From Planctomycetota bacterium (GTDB taxonomy: Bacteria > Planctomycetota > UBA1135 > GCA-002686595), in NCBI GenBank assembly GCA_016872795.1, contig VGYZ01000001.1, positions 62,001-126,000 on the forward strand: 64,000 nt of DNA. The letters run 5' to 3'. The notes under the pieces are model-generated. The model was not told the origin of the DNA, searched no databases, and saw only the letters and a list, made by a program, of their open reading frames with translations. This document shows, piece after piece, positions 1 to 64,000 of this stretch (the first letter of the stretch is position 1; each line of letters begins with the position of its first letter). The translations under genes were made by a program, and so were the position numbers.

Positions 1-2
1 AG

Positions 3-458
3 CGCCTCGAGCCGCTCGCCGACTCGCTGCTTGTCGGCGCGTCCGACACGCTGGGCGACTTCGCGGCCCTGCGCGTGCGCGTGCGCTCGGACCTGCCGTT
101 TCCATTCACGCACTACGACTGCGACCTGCGCGTGCTGCACTCGCTCGAGCGCGGCACGCTCGTCACCGACATCTACTCGCCGAGCCGCGATTTCCACTGG
201 TTTGCCGGCAAGGACTGGTACTTGCCCGTGCGCGCGAGCGACGGGACATGGCAGGGCACGCTGGTCGTGCGCCTCTCCGGCTTCGATCTCTCGGGCGTGC
301 CCGATGGCGACGACGATCGCAAGTCCGGCACGCGCACCGCGCTCGGCAGCGTGCGGCGTCGCGCGGAGGCGAGCTTCGCGGCCGCGGGCGGTGTGCCACG
401 CACGCTCGAAGGCGCGATCCCGAAGTTCGTCGCGACCGTGCCCGCGAAGCCGCGCTGA
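3..458 (+). CDS. C-terminal part of an unknown protein (runs off left edge)
   Basis: The reading frame is open from the left edge and stops at 456-458, so only the last ~151 codons are visible. I do not recognise the family. The visible part is rich in charged and beta-forming residues and contains the stretch FHWFAGKDWYLPVR, which looks like part of a soluble beta-rich domain. There is no membrane segment in the visible part. Codon use, with G/C in the third position, matches the neighbours and supports coding. It ends 94 bases before purH, and there is no obvious terminator between them. Confidence 0.6.
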   Translation, partial: RLEPLADSLLVGASDTLGDFAALRVRVRSDLPFPFTHYDCDLRVLHSLERGTLVTDIYSPSRDFHWFAGKDWYLPVRASDGTWQGTLVVRLSGFDLSGVPDGDDDRKSGTRTALGSVRRRAEASFAAAGGVPRTLEGAIPKFVATVPAKPR

Positions 459-552
459 GTGTGGATCGAGCGCGGGGCGCGCCGTAACCTCTCCGGCCCC
501 CCGTCTTCGCTCTCCGCAGTCCTTTCATGCCCGGGTGGGCAGGAAGTCTCCG

Positions 553-2145
553 ATGAACAACAAGGTTTCCCGCGCTCTCCTGAGCGTCTCCGACAAGTCC
601 GGCCTCGAGGGCTTCGCGCGCCAGCTGGCGCAGATGGGCGTCGAGCTGCTCTCCACCGGCGGCACCTACAAGGCGCTCGCGACGGCGGGCATCCCGGTGC
701 GCGAGGTGTCGGAGTACACCGGCTTCCCCGAGATGATGCACGGGCGCGTGAAGACGCTGCACCCCAAGGTCCACGGCGGGATCCTCGCGCTGCGCGACGA
801 GCCGAGCCATGTGACCGCGATGGCGGAGCACGGCATCTGTGACATCGACCTCGTCGTGATCAACCTGTATCCGTTCGAGGCCACGGTCGCGAAGGAAGGC
901 GTGTCGCGCGCGGACGCGATCGAGCAGATCGACATCGGCGGGCCGTCGATGGTGCGCTCGGCCGCCAAGAACCATCGCTTCGTCGGCATCGTGACCGATC
1001 CCGCGGACTACGGCCGCGTGCTCGACGAGCTGCAGCGCAACGCTGGCGCGCTCGGGTCGAACCTGCGCCGCGAGCTCGCGCTCAAGGCCTTCCAGACGAC
1101 ATCGCGCTACGACGCGGCCATCGCGGCGTGGCTGTTCGAGCAGGAGCTCAAGGACGGTTGCGTCCAGGATCCCTACCCCGAGGTCGCCGCGCTCGTCGGT
1201 CGCAAGGTGATGAGCCTGCGCTACGGCGAGAACCCGCACCAGACCGCGGCCTTCTACGCGCAGTCCGGCGTGCGCGAGCCCTCGATCGCGACGGCGGAGA
1301 TCCAGAACGGCAAGCAGCTCTCCTACAACAACTTGGTCGACCTCGACTCGGCCCTCGCGCTCGCCAAGGAGTTCGACGAGCCGTTCGTCGCGGTCCTGAA
1401 GCACAACAACCCCTGTGGCGCGGCGGCTGCCGCGACGCTCGCGGAGGCGCTCGAGAAGGCTTGGTCCGGCGATCCGGTCTCGGCCTTCGGCTCGGTGCTC
1501 GCCTTCACGCGCCCGCTCGACCTCGCGGCCGCGGAGTTCCTCGTCTCCGGCAACCGCTTCGTCGAAGCGATCGTGGCGCCGTCGTTCGACGCCGACGCCT
1601 TCGCGCTGCTCACGCAGAAGCCCAAGTGGGGCAAGAGCGTGCGCCTGCTCGCTTGCGGCCCCTTTGGCAGCTCCATGCGCGACGCGCGCGAGCTCGAGTG
1701 GAAGAAGATGGTGGGGGGCTTCTTGCTGCAGCAGCGCGACCTTGCCGCGGAGAGTGAGAGCGAGGCCAAGGTGGTGACGAAGGTGGCCCCGAGTGCGGAG
1801 CAGCTGCGCTCGATGCTGTTCGCCGCGCGCGTGTGCAAGCATGTCAAGTCGAACGCGATCGTCGTTGCCAGCGGCACCGAAGTGCTCGGCGTCGGTGCGG
1901 GGCAGATGAGTCGCGTCGACAGCGTGCGCCTCGCCATCCACAAGGCTGGCCCGCGCGCTGGGGGATCCGTGCTGGCCTCGGATGCCTTCTTTCCATTCCC
2001 CGACGGCGTCGAAACGGCGATCGAAGGTGGCGTGGTGGCCTTCCTGCAGCCCGGTGGCTCCGTGCGCGATGGCGAGGTCGTCGCGGCTTGCGACGCGCGC
2101 GGCGCGAGCATGGTCTTCACGAGCCTGCGCCACTTCCGGCATTGA
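553..2145 (+). CDS. purH: Bifunctional AICAR transformylase / IMP cyclohydrolase (PurH)
   Basis: Catalyses the last two steps of de novo IMP synthesis in the cytoplasm: formylation of AICAR from 10-formyl-THF, then ring closure to IMP. The N-terminal ~150 residues form the MGS-like cyclohydrolase domain (LLSTGGTYKAL, GRVKTLHPKVHGG). The rest is the AICARFT domain, with the catalytic Lys-His in LKHNNPCG and the conserved end SLRHFRH. Its 530 residues match the usual length (about 529 in E. coli). I chose the ATG at 553 because AGGAAG lies about 8 bases upstream and the protein then starts at the family's normal N-terminus; the longer open frame upstream is only a shadow. A sigma-factor gene follows after 62 bases. 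Confidence 0.97.
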   Translation: MNNKVSRALLSVSDKSGLEGFARQLAQMGVELLSTGGTYKALATAGIPVREVSEYTGFPEMMHGRVKTLHPKVHGGILALRDEPSHVTAMAEHGICDIDLVVINLYPFEATVAKEGVSRADAIEQIDIGGPSMVRSAAKNHRFVGIVTDPADYGRVLDELQRNAGALGSNLRRELALKAFQTTSRYDAAIAAWLFEQELKDGCVQDPYPEVAALVGRKVMSLRYGENPHQTAAFYAQSGVREPSIATAEIQNGKQLSYNNLVDLDSALALAKEFDEPFVAVLKHNNPCGAAAAATLAEALEKAWSGDPVSAFGSVLAFTRPLDLAAAEFLVSGNRFVEAIVAPSFDADAFALLTQKPKWGKSVRLLACGPFGSSMRDARELEWKKMVGGFLLQQRDLAAESESEAKVVTKVAPSAEQLRSMLFAARVCKHVKSNAIVVASGTEVLGVGAGQMSRVDSVRLAIHKAGPRAGGSVLASDAFFPFPDGVETAIEGGVVAFLQPGGSVRDGEVVAACDARGASMVFTSLRHFRH

Positions 2146-2207
2146 TGCGCTCGCCGACACAGAGGAAGCTATCGATGTCTCCTGAAATCGACTAACCTGC
2201 ACGCGCC

Positions 2208-2762
2208 TTGAGAACCACGCTTCAGAAGGTGGCTGCCGGCGATGCCGCGGCGGTGCAGGAGTGCATCGATCAATATGGCGGACTCGTCTACACCCTCGCC
2301 CGGCGCATGTGCCCGGCGGGTGCCGAGGTCGACGACGCCGTGCAGGAGGTCTTCATCGAGCTGTGGCGCAAGGCCGAGCGCTACGACCCCGGCATCGCCG
2401 AGGAAGCGGTGTTCGTGGCCATGGTCACTCGGCGGCGACTGATCGACTTGCAGCGCCGTCTCGCGCGCCATTCCGGGCAGGAGGAGCTGCCCGAGTCCCT
2501 CGATTCCGCGGGCGAGGGCGCCGAGGCGGCCGTCGAGCTTCGCGACAGCGCCGCGGTCGCCGAGCGCGCCTTCCGCGAGCTGCGCCCGGAGCAGCAGAAG
2601 ATCCTGCGCCTCGCGGTCTGGGACGGGCTTTCCCACCAGCGCATCTCCGCAGTGACCGGCCTGCCGCTCGGCACGGTCAAGACCCACGCCCGCCGCGGCC
2701 TCCACCGCCTGCGAGAGCTGCTCCAGACCAGCCAGAGCCCGGCCAGTGGAGGTGCGTCGTGA
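2208..2762 (+). CDS. ECF-type RNA polymerase sigma factor
   Basis: A 184-residue sigma-70 family protein of the ECF class. Region 2 is near residues 15-80 (AAVQECIDQYGG, DDAVQEVFIELW). Region 4 is near 118-170, with a helix-turn-helix (LSHQRISAVTGLPLGTVKTH). The start is a TTG at 2208; no better start exists, and the protein then begins about where ECF factors normally do. Its stop overlaps the GTG start of the next gene, which encodes an RskA-like anti-sigma factor, so the two form a typical translationally coupled regulator/antagonist pair. The stimulus cannot be read from the sequence. Confidence 0.93.
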   Translation: MRTTLQKVAAGDAAAVQECIDQYGGLVYTLARRMCPAGAEVDDAVQEVFIELWRKAERYDPGIAEEAVFVAMVTRRRLIDLQRRLARHSGQEELPESLDSAGEGAEAAVELRDSAAVAERAFRELRPEQQKILRLAVWDGLSHQRISAVTGLPLGTVKTHARRGLHRLRELLQTSQSPASGGAS

Positions 2763-3628
2763 GCGACCGAATCCACGGCCGCGATCGGCTCGTAGAGCTC
2801 TACGGGGATCGTGCCGTGTTTGGACTCGACCCAGAGCAGGAGCGGGAGCTCGCGCGGCTGCAAGGCGGCGATCAGACCGGTTCGTGGAATGAGGCTGAGG
2901 AGCTCGAGCAGGCCGCCGCCGCCATCGCGATGCTGTTCGCCTCGCGCCAGATCCAGCCGCTGCCGTCCGAGTTGTGCGCCCGTCTCGAGGGCGGGGCACG
3001 CGCCTACTTCGTGGCTCACACCGAGTCGGCCCGCCCGCACCGGTCGACGCCCGTCGGTGTCGCTCCGACGCTCGCTCCAGCGCCCCCAATTGAGTCGCCC
3101 ACGCTCGGGTCGCGCAGGCTCGAGTCGGTCCGACCGGCTTCGCGCTGGCCTCTCGCAGCGCTCGCCGCCGCCGCCAGCGTGGCCGCGATCGTCGGCTGGT
3201 GGCCCCGCCCCGTGGAGACGCCGGCGCCGCAAGTCGCCGTGACCCCCGCGCCCGCCGAACTGCGCTCGAAGCTGCTCGGCGAAGCGGGCACGCTGTTCGT
3301 CGCCGCGCAGGGCACCGACTTCGCCAAGGGCGCATCGGGCGATGTGGTGTGGCAGCCGCTCGCACAGTCCGGCTGGATGCGCCTCGTCGGCCTGCCGGTG
3401 AACGACCCGAAGGTCGAGCAGTACCAGCTGTGGATCTTCGATGAGGCGCAGAAGCACCCCGTCGACGGCGGCGTGTTCAATGTCAGCGCCAACGGCGAGC
3501 TGCTCGTCCCGATCGACGCGAAGCTGCGCGTGGAGAAGCCCACGCTGTTCGCGATCACGATCGAAAAGCCCGGCGGCGTCGTGGTCAGCGACCGCGAGCG
3601 CATCGCCTGGGTCGCCAAGCCGATCTGA
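2759..3628 (+). CDS. Anti-sigma-K factor RskA-like membrane protein
   Basis: A 289-residue partner of the preceding ECF sigma. The N-terminal ~90 residues are the cytoplasmic sigma-binding part (LVELYGDRAVFGLDPEQE...). A Pro/Ala-rich linker follows, then one membrane helix near residues 127-147 (WPLAALAAAASVAAIVGWW). The outer part is an RskA-type domain ending with a beta-rich region (QLWIFDE, GVFNVSANGELLVPIDAK, FAITIEKPGGVVVS). No HxxxCxxC zinc motif is present, which agrees with the RskA type rather than the zf-HC2 type. The GTG start at 2759 gives a GTGA overlap with the sigma gene. Regulation is probably by regulated proteolysis of this anchor, as known for the family; nothing here names the protease. 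Confidence 0.88.
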   Translation: MSDRIHGRDRLVELYGDRAVFGLDPEQERELARLQGGDQTGSWNEAEELEQAAAAIAMLFASRQIQPLPSELCARLEGGARAYFVAHTESARPHRSTPVGVAPTLAPAPPIESPTLGSRRLESVRPASRWPLAALAAAASVAAIVGWWPRPVETPAPQVAVTPAPAELRSKLLGEAGTLFVAAQGTDFAKGASGDVVWQPLAQSGWMRLVGLPVNDPKVEQYQLWIFDEAQKHPVDGGVFNVSANGELLVPIDAKLRVEKPTLFAITIEKPGGVVVSDRERIAWVAKPI

Positions 3629-3638
3629 TCCGCGTGCT

Positions 3639-4259
3639 TCAGGTGCTGCGCAGCTGCGAGCGCCTGACCACGAGCCCGCAGGCGACGAACAGCGCGAGTC
3701 CGCCGAGGAACCAGACGCCCCACGCCTCGGCGTAGTCGCTGCCGCGCTCGCCGAGGATGGCCGACCCGCTCAGCCCGTGCAGCACGGCACTGCAAGCGAG
3801 CGCCGTCGCGCTCCAGCGCCACGCGCGCTCGAGCTGCCACGCCCGCCCGGCGGCGACCACGAGCGCGGCGACCAGCATGTTCACATTCCCGTGTGCGATG
3901 TCCGAGAGCAGCACGCGCCCGCACAAGAGCAGCAGCGCCGAGAGCGCCCATGGAGGAAAGCTCTGGCCATGGTCGGCCGCCATGCGGCAGCAGGTCGCGA
4001 GCATCCACCATGCGAGCGCGATCTTGAGGCTCGCCCAGAGGATGCCTGTGGGCACATCGTCGAGCAGCAGGAAAGGCCACAGCGCCGGTGCCGTTGTCGG
4101 CAGAGTCGGGAAGCCCCCGGTGATTCCGGCCTCCTCACGCGCGTAGATCATCTCGCCTCCTACGAGCCGCTCGACCTGTGGTCGCCACTTGAGCAGCGCA
4201 CACTGGCCCTTGCGCGCCTTGTGAACGGCCTGAACGAACGCGAGCAGCGCCGGCAGCAA
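3639..4259 (-). CDS. Small multi-helix membrane protein, possibly an internally shortened GT87/DUF2029-like protein
   Basis: A 206-residue protein with about five hydrophobic helices. The central part (WPFLLLDDVPTGILWASLKIAL, GRVLLSDIAHGNVNMLVAAL) resembles the early helices of DUF2029/GT87 polyprenyl-phosphate mannosyltransferase-like proteins, and the last two helices resemble the end of that family. The middle of the usual ~400-residue protein is missing. The only in-frame start is a TTG at 4259, just below an in-frame TAG, with no clear ribosome-binding site. It ends 11 bases from the convergent anti-sigma gene. I consider it either a divergent small membrane protein or a deletion derivative. 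The enzymatic activity, if any, is unknown. Confidence 0.55.
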   Translation of the reverse strand: MLPALLAFVQAVHKARKGQCALLKWRPQVERLVGGEMIYAREEAGITGGFPTLPTTAPALWPFLLLDDVPTGILWASLKIALAWWMLATCCRMAADHGQSFPPWALSALLLLCGRVLLSDIAHGNVNMLVAALVVAAGRAWQLERAWRWSATALACSAVLHGLSGSAILGERGSDYAEAWGVWFLGGLALFVACGLVVRRSQLRST

Positions 4260-4268
4260 CGCCAGTGC

Positions 4269-4390
4269 CTAGGCCGCGCGTCTTGCGTGGGTTGCAAGAC
4301 ATCCCGGCGCTCGTGCTTGCGGCTCGATGGACCGCTGATCCTCGCGCGCGAGCCGAATCAAAGTAAGCGCGAGTTGAGCGCGCGGCCTAG
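4269..4390. other. 122-bp element with perfect 12-bp terminal inverted repeat and nested stems (candidate structured RNA)
   Basis: CTAGGCCGCGCG at 4269-4280 is the exact reverse complement of 4379-4390. Inside lie a 7-bp hairpin (4280-4286 with 4294-4300, 7-base loop), a 9-bp stem (4310-4318 with 4365-4373, a single G-U pair if read on the plus strand) and a 6-bp stem (4321-4326 with 4349-4354). The element fills the gap between the protease stop and the small membrane protein. It could be a standalone RNA, a leader or attenuator, or a mobile-type palindrome. The wobble pair favours the plus strand. Confidence 0.5.
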
Positions 4391-5574
4391 CGCGAGGCTG
4401 CGGCGGTGCGAGGAGCGTCGTGGGAGTTGAACAGGCTCGCGTGGCCCGTGCGGTCGAGCCACTCGTAGATGACGGGCAGCGGCGTGGCGAGGCCCATGTG
4501 CGGCACGATCGTCGAGCGCGCGGAGCCGTGCGTGTAGATCTTCGAGAAGATGCCGACGAGCTTGCGCGTGCGCGCGTCAAAGATGCCGCCGCCTGAGTTG
4601 CCGATGTATGTCGGTGCGCTGATCATCCAGTAGCGCACGCCGTCGACGACATGCGTGGTGGAGGCCACCTCGCCGGAGGTCGGGATCGGGTCGTTGCCGA
4701 GCGGGCAACCGACGGCGTAGACGGCGTCGAAGGTGTCGACACGCCTGAGCTCGTCGTGGCTCGCGAGGCGCGCGCCGTGAGGCGCCTGCCGATCGAAGTC
4801 CATCTCGAGCAGCGCGATGTCGAGTCCGATGTCGTACGCCACCATATGGGCCGTTTCGTCGGTCGTGCTGCCGTCGGGCTCGTAGAGCCGCACGGGGACC
4901 GGGGACTCGATGCGCTCGAGCGAGCCGTAGATGTCGCGCACGACATGCCACGATGTCAGCACATGCGTGACATAGCCCTCGCCGTTCGTGCGGCGCTGCG
5001 ATTCGAGCAGCACGCCGCTGCCGACGGTCGTATCACCGGAGAGTTGCGCGACGGGACCGACGACCTCGTGCCACAGACCTTGCGTGTCCGGTTCCGCGAG
5101 CAGCGGCTGAACCTGCTGCGAGAGCGCGAGCAAGCGCTCCTCTCCCTGCTCGGATGTGCGGCTGGCGAGCGCGCGCAGCTCGTCGAGGTCGCGCTGGCGA
5201 CGGCCGAGATCCGCCGAGAGCGCGTCGAGCTTGCCTTCCAGCGACTTTCTCTGCCGATCGCCCCAGTGCTCTTCCCAGTCGGCGAGGCGCTCATCCTGTG
5301 CCGCGATCGCGCAGCGTTCCCGTTCCAGCGCCTTGCTCACGATCACGAGCTTGGCCGCGAGTGCGTCCGCGCGATCGTCGCTCTCGAATGTGACGCGCGC
5401 TTCTTCCAGCAAACGACGCAAGTTGTCGAGCCGGCGCGCGAACTCGCGGGTGTGTTCGACTTCGACGCGCGGAACCTGTTCGAGTTCCGCTATGCGCGCA
5501 TCGAGGACCTGCAAGTGGTCAAGGGCCAGCGCGGCGGCGGAGACGAGCGCGGCGGTGAGGAGGAGGCGCTGCAT
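4387..5574 (-). CDS. Secreted trypsin-like serine protease with N-terminal coiled coil
   Basis: A 395-residue exported protein. Residues 1-22 form a signal peptide (MQRLLLTAALVSAAALA). About residues 25-150 are heptad-rich and charged, predicting a long coiled coil. The protease domain follows with all three catalytic residues visible: His near 209 (LTSWHVV), Asp near 250 (YDIGLDIALLEMD) and Ser near 325 (GNSGGGIFD). This fits the trypsin-2/HtrA-like peptidases, but I see no PDZ domain after it. The ATG at 5574 is preferred over a GTG 15 bases upstream because it begins directly with the signal peptide. It probably acts in the periplasm; the coiled coil may mediate oligomerisation (inference). 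Confidence 0.88.
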   Translation of the reverse strand: MQRLLLTAALVSAAALALDHLQVLDARIAELEQVPRVEVEHTREFARRLDNLRRLLEEARVTFESDDRADALAAKLVIVSKALERERCAIAAQDERLADWEEHWGDRQRKSLEGKLDALSADLGRRQRDLDELRALASRTSEQGEERLLALSQQVQPLLAEPDTQGLWHEVVGPVAQLSGDTTVGSGVLLESQRRTNGEGYVTHVLTSWHVVRDIYGSLERIESPVPVRLYEPDGSTTDETAHMVAYDIGLDIALLEMDFDRQAPHGARLASHDELRRVDTFDAVYAVGCPLGNDPIPTSGEVASTTHVVDGVRYWMISAPTYIGNSGGGIFDARTRKLVGIFSKIYTHGSARSTIVPHMGLATPLPVIYEWLDRTGHASLFNSHDAPRTAAASR

Positions 5575-5690
5575 GGCGGGTCCTAGCACACATGTCTAGC
5601 CGCATGCGGGGACGGAGCGGTCGCAGCTAGCCGTATCGAAGTCGCGCGGCCCGCAAAGGAGGTCGCATTTTCACACTGGCGGCGGCTTTG

Positions 5691-5712
5691 GAAAAATCTT
5701 CCCGGCGCCGGG
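5691..5712 (-). terminator. Candidate intrinsic terminator below the transglutaminase-like gene
   Basis: Read on the minus strand, a palindromic CCCGGCGCCGGG (5701-5712) is followed by AAGATTTTTCC, a run of five T. It lies about 75 bases downstream of the stop at 5788 and would end the minus-strand unit that starts at 13358. Confidence 0.5.
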
Positions 5713-5787
5713 GCTGGCGAACCAACGCGCGTCGCCCGCGACCGCTGCGGCCGGAAGCGGGCGGCGATGGGGCCGGCGAAGCAGCGC

Positions 5788-8700
5788 TCAGCGCAGTCGC
5801 ACTCGGACGCGATCGGCCTCGTCGACGCGCTGTGCGAACTCGACGAAGGCGGCAAAGTCCGACGCCGCGATCACCTGCGCCGGCAAGTGGAACTCGCGCA
5901 CCACGGTGAAGCCGCGCGCGGACGCATCCTCGATGGCAAGCCTGTAGCGGCCGCCACCGAATTCGAGCAGGACTTCGGGATGCTCGCTCGCGAGCGAGCG
6001 GCCTTCGGGCAGCTCGAAGCGCGCGCGCACGCTGCCCACGCTAGCGCGCTGCAGCAGGAATGGCAGCTTGCGCTCGCCTTCGCCGGCCGCGATGCGGCCG
6101 AGGTCGAGCGCGGGGAACGGCAGCTTGCAGCTGAATTCACCGCTGCGCGCGTCGAACAGCGTCTTGTGCGTGCCCTTGGCGCGGAACACGACCGGCGTGG
6201 CCTCGTCGTCGAGTCCCTCGAGCGAGTAGTCGCCGAGCGAGATGCCCGGGACGATGCGCGAGATGATGCCCGTCACGGTGCGCTTCATCTGCGCCTTCGC
6301 AACCTCGCGCAGTTGCTCTTTCACGGCGAAGCCCATGTTGCCCGTGAACTCGAGCGCGATGTCGAACTCCGCCGAGCGTTCGAGTCCGACGCGCACCGTG
6401 AGCGTCGTGCGCTCGCCGGGGCGCTCGCTCCAAGCGGCTTCGGGCATGGCGAGCCACTCGCCGCGCGTCGCGGAGAAGGCCTCGGCCCTGGGCGATGCCG
6501 CGATCATGCAGCCGTAGGGCAGCGTCTTGCGCGAGAGATCGCACCACACTTGCTTCGCGTCGTGCGGCTTCACGAGCACGAGCAGCTGGTTGGTCCAGCG
6601 CGAGGCGTCCGCCAGCTCGCGTTCCGGCGCGGGATCCGCGGCGGGCTCGACGGAGCGTGACCAGACGAGCTCGTGCTCGATGCCGACCGCGCGCAACAGG
6701 GTCGCGTACAGCAGCATGGGGTTGCCCGAGCGCGTGAGCAGCGCCGAGAGCGCCGACGCGCGCGAGAGCGGCTCGCGCTTGTCGAGCGACTCGGTGACGA
6801 GCCGGTGCAGCGCACGCGCGCGCTGTTCCTCGGTCTCGGTGCCCTCGCAGGCGAGGCTCGCCGCTTCGATGAGCTGCGGAGCGAGTCGCGTAGGGACGAC
6901 GAGCTCGCTCTCGAGCTCGCGCTCGATCCTCGCCATGTCCTGCGGCCCGACGAAGGTGACCCACGGCAGGAACCAAGACTGCGGCGGGGCTCCGGGCTCT
7001 GTGACCACGCGGTCGACATCGCGCAGCGTGAAGATGTGTACGACGCGCTCGCCCTCGTCGAGAACCTCGTGCTCGCCCGTGAAGTTCCGCTGCACGAGCT
7101 CGAGCTGGAGCGACTTGGGGATGGAGATCACATAGCGCGAGAGGAAGTAGGGCGCCTGCGTCGAGGCGAAGTACCACTGCGTCGTGCGCGTGCGCGAGCC
7201 AGCGCCGCCGGAGGCGAAGCCGCGCGCGACGATGCGCACGGCGTCGCCGGGCTCGAGCGCGGGCATGACATACTCGCCGTCGACGAGCACGGGCTCGTAA
7301 GCCTTGCCATCCAAGCGCTTGAGCGTCTCGATCGAGAGCATGTCGCCGCTCGGCCGCTGCTTGCCGAGCGCTTCGCAGCCCTCGAGGTCGCGCGCGACCT
7401 CGTGCGACAGGGTCCACTGCTCGAAGGCGCCGTCCTCGAAGACATGCACGACGGCGATGTCGAGCGCGCGCACGATGTGGTCGCTCCAGCGAGACGGATC
7501 GAAGGTCGCGAGCTCCTGAGCCGGGTCGATGGCGAAACGGCTGAATGTCGCTGCAGCCTGGTTCTCTTCCCCGAGCCCGGCGAGCCGCGCGCGCGCCTCG
7601 CGATCCGACGGGGAGCATTCGAGGGCAATACGCAGCTGCGCGACCTCGCCGTCGCGATCGCCGAGCTGATGCGCCAGATCGGCGCGGCGCAGCGGGAAGT
7701 GGCTCTCCTGCGGAAAGCGCTCGGCGAGCCTCAGCCATGTGGCGTCTGACTCGCCAGTCATGCCGATCGTTGCGAGCGTCCGCGCAAAGCCCGCGGCCGC
7801 ACCGGCGTCGCCGGTGACGCGCGCGAGCGAGCGTTGGGTCTCGATGCTCTCGTTGCGCTGGCCAAGGCGCATCTCGAGCTCGCCGAGCTCGCCGAGCGCG
7901 CCGAGGTCGAGCCGACCGACAAGCTGCGCGAGCCGTACATCGCGGGCGCGCGCGAGGAAGCCGCGCCGCGCCCAGTGTTCCGCCGCGGCCGAGAGCACGC
8001 GCGCGCTCTCGCTGCGCAGCTCCACGGCGCCCTTCAGGACCGCCTCCGCGCGCACTTCGAGATCGAGTTCCCCATAGAGGTCCACAAGAGCGAGCCACGG
8101 CGCGGGCCCAGCGCGCTCGCCGTCGAGCCCCTCCAGAGCGCGCACCGCTTCTTCCTGCCGGTCCTCGGGGCCGAGGATGCGCGCCATCGCGACCTGCAAT
8201 CCGACATGCCCGGGCGCGAGCGCGAGCCCAGCCTCGACGAGCTCGCGCGCACGCGCGCGACGCCATGTTTCCGGAAGCGGCGAGCGTGCACCGTAGAGAT
8301 CGGCGGCGAGCGCCATGATCTCGACCGACTCGGGCGCCATCGCGAGCGCCGAGTCGATGTGCGACAGGCCTTCGACCATGCGCCCATCGCGGAACTTGGC
8401 GAGCCCGAGCAGCGCCTCGGAGTGTGCTCCGCGCGGATCGACCTGCTCTAGATGCTCGATTGCTCCGACGAGCAGCTGGGCGGACGCCGGAGCGGCGCGG
8501 CCTTCGCCAAGCGGCGATCGAGGATCCGCGCTCGCCTGCCACGGCAGCGCGCGACCCGATAGGTCGCGCAGGCGCGCGGCGAAGTCGTAGGCCACGCCGA
8601 GGGGCAGCGAAAGCAGTACGCGATTGTGGCCCTTGCGCCACACGCGCGCCTCGCGCCACGCGAGACTGCGTTCCGCCGAGAGAAAGTCGATCTCGCGCAC

Positions 8701-9450
8701 GCTGCCGTCGTCGAATGCGACGCGCAGGCCCTCGAAGCCGCTCGCTCCCTCGAGCCCGGTGCCTTCGGCCGCGGTGAGTGAGATCCACGAAGGACCAGTG
8801 GCGTCCGAGAAGTCGAGCTCGAACCAGCCCGCACGACCATCGCACTCGAAGTCCATCGCGACGACAGCCCAGCCCTCGTCCGCTGAACAGGCGGTCTCCA
8901 CATCGAGCGAGTCCGCGGTCCCGCTGCGCGTCACGCGAATCCAGCGGGGGGGACCGGAGCCGAAGAGGCGCGGCAACGCGAGCGCCCGCTCCAGGTCGAG
9001 GCACAGTTCGCCGAGCGGGATGTCGAGCGGATTGCCCGCGAGTGGGCCCGACGCTAACGCCATTCCAGCCATGTCGGGGTGGAGCTCGGGGATCTCCGAG
9101 GTGGCGAACTCGGCGAAGGGACGCATCGACAGCGCGCGCTCGCGCTGGAGCGCGATGAGATCTTCCTCGGCGAGCGGATGGATCGAACGCGCGTCCAGCG
9201 CCGCAATCGCCGCCGCGGCGTCGCGCGGCCTGTCGGTAGTCGTGCGAGCGATCATCGCGAGCGCGAGTTCCGCGAGCGGGTGGCCGGGCTCGCGCCCGAT
9301 GAGCTCGCACCACTCGGCGATGCGCAGGTCGCCGTCAGCGGTCGCGTAGTGCGGGCTCGCCACGAGGCTCCGCGCCCAGTCCTCCGCGCTGCGGGCGCGC
9401 TCGGCGGCGTCATTGGATTGCAGGGCAAGCAGCGTGAGAACACAGAACAT
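5788..9450 (-). CDS. TPR protein with DUF3857 and a degenerate transglutaminase-like domain
   Basis: About 1220 residues, beginning with a short hydrophobic leader (MFCVLTLLALQS). The N-terminal ~650 residues are helical with TPR-like repeats. A DUF3857-like beta domain follows (ALDIAVVHVFEDGAFEQWTL, GDAVRIVARG), then a transglutaminase-like fold. The catalytic positions are altered compared with the upstream paralogue. Where that protein has GDCKDKS, this one has SGNPMLL near 905. His is replaced in the WTNQLLVLV segment near 956, and only the Asp (VWCDLS, near 970) remains. It is therefore probably a non-catalytic partner. The ATG at 9450 shares one base with the stop of the upstream gene (TGATG), so the two are coupled. 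Confidence 0.85.
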   Translation of the reverse strand: MFCVLTLLALQSNDAAERARSAEDWARSLVASPHYATADGDLRIAEWCELIGREPGHPLAELALAMIARTTTDRPRDAAAAIAALDARSIHPLAEEDLIALQRERALSMRPFAEFATSEIPELHPDMAGMALASGPLAGNPLDIPLGELCLDLERALALPRLFGSGPPRWIRVTRSGTADSLDVETACSADEGWAVVAMDFECDGRAGWFELDFSDATGPSWISLTAAEGTGLEGASGFEGLRVAFDDGSVREIDFLSAERSLAWREARVWRKGHNRVLLSLPLGVAYDFAARLRDLSGRALPWQASADPRSPLGEGRAAPASAQLLVGAIEHLEQVDPRGAHSEALLGLAKFRDGRMVEGLSHIDSALAMAPESVEIMALAADLYGARSPLPETWRRARARELVEAGLALAPGHVGLQVAMARILGPEDRQEEAVRALEGLDGERAGPAPWLALVDLYGELDLEVRAEAVLKGAVELRSESARVLSAAAEHWARRGFLARARDVRLAQLVGRLDLGALGELGELEMRLGQRNESIETQRSLARVTGDAGAAAGFARTLATIGMTGESDATWLRLAERFPQESHFPLRRADLAHQLGDRDGEVAQLRIALECSPSDREARARLAGLGEENQAAATFSRFAIDPAQELATFDPSRWSDHIVRALDIAVVHVFEDGAFEQWTLSHEVARDLEGCEALGKQRPSGDMLSIETLKRLDGKAYEPVLVDGEYVMPALEPGDAVRIVARGFASGGAGSRTRTTQWYFASTQAPYFLSRYVISIPKSLQLELVQRNFTGEHEVLDEGERVVHIFTLRDVDRVVTEPGAPPQSWFLPWVTFVGPQDMARIERELESELVVPTRLAPQLIEAASLACEGTETEEQRARALHRLVTESLDKREPLSRASALSALLTRSGNPMLLYATLLRAVGIEHELVWSRSVEPAADPAPERELADASRWTNQLLVLVKPHDAKQVWCDLSRKTLPYGCMIAASPRAEAFSATRGEWLAMPEAAWSERPGERTTLTVRVGLERSAEFDIALEFTGNMGFAVKEQLREVAKAQMKRTVTGIISRIVPGISLGDYSLEGLDDEATPVVFRAKGTHKTLFDARSGEFSCKLPFPALDLGRIAAGEGERKLPFLLQRASVGSVRARFELPEGRSLASEHPEVLLEFGGGRYRLAIEDASARGFTVVREFHLPAQVIAASDFAAFVEFAQRVDEADRVRVRLR

Positions 9451-12400
9451 CACTTGCCCTCCTTCGGGTTGGCTTCGGCCGGTGTGAGGTCCTTGAGTAC
9501 GACCGTGCGAGCCTCGGCGCTGCGCACTTCCTCGAGTGCAGCGCGGAAATCGGAGTAGCGCGCGCGCGGGATGCGGCGCCCGCGCAGGGTGAACACGCGC
9601 TCGACCTCGATGCCCTCGGGCGTCGTGCGCACTCGCAGCGAGTAGTCGAGCAACCCCGCGGCGTGCACATCGGCATCCACGGGGAGCTCCTTGGGCCGCG
9701 CGCCCTCCGGCAGACGGTAGAGCAGCTTGCTGCGCAGCTCGAATGGACGGTCGAGCACGAGGTCGTGCTGGCGTTCGTCGGCCGCTTCGGCGGCCACGCC
9801 GAGGATCGGCACTTCATCGAAGCCCGTGCGCAGCTGTGCACCGGTCGAATCGCGCGTCCACAGGCCGGTGGCCTCGAAGCGCGTCTCGAAGCCCGCGGGC
9901 GCGCCGATGTCCTCGAGCTTCGAGGTGCTCGCATCGAGCACGCCGACCTTGCCGAACGCGTCGGCGAGCGCCCGCGCGAGTCGCTCGCGCAAGTCGCCCT
10001 GCTCGCCGCCGAAGCGGTAGCGATTCTGCACGCCGAACATGCCGATGCTGTGGTCCTCCAGTCGCACTTCGCCGCTGCCATCGCGCGCGAGCGTGATCTC
10101 GTAGTTCCGCACGAACGCGTTGTCTTCGGGCTCCGCGTAGGGGATCTGCACGATCTCGCCGTTGCCGTCGCGCACGTGCAGCACCTTCGCTCCCTGATCG
10201 TCCGCGCGCAGGTATTCGACCGGATTGCGATCCGCCGTGGCGTCGAGGTAGTAGCCCGGCCGATCCGCCGTCGCGGGCAGGTACGCGATGCAGTGGTTGA
10301 AATGGCCGACCATCGCGATGTCGAGCTTCTCGTCGGGCTTGCGGTACTCCGCGTTGATCAGCACCGGGTGCGCCTCGACGCCGATCTCCGCGAGCAGTTG
10401 GCGCAGCAGGATCGACTTGTCCTTGCAGTCGCCAAAGCGCCGCTCGAAGATCGTCGCCGCGCTGAACGGCTCGTAGCCGTGCGTGCCAAACGACCACGCG
10501 TTGTAGCGGATCTCCTGCCCGACGAAGCGCGCGATCGCACGCACCTTGTCGGCTTCGCTCGAGAGCCCGGCGACGAGCTCGCTCACCTTGTCTTTCATCG
10601 CCTGCGTAGTGACGAACTCCTTCTCGATGAAGGTCCACCACCAGCTCGCGAAGGCCTGCCAGCTCGCGAAGGTCGAAATGTCGACGAGCGGCACTAGCTC
10701 GCTGCGCGCGGGCATCAGGCCCTCCATGGCGGGCCGCGCCAGATCGCGCGCCACCCATGTGCGGATCACTTCGCCGTCCTTCGTCTCGCGCGTGATCTCG
10801 AGCCCGGCGCCGTTGTGCTCCTTGACATGCAACTGCAGCGCTTCGGGCGCGATCACGACCAGCTCGGCGCGCGCGACCGGCGCGAGCGCGTCGGGAAAGT
10901 CGACCTGAAAGGCATGCCGCTCCCCGAAATACTGACCGAACACGTCGGGCTTCGTCGGGTCGATGCGGTACTCCACATCGACCATGTCGCCCGGCACGAG
11001 CGGCGGCAGGTCGAAGCCGCGCACGAGCATTCCGTTCCACGGCTGGTCGCCACCGCGCGGCGCCGGTGCACGCTCGAATGTGCCGTCGGCGTGCACGATG
11101 CGCACATTGTAGACCTGCAAGCTGGCGTCGGACGGGTAGGAGATCCAGTACGCGTCGAGCGCCTTCACGCCCGCCGCGTTCTCGACTTGCAGCAGCATGT
11201 GCTCGTACTGCCGTTCCGTCCCATCGGGCTCGACCTTCCAGACCGTCGTGCGATCGACGACCTGCACAGGATCGTTCGCCTCGCCGCTGCGAGCGAGCGT
11301 GCCGGCGCGCTCGACGGAGTCCCAACGCCACGGGTCCTCGAAGCGCTCGGGCTGTTCCGCGCTGGCCGCGAGCACGGCGCGCTGGCGGCGCGCGATGTCG
11401 TAGCCGGGATCGAGTCGCACGACCTCGTCGAGCGCCGCGCAGGCGGCATCGAGATCGCCCTCGCGCTCGGCGAGTCGCGCCAGCAGGCGGAACACACGCG
11501 AATCCTCCGGGCACACATGGCGCGCGCGCTCGACCTGTTCGCGCGCGCGCGCGAGGTCGCCGGCTCGCTCGAGGACTTCCGCCGTCTCCAGCATGCGCCC
11601 GACATCGAACGGCGCGCGTGAGAGCCAGCCCTCGTGGACGGCGAGCAGTCGGGGCAGGTCCTCGCCTTCGAGGTGCAGCCGACAGAGCATCGAGACGACG
11701 CCGCGATCGCAGCGTCCGTTCGTGAAGGTGCTCTCCAGAAGCGCAACCGCTGCGCGGCGATCCCCCTTGGCGAGCAGCGCGTCCGCCTCGGCCACGATCA
11801 GTTGCGAGTTCATCTTGCCCGCGCCGCTCGCTCGCGCCTGCTCGGCGTACGCGCGCGCCATGGCGTCTCGTCCGAGCTCGCCGTGCGCGCGCGAGAGTGC
11901 CATCAGCGCGCGCGGACTCTGGGGTGCGGCGGCGAGGGCCTTGCGCGCGGCCTGTTCCGCGGAGTACGGCAGCGGGTTGAGCTCGCTCCAGAAGTCCGCG
12001 AGATCGAGCCACGCCCCAGCGTGTCCCTGCTCGAGCTCGACCACGCGCTTGAGCGGCATCACGCGTTCGTTGTGGCGAATCTCGGCCGCGCTTTCGCCCG
12101 GCGCGGACCGGTTGGCGCGCGCGACGAGGTACAGCGTGTCGACATCGTCCACCGCGAGCGCCAGTGCGCGCTCGGCGAGCTTCTTCGCGGAACGCTCCGC
12201 GAAATCGTCGGGATGCACGGCCATGTGCCACTCCGCGAGCGCCCGCAGTGCGTCGGCGTCCTCGCCGCGCAGTTCGAGCAGTTCGCGCGCGCTCGTCGTC
12301 GGCACGCCGCTCGGCTCGCTCGTGGTGGCGAGCAGCTCTCCCGCCTTGCTGGAGTCCACCGCGACGTCGCGCAGCGGCGCTCCGTCGAGCGCGGTGAGGC

Positions 12401-13358
12401 GCGCGCTCGCGACCCAACCGCCGCGCTCCTCGTGTCCGAGCTTGACGAGGATGGGATTCCAGCCCGGTTGCAGCGCGAGTACGACGCGGTCTTGGTCGCG
12501 GTGGTAGCTGCGCTGCACCTTGCGCGCGAGCGCGAGCCGCTTGCCGTGCCAGACCTTCAGCTCGCCGCTGGTGCCAAGCCAGAGGCAGACATCGCGCGCG
12601 CGCTCGACGCGGATGGCCGTCGCGAGGTAGGCGATGGCCTGTTCGTTGGGCCGTAGCATCTCGTCGAGCACGACGACGCCGAGCGGGGACTGCGGGCAGG
12701 GCTGGGCGCGCCAAGCGACATCTCGCTCCTTGCCGCGCGCGCTGGCGGCGAGATCGATCACTTCTTCCGGCGCGTAGGCCACATCGAAGCCGCCGCCGCG
12801 CTCGTTCGCGAACGGACCGATGACCCGCCAGTCACGGATCGTGCCGTGCTGGTCGAGCCACTCGCGCGCCGACACGATGCGGTCCGTCCGCACGGAGGAA
12901 CGCGCGAGCACGAGCTCGAGCTGCGCGCGCACTTCGTGCGGTACATGCGCGGGGATGGGCAAGGCGCGTTGCAGCACAGCCGTGGTCTCGCGCCAGGCGC
13001 CCGAGCCCTCGATCAAGCTTTCGAGCACGAGCGCCGCCACGACCGAGTCCGCCACGATCGTCGGATCACTCCAGTCCGCGTCCGCGCAACGCTCCACGAG
13101 CTCGCGCGCGCCGAGCTGGAGGGCGTCGAGCGTGCGCTCCCTGTCCGCGAGTGCGCGCATGCGACGCGCGAGTTCCGGCGTGGCGCTCACGCGCGGCGCG
13201 GCGCTCACAGTCGACTGCACCTGACCCGGGGCCTGCACCTCGATCGGCTCTGCCGGCGTAGGACTCGCGGGGCTCGTCTCCGTGGCTTGCGGGTCCGAGG
13301 CGCGACACGCGACGAGCAGGAGGAGCGAGAGGAACACAACTCGGTGCGGGCGTTTCAT
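9450..13358 (-). CDS. Lipoprotein with TPRs, DUF3857 and an intact transglutaminase core
   Basis: A 1302-residue predicted lipoprotein (lipobox LVAC, Cys18). The N-terminal half contains a beta-sandwich-like part (near 150-330) and many TPR-like helices up to about 640. A DUF3857 domain follows (VDRTTVWKVEPDGTERQYEHM...), then a transglutaminase-like core with the full triad: Cys near 978 (RFGDCKDKSILL), His near 1019 (GHFNHCIAYL) and Asp near 1037 (YYLDATAD). A C-terminal beta-rich domain ends the protein. Families of this architecture are surface or periplasmic proteins of unclear substrate. The start has AGGGAG about 8 bases upstream. It is coupled to the degenerate paralogue downstream. 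Confidence 0.88.
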   Translation of the reverse strand: MKRPHRVVFLSLLLLVACRASDPQATETSPASPTPAEPIEVQAPGQVQSTVSAAPRVSATPELARRMRALADRERTLDALQLGARELVERCADADWSDPTIVADSVVAALVLESLIEGSGAWRETTAVLQRALPIPAHVPHEVRAQLELVLARSSVRTDRIVSAREWLDQHGTIRDWRVIGPFANERGGGFDVAYAPEEVIDLAASARGKERDVAWRAQPCPQSPLGVVVLDEMLRPNEQAIAYLATAIRVERARDVCLWLGTSGELKVWHGKRLALARKVQRSYHRDQDRVVLALQPGWNPILVKLGHEERGGWVASARLTALDGAPLRDVAVDSSKAGELLATTSEPSGVPTTSARELLELRGEDADALRALAEWHMAVHPDDFAERSAKKLAERALALAVDDVDTLYLVARANRSAPGESAAEIRHNERVMPLKRVVELEQGHAGAWLDLADFWSELNPLPYSAEQAARKALAAAPQSPRALMALSRAHGELGRDAMARAYAEQARASGAGKMNSQLIVAEADALLAKGDRRAAVALLESTFTNGRCDRGVVSMLCRLHLEGEDLPRLLAVHEGWLSRAPFDVGRMLETAEVLERAGDLARAREQVERARHVCPEDSRVFRLLARLAEREGDLDAACAALDEVVRLDPGYDIARRQRAVLAASAEQPERFEDPWRWDSVERAGTLARSGEANDPVQVVDRTTVWKVEPDGTERQYEHMLLQVENAAGVKALDAYWISYPSDASLQVYNVRIVHADGTFERAPAPRGGDQPWNGMLVRGFDLPPLVPGDMVDVEYRIDPTKPDVFGQYFGERHAFQVDFPDALAPVARAELVVIAPEALQLHVKEHNGAGLEITRETKDGEVIRTWVARDLARPAMEGLMPARSELVPLVDISTFASWQAFASWWWTFIEKEFVTTQAMKDKVSELVAGLSSEADKVRAIARFVGQEIRYNAWSFGTHGYEPFSAATIFERRFGDCKDKSILLRQLLAEIGVEAHPVLINAEYRKPDEKLDIAMVGHFNHCIAYLPATADRPGYYLDATADRNPVEYLRADDQGAKVLHVRDGNGEIVQIPYAEPEDNAFVRNYEITLARDGSGEVRLEDHSIGMFGVQNRYRFGGEQGDLRERLARALADAFGKVGVLDASTSKLEDIGAPAGFETRFEATGLWTRDSTGAQLRTGFDEVPILGVAAEAADERQHDLVLDRPFELRSKLLYRLPEGARPKELPVDADVHAAGLLDYSLRVRTTPEGIEVERVFTLRGRRIPRARYSDFRAALEEVRSAEARTVVLKDLTPAEANPKEGK

Positions 13359-13463
13359 GGGGGGAACTCCCTTGAGAGCGCACAGAATACCGGCGGAGCA
13401 GCCGCCGATCTCGGCCCAAGCGCGTCTCGAACCAAATGCGTGCGGGCTCGCCCCGTGCAGTTT

Positions 13464-15515
13464 TCACCTCACGCGTACGACATCGAGGATGCGATCGCCG
13501 ACCTCGATCGCGTCGAGCACGTCGAAGCCCTCGCGCAGCTCGCCGAAGATCGTGTAGCGACCGTCGAGGTGCGGAGTCGCCCGGTGGGTGACGAAGATCT
13601 GGCTGCCGCCGGAGTCGGGATCCTCGTTGCGCGGCATGCCCAGCGAGCCGCGTACATACTTGCGCGGGCCGATCTCGTGGCGCAGCGAGTCGTCGCTTCC
13701 GCGCCATGTGCCACCGCCGTTGCCGTCGCCACGGTAGTCGCCGCCCTGGGCGACGAAGTCGGGCACGACTCGATGCCACGGCGTGCCGTCGTAGCGCTCG
13801 CGCGCCGCGAGCGTGAGGAAGTTGTGCACATGCAGCGGCGCTTCTGCGGGAAACAGCTCGATCCGCAGCGTTCCGCGCGAGGTCACGACGTCGACGAGCG
13901 GACTTGCGGCGCAGTGGGGGAGCTCGAGCGGCGCGATCGGCGCGTGCGGCGCCACGACGCCCTCCGGGATGTCGTGCCCGAGCTTCGCGAGCTCCTCGCG
14001 CGCGACACGGCGGACGAACGGGCTTCCGTCGGTCAGCGCGGGCACGAGCAGCGGCCACGCGCTCTCGCCACCGCCCTTCGCCACCGCCCGCAGTGCGTTG
14101 AAGCGAATCTCGTTCGCGCCATCGCCCTTCGAGCTCGCGAAGCAGCGCTGCAGCGGCTCGAAGTCGCTTGTGTCGGGATTCTCGAGCAGCGCCGTGACCG
14201 CCGCGAGCCGCAAGCCGTTGTCGGCGAACGTGAGCGCCGTGTGCAGTGCCGGCCGCACGCGCGGATCGTCGAACGTGCCCGCGAGCTCGATCGCGACGCC
14301 ACCGACGGCGAAGTCGGGGTCCTTGAAGCACTCGAGCAGCCAGGGCAGCGCCCGCTCGGCGTCGAATGCCGCCACTCCGCGCAAGACGCCGATCCGCTCC
14401 TCGCGCGGGAGTCGCCTGTAGAGCGTGCCCAGGAGCGTCAGCGTCTGGTCCGCGGCTCCACCCTTGACCTCGTCGTGCACCAGCGACCGCAGCCCGGCCT
14501 CGTGCATCGCCCCGCGCACCCACGGCGACGCTTCCTGCGGGCTGGCGCTCCCCAGCGCGCGTGCCTCGACGCCCAGCGCCTGCAGCTTCGCGTACAGGCT
14601 CGCGTCCTTCTGCAGCGCGACGCCGAGCGCCTCCCAGGCGCTGCGGCGCACGCTCGCGCTCGCGTGCCTCGTCGCCGCGGCGAGCTGCGCGACGCTCTCG
14701 CTGTCGCCGAACATGCCGAGCGCGGGCAGCGCCTCACCCGCGACGCGTGCGTCGAAATCCGCCGCCGCGTCGACGAGGTCCCGTCGCACGTCCGACTGCG
14801 CCGCGATCGCCCGCAACCCGCGCACGGCGAAGATGCGTTGCTCCGCATCCATCGACCTCGCGTACTTGCGGAACACCTCCACTGCCGCAGTCGACTTGCG
14901 GCGCTCGAGCGCGAACAGCGCGAGCGTGATCACGTCGCGATCGGTCTCGAGCGCGAGGTGCTCCACGAGTCGGGCATCCACTCTCGCCGCGTCCGGTTCG
15001 CCGGTCGGCCAGCGCGAGGCACCCTGCGCCGCCTCGGCCCGCACGCGCGGATCGGCATCCCGCAGACCCGCGAGCATGCGCTGCCTCAGCTCCAGCCGGT
15101 CGAGCTTCGTCGCCGCCTCGAGCGCGCGCGCGCGCACCTCGACCTCGGCGTCCGCCGAGTGCTCGTCGAGCGCCACGAACAGCAATGTGTCCGCCGCGCT
15201 CGCGTCACCACGCTGCCCCAGCCCAAACGCCGCCGCCGACCGGACCTGCGCGTCGTCGTCCTTGAGCAGACCGAGCAGCGCCCGCGTCACGTGCGCCCCC
15301 TCCTCCGGCCACGGCATGCGCCCGAGCGCCGTGCCCGCGCGCTCGCGCACGCGTGCGTCGCCACTGCGAGCGAGCGCGCGCAACTCGCCGTTCGCATCCG
15401 CGCGCGCATCCTCGAGGAGCGCGATGCGCGCGAAGTCACCAGCTCCCGTGGGCGCGCGTTCGACGCTGGCGCAGGCCGTCACGATCAGCAGACACAAGGC
15501 CATCGCGAGCTTCAT
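13464..15515 (-). CDS. Lipoprotein with HEAT repeats and a C-terminal cyclophilin-type peptidyl-prolyl isomerase
   Basis: A 683-residue predicted lipoprotein (MKLAMALCLLIVTAC, Cys15). Residues ~30-520 are HEAT/PBS-lyase-like helical repeats (DARVRERAGTALGRM, DDAQVRSAAAFGLGQRG and others). Residues ~540-683 are a cyclophilin domain (TSRGTLRIELFPAEAP, WHRVVPDFVAQGGD, GSQIFVTHRATPHLDGRYTIFGEL), which catalyses proline cis-trans isomerisation. The active-site arginine of the HRVVPDF segment is present. I chose the ATG at 15515 because it starts the lipoprotein signal; the longer open frame upstream has no coding character. It is likely a periplasmic folding or scaffold factor. This gene carries many ACGT sites, unlike its left-hand neighbours. 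Confidence 0.87.
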   Translation of the reverse strand: MKLAMALCLLIVTACASVERAPTGAGDFARIALLEDARADANGELRALARSGDARVRERAGTALGRMPWPEEGAHVTRALLGLLKDDDAQVRSAAAFGLGQRGDASAADTLLFVALDEHSADAEVEVRARALEAATKLDRLELRQRMLAGLRDADPRVRAEAAQGASRWPTGEPDAARVDARLVEHLALETDRDVITLALFALERRKSTAAVEVFRKYARSMDAEQRIFAVRGLRAIAAQSDVRRDLVDAAADFDARVAGEALPALGMFGDSESVAQLAAATRHASASVRRSAWEALGVALQKDASLYAKLQALGVEARALGSASPQEASPWVRGAMHEAGLRSLVHDEVKGGAADQTLTLLGTLYRRLPREERIGVLRGVAAFDAERALPWLLECFKDPDFAVGGVAIELAGTFDDPRVRPALHTALTFADNGLRLAAVTALLENPDTSDFEPLQRCFASSKGDGANEIRFNALRAVAKGGGESAWPLLVPALTDGSPFVRRVAREELAKLGHDIPEGVVAPHAPIAPLELPHCAASPLVDVVTSRGTLRIELFPAEAPLHVHNFLTLAARERYDGTPWHRVVPDFVAQGGDYRGDGNGGGTWRGSDDSLRHEIGPRKYVRGSLGMPRNEDPDSGGSQIFVTHRATPHLDGRYTIFGELREGFDVLDAIEVGDRILDVVRVR

Positions 15516-15592
15516 GCGCGCAGCGTAGCCCGCGCCGCCCCCGGGCGGAGGTTCGCCCCGCTCCGAGCAAGGCCGAGCGCGCCCGCGGGGAG

Positions 15593-15625
15593 AAAATCGA
15601 GCGCGCCGAGAAGCTCGGCGCGCTC
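15593..15625 (-). terminator. Intrinsic terminator of the cytochrome gene
   Basis: A perfect 12-bp stem (15599-15610 with 15614-15625) with a 3-base loop; on the minus strand it is followed by GATTTTCTCC. It lies 24 bases after the stop at 15649, so it should end the cytochrome transcript before the HEAT/cyclophilin gene. Confidence 0.8.
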
Positions 15626-15648
15626 GCGCATGGCGCTGGAGCTCGCGG

Positions 15649-18042
15649 CTACTGGCCGATGGTGAAGCGCAGGCCGTTCGTGAAGCCGAAGTTGTTCGGC
15701 GCCGGGAAGCCCGGATCGCGCGACCACCACTGCACCCACACCGTCGCACCCGCCACGAGCGCTGGATTCGCGCCGCTGGCGATGTACTCGTTGAAGTCCA
15801 CCACGAATCCGCCGCTGCAGTCGAGCGCGGGTAGCGCTGTGCCACCCGACTCCTGCTTGGCGAGCCGCGCCGCCGGAGCGAGGACACAGTTGGTGCCACC
15901 GCGGAACGGTGCGGCCGACGGTCCGGCGAGAGTCGCGCGCAGCATGCCCTGACGGCGATTGAGCACATTGGACGCGGTGATGTGGAAGCCCGAACCGGAG
16001 CTCGCGCTGGGAACGCCCGTGTAGCCGATCTGCGGCAGGCAGCCCTGACTGTTGGTCTTGGCCGTGCAGTAGGTGACCGGCGCGTCTGTACCCCACTTGG
16101 CCTCGGTCATCACGACCGGTGCTGCCATGCCCGTGTTGCGCCACGCTTCGAACAGGTCGTTGCCGCGGCCCGCGTGCGCCGTGATCGAGCCGTTGTTCGC
16201 AAGCACGAGGAACTGCACGTACTCCCAGCTCGTCGGCTGGTACATCAGGGCGATGTCCGCGCGCACCGCGCCGCTCGGCGGGTTGAGCGTGATGTCGTCC
16301 CAGTGGTTGTAGAAACCGCCGGCGCCCGGGCTGCCGAACTGCGTCGAGGGGATCGGCTGCGCGTTGCGCGCGACGGCCTCGTCATAACTCATCTTGTAGG
16401 GCGGGATGCGGTTGTCGACGAGCGTCGCGTCGTTCAGCACGAAGTGGAACGACGGCACCGCGCTGCCCGGAGCGCCCGCCGCGGCCGCGCCGAGCGTGCT
16501 CGCCGGCGCACCGCTCACGCGGTCGTACTTGAGCGGCAAGCTGGCGCTGTAGCCCATCGTGAGCAGCTTGGCCGCCCACGCCTGCGACACGCCCATGTTC
16601 GCCTCGTACACCTTGGTGTCCGGGTCGTTGATGTCGAGGATCGTCTCGACGGTGTAGGGCGTGCCGTTGACGGTCACCGGCAGCGGGCCGTACTCGCCGT
16701 CCTCGCGCACGAGCGCGCCGTTCGCGCCGTACCACTTCACATTGAGCCACATGCGGCGGCCCTCGGCGTAGCCCGAGATCAGCTTGTGGCCCGTGAGGTT
16801 CGTGACGCGCAGCGTGTTGCCGTTGACGGTCATCGCCGCGGAGTTCTTGAGGTTCGAGACGGCGCGCTGCTTGCCCGCCTGCATGCTCGAGATCTGGTAC
16901 GTCGTCAGGCCGTTGCCGCCATAGAGCCGCCCCAGCGCATCGAGGTAGAGGATCGCGTCCGGCGCCCAGTAGTTGCCGCCCGTGAGGTCGTGCTTGGGAA
17001 TGTCCGTGCGCTGCGGCGTGCTGAACAGGCTGCAGCCGTAGCCCTCGACCGGCGACATGTGGCAGGTCTGGCAGGTGAAGTTGCGCGCCGCGCCATCCTC
17101 GTAGTCGCCCGTCGGCGTCGACTGCTTCGCGAGCCGATACGCGCGCGCGATCGAGCCCTTGCGCAGGTCGATCGGCAGCGTGTCGAAGTCCGACACGCGC
17201 ATGGTCTCGAAGGCGCTCGCGATGTGCTCGCTGAATGTGCGCTCGACGACGCCCCACTTGTGCGGAGCGTTCTGCAGGGCGGCCTTCTGCTGCAGCGGCC
17301 CGCCGAGCGTGCCGTTGAACATGCCCGTCGGCAGCGGCGTGTACGCGCCGTTGCCCGGAGCAAGGTCGCCCGTGACCGGGTTCGACACGTCGTGACAGGT
17401 GCCGCACAGATCCGACTTGCGGTGGAACTGCGACTGGGCCCACGGGTGGTACGCGGCCGGATTGTTGTAGGGGCCGAGGCGTTCGAATCCGGAGGAGACC
17501 ACGGCCTCGCCGCTGCCGAGGTAGGCCACCGGCGGGCTGCCGCCGTCGTTGGCCTTGAAGGGCGGGTAGTGCTCGCCCAAGTGCTCGCTGTCGTCGGGGT
17601 TGGTGAGCTTGTGGCAGAACTCGCAGCTCACGCCGTCGAAGTCATCGCCGACGAGGGCCGAGCCGTCGGTGGGCTGCGAGCGCCCGTCGTACCAGCCGAG
17701 CGGCGCGTGGCAGCGGATGCACAGGTCGCCCGAGCCGCCGAAGTCCTGCTCGGCGATCGGCAGCGCGGCCCAGAACATCGGGTCGCGGCCGGCGTGGGCC
17801 ATCATGCTCCCCGACCACGTCTCATAGGGGCTGACCTCGGGGTCGTATTGCCCGTGGCACATCTCGCAGTTGGAGCTGGGGTCGAAGGCCGACACCTCCA
17901 GCTCCTGCGTGCCGGGCAGGCGCACTTCGTTGGGGAGGGTGGTCGCGAGCGAGGCGCTGAGGAGCGTGACCGAGCCGAGCGCGAGCACGGGCACGGCGAC
18001 GCGGAACGAGCGGGAGGTCCGCCAGACGTGGGTGAGGTGCAT
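15649..18042 (-). CDS. Pentaheme cytochrome c with a planctomycete-type C-terminal module
   Basis: A 797-residue exported protein with an N-terminal hydrophobic leader (residues ~13-33). Five CxxCH heme c motifs lie in the first 330 residues: C59, C108, C140, C213 and C324. No further heme motif occurs in the remaining ~470 residues, which include a beta-rich region (TVNGNTLRVTNLTGHKLISGY). The end is a module of about 110 residues (GGTNCVLAPAARL, DCSGGFVVDFNEY, WVQWWSRDPGF) of a kind I associate with secreted proteins of marine planctomycetes. The role is probably periplasmic or surface electron transfer; an oxidoreductase activity cannot be assigned. The gene is monocistronic, ended by a strong terminator, and divergent from ribBA. 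Confidence 0.85.
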   Translation of the reverse strand: MHLTHVWRTSRSFRVAVPVLALGSVTLLSASLATTLPNEVRLPGTQELEVSAFDPSSNCEMCHGQYDPEVSPYETWSGSMMAHAGRDPMFWAALPIAEQDFGGSGDLCIRCHAPLGWYDGRSQPTDGSALVGDDFDGVSCEFCHKLTNPDDSEHLGEHYPPFKANDGGSPPVAYLGSGEAVVSSGFERLGPYNNPAAYHPWAQSQFHRKSDLCGTCHDVSNPVTGDLAPGNGAYTPLPTGMFNGTLGGPLQQKAALQNAPHKWGVVERTFSEHIASAFETMRVSDFDTLPIDLRKGSIARAYRLAKQSTPTGDYEDGAARNFTCQTCHMSPVEGYGCSLFSTPQRTDIPKHDLTGGNYWAPDAILYLDALGRLYGGNGLTTYQISSMQAGKQRAVSNLKNSAAMTVNGNTLRVTNLTGHKLISGYAEGRRMWLNVKWYGANGALVREDGEYGPLPVTVNGTPYTVETILDINDPDTKVYEANMGVSQAWAAKLLTMGYSASLPLKYDRVSGAPASTLGAAAAGAPGSAVPSFHFVLNDATLVDNRIPPYKMSYDEAVARNAQPIPSTQFGSPGAGGFYNHWDDITLNPPSGAVRADIALMYQPTSWEYVQFLVLANNGSITAHAGRGNDLFEAWRNTGMAAPVVMTEAKWGTDAPVTYCTAKTNSQGCLPQIGYTGVPSASSGSGFHITASNVLNRRQGMLRATLAGPSAAPFRGGTNCVLAPAARLAKQESGGTALPALDCSGGFVVDFNEYIASGANPALVAGATVWVQWWSRDPGFPAPNNFGFTNGLRFTIGQ

Positions 18043-18434
18043 GGGCAGATGTGTAGCGACAGCGCAAGATCGGAATCCTACCGGCTGGCTCCCGAGGCGA
18101 GCAGCCGAAAGGGGGAGTCCAAGACCCTGTTTGGACGCCAGCCCAGTCGCACGGGTTCGATCGCGGCGCGAGACAGGGTTCGCAAGCCGGATTCGAGGCT
18201 GCGTCCGTGTTGGTTTCTCAAAAAGGCGTTCCGCTACGCCCCAATCGCCGGAAACGACTGCGCAGTCTGGTCTGGGAGGCTGCAGAGTGCCCGGAATGAC
18301 CCGCCAGCGGTGCTCCTCGGTGGCGTCGCCAGCCTCGAAGCCTCTGGGGGCGACCGCCTCCCCCTACAATGGAACTGGCCCAGTCTTCGCCTGAGAGCGA
18401 AGGAGAGGCCACCACCGCCTTCCATCCCGCCGTC
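18043..18434. promoter_or_regulatory. Divergent intergenic region between the cytochrome gene and ribBA
   Basis: About 390 bases that must hold both promoters. Visible features are a perfect palindrome GACTGCGCAGTC at 18256-18267 and a small hairpin just before it (GGCGT, six-base loop, ACGCC). I looked for an FMN riboswitch before ribBA and did not find its conserved segments. No promoter hexamers can be called with confidence. Confidence 0.4.
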
Positions 18435-19673
18435 ATGACGATCAGCCCCATCCCGGAAATTCTCGACGAGCTGCGCCGTGGCCGCATGGTGATCCTCGTC
18501 GACGACCCGGGCCGCGAGAACGAGGGCGACATCGCCTGCTTGGCCGAGTTCGTCACGCCGGAGCTGGTCAACTTCATGGCGCGCGAGGCTCGCGGGCTGA
18601 TCTGCATGCCGATGTCGGGCGAGTTGTGCGACCAGCTCGGGCTCGAGATGCAGGTGCAGGACAACAACAGCCGCATGGGCACTGGCTTCACGGTCTCGAT
18701 CGAGGCCGCGAGCGGCGTGACGACCGGCATCAGCGCCGCCGACCGCGCCCACACGATCCGCACCGCGGCCGCCAGAGGCGCGAAGTCGAGCGACCTCGTC
18801 AGCCCCGGCCACATTTTTCCGCTGCGCGCGCGCGAAGGCGGCGTGCTCGTGCGCGGCGGCCAGACCGAAGGCATGGTCGACCTCGCGCGCCTGTGCGGAG
18901 CGCGGCCGGCGGGCGTGATCTGCGAGATCATGAACGACGACGGCACGATGGCGCGCATGCCGCAGCTCGAGACCTTCGCGCGCAAGCACGGCCTCAAGAT
19001 CTGCACCATCGCCGACCTGATCGCGTGGCGCCGCCAGCACGAGCGCCTGATCGAGCCGCTGCAGATGGACCTGCCGATGCCCACGCGTTACGGCACCTTC
19101 ATGGCGCACATGTTCCGCTCGAAGATCGACGGCAAGGAGCACGTCGCGCTCACCGTCGGCATGCCCGGCCCCGGCCTCGACGGCCCGCGCGCGGAGGTCG
19201 ACGGGCCCGTGACGGTGCGCGTGCACTCCGAGTGTTTGACGGGCGACGTGTTCCACTCGCTGCGCTGTGACTGCGGGCCGCAGCTCGACTCGGCGCTCGA
19301 GATCCTCGGGCGCGAGCCGCGCGGCGTGCTCGTCTACATGCGGCAAGAAGGCCGCGGCATCGGGCTCGAGAACAAGCTCAAGGCCTATCGCCTGCAGGAC
19401 CAAGGCCTCGACACCGTCGAAGCCAACGCCGCGCTCGGCTTTCCCGCCGACCTGCGCGAGTACGGCCTCGGCGCGCAGATCCTGCGCTACCTCGGCGTGC
19501 GCCAGATGCGGCTGCTGACCAACAACCCCAAGAAGATCGCCGGCCTCGCCGGTTACGGCCTCGAGGTCGTCGATCAGGTGCCGCTCTCGACGCCCCCGAA
19601 TCCCTCGAACTCGCGCTACCTGCGCGTCAAGCGCGACAAGCTCGGCCACCTGCTGCCGCCCGAAGCTCCCTGA
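18435..19673 (+). CDS. ribBA: Bifunctional DHBP synthase / GTP cyclohydrolase II (RibBA)
   Basis: Makes both precursors of riboflavin: 3,4-dihydroxy-2-butanone 4-phosphate from ribulose 5-phosphate, and the pyrimidine from GTP. The N-terminal half is RibB, with RENEGD near residue 25, [12 protein letters not shown] and ICEIMNDDG. The C-terminal half is RibA, with the zinc cysteines in [16 protein letters not shown], the [12 protein letters not shown] loop and LLTNNPKKI. Both active sites look intact. I prefer the ATG at 18435 because the protein then begins as family members do; an in-frame ATG at 18369 would add 22 residues. Neither start has a clear ribosome-binding site. It ends 14 bases from a convergent gene. 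Confidence 0.95.
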
Positions 19674-19686
19674 CGCGCTGCGCTGC

Positions 19687-21963
19687 TCAGCGGCCGCCGC
19701 GCACGCCCGGACCGCGGGCGGGGCCGAGGCGCTGTTCGGAGGTGGGCAGCTCGAGCAGCTTGGGATCGAGCTTGGCGAGCGCGGCCTTGAGCTGCGCGAG
19801 CAGATCCTCGCGCTTCGACTCGACGAGCTTGGCCTCGAGCATGCGCGCGGTGTCGGCGGGCGTCAGGTTGAGGCCGTCGGGCGTGGCGGCGGAATCGGCG
19901 CGGCGCGCGAAGCTCTCGAGCAGCAGCGCCGTCGAGCTGTCGAGCTCGCCGCGCTCGAGCGCGATGCGCGACTTGCCCGCGAGCGCGAGTGCCACGAAGT
20001 GATCGCACAGGTCGCGACCGGTCGGCATGTCGGCGGAGTAGCGCGCGTAGTGCGCGCTGCCCGCGTCGTAGGCCGCGAGCGCGTCGTCGAGCCGCGAGCG
20101 GCGGCGGAAGTGCTCCGCGGCGACGAGCGCGGCGTACCCGGCGAACCAGCGCACCTGCGGGCTCGCCTCGGGCTTTTCGAGCAACTCGTCGTAGGCGTCG
20201 AGCAGTCCCGAGGGACCCTTGTCCCACAGGAGGCGCGAGCGCAGGCGGTCGTGCAGCAGCGGCGAGTCGGGAAAGCGCGCGAGCGCGCCGTCGAGCACGG
20301 CGTTGGCGCGCGGAGTCGCGCCGAGCCAGCGCAGGAAGTCGTGGTAGCTGACGAGGTTCTCGTCGGTGGCGAGCGGATGCTCCGCGAGCGTCGCGTAGGC
20401 CGCGTTGACATCGGCCATCCACTCCGGCGGCCACTGCGTGCGCTCGCGGTATGCCTTGCGAATCGCGAGCTGGCGCGAGAGCGCGAACATCGCGAGCACG
20501 CGCACCTTGACATCTTCCGTCGGGCCGGCTTCGCCCGCGGGCGTCGTCAGCATGCCGCCTTCGACGGCGGCGACAGCGCGGCCGAGCGCCGTGTCGCGCT
20601 CGCCGAGGCGATCGGCGGCCGCGGCGAGCGTCGCATCCAGGCGCCAGCCCTTGGCGCCCTCGCGCTCGGCATCGAGTGCCGTGCGGCGTGCGTCGAGCGC
20701 GAGCAGCTCGGCGAAGCGCCGCTCCTGACCGGGCTCGGACGCGCGCGCGAGGAACGACTCGGCGAGCGCGACGAGCGCCGCGGGATCCGCGCGAGCGGCC
20801 TCGACCTCGCCCGAGAGCTCCTCGACGCGCTGCGACACCGCGCGCAGGCGATGCGTGGCCTCGTACTCGCCGGTCGGCGCGCCCGTGCGCGCGACATCGA
20901 TGTGGCGCGAGCCGAGCGCGAGCCCGCGGTGCAGCGTCGCGAGCGACTTCGCGCGCGGGAACTTCTCGCCGAGCCGCTCGGCCGCGGCCACGAGCAGCTC
21001 GCGGTCCTCGGCGCTCAGCGCGGTCTTGAGCACTTCCGCGATCAGATCGACCGCGGGCTCCGTCTGCGCCTGCGCGAGCGACACGCGCGCGAGGTGCGCG
21101 AGCTCCGTGTCGAGCCCGAACAGCGCCAGCCGCAGCAACTCGACCTGATCGACATCGCGCACCTTGAGCGTGGCCTCGACGAGCTCGCGGCGCACCCGCG
21201 GCGGGCCCGCGCGGTAGGCCTGCTCGATCGCGAGCCGGTCGATGATGTCGGGGCTCGCCACGCGCTCGGCCAGCGGAAGTCCGTCGCGCACGCGCTCCTT
21301 GTGCGGCGGGAATTCCTTGGCCGCCTCGATGTAGGTCGTGAGCACGGTCTGGGTGTCCCACGAGTAGTAGATGTCGTAGCGCTCCTTGCCCGAGGGCTCG
21401 AGCACGATGTGGCGCGGCGACACGCGCAGGCCCTCGAAGTACTTGGCGTAGAGCTCCGTCTCGCAGGTGATGTGCTCGCCGCAGGTCACGGTGCCAAAGC
21501 GCGGGCACTCGACGCGCACGCCGAACTCGTCGTAGTCGCGCGGCGTGTGGCGATAGACCGAGCCGATCACGCAGATGTAGGGCTCGAGCAGCTTGGCGGC
21601 CTCGGGGTCGCGGTACTTCACGCCGGCGAAGTGCTCGCTCGCGATCTCGCCGTCCATGTTGACGGCCACCATGATCGGCTGGCCGGTCTCTCGCGCGAGC
21701 GCGAGCGCGTCGTCGAACGAACGCTGCCACTTCACGAGCACCGGCTTCGCCCAGCCCTCGGCGGTCGCCGCGGGCCACATCATCGGCTCGGTGAGGCCCT
21801 CGCCGAGCTGCGGAGGCGAGCCGAACTTGAAGGCGTCCTTCGAGGGCGCGGCGCCGCCCTGCGCGCGCGCGGGAGCGAGGGTCGGAGCGGGAGCGGGCGA
21901 GCGGTTCGGCGGCGTCTGGGGCGCGAGCGACGACAGCGCGAGGAGCGTGAGCGAGAGCGGCAT
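19687..21963 (-). CDS. Exported protein with thioredoxin-like N-domain and TPR-like C-terminal region
   Basis: A 758-residue protein with a signal peptide (MPLSLTLLALSSLAPQ) and a Pro/Ala-rich linker. Near residues 80-180 is a thioredoxin-fold segment of the kind found in DUF255/YyaL-type proteins (FDDALALARETGQPIMVAVN). The CxxC redox motif is absent; the equivalent place reads MDGEIASEHF. The rest is a long helical region with TPR-like repeats and ends in a Gly/Pro/Arg-rich tail. I cannot assign a reaction, and without CxxC it is unlikely to be a disulfide reductase. The ATG at 21963 is chosen because it starts the signal peptide; recQ begins 85 bases away in the opposite direction. Confidence 0.75.
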   Translation of the reverse strand: MPLSLTLLALSSLAPQTPPNRSPAPAPTLAPARAQGGAAPSKDAFKFGSPPQLGEGLTEPMMWPAATAEGWAKPVLVKWQRSFDDALALARETGQPIMVAVNMDGEIASEHFAGVKYRDPEAAKLLEPYICVIGSVYRHTPRDYDEFGVRVECPRFGTVTCGEHITCETELYAKYFEGLRVSPRHIVLEPSGKERYDIYYSWDTQTVLTTYIEAAKEFPPHKERVRDGLPLAERVASPDIIDRLAIEQAYRAGPPRVRRELVEATLKVRDVDQVELLRLALFGLDTELAHLARVSLAQAQTEPAVDLIAEVLKTALSAEDRELLVAAAERLGEKFPRAKSLATLHRGLALGSRHIDVARTGAPTGEYEATHRLRAVSQRVEELSGEVEAARADPAALVALAESFLARASEPGQERRFAELLALDARRTALDAEREGAKGWRLDATLAAAADRLGERDTALGRAVAAVEGGMLTTPAGEAGPTEDVKVRVLAMFALSRQLAIRKAYRERTQWPPEWMADVNAAYATLAEHPLATDENLVSYHDFLRWLGATPRANAVLDGALARFPDSPLLHDRLRSRLLWDKGPSGLLDAYDELLEKPEASPQVRWFAGYAALVAAEHFRRRSRLDDALAAYDAGSAHYARYSADMPTGRDLCDHFVALALAGKSRIALERGELDSSTALLLESFARRADSAATPDGLNLTPADTARMLEAKLVESKREDLLAQLKAALAKLDPKLLELPTSEQRLGPARGPGVRGGR

Positions 21964-22048
21964 GGCGCCCCTAGGCTCCCTTCCGAGCGCGACTTCGTCC
22001 ACAGAGCCCGCGTGAAACCTGCGTCTGCACGGTCCAAAATCGCCGCCC

Positions 22049-23743
22049 ATGCCCACGCCGCACGACCTCCCGACGCTCGAGAACGCGCTCCGTTCGCGTT
22101 TCGGCCTGTGCGACTTTCGCGGACCGCAGCGCGAGGTGATCGAGGCCGTCGTCGCGGGGCGCGATGTCCTGCTCACCATGCCGACGGGCGCGGGCAAGTC
22201 GCTGTGCTACCAGCTGCCCGCAGTCGTGCTCGACGGGCTCGTGCTCGTGGTGAGCCCGCTGATCGCGCTGATGCAGGACCAAGTCGACGCGCTGCGCAAG
22301 AAGGGCATCCGCGCCGCCTTCGTCAATTCGTCGCTCGATGCGAGCGAGCGCCGCGCGCGCCTCGAAGCAGCCGCGCGCGGCGAGCTCGAGCTGCTCTACA
22401 TCACGCCCGAGCGCTTTCGCGCCGCCGATTTCGCGGACTTCGCGCCGCGCTTGCGCATCGTGCGCATGGCCGTCGACGAGGCGCACTGCGTGAGCCAGTG
22501 GGGCCACGACTTCCGGCCCGATTACTCGCGGCTCGGCGAGTATCGCGCCCGCATCGGCTCGCCGCCGGTGATTGCGCTCACCGCCACCGCGACGCCGAAG
22601 GTCGCCGCCGACATCGTCGCGAGCCTCGCGCTGCGCGATCCGCTCGTCGTGCGCACAGGCATCGAGCGCCCCGAGCTCTTCTTCGCCGCCACGCGCGTCG
22701 ACCTCGCCGAAGAGAAGGTGCCGCTGCTCGCCGGGCGCGTGCGCGCGATCGACGGGCCCGGCATCGTGTACTCGTCCTTGATTCGCGACCTCGAGGATCT
22801 GCACATCGAGCTCAAGCGCTCGGGCATCGACACGCTCGTCTACCACGGCAAGCTCTCGCCGCAGGAGCGACGCGCGATGCAAGCGCGCTTCCTCGCGTCG
22901 GAGCGCGATGTCGTGCTCGCGACCAACGCCTTCGGAATGGGCGTCGACAAGGAAGACATCCGCTTCGTGTTGCATGCGCAGGTGCCGCGCACGCTGGAAG
23001 CGTGGACGCAGGAAGTGGGCCGCGCGGGCCGCGACGGCAAGCCCGCGTGGTGCGAGCTCTTGTACTTCGAGGAAGACCTTGCGATCCAGCAGGGCTTCAT
23101 CGAGTGGGCCAACCCTTCGCGCGAGTACATGCTCCTCGTGTACGAGACGCTGCGCGGGTGGGGCGAGCGCATCGCGACCAAAGAGCTCGACGACCTGCGC
23201 GACGAGCTGCTCGTCAAGAATCGCGCGGACAATCGCGTTTCGATCTGCCTCAAGTGGCTGGAGGTGCTGCAGGTGACGACGGGCTCGTTCGAGACGCACG
23301 ACCTCGCGCTCGCGCGCGAGCTCGATCCGGCGGAGCTGCCCGAGAGCGTCGGCAGCGTCGACAAGCGCCGCGCGGATCTCGAGGGGCTGCTCGCGATGGC
23401 GCGCTTCGCCGGCGGAAGCGAGGAGTGCCGGCGCGCGACGATCGCGCGGCACTTCGGTCTCGACGCGCCGTCGGCGCCGTGCGGGGCCTGCGACGCTTGC
23501 ACGCCGGCGCTTGCGTGGCGCGCCGGTCACCTCGCACCGCGCGCGAGCGCGTCCGTGCTCGCGGAGCGCACGGAGTGCTGGCAACGCGGCGACTGGGTGC
23601 GTATCAACCGCCGCCACCTCGGACAGGTCGTGAAGGTCGAAGGCGAAGGCCGTCGCGTGCGCCTCGTCGTCGAGAGCGCGAGCGACATGCAGCGCCGCAC
23701 GATCGATCCGCGCCGCGAACGAGTCGAGCGCGTCGAGCGCTGA
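22049..23743 (+). CDS. recQ: ATP-dependent DNA helicase RecQ, short form
   Basis: A 564-residue superfamily 2 3'-5' DNA helicase for recombination and repair. Seen in order: the Q-motif region (FGLCDFRGPQREVIEAV), Walker A (MPTGAGKSLCYQLP), Walker B (DEAHCVSQWGHDFRP), TATAT (ALTATATPKV), motifs V and VI (ATNAFGMGVDK, QEVGRAGRDGKP), then the RecQ zinc-binding cysteines (EECRR, CGACDAC). No HRDC domain follows. Instead, about 60 residues resembling a KOW/SH3-like barrel (RGDWVRINRRHLGQVVKVEG) close the protein. E. coli RecQ is ~610 residues with HRDC, so this is a variant end. It is 18 bases upstream of the next gene. Confidence 0.95.
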   Translation: MPTPHDLPTLENALRSRFGLCDFRGPQREVIEAVVAGRDVLLTMPTGAGKSLCYQLPAVVLDGLVLVVSPLIALMQDQVDALRKKGIRAAFVNSSLDASERRARLEAAARGELELLYITPERFRAADFADFAPRLRIVRMAVDEAHCVSQWGHDFRPDYSRLGEYRARIGSPPVIALTATATPKVAADIVASLALRDPLVVRTGIERPELFFAATRVDLAEEKVPLLAGRVRAIDGPGIVYSSLIRDLEDLHIELKRSGIDTLVYHGKLSPQERRAMQARFLASERDVVLATNAFGMGVDKEDIRFVLHAQVPRTLEAWTQEVGRAGRDGKPAWCELLYFEEDLAIQQGFIEWANPSREYMLLVYETLRGWGERIATKELDDLRDELLVKNRADNRVSICLKWLEVLQVTTGSFETHDLALARELDPAELPESVGSVDKRRADLEGLLAMARFAGGSEECRRATIARHFGLDAPSAPCGACDACTPALAWRAGHLAPRASASVLAERTECWQRGDWVRINRRHLGQVVKVEGEGRRVRLVVESASDMQRRTIDPRRERVERVER

Positions 23744-23761
23744 GGCCCTATCCTGCGCGGA

Positions 23762-24496
23762 ATGGGAGTCGAGCATTTCGGTGCCGCGTGGGGCGAGCTC
23801 GTGCGCGAGCTGGACTGGGAACGGCTGGGGCGCACATACTGCGAGGGCGACGGGTCGACATTCTTCGACGACGAGACCGTCGAGCGCGTGCTCGAGACGG
23901 GGCTCGAGCTCGTCGATGACTTGGTCGCGTCGCTGCCGCGCGGCGGCACGGGACGCAGCCTGTACTTCGGCGCCGCGGTGGCGGAGCTGCCGCTCGTGCT
24001 CGCCGAGAGCCTCGCGCTCGGGCGCGAAGTCCTGTGGGTCAACCTGCCGGGCGAGGAAGTCGAGGAGCTGCGGCGCGCGCTGCATGCGGTCGGTGCGCGT
24101 CTCGGGCTCGACCTCCCGTTGCCGCGCACCGACTCGCTCGCATCGATCGCCGATGGCAGCTGCGAGCACCTGTGGATGACGAGCGTACTCACGGATCCCG
24201 ACGCATTCCCGGCGCTGCACGATGCGCTTTACGAGCGCGTCGGCACCGAGCTCGCGACGGGACGCGGCACTCTCGCGGAGGAACGCGCGCGCGCCGGAGC
24301 GCTCGTGCGTGAGCTGCTGCGCAAGGCGGCCCCGCCGGCGATTTTCTCGACCACGGACGAGGAGCTCGAGGTCATCCGGCCGCTGCTGGCCGAGGCGGGA
24401 CTCGACATTCGCGTGCCGCGCTCGGAGACGACCAGCGCGATCGTCGGCGATCTCGTGCGGCTCACGCGCCTCGCGCGCGTCAATTCCCCCGCGTGA
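23762..24496 (+). CDS. Hypothetical protein with a Rossmann-like, possibly methyltransferase-like, fold
   Basis: A 244-residue soluble protein that I do not recognise at family level. The segment RSLYFGAAVAELPLVLAES followed by REVLWVNLPGEEVEEL resembles motif I and the acidic loop of SAM-dependent methyltransferases; CEHLWMTSVLTDPDAFPAL is at the place of motif IV. The glycine-rich loop is not canonical, so SAM binding is only a possibility. It starts 18 bases after recQ, probably in the same transcript, and its end overlaps the convergent SUI1 gene by 17 bases. Confidence 0.65.
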   Translation: MGVEHFGAAWGELVRELDWERLGRTYCEGDGSTFFDDETVERVLETGLELVDDLVASLPRGGTGRSLYFGAAVAELPLVLAESLALGREVLWVNLPGEEVEELRRALHAVGARLGLDLPLPRTDSLASIADGSCEHLWMTSVLTDPDAFPALHDALYERVGTELATGRGTLAEERARAGALVRELLRKAAPPAIFSTTDEELEVIRPLLAEAGLDIRVPRSETTSAIVGDLVRLTRLARVNSPA

Positions 24497-24848
24497 CGCT
24501 GGCGAAGCCGCGCTCCTCGAGCGCCGCGGCGAGCCGCTCGGGCTGGTCGCCCTGCACGACGATCGAGGTGCCTTCGACACGCGTGCCCGTGCCGAGCGCC
24601 TTCGCGAGCTCCTTGGCGAGCTTCTCGAGCGGATGTCCGGAGAGCCCCGGACCTTCCGCGAGCGTGACGGCCTTGCCGCCGCGCCCCGCACGCTCGCGGC
24701 GCACGGTGACGCGCCCGGTGTAGCGCTTCTGCGGCGGAGCAGGCTGCACCGCACTCGCCGCAGGCTGCGGCCCCGGTGGGAGCGGGCCGAGCTTGTCGCG
24801 CAGCGCCGCGAACGGATTCGCAGCGGGCTTCGGCGCCTCGCCGCTCAC
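24480..24848 (-). CDS. SUI1/eIF1-like translation factor (YciH family)
   Basis: A 122-residue protein. The first ~45 residues are Pro/Ala-rich; the C-terminal ~75 are a SUI1 domain (VTVRRERAGRGGKAVTL, EKLAKELAKALGTG, SIVVQGDQPERLAAALEERGF). Bacterial SUI1 proteins bind the 30S subunit and can influence initiation fidelity; the precise role here is unknown. The GTG start at 24848 overlaps the stop of the upstream M1 peptidase gene (GTGA), so translation is probably coupled. The 3' end overlaps the convergent gene by 17 bases. Confidence 0.88.
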   Translation of the reverse strand: MSGEAPKPAANPFAALRDKLGPLPPGPQPAASAVQPAPPQKRYTGRVTVRRERAGRGGKAVTLAEGPGLSGHPLEKLAKELAKALGTGTRVEGTSIVVQGDQPERLAAALEERGFASVTRGN

Positions 24849-27238
24849 TGGCCGCCTTCCTTCGCGGGCTCCTGCTTGTCCTTCTCCGCCACCTTGGCCT
24901 TCTCCGCGTCGCGCGCGTCCTGCATCGGGTTGCGCGCCCCCGAGGGCGCCGCGCCGCCGCGACCGCGTCCGCTGCCGCCCGAGCGCAGCTGCAGACGCGT
25001 CTCGGCGAGCTCTTCCGGCCAGATGTTGTTCACGAGGTCGATGTCGGCGGTCTCGAGGTGCGGATCGAGCACGAGCTTCACGAGCTTTTTCTCGCTCGCG
25101 AAGTGCTTGGTGACCTTGTCCGCGCCCTTGCGCCACACGGTCGCGGGCACGCGCAGCTCCTCGGTCGTGCCGTCCTCGTAGTGCGCCTCGAGCACGATCG
25201 GCATCACCAACTCGCCGACTTTCTTCACATCGACCACATAGAACGCGAGCTGGCTTTTGAGCAGATCGCGCTGCTTCTCGTCGAGGTCCTTGACGAGCTT
25301 CTCGTAGTCGCTGACATCCTTCTCGGTGATGTCGAGCTCGTCGAATGTGTTGTAGAAGTCCACGAGCTCGGGGAACGCGTCGAGGCGCGTCTTCTGCCCG
25401 GCGTTGTTGCGCTCCGCCAGCGTCTCCGGTGCGCCGTCGCGCTTCGCCTTCGCGAGCGGTTTCTCGAGCGCGGGGTCGCGCGAGTCGATGCGGTACACGC
25501 GGATGCGATCGACGGCGAGATCGCACGCGCCCGTCGAGTAGAACCAGCCGCGCCAGAACCAGTCGAGGTCGACCGCGCTCGCGTCCTCCATGCTGCGGAA
25601 GAAGTCCGCGGGGTGCGGACGCTTGAACTGCCAGCGGCGCGCGTACTGCTGGAACGAGAAGTCGAACAGCTCGCGGCCCATCACGCTCTCGCGCAGCACA
25701 TTGAGCGCCGTGGCGGGCTTGGCGTAGGCGTTGCTGCCCATGTTCAGCACCGAGTCGGCCGCCGTCATGATCGGCACCTGACCGTCGCTCTTCATGTAGC
25801 CCGTGATCCGCGCGGGCTCGCCGCGGCCCGAGGGGTAGTCCGTCTCCCACGCCTGCTCCGCCATGTACTGCAGGAATGTGTTGAGGCCCTCGTCCATCCA
25901 TGTCCACTGGCGCTCGTCCGAATTGACGATCATCGGGAAGTAGTTGTGGCCGACCTCGTGGATGATCACGGAAATCAGCCCGTATTTCGTGCCCTTCGAG
26001 TAGGTGCCGTCCGCCTCCGGCCGCGGGCCGTTGAAGCAGATCATGGGGTACTCCATGCCGCCGACCGGGCCGTTGACGGAGATCGCGGTCGGGTACGGAT
26101 ACGCGAAGGTGTGCTTCGAGTAGATGTCGAGCGTGTGGCAGATGGCGTGCGTGGAGTACTTGCTCCACAGGGGCTCGCCTTCCTTCGGGTAGAAGCTCAT
26201 CGCCCACACCTTGCGCCCCTCGACCTCGTGCAGCAACGCGTCCCAGATGAACTTGCGCGAGCTGGCCCACGCGAAGTCGCGCACATTGTCGGCGCGGAAG
26301 GTCCATGTGCGCGCGCCCTGCGGCTTGTGCGACTCGTTGTCCTTTGCCTCCTCGGGCGTGACGATGAACACCGGCGTCTCGGAGCTCTCGGCCTGCGCGA
26401 GGCGCGCGCGCTGGGCCTCGCTCAGAATGTCGCCGGAGTTCTGCAGCGTGCCCGTCGCCGCGACGACATGGTCGTCGGGCACGGTGATGCTGACGACATA
26501 GTCGCCGAACTCCAGCGTGAACTCGCCGCCGCCGAGGTACTGCTTGTGCTGCCAGCCGTCGACATCGGTGTAGGCGGCGAGGCGCGGGAACCACTGCGCG
26601 ATCTCGTAGATCGAATTGCCGTCTTTTTCGAAGCGCTCGTAGCCCGTGCGGCCGCCGACCTCGCGCGAGTTGTTGATCGCGTAATTCCAGTCGATCGAGA
26701 ACGAGACCTGCGAGCGCGGCTCGAGCGGCTGGGGCAGGTCGATGCGCATCATCGTGTCGACGATCACATGGCGCAGGCCGCCGCCGGCGGAGTCCTTGAC
26801 GGCCGTGACTTTACAACCGCCATCGAAGTCCTTGCGGCGCAGCATGCGCTGCACGGACTCGAAGCTCGCGCCCTCGAACTCGGGGCTGAGCGCGGTCAGG
26901 ACTGCGTGCGACTCCGGCGAGAACAGGTTGGGGTCGAGCTGCACCCACAGGTACGCGAGCCGATCCGGCGAGTTGTTCGTATAGGTGATCGTCTCGCTGC
27001 CGGTGAGGTGCGCGCGCTCGTCGTCGAGCGCCACCTCGATCACATAGTCGACCTTCTGCTGCCAATACTCGTGTCCGGGCGCGCCCGACGCCGTGCGGTA
27101 GGAGTTGGGCGTCGGGAGCACCTCGGTCAGCTGGCGGAACGGGTCGGGGACCGCGCTGTCCTCGACGCCGAAGGCGTAGCCGAGTCCGAGGAGCGCGAGG
27201 GTGGTCGCCACGAGGCACAGGCGGGGCATCGAGGTCAT
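24845..27238 (-). CDS. M1-family zinc metallopeptidase (aminopeptidase), exported
   Basis: A 797-residue gluzincin with a signal peptide (residues ~1-22). The N-terminal beta domain is followed by the exopeptidase-type GGMEYP segment near 396 and the zinc site HEVGH near 428, with the third ligand Glu in MDEG about 19 residues later, so the active site is complete. The C-terminal region carries a long Lys/Glu-rich, Gly/Arg-containing tail (GGSGRGRGG, then KAKVAEKDKQEPAKEGG) that is not part of the peptidase fold. It probably trims peptides in the periplasm. The start at 27238 gives MTSMP; a second ATG lies nine bases further in. It is coupled to the SUI1 gene. Confidence 0.92.
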   Translation of the reverse strand: MTSMPRLCLVATTLALLGLGYAFGVEDSAVPDPFRQLTEVLPTPNSYRTASGAPGHEYWQQKVDYVIEVALDDERAHLTGSETITYTNNSPDRLAYLWVQLDPNLFSPESHAVLTALSPEFEGASFESVQRMLRRKDFDGGCKVTAVKDSAGGGLRHVIVDTMMRIDLPQPLEPRSQVSFSIDWNYAINNSREVGGRTGYERFEKDGNSIYEIAQWFPRLAAYTDVDGWQHKQYLGGGEFTLEFGDYVVSITVPDDHVVAATGTLQNSGDILSEAQRARLAQAESSETPVFIVTPEEAKDNESHKPQGARTWTFRADNVRDFAWASSRKFIWDALLHEVEGRKVWAMSFYPKEGEPLWSKYSTHAICHTLDIYSKHTFAYPYPTAISVNGPVGGMEYPMICFNGPRPEADGTYSKGTKYGLISVIIHEVGHNYFPMIVNSDERQWTWMDEGLNTFLQYMAEQAWETDYPSGRGEPARITGYMKSDGQVPIMTAADSVLNMGSNAYAKPATALNVLRESVMGRELFDFSFQQYARRWQFKRPHPADFFRSMEDASAVDLDWFWRGWFYSTGACDLAVDRIRVYRIDSRDPALEKPLAKAKRDGAPETLAERNNAGQKTRLDAFPELVDFYNTFDELDITEKDVSDYEKLVKDLDEKQRDLLKSQLAFYVVDVKKVGELVMPIVLEAHYEDGTTEELRVPATVWRKGADKVTKHFASEKKLVKLVLDPHLETADIDLVNNIWPEELAETRLQLRSGGSGRGRGGAAPSGARNPMQDARDAEKAKVAEKDKQEPAKEGGQ

Positions 27239-27534
27239 GGGGCGGGGTCCCGGGGCAGGGTTGCGGAGAGCAGAGGTTACGGCCCGCAGCGGGCGCCGGG
27301 GCGGAGAGAGCGCGGCTCTGGGGATCCCCGCCGGCCGCGCTCCCGTCCCCGATCCGGGCCCGCTTCAAGCCTTCCAACGGACCTTCGAAAGATCTTCAAG
27401 TCCTTTCTGGACATGGGTTTATGGCGGTCGATCCCGGCCGCCCTCCCGCCCGGTCCGCGCCCCGTCCGTAGGCCGGTTCGGAATAGGAAGCGCTCGCGGG
27501 CGTCGATAGGCTCGCCGTGCGATCCGTCTCGCCC
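27239..27534. promoter_or_regulatory. Divergent intergenic region before the sigma/PilM operon
   Basis: About 296 bases between the M1 peptidase start and the ECF sigma start. It contains a less G+C-rich stretch around 27375-27425 with short palindromes (TTCGAA, AGATCT, and GTCC...GGAC). This is the likely position of the promoters, but I cannot define hexamers or an autoregulated ECF promoter by eye. Confidence 0.35.
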
Positions 27535-28149
27535 ATGGAACTTGCCCCGAAGGACGACCTGCGCCTCGTCCGCGAGAGCCTCGCGGGCAACCAGCTCTCC
27601 TTCCAGCTGCTCGTCGAGCGCTACGAGACCCGCATGTTCGCGCTGGTGCGCCACTACACGCGCAACCCGGTCGAGATCGAGGACATCGTGCAGGACACAT
27701 TCCTCAAGGCCTTCACGCGCCTGCCGACCTTCCAGGAGCAGTCGTCGTTCTATACATGGCTGTGCCGCATCGCGATCAACACGGCGCTCGACTTCCAAAA
27801 GCGCCTCGGACGCAACCCGGTGCGCGCGGTCGAGGACCCTGAGCTGGCGCTCAGCCCGGACCGCATCGAGGGCTCGCAGCCGACCTCGGGCCGCATCCCG
27901 GCCCCCGACGCGCGCCTCGAGCGCGACGAGGTCGCCCGCATCACGCAGGGCGTGCTCGGGGAACTGCCCGAGATCTTCCGCACCGTGCTCGTGCTGCGGG
28001 AGTTCGAGGAATTGAGCTATCAGGACATCGCCGATGTGCTCGGCATCTCGATCGGCACGGTGGAATCGCGCCTGTTCCGTGCCCGCGTCCGCTTCAAGGA
28101 GCGGCTGATGGCGCTGCACCCCGAATTCGGGGAAGACTGGACTTCATGA
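27535..28149 (+). CDS. ECF-type RNA polymerase sigma factor (RpoE-like)
   Basis: About 204 residues. Region 2 spans ~15-85 (LLVERYETRMFALVRHYTRN, EDIVQDTFLKAFTRLPTF, WLCRIAINTALDFQK). A variable linker follows, then region 4 near 140-195 with a helix-turn-helix (LSYQDIADVLGISIGTVESRLFRAR). The ATG at 27535 is used; a GTG at 27517, with AGG at a fair distance, would add six residues. Its stop overlaps the ATG of a zinc-finger anti-sigma gene (ATGA). The operon continues into PilM- and PilO-like genes, suggesting that this sigma responds to, or drives, an envelope assembly system (inference). Confidence 0.95.
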   Translation: MELAPKDDLRLVRESLAGNQLSFQLLVERYETRMFALVRHYTRNPVEIEDIVQDTFLKAFTRLPTFQEQSSFYTWLCRIAINTALDFQKRLGRNPVRAVEDPELALSPDRIEGSQPTSGRIPAPDARLERDEVARITQGVLGELPEIFRTVLVLREFEELSYQDIADVLGISIGTVESRLFRARVRFKERLMALHPEFGEDWTS

Positions 28150-28727
28150 CCATGGAATTCTCCTGCCAAGAAGCCGTGCCGATGATCGGCGCCTACCTCG
28201 ACGGCGAGCTCTCGCCTGCGCGCGCCGCGCTGCTGCGGCCGCACCTGCTCGAATGCTCGGCCTGCCGCAACGCGGCCGCCGACGGGCGCTCGCTGCAGCG
28301 CTGGTTCGCGCCGCTGCGCGAGAGCGCCGAGTCGGGCGCGCTCGCCGTGGCCGTGCCCTCGGGCTTCTCGGCCCGCGTCGCGCGCCGCGCCTTGGCCGGC
28401 GACCGCGGCGAGCGTGGAAATCGGGGCGACTGGACCGAGCGCGCCGCCTCGGCCCGCGAAGAAGGCCGCATCCTGCCGTTCGTGCTGCGTCTCACGGCCG
28501 TGGCCGCCGCCGCCGCCCTGCTGTTCGCCCTCGGCCTCCAGCTCGCCTCGCGCCCGCAGTCGACCAACCTCGCCGCCGATGACCGCGCGGCCCTGCCGCT
28601 CGTACAGATCCAGAGCGAGCTCGACCGCCTGAACGGCGTCGCGCCGACCCCGGCCGCGCCCGCTCCTCAGGAGTCCGCCGAGGCCGGCAGCCCGCGCGGC
28701 AAGAAGCGCCCGCAGCCCGCGCGATGA
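28146..28727 (+). CDS. Zinc-finger (zf-HC2) anti-sigma factor, membrane-anchored
   Basis: A 193-residue protein. The N-terminal anti-sigma domain has the zinc-binding pattern H-x3-C-x2-C in PHLLECSACRN near residues 33-42, preceded by the usual GAYLDGELSPA. One membrane helix lies near 113-135 (LRLTAVAAAAALLFALGLQL). The outer part is short and Pro/Ala/Lys-rich. It should hold the ECF sigma encoded just before it. The start overlaps that gene by four bases, and a second ATG lies two codons in. The zinc site would allow a redox response, as in ZAS-type anti-sigmas, but this is not shown here. Confidence 0.92.
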   Translation: MTMEFSCQEAVPMIGAYLDGELSPARAALLRPHLLECSACRNAAADGRSLQRWFAPLRESAESGALAVAVPSGFSARVARRALAGDRGERGNRGDWTERAASAREEGRILPFVLRLTAVAAAAALLFALGLQLASRPQSTNLAADDRAALPLVQIQSELDRLNGVAPTPAAPAPQESAEAGSPRGKKRPQPAR

Positions 28728-29107
28728 GCGGCGTGCGGCTGTGGATCGGCCTCTTGGCGCTGTGCTGCTTCGCAGCCGGGCTGGGGGCCGGCGTGCTCGT
28801 GAGCGAGTCCCGCGCCGGGGAAGTTCCGCGCGGGCTCGAGCCCATGGGCGACTACCGCGCCGCGGTGGTTGAGCGCTTCGGCCTCGAACCCGCGCGCGAG
28901 CGGCTGTTCGGCGAGGTGCTGCGCAACTACCAGCAGTCGATCGACGAGACCCGCGAGCGGCTGCTCGCCGAGCACCGACCCGAGCTCGAGCGCGAACTTG
29001 CCGAGATCGGCGCTCGCTATCAGGCCTACATTCGCGATCATGTAATCCCCTCGGCACGACGCGCGGAGTTCGACGCGCTCTCGGCCGACGGTCGCACGAT
29101 CCAGTAA
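28724..29107 (+). CDS. Small membrane-anchored periplasmic protein, CpxP/Spy-like
   Basis: A 127-residue protein. One N-terminal helix (residues ~5-25, LWIGLLALCCFAAGLGAGVLV) is followed by a highly charged helical domain (YRAAVVERFGLEPARERLF, YQQSIDETRERLLAEHRPELERELAEIGARYQAYI). The size and helical hairpin resemble Spy/CpxP or heavy-metal-sensor proteins often encoded beside ECF/anti-sigma pairs. The LTxxQ motif typical of Spy is not visible. It overlaps the anti-sigma gene by four bases (ATGA), so it is a likely accessory sensor or chaperone of the sigma pathway (inference). Confidence 0.7.
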   Translation: MSGVRLWIGLLALCCFAAGLGAGVLVSESRAGEVPRGLEPMGDYRAAVVERFGLEPARERLFGEVLRNYQQSIDETRERLLAEHRPELERELAEIGARYQAYIRDHVIPSARRAEFDALSADGRTIQ

Positions 29108-29117
29108 CGAGAGATAC

Positions 29118-30857
29118 ATGGCGAGAACCTGCGGCATCCGCATCGGCCCGCGGCGCTTCGAGATAGTGGTGCTCGATGGCAGCCCCAAGAAGCACCGCAT
29201 CGTGGCCTACAAGAGCGGCGAGTTTCCCACCGGCGGCGCAGACCCCGAGGGCGATGTCGTGGCCACGCTGAAGGCGGCGGCGAGCGAGCTCAAGGTGCCC
29301 GAGGACGCGATCGCGATCGCGGTCGACACCGGCACGGCGGCCTTCCGCACGCTCAAGCTGCCCTCGCTCGACGAGTCCAAGGTCGACGAGATCATCAAGT
29401 TCGAGGTCGAGGGCCAGCTGCCCCAGTGGAACATCGACGACATCATCGTCACATTCCTGACGCTCGACCGCACCGACAAGGAGACGAGCCTGCTCGTCAC
29501 CGCCGTGCCCAAGGCCACGCTGCGGCGCGAGATCGACGCCTGCACCAAGGCGGGCATCGAGCCGCTCGAGGCCGAGCTCGAGGCCGCCGCGATGGTCAAC
29601 GCCGCCCTCGCCAGCGGCGTGTGCCGCGTGGACGAGGCGCAGGTGCTCGTGCACATCGGTGACACTTCGACCGCTGTGGTGCTCATCGACGGCGGCAAGG
29701 TGCGCCAGATGCGCGCGATCCACATCGGCGCCCTGACCCACGAGCCCGTGGCCGCGCCGAGCGGCGACGCGCCGCCCGCCGAGGACTCCACCGAGCCCGC
29801 GCCGCCGCCGCCGCCCGCGGACCCGATCGAAGCCCAGCGTCGCCAGGAGCAGGCCGTCTCGCGCATCCGTCGCGAACTCGGCCGCACGCTCTCGGGCGCG
29901 CGCACCGCCCACCCGCTCAAGGCCGTCTACATCTGCGGCTGGGAAGTGCCCAACCTCGTCGGCACGCAGGTGCTCGACACGCCCGTGTACGAGCTCGACG
30001 CCTTCGTCGAGGAGTCCGGCAAGCCCGTGGAGGGCGCGGCCCCGCTCGTCGTCGCCTACGGCGCGGCGCTCGGCATGCTCGGCGGCGGCGCGATCCGCTC
30101 GTCGCTGCGTCGCGAGGAGCTCAAGTACACCGGGACCTTCGAGCGCCTCGAACTGCCGATCGCGGTCGCCGTGATGCTCGCCGTCATGTGGCTGCTCGTC
30201 TTCAATCTGTTCGAGAGCGATCGCCTCGCTGCGGCGGACTCGAGCATGTTCCGCTGGCTGCAGAGCAACAAGAACTTCCTCGTCAACGACCCCAAGGCCG
30301 GCAAGCGCGGCAATCTCCAGAAGCCGTGGCCCGAGCTGCAAAGGCTCGTCGAAGACGCCTCGAGGAAGGACAACCCGCTGCTCGCGTCGAACCAGTGGTC
30401 GCGGCTCGACCAGCTGCGCCAGATCGAGCGCGCGCTGCTCTTGCGGCAGGACAAGCTCAACAAGGAGCTCGGCAACACGGGCGAAGTGAAGCAGCCGCAG
30501 TCGGTGCTCGAGGCGCTGACGCTCGTCACCAACACGATGGTGGACATGGGCGACGCGCTCGGCCGCATTTCGATTCGCACCATCAACGCCAACTACGTGC
30601 CGGCGCGCACGGGCACGAACGACCTCGTCACGATCACGCTCAGCCTCTCGTTCCACAACGACGAGGGCGCGATCGCGGCCACGCGCTCGTTCGAGGCGCT
30701 CAAGACCGAGCTCGAGCGCCAGCCGTGGGTGACCGAGGTCGCGGCGCGCAACTCGAAGGAATTCCCGGATGGCAAGGGCATTTACAGCGACGGCTACACC
30801 ATCACCTGCGACCTCTCGAAGGCCGCGCCGGCGAGCGCGAAGAAGGAGGGTTCCTAG
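29118..30857 (+). CDS. PilM/GspL-like assembly-platform protein (actin-like domain fused to a PilN-like part)
   Basis: A 579-residue bitopic protein. The cytoplasmic ~320 residues form an actin-like PilM fold (GIRIGPRRFEIVVLDG, AIAVDTGTAAFRTLKLPSLDESKV, VLVHIGDTSTAVVLIDGGKVR), interrupted by a proline-rich insert near 215-240. A membrane helix lies near 347-365 (LPIAVAVMLAVMWLLVFNLF). A periplasmic PilN/GspL-like domain follows. This is the inner-membrane platform of type IV pilus or type II secretion machines. Here PilM and PilN appear as one chain, as in GspL. The gene lies 10 bases after the CpxP-like gene and is immediately followed by the PilO-like gene. No ATPase, pilin or secretin gene is seen nearby. 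Confidence 0.8.
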   Translation: MARTCGIRIGPRRFEIVVLDGSPKKHRIVAYKSGEFPTGGADPEGDVVATLKAAASELKVPEDAIAIAVDTGTAAFRTLKLPSLDESKVDEIIKFEVEGQLPQWNIDDIIVTFLTLDRTDKETSLLVTAVPKATLRREIDACTKAGIEPLEAELEAAAMVNAALASGVCRVDEAQVLVHIGDTSTAVVLIDGGKVRQMRAIHIGALTHEPVAAPSGDAPPAEDSTEPAPPPPPADPIEAQRRQEQAVSRIRRELGRTLSGARTAHPLKAVYICGWEVPNLVGTQVLDTPVYELDAFVEESGKPVEGAAPLVVAYGAALGMLGGGAIRSSLRREELKYTGTFERLELPIAVAVMLAVMWLLVFNLFESDRLAAADSSMFRWLQSNKNFLVNDPKAGKRGNLQKPWPELQRLVEDASRKDNPLLASNQWSRLDQLRQIERALLLRQDKLNKELGNTGEVKQPQSVLEALTLVTNTMVDMGDALGRISIRTINANYVPARTGTNDLVTITLSLSFHNDEGAIAATRSFEALKTELERQPWVTEVAARNSKEFPDGKGIYSDGYTITCDLSKAAPASAKKEGS

Positions 30858-31424
30858 ATGAACCTCAAGGGAATGCTCGGCGCGATGAGCCTCGCGCGCT
30901 GGATCATGGTCGTCGGCGGCATCGCCGTCGTCGGGCTCGGCTACAACGGCTGGAAGTTGCACGCGGAGCGCGCGGCCATCGACCTCGCGCTCGCGCCCGG
31001 CGGCGATGTCGAGCGCATCTCGGGCAAGATTCAGCTGCTCGGCAAGCAGATCAGCAAGCTGCAGTCCGACGCCGATCGCGAAGGCCTGAGCGGTCAGGAT
31101 GACCCGTCGCTCTACTTCCGCGGCTTCGCCTCGGATCCCAACGTGCGCCTCGGTCAGGTCGAGATCGCCGGCCCCAAGGTCCAGACGATTATCAAGGGCA
31201 CCGAGGACCTGCAGTACACGATCCGCCCCCAGAACGACACCGGCGGCGCGCCGCGCGACCGCATCGTCAACTACATGTACCTGCTCGAGTCGAAGTCCCG
31301 CCGCGTGCGCGTCACGGGCCTGCTGCTCAATCCGGTGCAGAAGCTCAAAGAGTGGGAGAACTCGAACGACATGTGGCAGTGGTCGATCGAGCTGACCTCG
31401 CGCGCCAAGGTCGACGCCAAGTGA
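30858..31424 (+). CDS. PilO/GspM-like assembly-platform protein
   Basis: A 188-residue bitopic protein with one N-terminal helix near residues 13-31 (RWIMVVGGIAVVGLGYNGW). A short helical part (VERISGKIQLLGKQISKLQSD) is followed by a beta-alpha domain (VRLGQVEIAGPKVQTIIKG, RIVNYMYLLESKSRRVRVTGL). The topology matches PilO/GspM, which pair with PilN/GspL in the periplasm. Its ATG follows the PilM-like stop with no gap. It is the last gene of the sigma-factor operon and is followed by a weak stem-loop before a convergent gene. Confidence 0.7.
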   Translation: MNLKGMLGAMSLARWIMVVGGIAVVGLGYNGWKLHAERAAIDLALAPGGDVERISGKIQLLGKQISKLQSDADREGLSGQDDPSLYFRGFASDPNVRLGQVEIAGPKVQTIIKGTEDLQYTIRPQNDTGGAPRDRIVNYMYLLESKSRRVRVTGLLLNPVQKLKEWENSNDMWQWSIELTSRAKVDAK

Positions 31425-31448
31425 GTCCTTTGCGCCTGCGGGCGCTCG

Positions 31449-31494
31449 AGCGACCTCGCCGGAGCCCTGGCACGGGGCTATCCGCGGGGTCGCT
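31449..31494. terminator. Stem-loop between convergent genes
   Basis: AGCGACC (31449-31455) pairs with GGTCGCT (31488-31494), with an inner AGCCC/GGGCT stem. It lies between the stops of the PilO-like gene and the peroxidase gene. There is no T run, so it is a weak candidate. Confidence 0.3.
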
Positions 31495-31541
31495 TCACTT
31501 CGAGCGCGGCTGAGCTCGGCGCTCGCGCTGCGACCTTCGCA

Positions 31542-32039
31542 CTACTGCGCCAGCTCGGCTTCGATCGCCTTGCGCAACTCCAGATCCTCCGGAGTCGTAC
31601 GGCTGCCGAAGAACTTCACGCTCGTGCCGTCCTTGCCGACGAGGTACTTGGCGAAGTTCCAGCTCGGCAATTCGCCCGTGCGCTCCGAGAGCCACGCGTA
31701 GATCGGCGACTGACCGGCGCCGCTTTTCGTGCGCACCTTCTCGAACAGCGGGAATGTCACGCTGTACTTGCTCGTGCAGAACTGCCCGATCTCGGCCGGA
31801 CTCCCGGGCTCTTGACCGCCGAAGTCGTTGCATGGAAAGCCCAGCACGCGCAGGCCGCGTGCGGCGAACTCTCGGTGCAGCTTCTCCAAGCCCGTGTACT
31901 GTGGCGTGAGACCGCACTCGCTGGCCGTGTTGACGACGAGGACGACCTTGCCCTTGTAGGCCGAGAGATCGGCGGGCCTGCCGTCGAGCGTGTGGATCGG
32001 GAAGGCGTGGAAACCGGCGGGGCCCTGAGCGGTGGTCAT
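31542..32039 (-). CDS. Glutathione/thioredoxin peroxidase, cysteine type
   Basis: A 165-residue GPx-family peroxidase that reduces hydroperoxides. The peroxidatic Cys is in NTASECGLTPQY near residue 42; the site is Cys, not selenocysteine. The partner residues Gln (FGGQEPG) and Trp-Asn (WNFAKYLV) are present, completing the tetrad. The second conserved segment GFPCNDFGGQ has the usual Cys. There is no signal peptide, so it is cytoplasmic. The electron donor in bacterial non-animal GPx proteins is usually thioredoxin. It is divergent from a DNA-binding protein gene, with a 475-base spacer. Confidence 0.95.
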   Translation of the reverse strand: MTTAQGPAGFHAFPIHTLDGRPADLSAYKGKVVLVVNTASECGLTPQYTGLEKLHREFAARGLRVLGFPCNDFGGQEPGSPAEIGQFCTSKYSVTFPLFEKVRTKSGAGQSPIYAWLSERTGELPSWNFAKYLVGKDGTSVKFFGSRTTPEDLELRKAIEAELAQ

Positions 32040-32514
32040 GACTGTGTCCTTGCGCTCGGAAGGAGCGCTGGTGGGGGCGGGGCTGGACCTCGAAGTCGCG
32101 CTCGCTGGCGCGGCCCGTGCCGAGGACCTCGAACCCCGAGACTTCGGAGCTTAGCTGGAACAGGCGGCGAAGAGTGCGCTGACGATCGGAGGAGCGGGGG
32201 CTTGGATGCGCCGCGTGAACTGCTCGCCGGGAAAAATGGAACACTCGATTCCTCGCCGCGATCCCAGTGGCGTGTTCACGCGCTCGGACCCACGCCCCTT
32301 TTCGAGCGGCTCGCTGCGCGCCGCGTTCGCTCGGCACCCAAGATCGAGCCACCGGACGCACACAACCTGCGCCGGCGCGGCCTCTTGGCTGCCATTTCTG
32401 CCGTCCGCTCCGAATTCAGACCGCGCTCCCCAAAGTCCAGACTATTCCCCCTTCCTCGCGCGCCCCGAGAATTCTCTTGAAGTACAAGCTCCGCATTTGT
32501 TCTACTTCCCGACT
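32040..32514. promoter_or_regulatory. Gene-free divergent region before the DNA-binding protein
   Basis: 475 bases with no convincing open frame. G+C is visibly lower towards the right end, which has two GAATTC sites (near 32413 and 32470). TTGAAG near 32477 could be a -35 box for the DNA-binding protein gene, but the -10 match 17 bases on is poor. The left end must hold the peroxidase promoter. Confidence 0.35.
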
Positions 32515-32943
32515 ATGAGTAACGCTCAATTCGATCAGCACATCCGTGACCACATCAACTCCTTCGTCGAACAGTTGAGCGCGCTCGTGCGCAAGGCCGC
32601 CGTCGAGGCCGTCCGTACGGCGCTCACTGGCGATGCCCCGGCCGCCGCTTCGGTCCGCCGCGGTCCGGGCCGCCCGCGCAAGAACGCGGCCGCGCCCGCC
32701 GCCGCCCCGGCCAAGAAGGCCGGGAAGCGCAAGCGCGCGAAGGTCTCGCCGGCCGCTCTCGCCGCCGCGGGCGCCAAGGTGATGGAGTACCTGACCAAAC
32801 GCCCGGGCCAGTCGCTCGAGCAGATCGGCAAGGGCCTGAACACGCCCACCGCGAACCTCAAGCTCCCGATCAAGGCGCTGCTCGGCGGCAAGAAGCTCAA
32901 GACCACGGGCCAGCGCCGCGGCACGAAGTACTCGGTCAAGTAG
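32515..32943 (+). CDS. Basic DNA-binding protein with AT-hook and C-terminal winged-helix-like domain
   Basis: A 142-residue, very basic protein. Residues ~1-40 form an amphipathic helix (HIRDHINSFVEQLSALVRKA) likely to mediate dimerisation. An AT-hook-like core follows (RRGPGRPRKN, near 45-54), then an Ala/Lys-rich flexible stretch (PAKKAGKRKRAK). A C-terminal domain near 85-142 resembles a winged helix (VMEYLTKRPGQSLEQIGKGL, then a Lys/Arg-rich wing). It is probably a nucleoid-associated or global regulatory protein. The ATG at 32515 starts this domain order; the open frame upstream lacks coding character. It is followed by a strong stem-loop. Confidence 0.78.
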   Translation: MSNAQFDQHIRDHINSFVEQLSALVRKAAVEAVRTALTGDAPAAASVRRGPGRPRKNAAAPAAAPAKKAGKRKRAKVSPAALAAAGAKVMEYLTKRPGQSLEQIGKGLNTPTANLKLPIKALLGGKKLKTTGQRRGTKYSVK

Positions 32944-33013
32944 CTGTAGCACGGCAAGTAGCGCCCGTCGCCGCCGCGCGCGCCGGACGCGGCCGTGCAA
33001 CCGGCCTCCTCTA

Positions 33014-33048
33014 GCGGCCGCGCGTCCCAGCTCGGGGCGCGCGGCCGC
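33014..33048 (+). terminator. Stem-loop after the DNA-binding protein gene
   Basis: A perfect 11-bp G+C stem (33014-33024 with 33038-33048) and a 13-base loop, 70 bases after the stop at 32943, followed by GAGATTCC. It is terminator-like but has no T run. Confidence 0.45.
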
Positions 33049-33362
33049 GAGATTCCATCGGCCGCGCGCGACATCGGCGGCACACACGGCGGCGGCTCCC
33101 GCGGGCTCCTGACCGCGAAGACGCTGGCTGCCTGCGGCTTCGTCGAGCGGCTTTCGAAGGGCAGATCCGCCACGCCCCGCCGCGGCGAGGGCTCCCGTCA
33201 GCGTGGCCGTCAACGGGAGCGTTCGGTCGGACGGGAGGCGTGGCTTGGAGAGGGTGTCGCGGCGCCCGTGGCGCTCAGGGATGGGGGGCTGCTGGGGTTG
33301 CGACAACGGATGGATGACACTCTTTGGGATGGTTGCTGACACCTGACCGCTCGTCTGCTCCT
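33049..33362. other. Gene-free stretch between two stem-loops (possible small RNA)
   Basis: There is no convincing protein frame here. It contains a CTCCCGT...ACGGGAG stem around 33190-33217 and a GTCGC...GCGAC pair around 33257-33305. It is bounded on the right by a very strong stem-loop for which there is no nearby plus-strand gene. I tested by eye for tmRNA, SRP RNA and RNase P RNA and saw none of their conserved segments. Confidence 0.3.
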
Positions 33363-33396
33363 GACTCGGGCCCGCCGGAAACGACGGGCCCGAGTC
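33363..33396 (+). terminator. Strong stem-loop, likely terminator
   Basis: GACTCGGGCCCG (33363-33374) is perfectly complementary to 33385-33396 with a 10-base loop, followed by GTTCTAT. It lies 420 bases after the nearest upstream plus-strand gene and 73 bases before the epimerase gene. Confidence 0.65.
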
Positions 33397-33469
33397 GTTC
33401 TATGGGGGCCTGCAGCGGGGAGGCTTCCGTGGCTGGCCGATGGTGGGGCCTCGGCTAGCATCCCTGAAC

Positions 33470-34438
33470 ATGGCCCACTACCTCGTCACCGGCGGCGCCG
33501 GGTTCATTGGCTCGCACCTCGTCACGGGCCTCGTCGCACGGGGCCATCGCGTGCGCGTGCTCGACAACCTCTCGACGGGGCTGCGCGAGAACCTCGCCCA
33601 TGTGGGTGCGGGCGAGCGGGGGAGCGGCGCGCAGGTGGAGCTGTGGGTCGCGGACTTGGCCGACGCGGATGTCGTCGTCGCCGCCTGCGCCGATGTCGAG
33701 GGCGTGTTCCACGAGGCCGCGCAGGTATCCGTGCCCCAGAGCGTGGCGCAGCCGCTGCGCTCCTACGAGGTCAATGTGATGGGCACGCTGCGGTTGCTCG
33801 AGGGGTGCCGCGCCCACGGCGTGCGACGCTTCGTGTTCGCGGCGTCCTCGGCGGCCTACGGCGACACGCCGACGCTCCCCAAGCTCGAGACGATGACGCC
33901 CTCGCCGCTCTCGCCCTATGCAGCGGGCAAGGTGGCGGGCGAGCACCTGCTCGCGGCTTACGGGCATGTGCACGGCATGCACACGGTCGCGCTGCGCTAC
34001 TTCAATGTGTTCGGGCCGCGCCAGCGCGATGACAGCCCCTACACCGGCGTGATCGCGATCTTCGCGCGCGCGCTGCTCGCCGCTCGCGCCCCGACGATCT
34101 TCGGCGACGGAGGTCAGACGCGCGACTTCACCTATGTCGACAATGTCGTGCAGGCCAACATGCTCGCCATGGAGCGCGATGTGCCCGCCGGCAGCGTCAT
34201 CAACATCGGCACCGGCACCGCGATCTCGCTCCTCGCGCTCTACCGCGCGATGGCCGCCGAGCTCGGCTCCAACCTCGAACCCGACTTCGCGCCGCCGCGC
34301 GAAGGGGATGTGCGCGATTCGTTGGCGTCGCTCGAGCGCGCGCGGGCGCTGCTCGGCTACGAGCCGCATGTGACATGGCGCGACGGACTGCGCGCGACGC
34401 TCGAGTGGTACGCGCAGCGCCAGCCCGCGCGTCGCTAG
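33470..34438 (+). CDS. NAD-dependent epimerase/dehydratase (UDP-sugar 4-epimerase-like)
   Basis: A 322-residue extended short-chain dehydrogenase. The NAD-binding motif GGAGFIGSHL is at residues 8-17. The catalytic region shows ASSAAYGD and YAAGK (Tyr-x3-Lys). The sugar-binding part has ALRYFNVFGPRQ and GDGGQTRDFTYVDNVVQA, as in UDP-glucose or UDP-N-acetylglucosamine 4-epimerases of the WbpP/GalE type. It interconverts nucleotide sugars for surface polysaccharide; the exact substrate is unclear. The ATG at 33470 begins the Rossmann fold; the upstream 10 codons are not conserved in kind. Confidence 0.92.
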   Translation: MAHYLVTGGAGFIGSHLVTGLVARGHRVRVLDNLSTGLRENLAHVGAGERGSGAQVELWVADLADADVVVAACADVEGVFHEAAQVSVPQSVAQPLRSYEVNVMGTLRLLEGCRAHGVRRFVFAASSAAYGDTPTLPKLETMTPSPLSPYAAGKVAGEHLLAAYGHVHGMHTVALRYFNVFGPRQRDDSPYTGVIAIFARALLAARAPTIFGDGGQTRDFTYVDNVVQANMLAMERDVPAGSVINIGTGTAISLLALYRAMAAELGSNLEPDFAPPREGDVRDSLASLERARALLGYEPHVTWRDGLRATLEWYAQRQPARR

Positions 34439-34448
34439 TGCGCGCGGC

Positions 34449-34667
34449 TCAGCCCGCGGCGCGCTTGTTCATGCGGAACAGCTCGGGCCAGCTCCACTTG
34501 CGCGCGCTGAAGCGCTCCTCGTGGGTCAGCACGAGCACATAGTCGCAATAGCTCTCCGGGCAGGCGAGCAGCAGCGCCGCGGCACCCTCCTCGGGGCGGC
34601 CTTGGGCGGGGAGGAGGGTCTGGTAGCAGCGCGGGCAGGCGTGGACGGTAGCGGCGGCGGGGGTCAT
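34449..34667 (-). CDS. Small zinc-ribbon-like protein
   Basis: 72 residues from the ATG at 34667; a longer start at 34763 would add 32 Pro/Ala-rich residues. Two cysteine pairs are visible: CPRC near residue 11 and CPESYC near 36, about 25 residues apart. This is a plausible zinc ribbon, followed by a short charged segment (LTHEERFSARKWSWPELF). I do not recognise the family. It ends 11 bases from the convergent epimerase gene and is divergent from pckA. Confidence 0.6.
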   Translation of the reverse strand: MTPAAATVHACPRCYQTLLPAQGRPEEGAAALLLACPESYCDYVLVLTHEERFSARKWSWPELFRMNKRAAG

Positions 34668-34963
34668 GTCGGGGTGCGGCAGGTCCCTTGCCGGAGCGGC
34701 GGGGCGGGGCGCCTCCGGGGTTGGGAGGCTGGAACCGCTCGCCCTTCGCTCGGCGCTCTGCAAGGACCTGCGACGGCTTCGGCAGCTTCGTCCAGCCCCC
34801 TGAAGGAAGAGTGAAGAAGCTGCCCAGCCTGTTCCAAACTCGCGTCACAGCGGGGGGATCCCAGCGCGGGTCCGCCGTGGTGTACGCTGTCGCGCTTCGA
34901 ACCGAACCCGCGAGCCCCCGGGGGACCTCCCTCCGCGGCGTGCGGGGCAACCCACACCACGCC
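34668..34963. promoter_or_regulatory. Divergent region between the zinc-ribbon gene and pckA
   Basis: 296 bases, presumably with the pckA promoter and leader. I see no clear hexamers, riboswitch or attenuator. The frame is open upstream of pckA but without coding character. Confidence 0.3.
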
Positions 34964-36643
34964 ATGACGACCACGACCCAGGCCCCGCAGGCCGACTTCA
35001 AGGCCGAGCTCGAGCAGCTCTTCGGACTGAAGAGCGTCTCCTACAAGTACAACCTCTCGAAGGACGAGCTGTTCCACGAGGCGATCGCGAACGACCGCGG
35101 CCGCGTGAAGAAGGACGGCCCGAGCAACGCGCAGAAGGCCTTCGCGACCAAGCTCGGGCTCAAGGGGCCGCTGGTCTACTACACCGACCCCGACTGCACC
35201 GGTCGTCGCGTCAAGGACACCTACGCCGTGTGCTGGCCCGAAGTGGCCAACGAGATCTGGTGGAAGGACGATGTTCAGCGCTACGACCCGACCAAGTACG
35301 AGGCCCTGCTCAAGCGCGTGGTCGCGCACCTCAACGAGAAGAAGGCGAACCTGTACGTCAAGGATGTCTTCATGGGCGCGGACCCTGAGTTCGCGGTGCC
35401 CTACCGTTTCGTCGGTGAGTACGCGACGCACGCGATGTTCGCCCACAACATGTTCCCCAAGGACTTGGCTGGCGTGAAGGACATCGCGGCGCGGCGCTGG
35501 ACGATGCTGAACGCGCCGTCCTTCGTCTGCCTGCCCGAGCGTGACGGCAGCCGCGCGGAGTGCGCCGTCATCATCGACATCAAGAACAAGATCTGCCTCG
35601 TCGCCGGCCGCATGGACTACTGCGGCGTGGTGAAGAAGACGATCTTCACGGTCGGCAACTACCTGCTGCCGAAGCAGGGCCGCCTGTCGATGCACTGCTC
35701 GGCCAATGTCGGCCCGCGCGGCGACGGCGCGATCCTGTTCGGCCTCTCGGGCACGGGCAAGACGACGCTCTCGGCCGATCCCGACCGCCGGCTGATCGGC
35801 GACGACGAGACGATCTGGAGCGACAACGGCCTGTGCAACCTCGAGGACGGCTGCTACGCCAAGCTGATCGATCTCAGCAAGGAAGCGGAGCCCGTGATCG
35901 CCGCCGCGCTCTCCAAGCCGGGCACGATCATCGAGAATGTCCCGCCGCTGCCGGGCAAGACGATGGCCGAGTGCGATCCGCAGCAGCTCGACCTCACCGA
36001 CCGCTCGATCACCGAGAACTCGCGCTTCAGCTACCCGCTGTCCGCCAACCCCAATGTGATGCCGGGCGCCCGCGGCCCGCATCCGGAGACGATCGTGCTG
36101 CTCACGGCCGACGCCTTCGGCGTGCTGCCGCCGGTCGCGATCCTCGACGCGGAGCAGGTCATGTACCACTTCGTGTCGGGCTTCACCGCCAAGCTCGCCG
36201 GCACCGAGATGGGCGTGACCGAGCCGAAGGCGGCCTTCTCGGCCTGCTTCGGCGCGCCCTTCATGAGCCACAAGCCGCCGGTGTACGCCAAGCTGCTCGC
36301 GGCGAAGATGAGCAAGCACAAGGCGCGCTGCATCCTGCTGAACACGGGCTGGAGCGGCGGGCCGTTCGGCGTGGGCAAGCGCATGTCGATCCAGCACACG
36401 CGGGCGCTGCTGAACGCGGCGCTCGCGGGCCAGCTCGACGGCGTGCCGACCGAGCTGCACCCGGTGTTCAACCTGAAGATGCCGACATCCTGCCCCGGCG
36501 TTCCGGCCGAGGTCCTGAACCCGCGCAACACTTGGTCCGACAAGGCCGCCTACGACGCCGCCGCCACCAAGCTGCGCGACATGTTCCGCAAGAACTTCGA
36601 CGACAAGGGCTTCGCCGCCCTCGGCATCAAGCCGGCGATGTGA
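34964..36643 (+). CDS. pckA: Phosphoenolpyruvate carboxykinase (ATP)
   Basis: A 559-residue enzyme of gluconeogenesis that converts oxaloacetate and ATP to phosphoenolpyruvate. It shows YFVDVF-like NLYVKDVFMGADPE, the substrate site RWTMLNAPSFVCLPE, MHCSANVG, the kinase P-loop GLSGTGKTTLSADP and the metal site LIGDDETIWSDNG, all typical of the ATP-dependent type. The C-terminal region (NTGWSGGPFGVGKRM, NPRNTW) is complete. I chose the ATG at 34964 because the family's N-terminus begins about 15 residues later; the frame is open further upstream but without coding character. A long stem-loop follows. Confidence 0.96.
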   Translation: MTTTTQAPQADFKAELEQLFGLKSVSYKYNLSKDELFHEAIANDRGRVKKDGPSNAQKAFATKLGLKGPLVYYTDPDCTGRRVKDTYAVCWPEVANEIWWKDDVQRYDPTKYEALLKRVVAHLNEKKANLYVKDVFMGADPEFAVPYRFVGEYATHAMFAHNMFPKDLAGVKDIAARRWTMLNAPSFVCLPERDGSRAECAVIIDIKNKICLVAGRMDYCGVVKKTIFTVGNYLLPKQGRLSMHCSANVGPRGDGAILFGLSGTGKTTLSADPDRRLIGDDETIWSDNGLCNLEDGCYAKLIDLSKEAEPVIAAALSKPGTIIENVPPLPGKTMAECDPQQLDLTDRSITENSRFSYPLSANPNVMPGARGPHPETIVLLTADAFGVLPPVAILDAEQVMYHFVSGFTAKLAGTEMGVTEPKAAFSACFGAPFMSHKPPVYAKLLAAKMSKHKARCILLNTGWSGGPFGVGKRMSIQHTRALLNAALAGQLDGVPTELHPVFNLKMPTSCPGVPAEVLNPRNTWSDKAAYDAAATKLRDMFRKNFDDKGFAALGIKPAM

Positions 36644-36676
36644 GCGCGCCGCGCGGCGTCCCACGACGCCGAACAT

Positions 36677-36718
36677 GCGGGCCGGACTTCGGGAGCCAAC
36701 TCCCGGGGCCCGGCCCGC
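36677..36718 (+). terminator. Nested stem-loop after pckA
   Basis: GCGGGCCGG (36677-36685) pairs with 36710-36718, and an inner CGGGAG/CTCCCG hairpin (36690-36695 with 36700-36705, loop CCAA) lies inside. It is 33 bases after the pckA stop. No T run follows. Confidence 0.5.
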
Positions 36719-36798
36719 GGGCGTTGCAGCGGGATCCGCGCCACGATCGGAGTGCGTTGCGGGCGGATCGAGTTGCTCGAGAGGCTCGGGCGAGCGGG

Positions 36799-38388
36799 TC
36801 AGTCCGAGTGCAGCGTCTGGGCGCCGATGCCCGTGCCGGTCTGGCGCGGTGGGAAGTCCACGAAGCTCTTTTGGTGCGCCAAGATCGGGCCGGCGATCTG
36901 CGGCGCGATCCAGGTCTTCTCCTTCATCCAGCCGAAGTGGCCCGGGGTCTCCGGAGTGCGCTCGAAAGGGTCGCCCTTGATATCGATGAGCAGGCCGCTC
37001 GGCACTTTTTCCGCCGGCTTCAACCACTCGTTCTTCAGGGCGAGGTGCAGCTTCCACTGGCGGACGCGAATCGCCGTCAGCTCAGTCTCCGCGTAGAAGA
37101 AGAACTCGTTCCGACGCGAGGCACCGGCACCGGTCAGCATGGCGGTCTGGTCGTAGCCATCGAGATGCACCTTGAAGGTCGCGCCGTTGACCGTGGAGCC
37201 GGCGAGCAGCTCTTCTTTGATGCCCGGGGCGCCCGCCGCCGCGAGCAGCGTCGGCACCCAGTCCTCGGCCGACATCAGCTCGCCCGTCCACTGGCCCGCG
37301 GGTACGCGCCCCGGCCAGCGGATCAGCGCCGGCACGCGGAAGCCGCCGTCCCAAGTGGTGCCCTTTTCGCCGCGGAACGACGCGCTGCCCGCGCTCGGCC
37401 AGTGGGAGAGGTTGATGCCGTTGTCGGAAGTGAACACCACGATCGTGTTGTCGCGGATGCCGGTCTCGTCGAGGGTGTCGAGCAGCTTGCCCACCAGCGA
37501 GTCGAGGTGCAGCACGGCGTCGAAGTATGCGCCGTGGCCGCTCTTGCCTTCCCACTCCTTCGAGACGTGGATTTGCTGGTGCATGCGCGACGGGTTGAAC
37601 CACAGGAAGAACGGGCTTTTCTTCGCGACATTGTCCTTCACCCAGCGCACGGAGCGCTCGAGCACCTCGTCGTCGAAGGTTTTCTGCCGCTCGGCGCCGA
37701 GCATGCCCTCGTCCGTGATCGTCTGCTGGCCGACCATGCCCCAGCGCGGATCCACGGTGGTGTCGTTGGTGGCGGTGGCGAGCGCGTGGATCACATTGCG
37801 CGGACGACCGGCGAAGTTCGGAGCCGGGGGGAACTCGGGCTGCTCCGGCATCTCCATCATGTTGAGGTGATAGAGGAAGCCGTAGAACTCGTCGAAGCCG
37901 TGCACGGTCGGCAGGAACTCGTTGCGGTCGCCGACATGGCTCTTGCCGAACTGACCGGTGGCATAGCCCTGCGCCTTGAGCAGCTGGCCGAGCGTGATGT
38001 CCTCGGCGCGCAGTCCCACCGGCGAGCCGGGCTGGCCGACCGATGTCAGGCCCGTGCGGATCGGATACTGCCCCGTGAGGAACGCGGCGCGGCCGGCGGT
38101 GCAGCTCGGCTGACCGTAGTAGTCCGAGAGCATCAGCCCTTCCTTGGCGAGGCGATCGATGTTCGGAGTGTTCACCGCGCCGAGACCGCGGTGGTACGCC
38201 GAGACATCCATCGGCGCCATGTCGTCGGTCATGATGACCACGATGTTCGGGCGCGATTCTCCTTGGGAGACGGCCGCGGCTGGAACAGACAGCGCGCAGG
38301 CAACGAGGACGGACTGGCCCAAGAGTCGCAGGTTCCGCGACAGGCGCTCGTTCGAGTGTTGGACTACGATGTGGCGCTTCATGGTCAT
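36799..38388 (-). CDS. Exported sulfatase (arylsulfatase family)
   Basis: A 529-residue type I sulfatase with a signal peptide (cleavage probably after SVPAAAVSQG). The metal site IVVIMTDDMAPMD is followed by the formylglycine motif CTAGR in SCTAGRAAFLTGQYP. This is the C-x-A-x-R variant of the usual C-x-P-x-R, so it should still be modified by a formylglycine-generating enzyme. VVFTSDNGINLSHW supplies the second metal residues. Sulfatases are greatly expanded in planctomycetes, where they desulfate algal polysaccharides. An OprB-type porin gene lies just upstream on the same strand. Start at 38388 (MTMK) or 38382. Confidence 0.93.
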   Translation of the reverse strand: MTMKRHIVVQHSNERLSRNLRLLGQSVLVACALSVPAAAVSQGESRPNIVVIMTDDMAPMDVSAYHRGLGAVNTPNIDRLAKEGLMLSDYYGQPSCTAGRAAFLTGQYPIRTGLTSVGQPGSPVGLRAEDITLGQLLKAQGYATGQFGKSHVGDRNEFLPTVHGFDEFYGFLYHLNMMEMPEQPEFPPAPNFAGRPRNVIHALATATNDTTVDPRWGMVGQQTITDEGMLGAERQKTFDDEVLERSVRWVKDNVAKKSPFFLWFNPSRMHQQIHVSKEWEGKSGHGAYFDAVLHLDSLVGKLLDTLDETGIRDNTIVVFTSDNGINLSHWPSAGSASFRGEKGTTWDGGFRVPALIRWPGRVPAGQWTGELMSAEDWVPTLLAAAGAPGIKEELLAGSTVNGATFKVHLDGYDQTAMLTGAGASRRNEFFFYAETELTAIRVRQWKLHLALKNEWLKPAEKVPSGLLIDIKGDPFERTPETPGHFGWMKEKTWIAPQIAGPILAHQKSFVDFPPRQTGTGIGAQTLHSD

Positions 38389-38539
38389 TGTTCGCGCAGC
38401 TTGGCTCGGTATCTCGAGCCCTGACTTGTTCTTGGGGTGTCTTGTGTAGGTGAGTCAGCGCTGGACCAACATTGGCTTGGCCGCGGCGAAAGGCCGCCGA
38501 GAGTAGAGCACTTCGCGCTGCTTCGCACCAAATGCGCGC

Positions 38540-39850
38540 TCAGAACTGCAGGCGCAGGCGCACGCCGAGCAGCGAGGCGGTGTTCTGGGACTTGAGCAGT
38601 GAGTCCGACACCTGCACATCGAGCGTGAGCTCGGCACCCGGTGTCAGCGCGAGGTCGTAGAAGGCCTCGAATCGGCTCGCCGTGTCATTCAGGACGAAGC
38701 CCGCCGGGAACGGCAGCGAGCTCGTTTCGGAGTAGGCGTACCCGATCCCGAGCGTATCGAGCTCGCGCCCCTCCAACAGACCCTTCGCGCCGATGCCGCC
38801 ACTCACGGTCCACTCGATCGGATTCGTGTCGGCGTCCGCAAAACCCGCGCGCGCGAACAGGCCAACTCCCTCGCGATCCGCGCGACCGTTGTTCACATCG
38901 ATGGGGCCGGATCCCGCACCCTCCACGGACAGGTACTGCCACGCGTTCAGGAAGCCGCACCAGCTGTCGTCGTGCGTCTGGAGTCCGAGGCCCGGCGGCA
39001 GGATCAGACGGCCGCTCAGGTCCACGAACTCGCGATCGAAGGCGTACTGGTAGGTCGCGCGCAAGCCGCCCGGCAGGCTGCCGAGCTCGTACTGCGTCGC
39101 GTAAGCCGTCGCCCACACGAGCCCTTCGTCGAGCGTGTCGACGCCGATCGTGGTCGAGGAATCCTGCGACGCGTAGAGCGACATCGAGAACATCGTCCCG
39201 GGCTCCGGCAACACCAGCACTCCGGCGCCGATCGTCGAGTACGGGTTGAAGAGCGATGCGACCGAGGCGCTCGTGAACGGGTGGCCGAGGAATTGCGTCG
39301 TGCCGTCGCCACCGGCGAACTCATTGGCGTCGTTGCCGAGGATCGTGAACTTGCCCGCGAAGAACGCGAGTTCCTTAGAGACGAACTGCGTGTAGAGCGC
39401 CTCCGTGATCGTCGCGGCGATGTCTTCGTCGCGCTCGTCCGTCAGCGGAAAGTACAGCATGTCGGCCACCGGGAGCAGCGCGCCGGAGGCGCCGTTCACG
39501 GAGCTGCCGAAGCGCGACTCGACCTTCACGGTCACAAGACCGCCGGGCACGGCTCCCATGCGATCGAGATCGAACTGCATCTGTGCCTGCACGCGGCTGC
39601 CCCACTCCGTGTCGCTGTCCCTGCCGCCGTCGACGACGCTCTGGGCAAGCTGGGAGTACGACAGCCCGAACTGAATACCCTCCTGTGCGAGGCTCGCGCG
39701 GTGACCGCCCCAGTCACCGCTGAGGTGCTCGCGCAAGCTCCACGGCTTCGCCGCATCCGCGGCATAGTCAGGAACGGGCAGGATGCCTTGGGCTATGGAA
39801 GCGCGCGCGAGCAGGCATGCGGCGACGACGATCGAGAGGAGAAGCTGCAT
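38540..39850 (-). CDS. OprB-type carbohydrate-selective outer-membrane porin
   Basis: A 436-residue outer-membrane beta-barrel. It has a signal peptide (MQLLLSIVVAACLLARASIAQG), then the characteristic OprB opening (WSLREHLSGDWGGHRASLAQEGIQFGLSYSQ), alternating beta-strand sequence throughout, and a C-terminal aromatic residue (LRLQF) for barrel assembly. It should import sugars or other solutes across the outer membrane. It lies 151 bases upstream of the sulfatase in the same direction, suggesting joint use in carbohydrate scavenging. The start at 39850 gives the signal peptide. Confidence 0.9.
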   Translation of the reverse strand: MQLLLSIVVAACLLARASIAQGILPVPDYAADAAKPWSLREHLSGDWGGHRASLAQEGIQFGLSYSQLAQSVVDGGRDSDTEWGSRVQAQMQFDLDRMGAVPGGLVTVKVESRFGSSVNGASGALLPVADMLYFPLTDERDEDIAATITEALYTQFVSKELAFFAGKFTILGNDANEFAGGDGTTQFLGHPFTSASVASLFNPYSTIGAGVLVLPEPGTMFSMSLYASQDSSTTIGVDTLDEGLVWATAYATQYELGSLPGGLRATYQYAFDREFVDLSGRLILPPGLGLQTHDDSWCGFLNAWQYLSVEGAGSGPIDVNNGRADREGVGLFARAGFADADTNPIEWTVSGGIGAKGLLEGRELDTLGIGYAYSETSSLPFPAGFVLNDTASRFEAFYDLALTPGAELTLDVQVSDSLLKSQNTASLLGVRLRLQF

Positions 39851-40265
39851 GGGGGCAATGTGTCCCAGGTCTCAAGTTCGCTACTTGCAAGCAACAGGGT
39901 GGCATTCTAGCGCGGCCACGCGATCTCGATCCGCCGATTTCTCTTCCCGATCGAGCAGACCGTCCGCGGTCGCCGAGCATAGAGCTGCCCCAACAGACAA
40001 AGGACGCGGCTGACCCGACCCAGACCATCGCAACCGTAGCCGCGCTCGAGAGCACGGGGAACCAAGCTCACGGGCAGTGTCAAAGCGCAAGCTGATTGCC
40101 AGCATCGGAGGCCGCGACCTTCATGTCGATTCGGACATGGACGCAGAAGAGAACCAACAGGAAAGCCCATGCAGCGTGAAAGCGCCCGGCGAGGAGATCA
40201 TCACCGACCTCGAGCGCGTGTCGGTGGACCGATGGTGGACGAGACTATGTGGGTAGACTTGAGAC
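39851..40265. promoter_or_regulatory. Divergent region between the porin and the PSCyt1/DUF1553 gene
   Basis: 415 bases with lower G+C than the surrounding genes. A 39-codon plus-strand frame starts near 40138 but has no supporting features. The promoters for both directions should lie here, but I cannot define them. Confidence 0.35.
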
Positions 40266-43085
40266 ATGCGCGGCGGATGGATCGGAGCGGCAGTGGCGGG
40301 GCTGTCGCTCGCCGTTGGAGCTTCCGGCGAGTCGGGGGAGGAACGCGCTGCGCCTTCGTGGTCCCGTGAGGTGGCGCCGATCCTCGCGGCGCGCTGCTTC
40401 GTGTGCCATGGGCCGGATGCGGACTCGCGCAAGGCGGGGCTGAGGCTCGACCGGCGTGAGGATGCGCTGCGCGCGGAGGAGGGGCTCGATCCGGCGGTGA
40501 TGCCGGGCGATCCGGAAGGCAGTGCGCTGATGCAGCGCGTGCTGAGCGACGATCCGCAGGAGCGCATGCCGCCAGCGAAGGGGCACGAGCCGCTCGCGGC
40601 GGGCGAGATCGATGTGCTGCGGCGCTGGATCGCGGCGGGAGCTGTCTACGAGCGACACTGGTCGTGGACGAAGCTCGAGGAAGTTGCGCTTCCGCCGTCC
40701 GCGGGCTGGGCGTGGCGTGCGAGCGACCGCTTCGTCGAGGTCGCGCTCGCGAGCGAGGGGATCGAGCCGGCGGGAGATTGCGATGGAGTCACTTGGCTGC
40801 GGCGCGCGAGCTTCGCGCTGCGCGGACTGCCGCCGCGCGAGGAATGGCTCGCTCGCATTCTCGAGCGCGATGACGCGCAGACGCGTGAGCAAGTCGTCGA
40901 TGAGATGCTCGCGGATCGTGCGTACGCCGAGCACTGGGCGCGCCACTGGCTCGATGTGATGCGCTACGCGGAGACGCGCGGCCACGAGTTCGACTACGCG
41001 ATCCGCGAAGCGTGGCGCTGGCGCGACTGGGTGGTGCGCGCGCTGCGGACGGACTTGCCGTACGAGCGCTTCGTGATGGAGCAGGTGGCTGGCGACTTGC
41101 TCGGGCCGCGCATCGATCCCTCAACGGGCTGCGACGAGGCGCAAGTGGCGACGGGCTGGTGGTGGCTGATGCAGGCATCGCACGCGCCGGTCGCCGCGCC
41201 GCTAGACGAGGCGGAGCGCATCGACAACCAGATCGATGTGCTAGGCAAGGCGTTCCTCGCCACGACGGTCTCTTGCGCGCGCTGCCACGATCACAAGTTC
41301 GACGATGTCTCCCAGCGCGACTACACGGCGCTGTTCGGCGTCGCGCGCTCCACGCGGAGGGTGTATGCGTGGCAGGACGCGCACGGGCGAGCGGCGGCGG
41401 CGCTCGCCGAGGCGGAGGACTTGCGCGACACACTTCGCGCGGCGCTCGAGGTGAGTGCGGAGGACGAGGCGGATGCGGTCGCTGCTCCGCCGAATACGCT
41501 CTGGAGTTTCCGTGGCGACGGCTTCGAGGGCTGGCGTGCGAGTGGCGGCGCATTCGGAGCGCATCCTCTCGCGGCGGGCGAGCTGCTCGCGGTCGATGGA
41601 GTGGCTATCACGCGAGTGGAGATGTCGGCGGCCAGCTCGCGCGTCCTGCTGACGCGGGCGCGCGGCGCGATCCGTTCTCCGAGCTTCACGATCGAGAGCG
41701 GCGACCTGTGGCTGCGCGTGCGCGGCGCGAAGGCGTACATCCGCGCCCATGTCGACGGCTACTTCATGGGCGAGGAGAACAACTTGCTCTTCGAGTCGCA
41801 CAAGCAGGATCTCGATCACGCCGACGAGTGGCGCACGCGTCACATCGATGTCTCGCGCTACATCGGCGAAGAGTGCTGGCTCGAGGTCGTCGATCCCGGC
41901 GATGGCTTCGCGGAGCTCGCGTGGGTCGCGAGCGGGGCGATCGACGAGGCGTGGAAGACTGCGCTGACCGCCAGCGAAGTCATGGTCGAGTTCGAGGAGC
42001 ATGCAGGGCAGCCGACGCGGGTTGCTCTCGCGCGCTTGGCGCAACTTGCGAGCGAGTTTCCCGAGCAACCCGTCGTGCTCGCGTGCGAGGACGGGAGCGG
42101 GCGGGACGCGCCGCTGTATGCGCGCGGGCGTCCGACTGCGGCGGGCGAGCGCGTGCCGCGCGGCGAGCCGGAGCAGCTGGGCAAGCTACGGCGCGAGTAC
42201 GCTGGGCGCGCGGCCGTCGAGGCCAAGGCGGTGTCAGCGTCACGGCGCCTGGAGCTCGCGCAGGAGCTCGTCGATCCGGCTCACCCGCTCGCATGGCGCG
42301 TGGCTGCAAACCGCGTGTGGCATCATGTGATGGGCGCGGGGCTCGTTGCGACGCCCGACGATTTTGGCGTGCTCGGCGCGCCGCCGACGCATCCGCAGCT
42401 GCTCGACTGGCTCGCGTGTCGCCTGCGAGAGCATCGCTCGCTCAAGCTGCTCGCGAAGGAGCTGGTGCTCTCGCGCGCGTTCGCACAGCGCAACGCGGCG
42501 GCGAACGCGAAGGCGGCGGAGCTCGATCCGCTCGGTGCGCGCCTCTCGCGTCGACCGGTGCGCCGACTCTCGGCCGAGTCCGTGCGCGATTCCCTGTTGG
42601 CAGCGGCGGGCCAGCTCGTCGAGCGCGACGGTGGCCCACCCGTCGCTGCGCGCCTCACCGACTTCATGCAAGGTCGCGGTCGACCCGAGTCGAGCGGGCC
42701 GCAGGATGGCGCGGGCGTGCGCAGCCTGTACCTCGAAGTGCGCCGCAACTTCCCCGATCCGCTGCTCAGCGCGTTCGACCTGCCGACGCCGAGCTCGACG
42801 CGCGGCGCGCGCAGCGTGTCGAATGTGCCGGCGCAGCGACTGGCGCTGATGAACGATCCGTTCGTGCGCGAGCTTGCGGGCGACTTCGCGGCGTGGATCG
42901 CGCAGCGGGATGGAGATGTGCAGGCGCGCGCAGCGCAGGCGATACGGCGACTTTGGTCGCGACCTGCGACCGCTGCGGAGCTCGCGCTCGCGAGCGAGTT
43001 CCTCGGTGAGAGTCCGGATGCGCAAGCGTGGCATGACTGGGCCCACGCGCTGTTCCTCGCGCAGGAGACGATCTACCTGCCATGA
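40266..43085 (+). CDS. PSCyt1-DUF1549-DUF1553 planctomycete cytochrome-like protein
   Basis: A 939-residue exported protein (signal ~1-22). The PSCyt1 heme site CFVCH is at residues 44-48. DUF1549 follows (WLRRASFALRGLPP, WARHWLDVMRYAETRGHEFDY) and contains a second CxxCH in SCARCHDHKFD. A beta-sandwich insert comes next (LWSFRGDGFEGWRASGG, GDLWLRVRGAKAYIRAHVDGY). The end is DUF1553 (HPLAWRVAANRVWHHVMGAGLV, RRLSAESVRDSLLAAAGQL, NVPAQRLALMNDPFV). This architecture is typical of planctomycetes and verrucomicrobia; its reaction is not known. It overlaps the DUF1501 gene by four bases (ATGA). Confidence 0.95.
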   Translation: MRGGWIGAAVAGLSLAVGASGESGEERAAPSWSREVAPILAARCFVCHGPDADSRKAGLRLDRREDALRAEEGLDPAVMPGDPEGSALMQRVLSDDPQERMPPAKGHEPLAAGEIDVLRRWIAAGAVYERHWSWTKLEEVALPPSAGWAWRASDRFVEVALASEGIEPAGDCDGVTWLRRASFALRGLPPREEWLARILERDDAQTREQVVDEMLADRAYAEHWARHWLDVMRYAETRGHEFDYAIREAWRWRDWVVRALRTDLPYERFVMEQVAGDLLGPRIDPSTGCDEAQVATGWWWLMQASHAPVAAPLDEAERIDNQIDVLGKAFLATTVSCARCHDHKFDDVSQRDYTALFGVARSTRRVYAWQDAHGRAAAALAEAEDLRDTLRAALEVSAEDEADAVAAPPNTLWSFRGDGFEGWRASGGAFGAHPLAAGELLAVDGVAITRVEMSAASSRVLLTRARGAIRSPSFTIESGDLWLRVRGAKAYIRAHVDGYFMGEENNLLFESHKQDLDHADEWRTRHIDVSRYIGEECWLEVVDPGDGFAELAWVASGAIDEAWKTALTASEVMVEFEEHAGQPTRVALARLAQLASEFPEQPVVLACEDGSGRDAPLYARGRPTAAGERVPRGEPEQLGKLRREYAGRAAVEAKAVSASRRLELAQELVDPAHPLAWRVAANRVWHHVMGAGLVATPDDFGVLGAPPTHPQLLDWLACRLREHRSLKLLAKELVLSRAFAQRNAAANAKAAELDPLGARLSRRPVRRLSAESVRDSLLAAAGQLVERDGGPPVAARLTDFMQGRGRPESSGPQDGAGVRSLYLEVRRNFPDPLLSAFDLPTPSSTRGARSVSNVPAQRLALMNDPFVRELAGDFAAWIAQRDGDVQARAAQAIRRLWSRPATAAELALASEFLGESPDAQAWHDWAHALFLAQETIYLP

Positions 43086-44482
43086 GTCTCGGACCCAGCA
43101 CGGATCGGCGACAGCTGCTGCAGCTCGCGGCCTGCGGCTTCGGCGCGGCAGCGTTTTCCGCGCTCGCGCACGCTCGCTCGGCGCGCGAGGAATCCGCCGC
43201 GCGCTCCGACGGACGCCACCACGCCCCCAAGGCGCGCTCGTGCATTTTCCTGTACATGGACGGCGGTCCCGGGCAGATGGACACATTCGATCCCAAGCCC
43301 GAGCTGGCGCGCTGGAACGGACAGCCGTTCCCCGCGCGCATGGAGGCGACGCAGTTCAACAACAACGGCACGACGCTCGCGTCGCCGTGGGAGTTCGCGC
43401 GCCACGGGAACAGCGGACTCGAGGTCAGTGCGCTCTTCCCGCGTCTTGCGACGCAGGCGGATCGGTTGTGCGTCGTGCGCTCGATGACGAGCCCGTTCAA
43501 CGAGCACACCAACGCGAACTACTTCCTGCACACGGGCGTCGGTCTCGCGGGCAGGCCGAGCATGGGCGCTTGGGTACGCCACGGGCTCGGCGACATGTCG
43601 AGCAACTTGCCGGGCTTCGTCGTGATCGACGGAGGACTTATCCCGCCCGGCGGTCTCGAGTGCTTCGGCTCAGGCTTCCTGCCGGCGCGCAACCAAGCCA
43701 CGCTTCTGAAGCCGCGCGGCCCGGGAGTCTCGTTCGTCGAGCCGCTGGTCGCAGCGGAGCGGCAGCGTCGCATGCTCGAGCTCGCGCGTGCCCACGATCG
43801 CGCGCTGCTCGCGCGCTCGGCATCCGATGCGGCGGTGGCGGCCGCGATCGACAACGCGGAGCAGGCCTTCCGCATGCAAGCTGGGGTGCCCGAGCTCGTG
43901 CGGCTCGACGACGAGCCCGAGTCCGTGCGCCGCACCTACGGCTGCGAAGACGAGTACGAGCCGACGCGCACCTACGCGCGCCAGTGCCTGCTCGCGCGGC
44001 GACTCGTCGAGCGCGGCGTACCGTTCATCGAGCTCTCGATGGTGCCGGTGGGGCAGGATCGCTGGGACCAGCACGCCGACTTGGAAGTGGGCCATCGCGA
44101 CAACGCGCGCGCGGTCGACCGACCGATCGCTGCGCTGCTCGAGGATTTGCACCAGCGCGGCCTGCTCGATGCGACGCTGGTGGTCTTCGCGGGCGAGTTC
44201 GGGCGCACGCCCTTTGCACAGGGCTCCAACGGACGCGACCACAACCCGCACGGCTTCAGCGTGTGGCTCGCCGGCGGCGGCGTGAAGGGCGGTCATGTGC
44301 ACGGCGCTACGGACGAGTTCGGCTACAAGGTCGTCGACGGGAAGTGCGAGCTGCACGACCTGCACGCGACCATGCTGCATCTGATGGGCTGGGACCATCG
44401 GCGACTGACCTTGCGCTTCGGTGGCCGCGACATGCGCCTCACCGATGTCCACGGCCGCGTCGTGCGCGACTGGCTGGCGTGA
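43082..44482 (+). CDS. DUF1501 protein (sulfatase-fold), Tat-like leader
   Basis: A 466-residue protein almost always paired with the PSCyt1/DUF1553 partner, as here. The leader DRRQLLQLAACGFGAAAFSALAHA has a twin-arginine-like start. The body has an alkaline-phosphatase/sulfatase-like fold with FLYMDGGPGQMDTFDPKPEL, VVFAGEFGRTPFAQGSNGRDHNP and a C-terminal HATMLHLMGWDHRRLTLRF. The formylglycine motif is absent, so it is not a classical sulfatase. It is probably exported folded with a bound cofactor or metal and functions with the cytochrome-like partner, perhaps on a sulfated or glycan substrate (inference from context). Confidence 0.95.
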   Translation: MSLGPSTDRRQLLQLAACGFGAAAFSALAHARSAREESAARSDGRHHAPKARSCIFLYMDGGPGQMDTFDPKPELARWNGQPFPARMEATQFNNNGTTLASPWEFARHGNSGLEVSALFPRLATQADRLCVVRSMTSPFNEHTNANYFLHTGVGLAGRPSMGAWVRHGLGDMSSNLPGFVVIDGGLIPPGGLECFGSGFLPARNQATLLKPRGPGVSFVEPLVAAERQRRMLELARAHDRALLARSASDAAVAAAIDNAEQAFRMQAGVPELVRLDDEPESVRRTYGCEDEYEPTRTYARQCLLARRLVERGVPFIELSMVPVGQDRWDQHADLEVGHRDNARAVDRPIAALLEDLHQRGLLDATLVVFAGEFGRTPFAQGSNGRDHNPHGFSVWLAGGGVKGGHVHGATDEFGYKVVDGKCELHDLHATMLHLMGWDHRRLTLRFGGRDMRLTDVHGRVVRDWLA

Positions 44483-44612
44483 TGTCGCGAGTCTGAGCGT
44501 CTGCGCTTCTAGTTCGGTGTCGTTCGCGCCCCCAAGGCGTGCTGTGGACATGCGCGGGAACATGGCCGAGTGCGGCCAAGGCACTCGAGCGGCGCTTCGA
44601 AGTCGCGCGCAG

Positions 44613-44632
44613 GGAAAAGCGCCGAGAGCGCT
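44613..44632 (-). terminator. Short terminator-like hairpin at the carboxypeptidase stop
   Basis: On the minus strand AGCGC (44632-44628) and GCGCT (44622-44618) form a 5-bp stem with loop TCTCG, followed by TTTCCC. It overlaps the stop codon at 44631-44633. Confidence 0.35.
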
Positions 44633-45551
44633 ACGCGCGCAGCGCAAACTCGAGTCCCGCGCGAACGGCGGCGGCTTGAGCTTCGTTGCACTGCTCGGGC
44701 GTGGCGCGCGGGCTGTCGGGGTAGACCTCGGTCGTGGTCGTGAAGCGCGCACCGGTGAGGCTCGCGCACAGACCGAGCGGCCGCACATCGTAGTGGATCA
44801 CGCCGCGGTCTTTGAGCGGCTCGCCGATGATCTGGCCACGGGCGTCGGGCTCGGCGATGTGCGTCACCTTCGCGACGGCGTCGATGATCGCGCGCTGGAA
44901 GAGGGGTTGTTGGTTGGCGCTGTCGTCGACCACATAGAAGCCGTCGGGAATCACGCCCGGCTCGAAGGGCTTGCCGTCGCGAGCCGCGAGCGCGGGACGG
45001 AACTCGCTCTCGTCGGTGTCGGTCGTCTCGTGGAGGTCGAGGTGCGCGAGGAAGCGACCGCGGAACGGCGCGATGAAGTCGATGAGCAGGCGCGACTCGC
45101 GCGCGAGGCCGTTGGGTCCGAAGGAGCGGTTGGGGTCGATGGCGTCCGCATTCCAGCGCTGGATGCGCTCGTAGGCCCAAGGGCTCACGCACGGGGCGAT
45201 GAGCATGTTCACGCGCCCTTCGAAGGCCGCGGCATCGCGCCGGGCAAACAGCAGCGCGCCGTGAACTCCGCTGGTTTCATAGCCGTGGACTCCGCCGGTG
45301 ACGAGCGCGATCGGCAGCGCGTCGTTCCAGCTTCGACTCTGGAGCGCGAAGAGCGGGAACTCGCCGTCGGTTCCGCAGTCGATCGAGCCGTAGCGTCGGA
45401 GCTCGAAGCTCCGCTCGAGCCTGCGGATCGGCGCCACCACTTCGCCGTAGTCGCGGCGCTTGCTCACCGACGCCCGCCAGCGCGCCTTCTCCGTCGCGTC
45501 CCACGCAGATCCCCTTGTCCCGATCGGATACGGCCAGTTGCTCGCGCTCAT
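44631..45551 (-). CDS. M14-family zinc carboxypeptidase-like protein
   Basis: A 306-residue protein. The M14 zinc motif H-x2-E appears as GGVHGYETSG near residue 89. The later zinc His and substrate region are in HLDLHETTDTDESEF near 175, and a Tyr/Glu region follows (TTTTEVYPDSP), matching M14 peptidases of the succinylglutamate desuccinylase/aspartoacylase or peptidase type. There is no signal peptide. The exact substrate is unknown. It sits 28 bases downstream of the MFS transporter gene in the same direction, so the two may be cotranscribed: uptake followed by hydrolysis is a reasonable reading. Confidence 0.83.
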   Translation of the reverse strand: MSASNWPYPIGTRGSAWDATEKARWRASVSKRRDYGEVVAPIRRLERSFELRRYGSIDCGTDGEFPLFALQSRSWNDALPIALVTGGVHGYETSGVHGALLFARRDAAAFEGRVNMLIAPCVSPWAYERIQRWNADAIDPNRSFGPNGLARESRLLIDFIAPFRGRFLAHLDLHETTDTDESEFRPALAARDGKPFEPGVIPDGFYVVDDSANQQPLFQRAIIDAVAKVTHIAEPDARGQIIGEPLKDRGVIHYDVRPLGLCASLTGARFTTTTEVYPDSPRATPEQCNEAQAAAVRAGLEFALRA

Positions 45552-45579
45552 GGTCGCATTGTGGCATGCGCGCTGGGGC

Positions 45580-46818
45580 TCACTCCACGCGTGCGCGCGG
45601 AAGCGCGAGCAAGGCGAGGGTCGCGATGCTCGCGAGTGCGATCCCGACCGAGACCGGGCCGTGCCGCTCGGCCAACCAGAGCATCGCGAAGGGCCCGAGT
45701 CCGCCGATCAACGCGAACGCGCCGTCGTAGCCGAGCGCGAGGCCGCTGCTGCGCACGGCGGGCGAGAAGAGGCGCGGCAGCAGCGCGAGATAGGCGCCGA
45801 TGAACAGGGCTCCGATTCCTCCGAGCAGCGCGAGCGGAAGCACGCCGTGGGTCGGGAACCACAGGTAGAGGGGTACTGCGGCGAGAGCGAGCAGCGCGAG
45901 CACGATGCGACAGACGCGCGCCGCGCCCACGCGATCCGCGATCCAGCCGGCGCACGGGAACAGCACGGATCCGAGCGCCGCACACAGGAGCGCGACGCGT
46001 TCCGCGCGTGCGAGCGAGAGATCGCCATGGCTGTGCAGGAAGGTCGGCAGGGCGAGATAGAGCGTCGCGACGACCCACGCATGCACCGTGCACAGGGCCG
46101 CGGCTCGCAGCGCGTTCGCGGGCTCAGTGCGCAGCAGGGTGCGCAGCGGGACACGCTCGACACCGCGCGCTCGCAAGCGCTCGAACTCGGCGGTCTCTCC
46201 GACCTGTCGGCGCACGAACCAGGCCGTCGCTCCGACGCTGCTTCCGAGCACGAAGGCCAGACGCCAACCCCAAGCGAAGGCGGCGGCTTCGCCGAGCGCG
46301 AGCGTGATGGCGGCGGCGACGAGCTGGCCGAGCAGCATGCCGGTGTTCACACCCGCCATCAGGGTCGCCGTCGCGACGCCGCTGCGCCGCTCGCCCGCGT
46401 GCTCGGCGAGCCAGCACAGCGACGCGGGTAATTCACCTCCGAGCGTCATGCCTTGCAGCAGGCGCAGCAGCACGAGCAGCGCGGGCGCCGCGCCGCCGAT
46501 CGTGGCGTACCCCGGCAGCAAGGCGATCGAGAGTGTCGCCGCGGCCATGCCCAGCACCGTGTGCGAGAAGACATAGGCGCGCCCGTGGCGATCCGCGATG
46601 TGCGCCCACAGGAGGCCGCCGATCGGCCGCGCGAGGTAGCCGACCGCGAACACGAGGAATGCCTCGAGGGTCTGCGCCGATTCACCAGCCTCTGGAGGAA
46701 AGAACGCCGCGCCGATCTGCGGTGCAAAGACCGCGAAGATCACGAAGTCGTAGAACTCGAACACTCCGCCGAGCGCGGAGATGAGCGTGGTGCGCAGGAG
46801 CGAGCGAGGGGGCTGCAT
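45580..46818 (-). CDS. MFS transporter, metabolite:H+ symporter (MHS) type
   Basis: A 412-residue, 12-helix transporter of the inner membrane. The first helix region (ISALGGVFEFYDFVIFAVFAPQIG), the loop motif ADRHGRAY between helices 2 and 3, and LLRLLQGMTLGGELPASLCWLAEHA are typical of the sugar/MHS branch (ProP-, ShiA-like). It should import small carboxylates, betaines or similar metabolites with protons. The ATG at 46818 is chosen because the conserved N-terminus begins a few residues later; an in-frame start at 46923 would run into the divergent TPR gene. It is followed closely by the M14 peptidase gene. Confidence 0.92.
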   Translation of the reverse strand: MQPPRSLLRTTLISALGGVFEFYDFVIFAVFAPQIGAAFFPPEAGESAQTLEAFLVFAVGYLARPIGGLLWAHIADRHGRAYVFSHTVLGMAAATLSIALLPGYATIGGAAPALLVLLRLLQGMTLGGELPASLCWLAEHAGERRSGVATATLMAGVNTGMLLGQLVAAAITLALGEAAAFAWGWRLAFVLGSSVGATAWFVRRQVGETAEFERLRARGVERVPLRTLLRTEPANALRAAALCTVHAWVVATLYLALPTFLHSHGDLSLARAERVALLCAALGSVLFPCAGWIADRVGAARVCRIVLALLALAAVPLYLWFPTHGVLPLALLGGIGALFIGAYLALLPRLFSPAVRSSGLALGYDGAFALIGGLGPFAMLWLAERHGPVSVGIALASIATLALLALPRARVE

Positions 46819-46909
46819 CGGGGGGGGACCCGAGGTTAGCTCTCCGCGATGCTGCAAGCGCGCGCTCGTGACGCGAGCTTTCGCGGAGCAGGCTGCTATC
46901 CTCGTCTCC

Positions 46910-47290
46910 ATGGGTGATCCCAAGACGCACTACATGGCAGGGCTGAAGCTCTTCGGGCAGCAGAAGTTCGAGGAGTCGATCGCGGAGTACAGGCTCGCGC
47001 TCGAACCCAATCCGGACTGGGCCGAGGTGCTGCATGCGCTGGCGACCGCTCAGTCGAAGCTCGGCCGACAGGACGAGGCGATCGCGACGGTGAACCGCGT
47101 CATCGAGCTCACCCCACAGGACCCGTTCGTGTTCACGAGCCTCTCCATTTTCCTGCAGCGTGCCGGCAAGATCGCGGACGCGGAAACCGCGGCGGCAAGG
47201 GCGCGCATGCTGGCCTGGAAGGAAGAGCTCAAGAAGAACCCCAACGCTCCGCCACCGACGCCGCCGGGGCCCATGAATGTCGTGCAGTGA
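46910..47290 (+). CDS. Small TPR protein
   Basis: A 126-residue protein built of about three tetratricopeptide repeats (AGLKLFGQQKFEESIAEYRLAL, WAEVLHALATAQSKLGRQDE, VFTSLSIFLQRAGKIADAE), ending in a Pro-rich tail (APPPTPPGPM). It is a cytoplasmic scaffold of unknown partner. The ATG at 46910 begins the first repeat helix; 91 bases separate it from the divergent transporter start. Confidence 0.8.
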   Translation: MGDPKTHYMAGLKLFGQQKFEESIAEYRLALEPNPDWAEVLHALATAQSKLGRQDEAIATVNRVIELTPQDPFVFTSLSIFLQRAGKIADAETAAARARMLAWKEELKKNPNAPPPTPPGPMNVVQ

Positions 47291-47313
47291 CGGGTTTCCG
47301 TCCTGAAAACCCG
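47291..47313 (+). terminator. Hairpin after the TPR gene
   Basis: CGGGTTT (47291-47297) pairs with AAACCCG (47307-47313), directly after the stop. There is no T run. Confidence 0.4.
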
Positions 47314-47510
47314 CGCTCGCGCAGTGGCGCGGCGTAGGTCGAAGTACGCACTTGGGACCGCCCGGCTGGTGCATCGGGCGGATATCCGCGCCGCTCGGCT
47401 CGATTCACGATTGCTTCCTTCGTGCACCCATCGTGACGCTCGACCATCCGCCCATCGACTCTCGCAGCGCCCGAAACTGTCCCAGCTGCTCCCGCAATGG
47501 CCCGGGGCCG

Positions 47511-48325
47511 ATGGACTCCGACCACGATGTGCTCGCGCCGTTTGGCGAGCACTTGCGCCGTGCGCAGAAGCTGGAGCTCGTCTCCAATCTGGCCGCGGGC
47601 GTCTCGCACCACTTCAACAACCTGCTGATGGGCATTCTCACGGCCAGTCGCCTCGCCGCGCGCTCGTCCGTCGCAGTTCCCGATGAAGCCCGGGGAACAC
47701 ATCGAGATCGGCGTGCGCGACAGCGGCCGTGGAATGGACGCCCAGACTTGCGCCCGCGTCTTCGGGCCGTTTTTCACGACCAAGAACGGCGGGACTGGAC
47801 TCGGGCTCTACATCGTCCACGGCAGCGTGCAGCGCCTGCGCGGTCGGGTTGAAGTCGACAGCGAGCTCGGGCGGGGCACGACCACGGGTGTGCTGTTGCC
47901 CGTGCACTCCCCGTCGAACCAGCCGCACCGCCGAACGCGCGCAAGACGCGCATTCTGGCCCTTGAGGATGAGCGCCTGATTCGCGTGACACTCCGCCACA
48001 CGCTCACCTTGCACGGCTTCGATGTGCTGCTTGCCGCGGATGCGACGGAGGCGCGCGCTCACTTCGCTCAGTCCAGCGACATCGACCTCATGCTGACCGA
48101 CATGATCCTGCCCGGCATGAGTGGCTCGAAGCTCGCGCGCGAGGTACTCGCCAAGTACCCAGACCTCCGCGTGCTCTTCACGAGCGCGTACTCGCGCGAG
48201 TTGCTCCTGCAGCAGCGGCGAATCACGCCCAGGCCAACGCACACTCCAGAAGCTGTTCACGGACGAGGCATCGGTGAGCGCACTGCACGACTCGCCCGGA
48301 CAAGCGCTCCGAGCCGCGGCTGAAG
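47511..48325 (+). pseudogene. Decayed hybrid histidine kinase with receiver domain
   Basis: Parts of one hybrid kinase are split over two frames. A HisKA start is seen first (LRRAQKLELVSNLAAGVSHHFNNLLMG, written here as LRRAQKLELVSNLAAG then VSHHFNNLLMG; frame of 47511). The second HisKA helix and the N-box are missing. From about 47683 the ATPase end appears in another frame (VRDSGRGMD, VFGPFFTTKNGGTGLGLYIV). From about 47930 the frame shifts back to a receiver (ILALEDERLI, LMLTDMILPGMSG, LRVLFTSAYS), and near 48244 it shifts again to give LQKLFTDEAS, the usual receiver end. One deletion and three frame breaks make function very unlikely. Confidence 0.8.
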
Positions 48326-48479
48326 TGGGCGTGCGCAGCGCCCGCCGGGGGTGCTCGCCATCGAGGGGGCCGCTCCCGAGCGCACCGGCGGGTCGCAGGG
48401 GACCTGGCATGCCGGACTTGGGCTTGGCGCGGCAGAGCGTTACAGGTCGGTGCTATTCTCCGGCCGATCTCCGCTCTCC

Positions 48480-49469
48480 ATGCACGCCCCCGCGCCCGTG
48501 ACCGTGTTCCTGCCGACGCTCGATGGGGGCGAGCGGCTAGCGCGCGTGCTCTCGGCGGTGCGGGGACAGAAGACGGCGCGCGAGGTGCGACTGCGCGCGA
48601 TCGACTCGAGCTCGAAAGACGGCACGCGCGAGGTGCTCGCGCGCTTCGGCGTCCAATTCGAGGTGATCGAGAAGCGCGCGTACGACCACGGGCTCACGCG
48701 CAATCGCGGCGTGCTCGAGTGCGACACGGAGCTCGTGGCGCTGCTCTCGCAGGACGCGCTGCCCGCGGATGAGAACTGGCTGGAGAACTTGCTCGCTCCG
48801 TTCGAGGATCCGTTCGTCGCCGGCACATGGGCGCGCCAACTGCCTCAGCCGCAGTGCCATCCGTTCCAGCGCATCAACTTGGTCGCGCACATGGCGGCGG
48901 CGATGCGCCGCGTCGTGCTGCAGCCGATCACCATCGCGGAGTGGGCCGCGCTCGCGCCCGCCGAGCGCGTCGAGCGACTCTTGTTCGACAATGTGTCGAG
49001 CGCGGTTCGCCGCAGCGTGATCGAGCGCGTGGCGTTCCGCCAGAGCATGTTTGGCGAGGATGTCGAGTGGGCTCGGCGCGTGTTGCTCTCCGGCTATCGG
49101 CTGGTGTTCGCGCGCGAAGCAGCGGTCGAGCACTCGCACGATGTCAACTTCTCCGAGTTCCACACACGCGTCGCGCTGACGCACGCCGTGCGCCGCCGCC
49201 TGACCGATCATGTGCCCCTCGCGGACCTGAACGACATGTACATACGCATCGGCCAGACGATCGAGAGCTTCCGGCGCGCCGCGCGCGACGCGACCGATCT
49301 CGAGCCCGCGACGCGAGAGGCGTGCGAGCGCGAAGCCCATCGCTGGGCGCGCTTGCAAGTCACCGGCATCTTCCGCGGCGCGCAAAGCACGCGGTACGAG
49401 GTGCCGCGCCTCGAGGACCTCGCACCGCTCGCGCCTGACTTGCCGACGCCGCCCTCGGCTGGTTCCTAG
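48480..49469 (+). CDS. Family 2 glycosyltransferase, rhamnosyltransferase-like
   Basis: A 329-residue GT-A fold transferase. The nucleotide-binding start TVFLPTLDGGERLARVLSAVRGQ is followed by IDSSSKDGTREVL, then LSQDALPADENWLENLLAPF, the metal/donor region shared with rhamnosyltransferases, and WARQLPQPQCHPF. FGEDVEWARRVLLSGYRLVF corresponds to the acceptor-side ED motif. It should add a sugar to a cell-surface glycan. There is no membrane helix. The ATG at 48480 starts just before the first beta strand. Confidence 0.9.
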   Translation: MHAPAPVTVFLPTLDGGERLARVLSAVRGQKTAREVRLRAIDSSSKDGTREVLARFGVQFEVIEKRAYDHGLTRNRGVLECDTELVALLSQDALPADENWLENLLAPFEDPFVAGTWARQLPQPQCHPFQRINLVAHMAAAMRRVVLQPITIAEWAALAPAERVERLLFDNVSSAVRRSVIERVAFRQSMFGEDVEWARRVLLSGYRLVFAREAAVEHSHDVNFSEFHTRVALTHAVRRRLTDHVPLADLNDMYIRIGQTIESFRRAARDATDLEPATREACEREAHRWARLQVTGIFRGAQSTRYEVPRLEDLAPLAPDLPTPPSAGS

Positions 49470-49651
49470 TCGTCGCCGAAGGGCACGAAGAGCACATGCC
49501 ATCCGCGCCGCTCGCCGCGCGGCTGAGCTTCGAAGCCGGAGGGAGCCAGCAGGGTTGCCTCCCGCGGGGCTGGCGGGCGAATGGGCTCGCCCCTCGCAGT
49601 CACCAGAGAGCGGGGATGCGCTCGACGCTGCCCTCCGGCACTTGCCAGCTT
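49466..49651 (-). pseudogene. Possible coding remnant on the minus strand
   Basis: Directly after the stop of the MIP18 gene, the same frame stays open for 61 codons to a TAG at 49466-49468. Its second half looks coding (GEPIRPPAPREATLLAPSG, RRGWHVLFVPFGDD). A different frame just before gives WQVPEGSVERIPALW. Joining them needs one frameshift, so this could be the end of a broken gene. A GTG near 49603 would give a 45-residue intact frame. No family is recognised. Confidence 0.3.
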
Positions 49652-49972
49652 CTACATCTCAGCTTCTTCGTCGATACCCAGCATCTTCCGGCCTTCCGCC
49701 GAGATGCGCTGCGGTGTCCAGAGCGGCTCCCAGACCACCGCGACCTCGGTCTCCGCGATGCCCTGCACGGTGTTGCAGCGGCGCTTCACGAAGTCGGGGA
49801 TGGTCTTGGCCTCCGGGCAGGACTGGGAGGTCAGCGTCATCGTGACCGTGCACTTGGGGCCGTCGACCTTGACATCGTAGATCAGGCCGAGGTCGACGAT
49901 GTTGACCGGGATCTCCGGGTCGAAGACCTGGCGGAGCTGGGCATAGACGGCTTCGGTGATCGTGTCGCTCAT
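49652..49972 (-). CDS. MIP18/DUF59-family iron-sulfur assembly protein
   Basis: A 106-residue protein with the DUF59 fold: VYAQLRQVFDPEIPVNIVDLGLIYDVKVD, written here as VFDPEIPVNIVDLGLIYDV; then VTMTLTSQSCPEAKTIPDFV with the conserved cysteine near residue 56, and VVWEPLWTPQRIS. These proteins (SufT, PaaD-like, MIP18) help deliver Fe-S clusters to target enzymes. No suf or isc gene is adjacent. The ATG at 49972 starts at the family's normal position. Confidence 0.92.
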   Translation of the reverse strand: MSDTITEAVYAQLRQVFDPEIPVNIVDLGLIYDVKVDGPKCTVTMTLTSQSCPEAKTIPDFVKRRCNTVQGIAETEVAVVWEPLWTPQRISAEGRKMLGIDEEAEM

Positions 49973-50090
49973 GGGGGCCGCGTCGTGGAGGGCGGAGCAT
50001 AGCGGCTCTGGCGCGGGCTGGGAAGAAACGGATGTACGCGGGAGGTTCGCGGGATGGACAGCACTTGTCCCGGCGATCAGCAAGCAGTTC

Positions 50091-51143
50091 CTAGGCCCGG
50101 TCGGAGGGCGGCAAAAGGGGCGAGGTCCGGCGCAGCAGCTGGGGGCCGAGCTCGGCGACCAAGTTGCCGGCGAGCAGCGCGCCGCCGCCGAAGTAGAGCC
50201 AGCCCGAGGGCTCGTCGAAGCCCATCCAGATGCCGGCGAGCGCCGCCCAGACCGGCTCGATCGCGTACACGATCGCGGCGCGAACGGGGTCGAGGTCGCG
50301 CTGGAACAGGTTCATCAGGCTGAGCGCGAGCACGGTCGCGAGCAGGGACGAGAGCACCATCGGGACCCAGAAGTCGGGGTTCTGGGCGACCTGACGCAGC
50401 GCGCTGGCGGACACGCTCGGGCTCAGGTGGATGCTCAGCGGCAGGAGGACCAGCGAGCCGGCGGCGACCACGACGAAGCAGGCCAGCGTCGCTCCCATGG
50501 GGTCGCAGCGCTTGGTCCACATGTCGGTGACGAGGATGTGCACCGCGAACACGAACGCGCAGCCGACCGTCAGCCACTCGCCGAGGTCGAAGTTCAGGTG
50601 GGGCGGGCCGCCGATGAAGGCCGCGCCCACGGTGGCGAGGAGTGCCCCGAGGAACAGCGCCGGGTGGGGGAGTGCGCGGCGGCGGATGGCGTTGATCAGG
50701 GCCGTGAACAGCACATAGAGGCTGGTGAGGAAGGCGCTCACGGCCGGTGAAACGCCGTGCAGGCCAAGCATCTGCAGGAGGAACCCCACGAGCAGCGCGA
50801 TCCCGATCCAAAAGCCGCCGCGCCAGGCCGGCCCGTCGAGCCGCGCTCGCACGCTCGGCAGAGCGCCGAGCACCACCGCGGCGAGGCCGAAGCGCAGGCT
50901 CATGAACAGCGTGACGATGGCGAGGTGCGAGTCGCCGGAGAATGCGGCCTGCCCGGCCTCGTTCGCCTGCTTCATCCACACGAAGGTGAAGCCCCACAGC
51001 ACCGTGACGACGAGCAGCGAGAGGATCGCGCGGCGCGTGCGGCGAGGGTCGGGGCGGGTTGCGGGCTGCACGCGGGAGAGGGTAGCGCCGCTCTCGCTCG
51101 CGCGTGAGTGCCGGGAGTGTCCAAGTGCGAGTCGCGCGGTCAC
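50091..51143 (-). CDS. EamA/DMT-family transporter
   Basis: A 350-residue inner-membrane protein with ten hydrophobic helices arranged as two EamA repeats (LLVVTVLWGFTFVWMKQ in helix 1; PAVSAFLTSLYVLFTALI; VRAAIVYAIEPVWAALAGIW in the second repeat). It probably exports or exchanges amino acids or other metabolites; the substrate is unknown. The GTG at 51143 is preferred because GAGG lies nine bases upstream; a GTG at 51071 has none. It is divergent from the amidohydrolase pair, with 52 bases between. Confidence 0.9.
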   Translation of the reverse strand: MTARLALGHSRHSRASESGATLSRVQPATRPDPRRTRRAILSLLVVTVLWGFTFVWMKQANEAGQAAFSGDSHLAIVTLFMSLRFGLAAVVLGALPSVRARLDGPAWRGGFWIGIALLVGFLLQMLGLHGVSPAVSAFLTSLYVLFTALINAIRRRALPHPALFLGALLATVGAAFIGGPPHLNFDLGEWLTVGCAFVFAVHILVTDMWTKRCDPMGATLACFVVVAAGSLVLLPLSIHLSPSVSASALRQVAQNPDFWVPMVLSSLLATVLALSLMNLFQRDLDPVRAAIVYAIEPVWAALAGIWMGFDEPSGWLYFGGGALLAGNLVAELGPQLLRRTSPLLPPSDRA

Positions 51144-51195
51144 AATGCCGCGCCTCGTCCGCGTCCGTCCCCGCCCTACCTAGAGAGGAGAGCGC

Positions 51196-53121
51196 ATGCT
51201 CCGTCTCCCTGCCGGCCTCCTGCCCGCCCTGCTCGCGAGCGCGCTCGTCGCGCTGTCCGCGTCGGCCCAGAACGCCGCTCCCCGCCCCCAGCTCCACATC
51301 CTCCACGATGTCCGTCTCACCGACGCGCCCGACGCGCCGCGCCATGCACTCGTGTTGCGCGACGGCCGCATCGAGAGCGTGCTCGATGTCGCGGCGGAGC
51401 TCCCTGCAGGCGCGCGCGTGATCGACGGTCGCGGCATGCTCGCGCTGCCGGCGTTCGTCGATGCGTTCGCGCAGGCCGGATTCGAGACGCCGACCCCCGT
51501 CGCGCAGCAGGACGCGCCGCCGTCGGAGGCTTCGGATGTGTACATCGACATGCGCGTCGCCAATCGCAAGGGCATCCAGCCCTCGTTCCGCGCGGCCGAG
51601 GTCTTCAACCTCGCGAAGGACAAGTCCGCGCCGTGGCGCGAGGCCGGCTTCGGTGCGCTGCTCGCGGCGCCCGCCGGCCAGCTGCTCGCGGGGACGAGCG
51701 CGCTGTGCGTGACGCGCGAAGCCGCCGCGCGCGACTCGATCCTGCTCGCGGATGTGTTCGCGCACGCGGCGTTTCGTGCGACGGGTCCCGGCTATCCGTC
51801 GACGCTGATCGGCTACCACGCGCAGCTGCGGCAGTTCTTCCTCGACGCCAAGCACCACGCCGAGCTCGAGCAGCGCTATGAGCAACGCCGCCCCGGTCCG
51901 CGTCCGGCGCACGATGCCGAGCTCGCGGCCTCGCGCCCGATCGTGCGCAAGGAGCTGCGCGTGATGTGCGAAGCGGACAGCGCGCAGGACATCCAGCGCT
52001 GGATCAAGCTCGCCGACGAGCTCGGCTTCGAGCTCGGCATCGTCGGCGGGCGCGAGGCGTGGAAGGTCGCCGCGGAGCTGAAGGGGCGCGACATCCCGGT
52101 GGTGCTCACGCTGCAGTGGGGCGACGAGCCGAAGGACCCGAAGGAGAAGGACAAGAAGGGCAAGAAGGACGCCGGCGAAGCGAAGGAGAAGCAGCCGGAG
52201 AGCAAGCCCGAGAGCGCCCCGGCCGCAGAGACGAAGCAGGACGAGCCGCCGCCAGAGAAGAACCCAGACGAGAAGAAGCCGGACGAGAAGAAGGCCGACG
52301 AGAAGAAGGCCGACGAGAAGAAGGCCGACGAGAAGAAGCAGTGGGAGTACGAGGAGCCGCTCGCGGTGCGCGAGGCGAAGCGCGCGCGCTGGGTCGAGGG
52401 GCGTGACTGTGCGTTGCGGCTGCACGAGGCCGGAGTGCGCTTCGCGTTCGGATCGGGCAGCGGAAACGGCGGCGAGCTTCTCAAGAAGGTGCGCACGCTC
52501 GTGGAGAACGGCCTGCCGAAGGACGCGGCGCTGGCGGCGCTCACGAGCAGCGCGTCGCAACTGGTCGGCGCGAAGCAGCACCTCGGCTCGCTCATCGCCG
52601 GATTCGACGCGACACTCGCGCTGTGGACCGACATTCCGACGAAGAAGGATGCGAAGGTCGCGTGGCTCTTCGTCGACGGATTCCCGCACGAATACGAGAT
52701 CAAGGCCGAGGAGAAGCTCGAGGGCAAGCCCGACGACGGCGTCGATGCGAGCGGCGTGTGGGATTGCGAGACGAAGAGCGACCAGGGTGCGCAGAAGGCG
52801 ACGCTGACGCTCAAGATGACGCCGGAGGGCGAGGTGACGGGCACGCTCGTCACGTCGGGCCAGCGCGGCGAGCGCACGGTCGACGTCAAGGGCACGGTGG
52901 TCGGCAAGACGCTCGTGCTCGAAGGCAGCTACACGATGCGCGACACCGAGGTCACGACGAAGTGGAAGGTCGAGCTCGACGGCGGGACCCTGCGCGGCAG
53001 TGCGACCATGCGCGGCCCGTGGGGTGAGACGACGAGCGAGGTGAGCGGAGAACGCAAGCCGAAGTGGCTGGAAGACGAAGCGGCGTACGAAGGCGAGGAG
53101 GCCTGCTGTGGTCACAAGTAA
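51196..53121 (+). CDS. Exported amidohydrolase-like protein lacking the HxH metal site
   Basis: A 641-residue protein with a signal peptide (residues ~1-24). The amidohydrolase start is recognisable (LVLRDGRIESVLDVAAELPAG, then GRGMLALPAFVDAF), but the HxH pair that should follow is replaced by DAFAQAG. A charged low-complexity insert at about residues 315-385 contains five DEKK(A/P/Q) repeats. The fold resumes with FAFGSGSGNGG and AKQHLGSLIAGFDATLALW. A beta-rich C-terminal domain near 525-625 and the tail ACCGHK end it. It is likely non-catalytic and a partner of the next gene, whose start lies four bases after this stop. Confidence 0.83.
   Translation: MLRLPAGLLPALLASALVALSASAQNAAPRPQLHILHDVRLTDAPDAPRHALVLRDGRIESVLDVAAELPAGARVIDGRGMLALPAFVDAFAQAGFETPTPVAQQDAPPSEASDVYIDMRVANRKGIQPSFRAAEVFNLAKDKSAPWREAGFGALLAAPAGQLLAGTSALCVTREAAARDSILLADVFAHAAFRATGPGYPSTLIGYHAQLRQFFLDAKHHAELEQRYEQRRPGPRPAHDAELAASRPIVRKELRVMCEADSAQDIQRWIKLADELGFELGIVGGREAWKVAAELKGRDIPVVLTLQWGDEPKDPKEKDKKGKKDAGEAKEKQPESKPESAPAAETKQDEPPPEKNPDEKKPDEKKADEKKADEKKADEKKQWEYEEPLAVREAKRARWVEGRDCALRLHEAGVRFAFGSGSGNGGELLKKVRTLVENGLPKDAALAALTSSASQLVGAKQHLGSLIAGFDATLALWTDIPTKKDAKVAWLFVDGFPHEYEIKAEEKLEGKPDDGVDASGVWDCETKSDQGAQKATLTLKMTPEGEVTGTLVTSGQRGERTVDVKGTVVGKTLVLEGSYTMRDTEVTTKWKVELDGGTLRGSATMRGPWGETTSEVSGERKPKWLEDEAAYEGEEACCGHK
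52267..52341 (+). repeat. 15-bp tandem repeat, five units, in frame
   Basis: Five copies of GACGAGAAGAAGGCC (first ending CCG, last ending CAG) encode DEKKP-DEKKA-DEKKA-DEKKA-DEKKQ. Units 2-4 are identical, indicating recent slippage; as the unit is 15 bases, length changes keep the frame. Confidence 0.9.
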
Positions 53122-53125
53122 CTCG

Positions 53126-55684
53126 ATGCTCAAGCTCGCCTTCGCGGCTCTCCTGCTCGCGCCCCTCGGGGTCGCGGGCGACCATCCGTTCGAGACCGAC
53201 GCGCAGCGCAAGCCCGCGTTCAAGACCGGCGGCACGTGCGTGATTCGCAACGTCACGATCCACACGGCCGTGTCGCCTGCATTCGCCGGCAGCGTCTATG
53301 TCAAGGAAGGGAAGATCGCGGCTGTTGGCGCGGTCGAAGCGCCCGCGGGCACGCTCGAGCTCGACGGCCAGGGCATGCACCTCTCGCCGGGCGTGATCGA
53401 CTGCCACTCGCACATGGCGATCTCGCGTGGCGTGAACGAGGGCACGTACTCGATCACGGGCGAGTGCGACATCAGCGACGCGGTCGATGCCGAAGACTTG
53501 ACGATCTGGCGCGCGCTCGCGGGCGGCGTCACCGGCGCGCGGCTGCTGCACGGCTCGGCGAACACGATCGGCGGACGGCACGCTGTCATCAAGCTGCGCT
53601 ACGGGCGCGGCTTCGGCGAGCTCGAAAACCAGGACGCGAAGGAGGGCATCAAGTTCGCGCTCGGCGAGAATGTGAAGCGCTCGAACGGCAGCGGCAACTC
53701 GAGCCGCTTCCCGGCGTCGCGCATGGGCGTCGAAGCACTTCTCGTGCGCGCGTTCACGCGCGCGCGCGAGTACCAAGTGGAATGGAAGGCATTCGAGGCG
53801 GCGAAGGCGCGCGGTGAGGATCCGCCGCCGCCGCGCAAGGATGTGCGTCTCGAGGTGCTCGTCGGGATCCTCGAAAAGCAGGTCGATGTGCACAGCCACT
53901 GCTACCGTGCCGACGAGATCCTGATGCTGCTGCGCGTCGCCGAGCAGAACGGTTTCCGCGTCAAGACCCTGCAGCACGTGCTCGAGGGCTACAAGATCGC
54001 CCACGAAATCGCGCAGCACGGAGCGGGCCCGTCGAGCTTCAGCGACTGGTGGGCCTACAAGATCGAGGCCTACGATGCCGTGCCGTTCAGCCCGGCGATG
54101 ATGGTCGAGGCCGGCGCGGTGACGACGATCAACTCGGACTCCGACGAGCTCGTGCGCCACCTCTTCAGCGACGCGGGCAAGTCGATGCGCTACGGCGGGC
54201 TCGACCCGGTGCGCTCGCTGCAGCTCGTCACGCTCAATGTCGCGAAGCAGCTCGCGCTCGAGCAACGCACGGGTTCGATCGAAGTCGGCAAGGACGCGGA
54301 CCTTGCGCTCCACACGGGCGATCCGCTGAGCGCGTACTCGCGCGTCGAGTGGACCATGGTCGACGGCGAGCTCGAGTTCACGCGCCGCGACGCGTTCGAG
54401 CTCGACACGCGGCCTGCGTCGGTGACCGAACTCGTCGAGCCCCGCAAAGAAGCGGGAGTCGAGTGGAGCGCCGACGGCGGCCCGACGGTCGCCATCGTCG
54501 GCGGAACGCTGCATCCGGTGACCTCTGGCGTGGTCGAGAACGGCACACTCGTGATGCAGGGCGGCCGCATCGTCGCGATGGGCGCGGGCATCGCGGTTCC
54601 GGCGGGCGCGCGCGTCGTCGACGCGACGGGCAAGCATGTCTGGCCCGGCCTCATCGCGCTCGACACGCGGCTCGGTCTGTTCGAGATCGGCTCCGTGCCT
54701 GCCACGGTCGACACCTCCGAGATCGGCGGCAGCCAGCCGGACATTCGCGCGTCGGCTTCGCTCAACGCGGAGTCGGTGCACATCGGCGTGACGCGCTTCA
54801 ACGGCGTGACGCGTGCACAGAGCTCGCCGCAGGGGGGCGGACCGTGGATGGGGCAGTCGTGCGTGATTCGCCTCGCGGGCGACACATGGGAGGAGCTGCT
54901 GCAGGTCGACCGCGACATGCTGCACCTCGCGTTCCCCCTCGTCAGCAACACCGCGAAGGAGAAGAAGGAGCCCGAGGTCCTCAAAGAGCTCGGCAAGCAG
55001 CTCGCGGCGGCGCGCGAGTACTCGCGGCTGATCGACGAGTCCGTGTCGAAGGGCTCGCCGCGCCCGGACTACGATGTGCGCATGGAGGCGCTCGCACCGT
55101 TCGCGCTCGGCCAGAAGAAGGTCGCGGTGCACGCGGACGGCGCGCAGACCTTGCTCTACGCACTCAAGTGGCTCGCCGAGCAGAAGCTCGATGCGACGAT
55201 CTTCGGGGCGCGCGAAGGCTGGAAGGTCGCGGACGAGCTCGCGGCGTCGAAGATCCCGGTCGTCATTTCCGGCACGCTGGTGCTGCCTTCGAGCGATTTC
55301 GATCCGTACGACGCGGTGTATGCAAACCCTGCGGTGCTCCACCGCGCGGGCGTGCAGTTCGCGCTGAGCTCCGGCGACGACGAGAATGTGCGCAATGTGG
55401 GCTTCCACGCGGCGATGGCGGCCTCGTTCGGCCTGCCGAAGGAAGAGGCCCTGCGCAGCGTGACGCTGTACGCCGCGCGCGTCCTCGGTCTCGAGCAGGA
55501 GCTCGGCAGCCTCGCGCCCGGCAAGCTCGGCGATGTCGTCGTCACCAATGGCGACATCCTCGACACCGGCACGCAAGTCGACTATGTCTTCATCGACGGA
55601 GTGCAGCAGAGCATGTCGAACCGCCAGACCGAGCTCGCTGAGAAGTACCGCAAGCGCCTGCGCCGCCAGCAATCCGGCAAGTAA
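53126..55684 (+). CDS. Exported double amidohydrolase: active N-half, degenerate C-half
   Basis: An ~852-residue protein with a signal peptide (MLKLAFAALLLAPLGVAG). The N-terminal half has the metal motif HSH in GVIDCHSHMAIS, a later HSH (VDVHSHCYRADE) and the Asp in INSDSDELVRH, so it appears catalytic. The C-terminal half restarts the fold (GTLHPVTSGVVENGTLVMQGG, GKHVWPGLIALDTRLG), but the HxH position is DTR. It resembles the preceding protein (REGWKVADELAASKIPVVIS here, REAWKVAAELKGRDIPVVLT there). The substrate is unknown; peptide-like or cyclic amide substrates are usual. The ATG at 53126 is preferred over a GTG at 53108. Confidence 0.85.
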   Translation: MLKLAFAALLLAPLGVAGDHPFETDAQRKPAFKTGGTCVIRNVTIHTAVSPAFAGSVYVKEGKIAAVGAVEAPAGTLELDGQGMHLSPGVIDCHSHMAISRGVNEGTYSITGECDISDAVDAEDLTIWRALAGGVTGARLLHGSANTIGGRHAVIKLRYGRGFGELENQDAKEGIKFALGENVKRSNGSGNSSRFPASRMGVEALLVRAFTRAREYQVEWKAFEAAKARGEDPPPPRKDVRLEVLVGILEKQVDVHSHCYRADEILMLLRVAEQNGFRVKTLQHVLEGYKIAHEIAQHGAGPSSFSDWWAYKIEAYDAVPFSPAMMVEAGAVTTINSDSDELVRHLFSDAGKSMRYGGLDPVRSLQLVTLNVAKQLALEQRTGSIEVGKDADLALHTGDPLSAYSRVEWTMVDGELEFTRRDAFELDTRPASVTELVEPRKEAGVEWSADGGPTVAIVGGTLHPVTSGVVENGTLVMQGGRIVAMGAGIAVPAGARVVDATGKHVWPGLIALDTRLGLFEIGSVPATVDTSEIGGSQPDIRASASLNAESVHIGVTRFNGVTRAQSSPQGGGPWMGQSCVIRLAGDTWEELLQVDRDMLHLAFPLVSNTAKEKKEPEVLKELGKQLAAAREYSRLIDESVSKGSPRPDYDVRMEALAPFALGQKKVAVHADGAQTLLYALKWLAEQKLDATIFGAREGWKVADELAASKIPVVISGTLVLPSSDFDPYDAVYANPAVLHRAGVQFALSSGDDENVRNVGFHAAMAASFGLPKEEALRSVTLYAARVLGLEQELGSLAPGKLGDVVVTNGDILDTGTQVDYVFIDGVQQSMSNRQTELAEKYRKRLRRQQSGK

Positions 55685-55702
55685 CGCGCGCGCCAGCGCA
55701 AG

Positions 55703-55740
55703 CGATCCCCGCCTCTCGCGTGCGCGACGGGCGGGGATCG
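55703..55740. terminator. Bidirectional terminator between amidohydrolase and hemY
   Basis: CGATCCCCGCC (55703-55713) pairs with GGCGGGGATCG (55730-55740), with a further TCGCG/CGCGA inside. It lies 18 bases after the amidohydrolase stop and 26 bases beyond the hemY stop, so it can serve both convergent transcripts. Confidence 0.7.
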
Positions 55741-55766
55741 TCGCTTTCGCGGAGAAGCTGCGCAGT

Positions 55767-57092
55767 TCAGCTCGCGTGGCGCGCGGCGAGCGCGCGTGCG
55801 GAGGCGGCGAGGTGGTTCACGCCGATGCCGCGCAGCCAGTTGCCGGCGAGCCCGAGCGACGGCGGTGTGGCGCGCTCGATCGCATCTACGCGCGCCGGAT
55901 GTTGCAGGTCGAAGCGCGGAAGTGTCGCGCGCCAGCGCTGGATCGCCGTGAAATCGGGCGCGCCGCGCAGCGAGAGCAGAGCGCCGACTTCGTCTTGAAC
56001 GATGTCCATGAGCTTCGCATCGCTCGCGTCGACGAGCTCCGGCGCGCGCGCGCCGCCGAGCAGCGTGCGGAGCACGACATGCGAAGAGGGGCACGCATCG
56101 GGCGCGATCGAGGAGCTGAACAGCGTGCCCAGATGCCGCAGTTTTTCACGCGATGCGACCAGATAGCCGAAGCCCGCGAGCGAGTGGCCGACATCGGCGC
56201 GCCGGCGCATGTGCACAAGCGAGACAACATTCTCGGCCGAGATCGTGCCGATCATGCGCGCGAGCTCGGGCTGCGAGGGTGCGAGCAATCGGGAGGCCGT
56301 CGAGGACGCGACCGCCAGCACGAGGCGACGCGCGCGGTACTCGCCGCTCGTGCTCGCGACGCGCCAGTGCTCGCCTTCGCGCGCGATCGAGCTCACCGGG
56401 CTGTGCAGCCGCAGCCTATCGCCGAGCCGCGCCGCGAGAGCATCGGTGATCGACTGGCAGCCGCCCTCGGGCTTGATCACGCTCGGCGCGGGCTCGCCGC
56501 GCGTCTTGAAGAGCGCGCGAAACAGTCCGCCGTGCGTCTCGACGAGCTCGACGAGGCGCGGAAAGCATGCGCGCATCGAGAGCTGCGCAGGATCGCCCGC
56601 GTGGATGCCGCTCACGAGCGGATCGAGCATGGCGTCGAGCGCTTCCTGTCCGACGCGATGGCGGACGAAGTCCGCGATGGAGCCGTCGTTGCCGACGCGC
56701 GCATCGCGAAAAGGCTCCGCGAGCATGCGCAGCTTCCCGCGCCATGTGAGCAGCGGTGATGCGAGGAACTTCGGCGGAGAAAGCGGCGCGTCCACCAGCT
56801 TGCGCTGGCACACCAGAAAGCGGCGCGAGGCCGCGTCCGGCGGCTTGTGCGCCGCCAGCGCAAGCTCGTCGAGCATGTCGGTGAGACCGCCCTTCATTTC
56901 GAAGCGCAGGGACTCGGGGCCCACCTCGTAGCGAAATGCGCCCCCGTGGCCCGCCCGTCGCGTCTCGACGAGTCCTCCGGCGCGCGCGGCCGATTCGAGC
57001 ACCACGATTTCCGCTGCCGGGCCGCGCGCGTGCGCGTAGGCGAGGCCGGAGATCCCGGCTCCCACGACAACGGTGTCGAGGTCGATCGCCAT
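55767..57092 (-). CDS. hemY: Protoporphyrinogen oxidase (HemY-type)
   Basis: A 441-residue FAD flavoenzyme that oxidises protoporphyrinogen IX to protoporphyrin IX using O2. The dinucleotide motif VVVGAGISGLAYA is near residues 8-20, then ESAARAGGLVETRR and VGPESLRF. SGIHAGDPAQLSMRACFPRL is the conserved PPOX region, and the C-terminal FAD part is GLAGNWLRGIGVNHLAASA. It is last in the heme operon, four bases after hemN. The O2-dependent step here contrasts with the O2-independent HemN just before it. Confidence 0.92.
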   Translation of the reverse strand: MAIDLDTVVVGAGISGLAYAHARGPAAEIVVLESAARAGGLVETRRAGHGGAFRYEVGPESLRFEMKGGLTDMLDELALAAHKPPDAASRRFLVCQRKLVDAPLSPPKFLASPLLTWRGKLRMLAEPFRDARVGNDGSIADFVRHRVGQEALDAMLDPLVSGIHAGDPAQLSMRACFPRLVELVETHGGLFRALFKTRGEPAPSVIKPEGGCQSITDALAARLGDRLRLHSPVSSIAREGEHWRVASTSGEYRARRLVLAVASSTASRLLAPSQPELARMIGTISAENVVSLVHMRRRADVGHSLAGFGYLVASREKLRHLGTLFSSSIAPDACPSSHVVLRTLLGGARAPELVDASDAKLMDIVQDEVGALLSLRGAPDFTAIQRWRATLPRFDLQHPARVDAIERATPPSLGLAGNWLRGIGVNHLAASARALAARHAS

Positions 57093-57096
57093 CGCC

Positions 57097-58485
57097 TCAG
57101 ATGGTCTTGCTGAAGCGCGGCCCGTCGGCCATCTTCTTGTGCAGGTACTCGTCGAACGCCATCGCGAGATGGCGCAGGAACAGTCGCCCGCGCGGCGTCA
57201 CATCGATGCGTCGGCCGCGGATCTCGCAGAAGCCCTGCTCGGCGAGCGGCTTGAGCTCCTCGAACTCGCGCGCGAAGTGCGCCTCGAGATCGCGGCGGCC
57301 GCTGTGGGCTTCGAGTTCGTCGAGATCGAGATGCATCGCGCACATGAGCGACTGGATGGCGGCGCGGCGCAGGTCGTCTTCCGCGCTGCGGACCATGCCC
57401 TTCATCGCCGAGAGCTTGCCCGAGTGAATCGCGGCCTCGTATGTACGCGTGTCGTGGTTGTTCTGCACGAACGCACCGCCGAAGTCGCCGATCGAGCTCA
57501 TGCCGAACGCGAGCATGTCCTCCGCGGGATGGGTGGTGTAGCCCATGAAGTTGCGGTGCAGCGTGCCGTCTTCGAGCGCGCGCCACAGCGCGTCGCTGCG
57601 GCGCGCGAAGTGATCGAGACCGATCACCTCGAAGCCGGACTTCGAGAGCTCCTCGATCGCGACGAAGAAGAGGCGCGCGCGTTCCGGCGCGGTGGGAAGC
57701 CGATACGGCTCGAGCGCGGTCTGGTGGCGCTTGAGCCACGGAACGTGCGCGTAGCCGTAGACCGCGAGACGATCGGGCTGGATGCGCGCGATCGTGCGGA
57801 GCGTCGCCGCGAAGGTCGCCTCGGTCTGCTCCGGCAGGCCGTACATCAAATCGAGGTTCACGCCGCCGATGCCGCGCTTGCGGCAGTGCGCGACGAGCGC
57901 CTCGGTCTCCTCCGTGGTCTGGTCGCGGTGGATGACCTCTTGCACATGCGGATCGAGATCCTGCACGCCCATCGAGACGCGGTTGAAACCGAGATCGACG
58001 AGCGTGTCGATCTGCTCGAATGTCGTCACATGCGGGTGCACCTCGATCGAGATCTCCGCGCCCGGCTGCACATCGAAGTGACGCGAGAGGATGCCGTAGA
58101 GGCGCCGCAGCTCGTCGGGCTTGAGGTGCGTCGGCGTGCCGCCGCCCCAGTGGATCTGCGCGACCTTGCGACGCGAGCCGAGCAGCTCGCAGGTCATCGC
58201 GACTTCCTTCTCGATGGCGGCGAGGTAGCTGTCGACCTTGCCTTGGCGGCGCGTGATCTCGACCGTGCAGCCACAGAACAAGCACATGCGCGCGCAGAAC
58301 GGCAGGTGCACATACACGCACAGGGGCTCCTCGGGATTGGTCGAGGCGCGCACGAGCGCCGCGCGCGCATCGGCGTCACCGAACTCGTGCCACTCCGGAA
58401 CGGTCGGATACGAGGTGTAGCGCGGGCCCGCGCCCGACATGCGCAGGATGAGCTCCTCGTCGACGCGCAGCTCCGCCACATTCAT
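57097..58485 (-). CDS. hemN: Oxygen-independent coproporphyrinogen III dehydrogenase (HemN)
   Basis: A 462-residue radical SAM enzyme that converts coproporphyrinogen III to protoporphyrinogen IX. The cluster cysteines are C64, C68 and C71, with the extra C73 typical of true HemN (CARMCLFCGC). PRYTSYPTVPEW near the start, IHWGGGTPTHL, SIEVHPHVTT, GFNRVSMGVQDLDPHVQ and DLMYGLPEQT all match HemN rather than the heme chaperone HemW. The C-terminal HemN domain is complete. The ATG overlaps the hemE stop by four bases. Confidence 0.95.
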   Translation of the reverse strand: MNVAELRVDEELILRMSGAGPRYTSYPTVPEWHEFGDADARAALVRASTNPEEPLCVYVHLPFCARMCLFCGCTVEITRRQGKVDSYLAAIEKEVAMTCELLGSRRKVAQIHWGGGTPTHLKPDELRRLYGILSRHFDVQPGAEISIEVHPHVTTFEQIDTLVDLGFNRVSMGVQDLDPHVQEVIHRDQTTEETEALVAHCRKRGIGGVNLDLMYGLPEQTEATFAATLRTIARIQPDRLAVYGYAHVPWLKRHQTALEPYRLPTAPERARLFFVAIEELSKSGFEVIGLDHFARRSDALWRALEDGTLHRNFMGYTTHPAEDMLAFGMSSIGDFGGAFVQNNHDTRTYEAAIHSGKLSAMKGMVRSAEDDLRRAAIQSLMCAMHLDLDELEAHSGRRDLEAHFAREFEELKPLAEQGFCEIRGRRIDVTPRGRLFLRHLAMAFDEYLHKKMADGPRFSKTI

Positions 58486-59513
58486 CTCGCGCGCTCCCTG
58501 GCGGCGCGCACGAACGCGCCGACGCTCTCGGGATCGGTGTCCTTGAACACGCCGTGACCGAGGTTGAGTACATGGCCGGGCCGGCCCGCCACTTCATCGA
58601 GCAAGGCGTGCGTGCGGCGATGCACTTCTTGCGGCGAGGCAAACAGCGCCGCCGGATCGAAGTTGCCCTGCAGCGCGCAGCGGCCCGCGGCGCGATCGAA
58701 GGCTGCCGCGAGCGATGTGCGGTGATCGAGAGCCACGCCCTCGGCGCCCATGGCGAGCAGGTCATCGAGGAAGTGGCCGGACTCGCCCGCGAAAATCACG
58801 CGGGGCGCGACACCGGCGAGTCCGTCGACGACGCGCTTGGTCCACGGCGCTGCGTAGCGCTGGTAGTCGGCGCGCGTGAGCGAGCCGGCCCAAGTATCGA
58901 ACAACACGACCGCGTCGGCGCCGCTCGCCACCTGATAGCGCATGTGCGCGATCACCTCTTCCGCGAGCTTGTCCATCAGGACCGAGAACGACGCAAAGTC
59001 GAGATACATCATCTTGCGGATGTAGCTGAACTGCTTCGATGTGCCGCCTTCGATGGCGTACGACGCGAGCGTGAAGGGCGCGCCGCAGAAGCCGAGCAGT
59101 GCCGTCTCGTCCGGCAAGCCGGCGCGCGTGAGCTTCAGCGCTTCGCCGACGAACGGCATCGTCGCCGCGGGGTCGACGACGCGCAGTGCGTCGATCGCTG
59201 CGCGGTCGCGCACGGGCACGGGCAGCGACGGGCCGTGGTCGTCGAAGATGAGCTTCATGCCCATCGCCTCGAGCGGCACGAGGATGTCGCTGAACAGAAT
59301 GGCCGCGTCCATGCCGAAGCGCCGGATGGGCTGGATGGTGACTTCGGCGGCGTAGCGCGGCTCGCGGATCATCTCCATGAACCCGCCGGCTTCCTTGCGC
59401 ACCGCGCGGTACTCCGGCAGGTAGCGACCAGCTTGGCGCATCAGCCACACGGGAGCGCGTTCGGTCGTCTCGCGCCGCAGCGCGCGCATCAGCAGTCGAT
59501 CTTGGGGATTCAT
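58482..59513 (-). CDS. hemE: Uroporphyrinogen decarboxylase (HemE)
   Basis: A 343-residue enzyme that decarboxylates uroporphyrinogen III to coproporphyrinogen III. The N-terminal signature PVWLMRQAGRYLPEYR is followed by the catalytic-Asp segment AAILFSDILVPLEAMG, then GFCGAPFTLASYAIEGG, the core Tyr region, and VLNLGHGVFKDTDPE at the end. The length is normal. The ATG at 59513 overlaps the stop of the response-regulator gene (ATGA), coupling it to a regulator rather than to another hem gene. Confidence 0.96.
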   Translation of the reverse strand: MNPQDRLLMRALRRETTERAPVWLMRQAGRYLPEYRAVRKEAGGFMEMIREPRYAAEVTIQPIRRFGMDAAILFSDILVPLEAMGMKLIFDDHGPSLPVPVRDRAAIDALRVVDPAATMPFVGEALKLTRAGLPDETALLGFCGAPFTLASYAIEGGTSKQFSYIRKMMYLDFASFSVLMDKLAEEVIAHMRYQVASGADAVVLFDTWAGSLTRADYQRYAAPWTKRVVDGLAGVAPRVIFAGESGHFLDDLLAMGAEGVALDHRTSLAAAFDRAAGRCALQGNFDPAALFASPQEVHRRTHALLDEVAGRPGHVLNLGHGVFKDTDPESVGAFVRAARERAR

Positions 59514-60208
59514 GGCGTGAGTCGGTATCCGGTGCCGCGAACGGTGTGGATGTAGCGAGGCGACTGCGGATCGGGCTCGAGGAGCCGTCGCAGACGCACG
59601 ATGAAGTTGTCGATGGTGCGCTCGGTGGGGAACGCGTCGTAGCCCCACACGCGATCGAGAATCTCGGTGCGCGCGATCACTTCGCCGGGCTTCTCGGCGA
59701 GGCAACGCAGGATCATCGTCTCCTTCTCGGAGAGCTGGATCTCGCGGCCGTCTATGTTCGCAACGAAGCTCTTGAAGTTCACGCGCGCGTTGCCGAGCGT
59801 GAGCATGTCGCCGGCGGGAGAAGGCCCGGCGTACCATGTCGAGCGCTTGAGGATCGCGCGCACGCGCAGCATCAGCTCGCGCAGGTCGAAAGGCTTGCCG
59901 AGAAAGTCATCGCCCCCGAGCTCGAGCCCGCGCACGCGATCATCGGCTGCGCTGCGCGCGGTGAGAAACAGAATCGGCATGTTGCGGCCTTCCTTGCGCA
60001 GCGTGTCGCAGATCGTGAACCCGTCCATGCCGGGCAACATCACATCGAGCAGCACGAGCGCGGGCGCGGGCTCGCGTCGCAGGCGAGCCAGTGCGGCGAG
60101 GCCATCGGTCACGACCTCGACGGCGTAGCCTTCGAGCTCCAGGTTGTCGGAGATCACCTCGGCGAGGTGCTCTTCGTCTTCGACCACTACCAGCTTCTCG
60201 GCGCTCAC
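59510..60208 (-). CDS. OmpR-family response regulator inside the heme operon
   Basis: A 232-residue DNA-binding regulator. The receiver domain (residues 1-120) has the acidic pair EDE near 10-12, the phospho-acceptor Asp55 in LVLLDVMLPGMDG, Thr in LTARSA and Lys in GKPFDLREL. The C-terminal winged helix (~135-232) has LSEKETMILRCLAEKPGEV and the recognition helix region TERTIDNFIVRLRRLLEPD, ending YIHTVRGTGYRL. The GTG start overlaps the kinase stop and its own stop overlaps hemE. It likely controls genes in response to the kinase; the target is not shown. Confidence 0.95.
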   Translation of the reverse strand: MSAEKLVVVEDEEHLAEVISDNLELEGYAVEVVTDGLAALARLRREPAPALVLLDVMLPGMDGFTICDTLRKEGRNMPILFLTARSAADDRVRGLELGGDDFLGKPFDLRELMLRVRAILKRSTWYAGPSPAGDMLTLGNARVNFKSFVANIDGREIQLSEKETMILRCLAEKPGEVIARTEILDRVWGYDAFPTERTIDNFIVRLRRLLEPDPQSPRYIHTVRGTGYRLTP

Positions 60209-61185
60209 TTCGCGTGCTCCTTCTCGACCGCAGGCAGCGCAACTTCGATGGCGAAGCCGCCACCCTCGGGCTGGGTGAGCGCGCGGGCCTCGCCACCCTG
60301 CGCGCGGGCGAGCTCGGACACGAGGTACAGCCCCAGTCCGACGCCCGGCCGCGTGCGCACATTCTCGTCGCCGCCGCGTACGAAGGCGTCAAAGATGCGC
60401 CGCGGATCGGCGCCCTTCAACCCCGGACCCCAGTCGCGCACACGCAGCACCGCGTGGCGTCCGTCGCGGCGCAGCTCGATCGCGACGCGCGGCGCGGGCC
60501 CCGCGTACTTCACGGCATTCGAGACGAGGTTGCGCAGGATCGTGCGCAGCGCGGCAGAATCCGCGCGCGCTAGGAGCGCTCCCTGCGCGGAGACCTCGAG
60601 CGCGGCCGTGGCCGTCTGCGGATCGTGCGCGAGCTCCGCCGCGATCTCGCGCGTCTCCGCGACTAGGTCGAGCGGTCGCACCTGCACATCGGGGCCCGTG
60701 GTCGTCATGCGCGCACTGGCCAGCAGACTCTCCACCATCTTCTGAAGGCGGTCGAGGTCCTGGTGGGCGTGCTTGAGGTAGCGCTCGCGCTTCTCGCCCT
60801 CCGCTCGGCCGAGCTGGAGGCTCTCGACATACAGCTTCGCCGAAGCAATCGGGCTCTTGAACTCGTGCGTTACGGCGGACAGGAAGTTCCGCTCCTGCCG
60901 GTGCACCGAGAGCTCCTTCTGCAGCGAGCGCACGACGAGGAGCACGCTCCCGAGCAGCAGCAGCCCGAGGAACGCGCCTTCGAACACGAACATGCGCATG
61001 TTCTCGTCGGTCGCGGTGCGCAGCGCTTCCGCGACCTCGGGACTCACGGTGACGCCGCGATCGGCGACTCGGCGGAGCAGGAACTCGCTCTGGTGCGCGA
61101 AGAAGAACAGCCACCACCCGAACACGAGCAGGTACAGCGCGACGACCGCGACATACGAATAGAGCTTGCGACGGGAGGGGTCCAC
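60205..61185 (-). CDS. Membrane sensor histidine kinase inside the heme operon
   Basis: A 326-residue kinase. TM1 (YVAVVALYLLVFGWWLFFF, ~9-28) and TM2 (~73-93) flank a short periplasmic loop of about 45 residues. The HisKA box (FLSAVTHEFKSPIASAKLY) has its His near 105. The ATPase shows LRNLVSNAVKYAG (N box), DWGPGLKG (G1) and GVGLGLYLV (G2). There is no HAMP domain. The GTG at 61185 is chosen: it begins one base after the hemL stop and just before TM1. The short loop suggests sensing in or near the membrane; heme or a porphyrin is an attractive but unproven ligand. Confidence 0.93.
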   Translation of the reverse strand: MDPSRRKLYSYVAVVALYLLVFGWWLFFFAHQSEFLLRRVADRGVTVSPEVAEALRTATDENMRMFVFEGAFLGLLLLGSVLLVVRSLQKELSVHRQERNFLSAVTHEFKSPIASAKLYVESLQLGRAEGEKRERYLKHAHQDLDRLQKMVESLLASARMTTTGPDVQVRPLDLVAETREIAAELAHDPQTATAALEVSAQGALLARADSAALRTILRNLVSNAVKYAGPAPRVAIELRRDGRHAVLRVRDWGPGLKGADPRRIFDAFVRGGDENVRTRPGVGLGLYLVSELARAQGGEARALTQPEGGGFAIEVALPAVEKEHAK

Positions 61186-61186
61186 T

Positions 61187-62470
61187 TCAGCTTTCCTTGC
61201 GCACCGCTTCGAGAGCGCGCTCGAAGGCCTGCGACGCGCGCTCGATGTGTTCGGCGCCGTGCGCGAGCGAGACGAACGCGACCTCGTAGGCCGACGGTGC
61301 CATCCACAGACCGTTGTGCATCGCGTGGCGATGGATCCGCCCGTAGAGCTTGGCGCCGCCCATGTCGACTTGGTGCCACGCGCGCGGCGGCGGGCCCGCC
61401 TGCAAGCTGAGCCACAGGATCGAACCCATGCGCGCGACACTGCCCGTGATGTCGTAGCGCTCCATCGCGCGCTCGAAGCCGCGCTGCAGCATCGCGCCGC
61501 GCGCGTCGAGCTCGCGATACACCTGCCGATCCTCGAGCTGCTTGAGCGTCGCGAGACCCGCGGCCATCGCGACCGGATTTCCCGACAGCGTGCCGGCCTG
61601 GTAGACGGGGCCGAGCGGCGCGACCTGCGTCATCAGCGCGTCCTTGGCGAGGTACGCGCCGACCGGCATGCCGCCTCCGACGATCTTGCCGAGCGTGACG
61701 ATGTCCGGCTCGATGCCGGTGATCTCGGTCATGCCGCCCATGGCGACGCGCAGGCCGCTGATGACCTCGTCGAAGATGAGCAGCGCGCCGTGGGCGCGCG
61801 TCAGCTTGCGCAGGTGCTCGAGGAACGAGCGGCGCTGCACGAGCAGGCCCGAGTTCGCGGGCAGCGGCTCGATGATCACGCACGCGATCTCCTGCCCGCG
61901 CTCGGCGAACAGCGCGTGGGCCGCCTGCTCATCGTCGAGCGGCAGCACTTCGGTGAGCTCCGCGAGCGCCGGCGGCACGCCCGCGGACGACGGAATGCCG
62001 AGCGTCGCGAGGCCTGAGCCGCCCTTCACGAGCAGGCTGTCGACATGACCGTGGTAACAGGCCTCGAACTTGACGATGCGCGAGCGCTTCGTCGCGCCGC
62101 GCGCGAGTCGCACCGCGCTCATCACCGCCTCGGTGCCCGTCGAGACGAAGCGCACCTTGTCGGCCCACGGGAAGCGGCACAGCACCGCCTCCGCGAGCAT
62201 CACTTCGCGCTCGCATGTCGCGCCAAAGGACAGGCCCTCGTGCGCTGCGCGCGCGATCGCCTCCACCACGGCCGGATGCGAGTGACCGAGGATCATCGGA
62301 CCCCACGAACCGACGAGGTCGGTGTAGACCCTGCCGTCGACATCGGTGATTTCCGCGCCACGCGCCTTGGCGACGATCGGCGGCTCTCCTCCGACGGCAA
62401 GAAACGCGCGCACGGGGCTCGATACCCCGCCGGGCATGACTTTCTTCGCGCGCTCGAGCAGCGGGTGCAT
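61187..62470 (-). CDS. hemL: Glutamate-1-semialdehyde 2,1-aminomutase (HemL)
   Basis: A 427-residue PLP enzyme that makes 5-aminolevulinate in the C5 pathway. It has MPGGVSSPVRAF at the start, FVSTGTEAVMSAVRLAR, YHGHVDSLLVKGGSG, LLIFDEVISGLRV with the PLP-contacting Asp, and the Schiff-base Lys in TLGKIVGGGMPVGAY. Its presence shows that this organism uses the glutamyl-tRNA route; hemA is not in view and may lie beyond the right edge. The ATG shares a base with the hemB stop (TGATG), and the kinase gene starts one base after its stop. Confidence 0.96.
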   Translation of the reverse strand: MHPLLERAKKVMPGGVSSPVRAFLAVGGEPPIVAKARGAEITDVDGRVYTDLVGSWGPMILGHSHPAVVEAIARAAHEGLSFGATCEREVMLAEAVLCRFPWADKVRFVSTGTEAVMSAVRLARGATKRSRIVKFEACYHGHVDSLLVKGGSGLATLGIPSSAGVPPALAELTEVLPLDDEQAAHALFAERGQEIACVIIEPLPANSGLLVQRRSFLEHLRKLTRAHGALLIFDEVISGLRVAMGGMTEITGIEPDIVTLGKIVGGGMPVGAYLAKDALMTQVAPLGPVYQAGTLSGNPVAMAAGLATLKQLEDRQVYRELDARGAMLQRGFERAMERYDITGSVARMGSILWLSLQAGPPPRAWHQVDMGGAKLYGRIHRHAMHNGLWMAPSAYEVAFVSLAHGAEHIERASQAFERALEAVRKES

Positions 62471-63438
62471 CAGATCCAGCCCTTCTCGCGCGCCTCGCGA
62501 CCGTGGTAGCTGATGACGAGGTCCGCACCGGCGCGGAACATCGAGTTCAGGATCTCGCGCACGACGAGTTTCTCGTCCACCCAGCCGTTCGCAGCGGCGG
62601 CCTTCACCATCGAGTATTCGCCCGAGACATTGTAGGCGGCGAGCGGCACGAGCGTGCGGTCCTTGATGGTGCGGATCACATCGAGGTACGAGAGCGCGGG
62701 CTTGACCATCAGGATGTCGGCGCCCTCTTGCTCGTCGAGCAGGCTCTCGCGCAGCGCCTCGCGCGCGTTGCGGTGGTCCATCTGGTAGCTCTTGCGGTCG
62801 CCGGACTTCGGCGCGCTGTCCGCGGCTTCGCGGAACGGGCCGTAGAAGGCCGACGCGAACTTGGTCGAGTAGCTCATGAGCGCCGTGTCGCTGTGTCCGC
62901 TCGCGTCGAGCGTCGCGCGAATCGCCGCCACGCGGCCGTCCATCATGTCGCTCGGCGCGACGACATCGGCTCCGGCGCGCGCGTGCGCGAGCGCCATGGC
63001 CGAGAGGATCGGCAGCGTCTCATCGTTCAGGACCTTGCCGTCCTTCAGAATCCCGCAGTGGCCGTGCTCGAGCGAGCCGCACAGGCACACATCGGTCATG
63101 ATCGTCAGGCGCTCGCCGTGGCGCTCGCGCAGCGCTCGCACCGCGCGCGGCACGAGGCCGTTCGCATCGGTCGCGCTCGCGCCGCGCAGGTCCTTGTGCT
63201 CGGTCAGGCCGAAGAGCAGCACATTCGTGAGGCCGAGGTCGAGATCGCGGCCTACACGCTCGACGAGGCGCGCGATGCCCATGCGTTCGATGCCGGGCAT
63301 CGAGGAGATTGCCTGCACGCCGTTCGTGTCTTCGATCACGAAGTGCGGCTGGATGAGCTGCGCGACGCGGAACTGAGTCTCGGCGACGGCTTCGCGCAGG
63401 AGCGCCGTGGTGCGGAGTCGACGGGGGCGGATCTTCAT
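62470..63438 (-). CDS. hemB: Porphobilinogen synthase (HemB)
   Basis: A 322-residue enzyme that condenses two 5-aminolevulinates to porphobilinogen. The zinc-type cysteine cluster is present (DVCLCGSLEHGHCG), so it belongs to the zinc-dependent rather than the Mg-only class. The two active-site lysines are in YSTKFASAFYGPF and MVKPALSYLD. The N-terminus has RPRRLRTTALLREAV. The length is normal. The ATG at 63438 overlaps the hemD stop (ATGA), and its stop overlaps the hemL start. Confidence 0.96.
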   Translation of the reverse strand: MKIRPRRLRTTALLREAVAETQFRVAQLIQPHFVIEDTNGVQAISSMPGIERMGIARLVERVGRDLDLGLTNVLLFGLTEHKDLRGASATDANGLVPRAVRALRERHGERLTIMTDVCLCGSLEHGHCGILKDGKVLNDETLPILSAMALAHARAGADVVAPSDMMDGRVAAIRATLDASGHSDTALMSYSTKFASAFYGPFREAADSAPKSGDRKSYQMDHRNAREALRESLLDEQEGADILMVKPALSYLDVIRTIKDRTLVPLAAYNVSGEYSMVKAAAANGWVDEKLVVREILNSMFRAGADLVISYHGREAREKGWI

Positions 63439-64000
63439 GCTTGCGTGACCTTGGAGCAGACGAGGCGGTGGAGCCCTGCGACGAGCTCCTCGGTGATCGG
63501 GGTGTCGGTGCAGGCGGGTTGCACGGCGTCGAGGCCGGCGGACTTCAGAGCCGCGGCCGTCGTCGAGCCGAGCGCGAAGCGCACGGTTGCGCGTCCGGGA
63601 TGCGCGCGCTCCCAATCGAGCGCGGCTTCGACGGCGGACGGGCTCATGTACACGCGCACCGCGACCTCGGGATCGAGGCGCATGTTGCGCGCGAGCTTGG
63701 TGCGGTAGATCGCCCGTCGCTCGAGCGCGATGCCGCGCTCTTCGAGAGCATCGGCGAGGTCGGGCAGCGCATCCTGCGCGCACGGCCACAGCACGCGAGC
63801 GCCCTGCGCGACCTCGACGCGACCCGCGAGCTCGCGGGCGCCGCTCTCGCCGGTCCACGCCACCTCGAAGCCGCCGTTGGCGAGCTCGCGCGCGCTCGCG
63901 CGCCCGACGGCCGCGAAGCGCACGCCCGCGGCGACCTTGCGGCCGGCGAGCAGATGCGCCGCCTGTCGACTCGTGATCGCCACCACATCGCCGCTGCGCG
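63435..64000 (-). CDS. hemD: Uroporphyrinogen-III synthase (HemD), C-terminal part, runs off right edge
   Basis: About 188 codons of a HemD-type enzyme, which closes hydroxymethylbilane to uroporphyrinogen III. Recognisable parts are GDVVAITSRQAAHLL, FAAVGRASARELANGGF, a second-domain beta-alpha unit (LWPCAQDALPDLADALEERG), VYMSPSAVEAALDW, RFALGSTTAAALKSAG and TPITEELVAGL. The start is outside the window and the frame is open to base 64000. It overlaps hemB by four bases. hemC and hemA would be expected upstream. Confidence 0.88.
   Translation of the reverse strand, partial: RSGDVVAITSRQAAHLLAGRKVAAGVRFAAVGRASARELANGGFEVAWTGESGARELAGRVEVAQGARVLWPCAQDALPDLADALEERGIALERRAIYRTKLARNMRLDPEVAVRVYMSPSAVEAALDWERAHPGRATVRFALGSTTAAALKSAGLDAVQPACTDTPITEELVAGLHRLVCSKVTQA

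Follow-up and report, generated by a model that had tools for sequence, protein, structure and literature searches.

ECF sigma factors are already known to control type II secretion systems (T2SSs). In VreI-Hxc, as proposed for the locus described here, an ECF sigma factor raises T2SS expression. In that system, VreR and VreA are the partners of the sigma factor, and one region holds the hxc genes directly downstream. In contrast, the T2SS here is spread over four loci, and the sigma operon contains genes for a zf-HC2 anti-sigma factor and a Metal_resist-like protein along with genes best read as gspL and gspM. It is also distinct from VreI/PUMA3 systems in that its anti-sigma factor is of the zf-HC2 rather than the FecR type, and no transducer is encoded among the seven genes scanned.

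The canonical GspL-GspM pair of T2SSs has the same PilM-like cytoplasmic domain, single transmembrane segment and periplasmic part, followed by a partner with a single transmembrane segment, and its K-C-L-M gene context is shared with some planctomycetes. However, the sequence here is far from the Pfam T2SSL family, and the pair lies inside a sigma operon. CnrYXH-type modules bring together an ECF sigma factor, a membrane anti-sigma factor and a membrane-anchored, helical Metal_resist-like protein, as does the operon here, but the predicted targets here are secretion genes, with no link to metals shown. The ECF-type sigma-E of Vibrio cholerae reportedly raises T2SS expression; it is said to be a general envelope-stress sigma factor encoded outside any gsp operon, unlike the one described here. 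In Xanthomonas citri, the ECF sigma factor EcfK controls a type VI secretion system (PMC8103513). The likeness is an ECF sigma factor set over a secretion machine, and the differences are the machine itself and the activation of the sigma factor by a kinase.

What is new is the arrangement, which does not appear in the titles and opening lines of abstracts among the open-licence papers listed. Among the papers listed, there was likewise no study of secretion control in this phylum.

The sigma operon and its genes

The window is a 64,000-nucleotide stretch of DNA from a freshwater planctomycete. Computational analysis confirms a five-gene operon at 27535-31424 on the + strand. The features are as follows.

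27478..27506, + strand: predicted ECF-type promoter (GGAATA, 15 bases, CGTC), a conserved motif before SIG that predicts autoregulation
27535..28149, + strand: SIG, ECF RNA polymerase sigma factor (Pfam Sigma70_r2, 4.8e-18; Sigma70_r4_2, 2.1e-16)
28146..28727, + strand: ASIG, zf-HC2 anti-sigma factor (Pfam zf-HC2, 5.1e-12)
28724..29107, + strand: CPX, helical Metal_resist/Spy-like membrane-anchored protein and candidate periplasmic sensor (N-terminal hydrophobic segment; PF13801 in orthologues)
29118..30857, + strand: PILM, 579 aa, best read as a GspL-type platform protein (profile matches, synteny, tree)
30858..31424, + strand: PILO, 188 aa, best read as a GspM-type platform protein (N-terminal hydrophobic segment, periplasmic part; directly after PILM)

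The close packing given in a preliminary description of this DNA is correct: SIG/ASIG and ASIG/CPX each share 4 bases, 10 bases separate CPX from PILM, and PILM and PILO have no gap. Its statement that no pilin, secretin or ATPase lies nearby also holds for the surrounding genes, whose list was read by eye. SIG has the region 2 and region 4 domains of an ECF sigma factor, a promoter of the matching type, and an adjacent zf-HC2 protein with one hydrophobic segment (ASIG residues ~109-131).

The same description called CPX CpxP/Spy-like, a label that is weakly supported, by some orthologues and not by the window's copy. PF13801 (Metal_resist) is found in 8 of the 29 CPX orthologues scanned (best 4.4e-5) and LTXXQ in 1 of 29, but the window's own CPX matches neither. 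Compared with the Spy structure 3oeo, CPX gives E = 0.03, a value that unrelated chains reach as well.

PILM and PILO as the probable GspL and GspM

PILM has the layout of GspL, with a PilM/GspL-like cytoplasmic domain (residues ~1-330), a single hydrophobic segment (~344-365) and a periplasmic part that extends to residue 579. Profile searches match it to the PilM structures 3jc8 (2.6e-30), 2ych and 5eou. The match to T2SSL (PF05134) is weak, at 17.3 bits against a cut-off of 25.5, and among 34 PILM orthologues, with E-values up to 0.1, PilM_2 is found in 28 and T2SSL in 27. Scores also lie below the cut-offs for the pilM model TIGR01175 (5.9e-16, 58.4 bits; cut-off 133), whose PilMNOPQ gene context PILM also lacks, and the Amuc_1101-type model NF045709 (48 bits; cut-off 650), and no FHA/pseudopilin cluster is found in the gene list around PILM.

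The size, N-terminal hydrophobic segment and position of PILO agree with its earlier description as PilO/GspM-like, but its sequence does not: no GspM or PilO family matches PILO or any of 33 aligned members, and its position is what suggests GspM. AlphaFold models from five-sequence alignments are too poor to lean on (mean pLDDT 43.6 for PILM, poor except at residues ~460-570, and 43.8 for PILO), and the PilM matches that Foldseek finds for the PILM model (E ~1e-5, TM-scores <0.2) add nothing beyond the sequence result. PILM is best read as the GspL, and PILO as the GspM, of the dispersed T2SS of this genome, and the pair probably anchors a protein-secretion machine.

The genome encodes a dispersed T2SS

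The pair had been thought an orphan platform, with a recommendation to look for T2SS and type IV pilus (T4P) genes elsewhere. A T2SS is in fact encoded on contigs C114, C32 and C101, so the platform is not an orphan. Contig C114 carries gspDEFGHIJ, of which D, E, F, G, H and J are recognized by Pfam and I by position, and its GspG exceeds the TIGR01710 cut-off (106 versus 88.85 bits). The best NCBIfam models for the C32 GspK and the C101 GspC-like protein are NF037980 (1.4e-12) and GspC NF041515 (5.5e-11), both below cut-off; the scores of GspL, GspK, GspC and GspE are all under curated cut-offs. A T4P PilM that scores over the TIGR01175 cut-off is also present, on C104 beside a secretin, and an Amuc_1101-type cluster is on C69, where the PilM-like protein scores 114 bits, also below the NF045709 cut-off (650).

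Conservation of the operon

Of 37 order-level loci, 34 have SIG upstream of PILM and on the same strand; one contig end and two gene-caller failures account for the other three. Among distant loci, SIG is upstream in 15 of 20. This gene order is far beyond chance. In most loci, the operon genes share a strand and are separated by short gaps, and the outer neighbours vary. Loci left out of the counts are L068 (no called PILM), L069 (only a 270-aa fragment), L182 (gene-caller failure), L064 and L173 (contig ends), and L187, in which PILM is not called and just PILO and gspK/C-like pieces are present.

Two orthologous pairs occupy the K-C-L-M position, in contrast to the window, where the pair is within the sigma operon. 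At the distant locus L190 (G122), PILM and PILO follow gspK and a gene in the gspC position, and this set diverges from gspE-F-G-H-I-J; at L188 (G139), also distant, the order gspK, gspC-position gene, PILM, PILO recurs. Among the window-genome proteins compared, the PILM proteins of L190 and L188 match only the one encoded at 29118 (74 and 69 bits), and not the T4P or Amuc_1101-type PilM. The L190 GspE prefers C114 (664 versus 424 bits), and the GspK proteins of L190 and L188 score 14 and 35 bits against C32. Their PILO-position proteins have no one-against-one match to PILO and are found by the PILO profile alone (21 and 37 bits); their gspC-position proteins do not match the C101 protein. 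Because the orthologous pair holds the L-M positions in other planctomycete T2SS loci, the earlier suggestion that it belongs to a different machine is not borne out. On four more contigs (G045, G055, G198 and G266), PILM has, ~5-18 kb away, a GspG that passes the TIGR01710 cut-off.

Phylogenetic analysis places the PILM proteins of ECF operons and K-C-L-M loci in one group (33 of 33; support 99.9/100), with the T4P and C69 types apart, and a FastTree tree gives the same grouping. The two K-C-L-M proteins branch within the ECF-operon PILM proteins, so the latter are not a group of their own. At the level of computation, the operon and the synteny are shown, as are the orthology of PILM and the sharing of the promoter motif.

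No PILM was found in 3 of 41 genomes (G005, G011 and G030). A gene read by eye as ribBA also has no match in G011 and G030, so an assembly gap is likely there; this gene is present in G005 (78% complete). Genomes with no PILM match can have a strong GspG, which indicates that the PILM-PILO pair is not universal for T2SSs in the phylum. Co-occurrence with GspG was dropped as a test because it is non-discriminating: every one of 246 genomes has some match.

A shared promoter motif

The family motif is GGGAAKA, ~15 bases, then CGTC; GGAA...CGTC promoters are common among those read by ECF sigma factors. GGAA-N16-18-CGTC occurs in 38 of 47 SIG upstream regions when whole regions are scanned. The strict GGAATA form is found in 23 of the 47, versus 0 of 533 control upstream regions, and the relaxed motif, with the last 40 bases excluded, in 26 of 47 versus 10 of 533. 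One step of the motif analysis used the 47 regions less the near-identical L044 and L077. The site at 27478..27506 is the window's top site (score 17.1) under a matrix of T2SS promoters only, from outside the genus genomes G000 (the window genome) and G004. By this motif, SIG is predicted to regulate its own operon. A separate ECF promoter before PILM was rejected, because the motif lies 150 bases or less upstream of PILM in 1 of 35 loci. Together with the conserved promoter before SIG, this makes co-regulation of the platform genes with SIG likely, and of the two functions first guessed for the complex, stress-regulated secretion is the better.

The motif is also present before unlinked T2SS genes. 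Across the family, scores of at least 14 are reached in 17 of 23 gspC, 17 of 24 gspK and 15 of 22 gspD regions, versus 0 of 69 reverse-strand and 1 of 69 coding controls. The remaining 6 gspC, 7 gspK and 7 gspD regions score <14, the lowest scores being -0.2 (G021 gspC), 3.6 (G020 gspK) and 4.6 (G013 gspD); one gspC region scored is only 130 bases long. These sets are drawn from 27 gspC search loci (excluding L246, which starts inside the gene, and the weak paralogues L247-L249), 30 gspK loci (excluding L274-L279, which start inside the gene) and 30 gspD loci (excluding truncated L302 and L303, and L304-L309, which are partial or other secretins).

In the window genome, 23 sites match the strict pattern, and 4 of them are exactly at the sig, gspD, gspK and gspC loci, where 0.005 matches are expected. 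All four loci are also matched in G010, and three in G018. Matches examined for gene starts number 20 of 23 in G000, 21 of 24 in G018 and 30 of 38 in G010; those outside the examination include gspC, gspD and gspK of G000, gspD and gspK of G018, and SIG, gspD and gspK of G010. A gene starts 350 bases or less downstream of 3 (G000), 7 (G018) and 9 (G010) examined matches. The three in G000 precede SIG, a 338-aa gene and the 418-aa gene of L342, and the last two sites are inside another called gene. Outside the family, in two T2SS loci scanned in order genomes, G030 has a site before gspG and G031 has none in promoter position. Three other motif-like sites were rejected: L136 15122 is inside gspE, L188 8454 is inside the start of its PILM, and L079 3678 is on the strand opposite a gene.

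Proposed function and alternatives

It is likely that the ECF sigma factor, anti-sigma factor and candidate sensor form a module that regulates its own expression and activates a dispersed T2SS, with the operon acting as a control and platform unit. The zf-HC2 membrane anti-sigma factor would hold the sigma factor, and membrane-anchored CPX, which may sense the envelope, would probably tune that hold. Released sigma factor would transcribe its own operon, so that GspL (PILM) and GspM (PILO) are made. Through the same motif, SIG would also transcribe the units of gspD, gspK and gspC, and thus reach the gspDEFGHIJ, gspK and gspC-like genes at the three other loci, whose products would join the platform in one working machine. 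Because the promoter signature of SIG is also found at the scattered T2SS parts, the entire machine is probably under a single switch. An elaboration that we regard as unlikely is a feedback checkpoint, conserved over much of Planctomycetota, in which CPX and the anti-sigma factor are produced along with GspL and GspM, sense platform assembly or a block in secretion, and set the sigma factor free until enough of the machine is built. Its logic would be comparable to that of the flagellar sigma/anti-sigma switch.

The proposed assignments cover GspL and GspM, components that are easily missed in scattered T2SSs, and for protein secretion in Planctomycetota they provide a promoter signature and a regulon that can be tested. 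The arrangement shows how one dedicated sigma factor could hold together a multi-locus machine. The motif can also serve as a tag in sequence searches for additional regulon members and possibly for secreted substrates.

Alternately, SIG might be a general, RpoE-like envelope-stress regulator of planctomycetes, with the T2SS as one of many targets and GspL and GspM riding along as envelope proteins. This is possible, although we doubt it. RpoE is the second-best NCBIfam match of SIG (140.5 bits, under the cut-off of 236), and the motif precedes homologous proteins in G018 and G010 (L346/L366, with TPR, and L347/L376, with HEAT repeats) and another homologous pair, L342/L363, in G000 and G010. 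The regulon may also extend further, since the motif is found at conserved lipoprotein-like genes as well, and other ECF sigma factors could read a similar motif. Judged by the strict pattern, however, the idea of a large regulon was rejected, because genome-wide matches about equal those of the reversed control (23 versus 23 in G000, 38 versus 43 in G010, and 24 versus 17 in G018). Moreover, 28 of the 29 motif-bearing genes among the 498 scanned are SIG (20, largely the training set) or T2SS (8) genes, and only 1 is another gene.

It is very unlikely that PILM-PILO serves as the platform of the T4P or of the second pilus cluster, which is Amuc_1101-like. PILM does have a PilM-type domain, and the genome carries both the C104 PilM and the C69 cluster, but these systems own PilM-like proteins that fall in separate, well-supported tree groups, and the tree rejects a T4P role for PILM. 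Four f5 genomes without a T4P PilM over cut-off still keep PILM, and neither the T4P nor the C69 loci of G000 have the motif where a promoter would lie. A further alternative to the proposed control and platform unit is that gspL and gspM came to lie beside a sigma operon by genomic accident, and that the arrangement is without regulatory meaning. Neighbouring genes taken by eye for ribBA and carB, which have no obvious functional link, are also retained at many loci. Even so, an accident is very improbable: in most loci SIG remains upstream of PILM on the same strand with short gaps while the outer neighbours change, and the motif is common to the unlinked gspD, gspK and gspC.

Sigma factor operon and its conservation

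The five genes at 27535-31424 (+) form an operon, and their coordinates, re-read in the window, show the genes, overlaps and gaps that were reported in the preliminary description. Family domain searches identify SIG as an ECF sigma factor and find a zf-HC2 domain in the anti-sigma factor, ASIG. The third gene, CPX, encodes a small protein with a hydrophobic segment at its N-terminus; PF13801 (Metal_resist) matches 8 of 29 scanned CPX orthologues and does not match the window's own CPX. In the PilM/GspL-like protein, PILM, a PilM-type domain is followed by a hydrophobic segment (about 344-365) and then by the remainder of the protein, up to 579. The PilO/GspM-like protein, PILO, has a hydrophobic N-terminal segment and no family match in sequence-family searches. 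The genome that contains the window spans 3.78 Mb in 162 contigs and is 91% complete. The labels ribBA, carB, PilB/PilT/PilD and "lipoprotein" are assigned by eye from sequence, without a family search.

PILM matches are found in 38 of 41 genomes, counting the window's own; the close relatives named in this comparison are Planctomycetota MAGs. The comparison of gene order in relatives, proposed earlier, found SIG upstream of PILM on the same strand in 34 of 37 order-level regions, with genes called on the fetched regions; one of the other three stops at a contig edge and two lack usable gene calls. The same order holds in 15 of 20 regions from more distant members of the phylum, the remainder being one cut region, one without usable gene calls and three (L187, L188 and L190) in another context. 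In 14 of 21 same-family loci the gene immediately upstream of SIG is ribBA-like, and downstream of the operon there is frequently a carB-like gene. Within the genus, a divergent M1-family peptidase gene (24845-27238 in the window) occupies the upstream position, where most other family loci have the ribBA-like gene. In five loci (L041, L042-L044 and L045), PILO is followed by two additional same-strand genes, whose products have ~315-390 and 295-330 aa; the two are missing from the window and L077.

Identity of PILM and PILO

PILM is orthologous to the PilM/GspL-position proteins of type II secretion system (T2SS) loci. In L190, PILM-PILO follows gspK and a small gene in the gspC position, opposite gspJ-I-H-G-F-E, and a fragment at the locus edge reads by eye as the final part of GspD. 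The pair in L188 is likewise preceded by gspK and a gspC-position gene (gspI and gspC of both loci are assigned by position). Among the window-genome proteins compared, the sole match to either PILM is the window's PILM (29118), GspE, GspF and GspG of L190 best match contig C114, and GspK of L188 and, weakly, of L190 match a C32 protein; the PILO-position and gspC-position proteins have no one-against-one match. A PILO profile recovers the PILO-position proteins of L190 and L188 at 21 and 37 bits. By its position, PILO is probably GspM. Among the matches listed, GspG above the TIGR01710 cut-off lies ~5-18 kb from PILM on at least four more contigs (G045, G055, G198, G266), and some genomes have a strong GspG without a PILM match.

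The window's genome encodes three clear PilM-like proteins, namely that of the type IV pilus (C104), an Amuc_1101-like protein (C69) and PILM; the match of a fourth, on C43, is weak. A tree of 51 sequences (SH-aLRT/UFBoot supports) places 31 ECF-operon PILM proteins and the two from L190 and L188 in one group (99.9/100), with the latter two nested among the former. Type IV pilus (100/100) and C69-type (99.7/100) proteins form separate groups.

Dispersed T2SS genes

The preliminary description suggested looking elsewhere in the genome for remaining T4P/T2SS genes, and T2SS genes are present on three other contigs:

C114: gspDEFGHIJ, with gspI by position; the contig stops after gspJ
C101: GspC-like PDZ protein; GspC is the best NCBIfam model, below its curated cut-off
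C32: GspK, below the curated NCBIfam cut-off

With the window pair added, the T2SS components are split among four loci: C, D-J, K and L-M. In G017, G022, G010 and G011, whose contigs extend past gspJ, that gene is not followed by K, L or M.

On C32 (L124, 10316-11686), a small secretin-like gene immediately precedes gspK, and no further T2SS gene adjoins the two; the pair is present also in G022 (L127). Separately, C69 (L122, 5722-17884) carries one cluster encoding FHA-like (by eye), Amuc_1101-type PilM-like, 262-aa, 903-aa, two pseudopilin-like and giant GspK-like proteins, without an ATPase or secretin. Similar clusters occur in L125, L128, L132, L134, L137 and L139.

A shared promoter motif

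The SIG operon and the T2SS units have a promoter motif in common, GGAA...CGTC, found before SIG at 27478-27506 (+). The GGAA-N17-CGTC dyad occurs in 25 of 45 SIG upstream regions, and no dyad exceeds 7 in five shuffles. GGAA-N16-18-CGTC is found in 38 of 47 (10/533 control upstream regions; shuffle mean 0.9/47), and the strict GGAATA form in 23 of 47 versus 0 of 533 controls. A matrix built from T2SS promoters only, in genomes other than G000 (the window's) and G004, ranks 27478 as the top site of the 64-kb window.

Conversely, a matrix made from 32 SIG-upstream sites flagged gspD, gspK and gspC in G000 and gspD in relatives. Across the family (26 genomes searched per gene), scores of at least 14 occur upstream of gspC (17/23), gspK (17/24) and gspD (15/22), versus 0/69 reverse strands and 1/69 coding stretches; 6, 7 and 7 regions, respectively, score lower, and G021 gspC, G020 gspK and G013 gspD have hardly any site. 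The best site has the core GGAA[GT][AG]-N14-16-CGT[CA] in 19/23 gspC, 22/24 gspK and 20/22 gspD regions. A scan of 39 family loci and the window covered 498 genes, 29 of which carry the motif: 20 SIG (largely the matrix training set), 8 T2SS and 1 other.

Genome-wide, GGAAKA-N15-CGTC matches 23 times in G000, equal to the reversed control, and four of these are the SIG, gspK, gspC and gspD promoters; 0.005 matches are expected across four 400-base windows. All four promoters are likewise among 38 matches in G010 (control 43), and those of gspC, gspD and gspK among 24 in G018 (control 17). Beyond the family, order-level loci of G030 and G031 were scanned; G030 has a site before gspG, and G031 has no motif in promoter position. 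No site in 16 kb of L190, where no SIG was called next to the T2SS, scores at least 11, and the one site in L188 (15.5) is within a gene.

Three homologous gene pairs carry the motif in different genomes, so a wider envelope regulon is possible. The genes listed, each with a lipoprotein-like start by eye, are candidate regulon members, perhaps secretin helpers:

L342, 1245-2498 (G000 C88): no domain found in the scan that included L346 and L347; G010 homologue L363 also behind the motif
L346, 1336-2499: TPR repeats; G010 homologue L366 behind the motif
L347, 237-1181: HEAT repeats; G010 homologue L376 behind the motif

Proposed regulation and known systems

ASIG probably keeps SIG at the membrane, and CPX may adjust ASIG/SIG in the periplasm in the manner of CnrX- or Spy-type systems. 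Released SIG would transcribe the T2SS units along with the operon that encodes it. This T2SS is spread over four loci, which its promoters appear to link through a dedicated ECF sigma operon containing gspL and gspM.

This is a variation on the already known theme of ECF-controlled T2SS, and the novelty lies in the arrangement. VreI of P. aeruginosa increases expression of hxc T2SS genes (PMC2729926), which adjoin it, whereas here the T2SS is split and gspL/gspM lie in the sigma operon. The consulted portion of an ECF review covers planctomycete groups and an ECF controlling a type VI system, and names no regulon of this sort (PMC8103513). The string "planctomyc" is absent from the main text of the survey by Denise et al. 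(PMC6668835). Among the papers listed by searches of the openly licensed literature, no title or abstract opening reports a sigma operon with gspL/gspM and a dispersed T2SS.

Two other window features were observed. At 2229-3628, a small 177-aa gene, ECF sigma-like by eye, is followed by an overlapping 289-aa gene. At 32515-32943, a protein of 142 aa, rich in Ala, Lys and Pro and including the stretch GRPRK, resembles, by eye, histone H1 or AT-hook nucleoid proteins.
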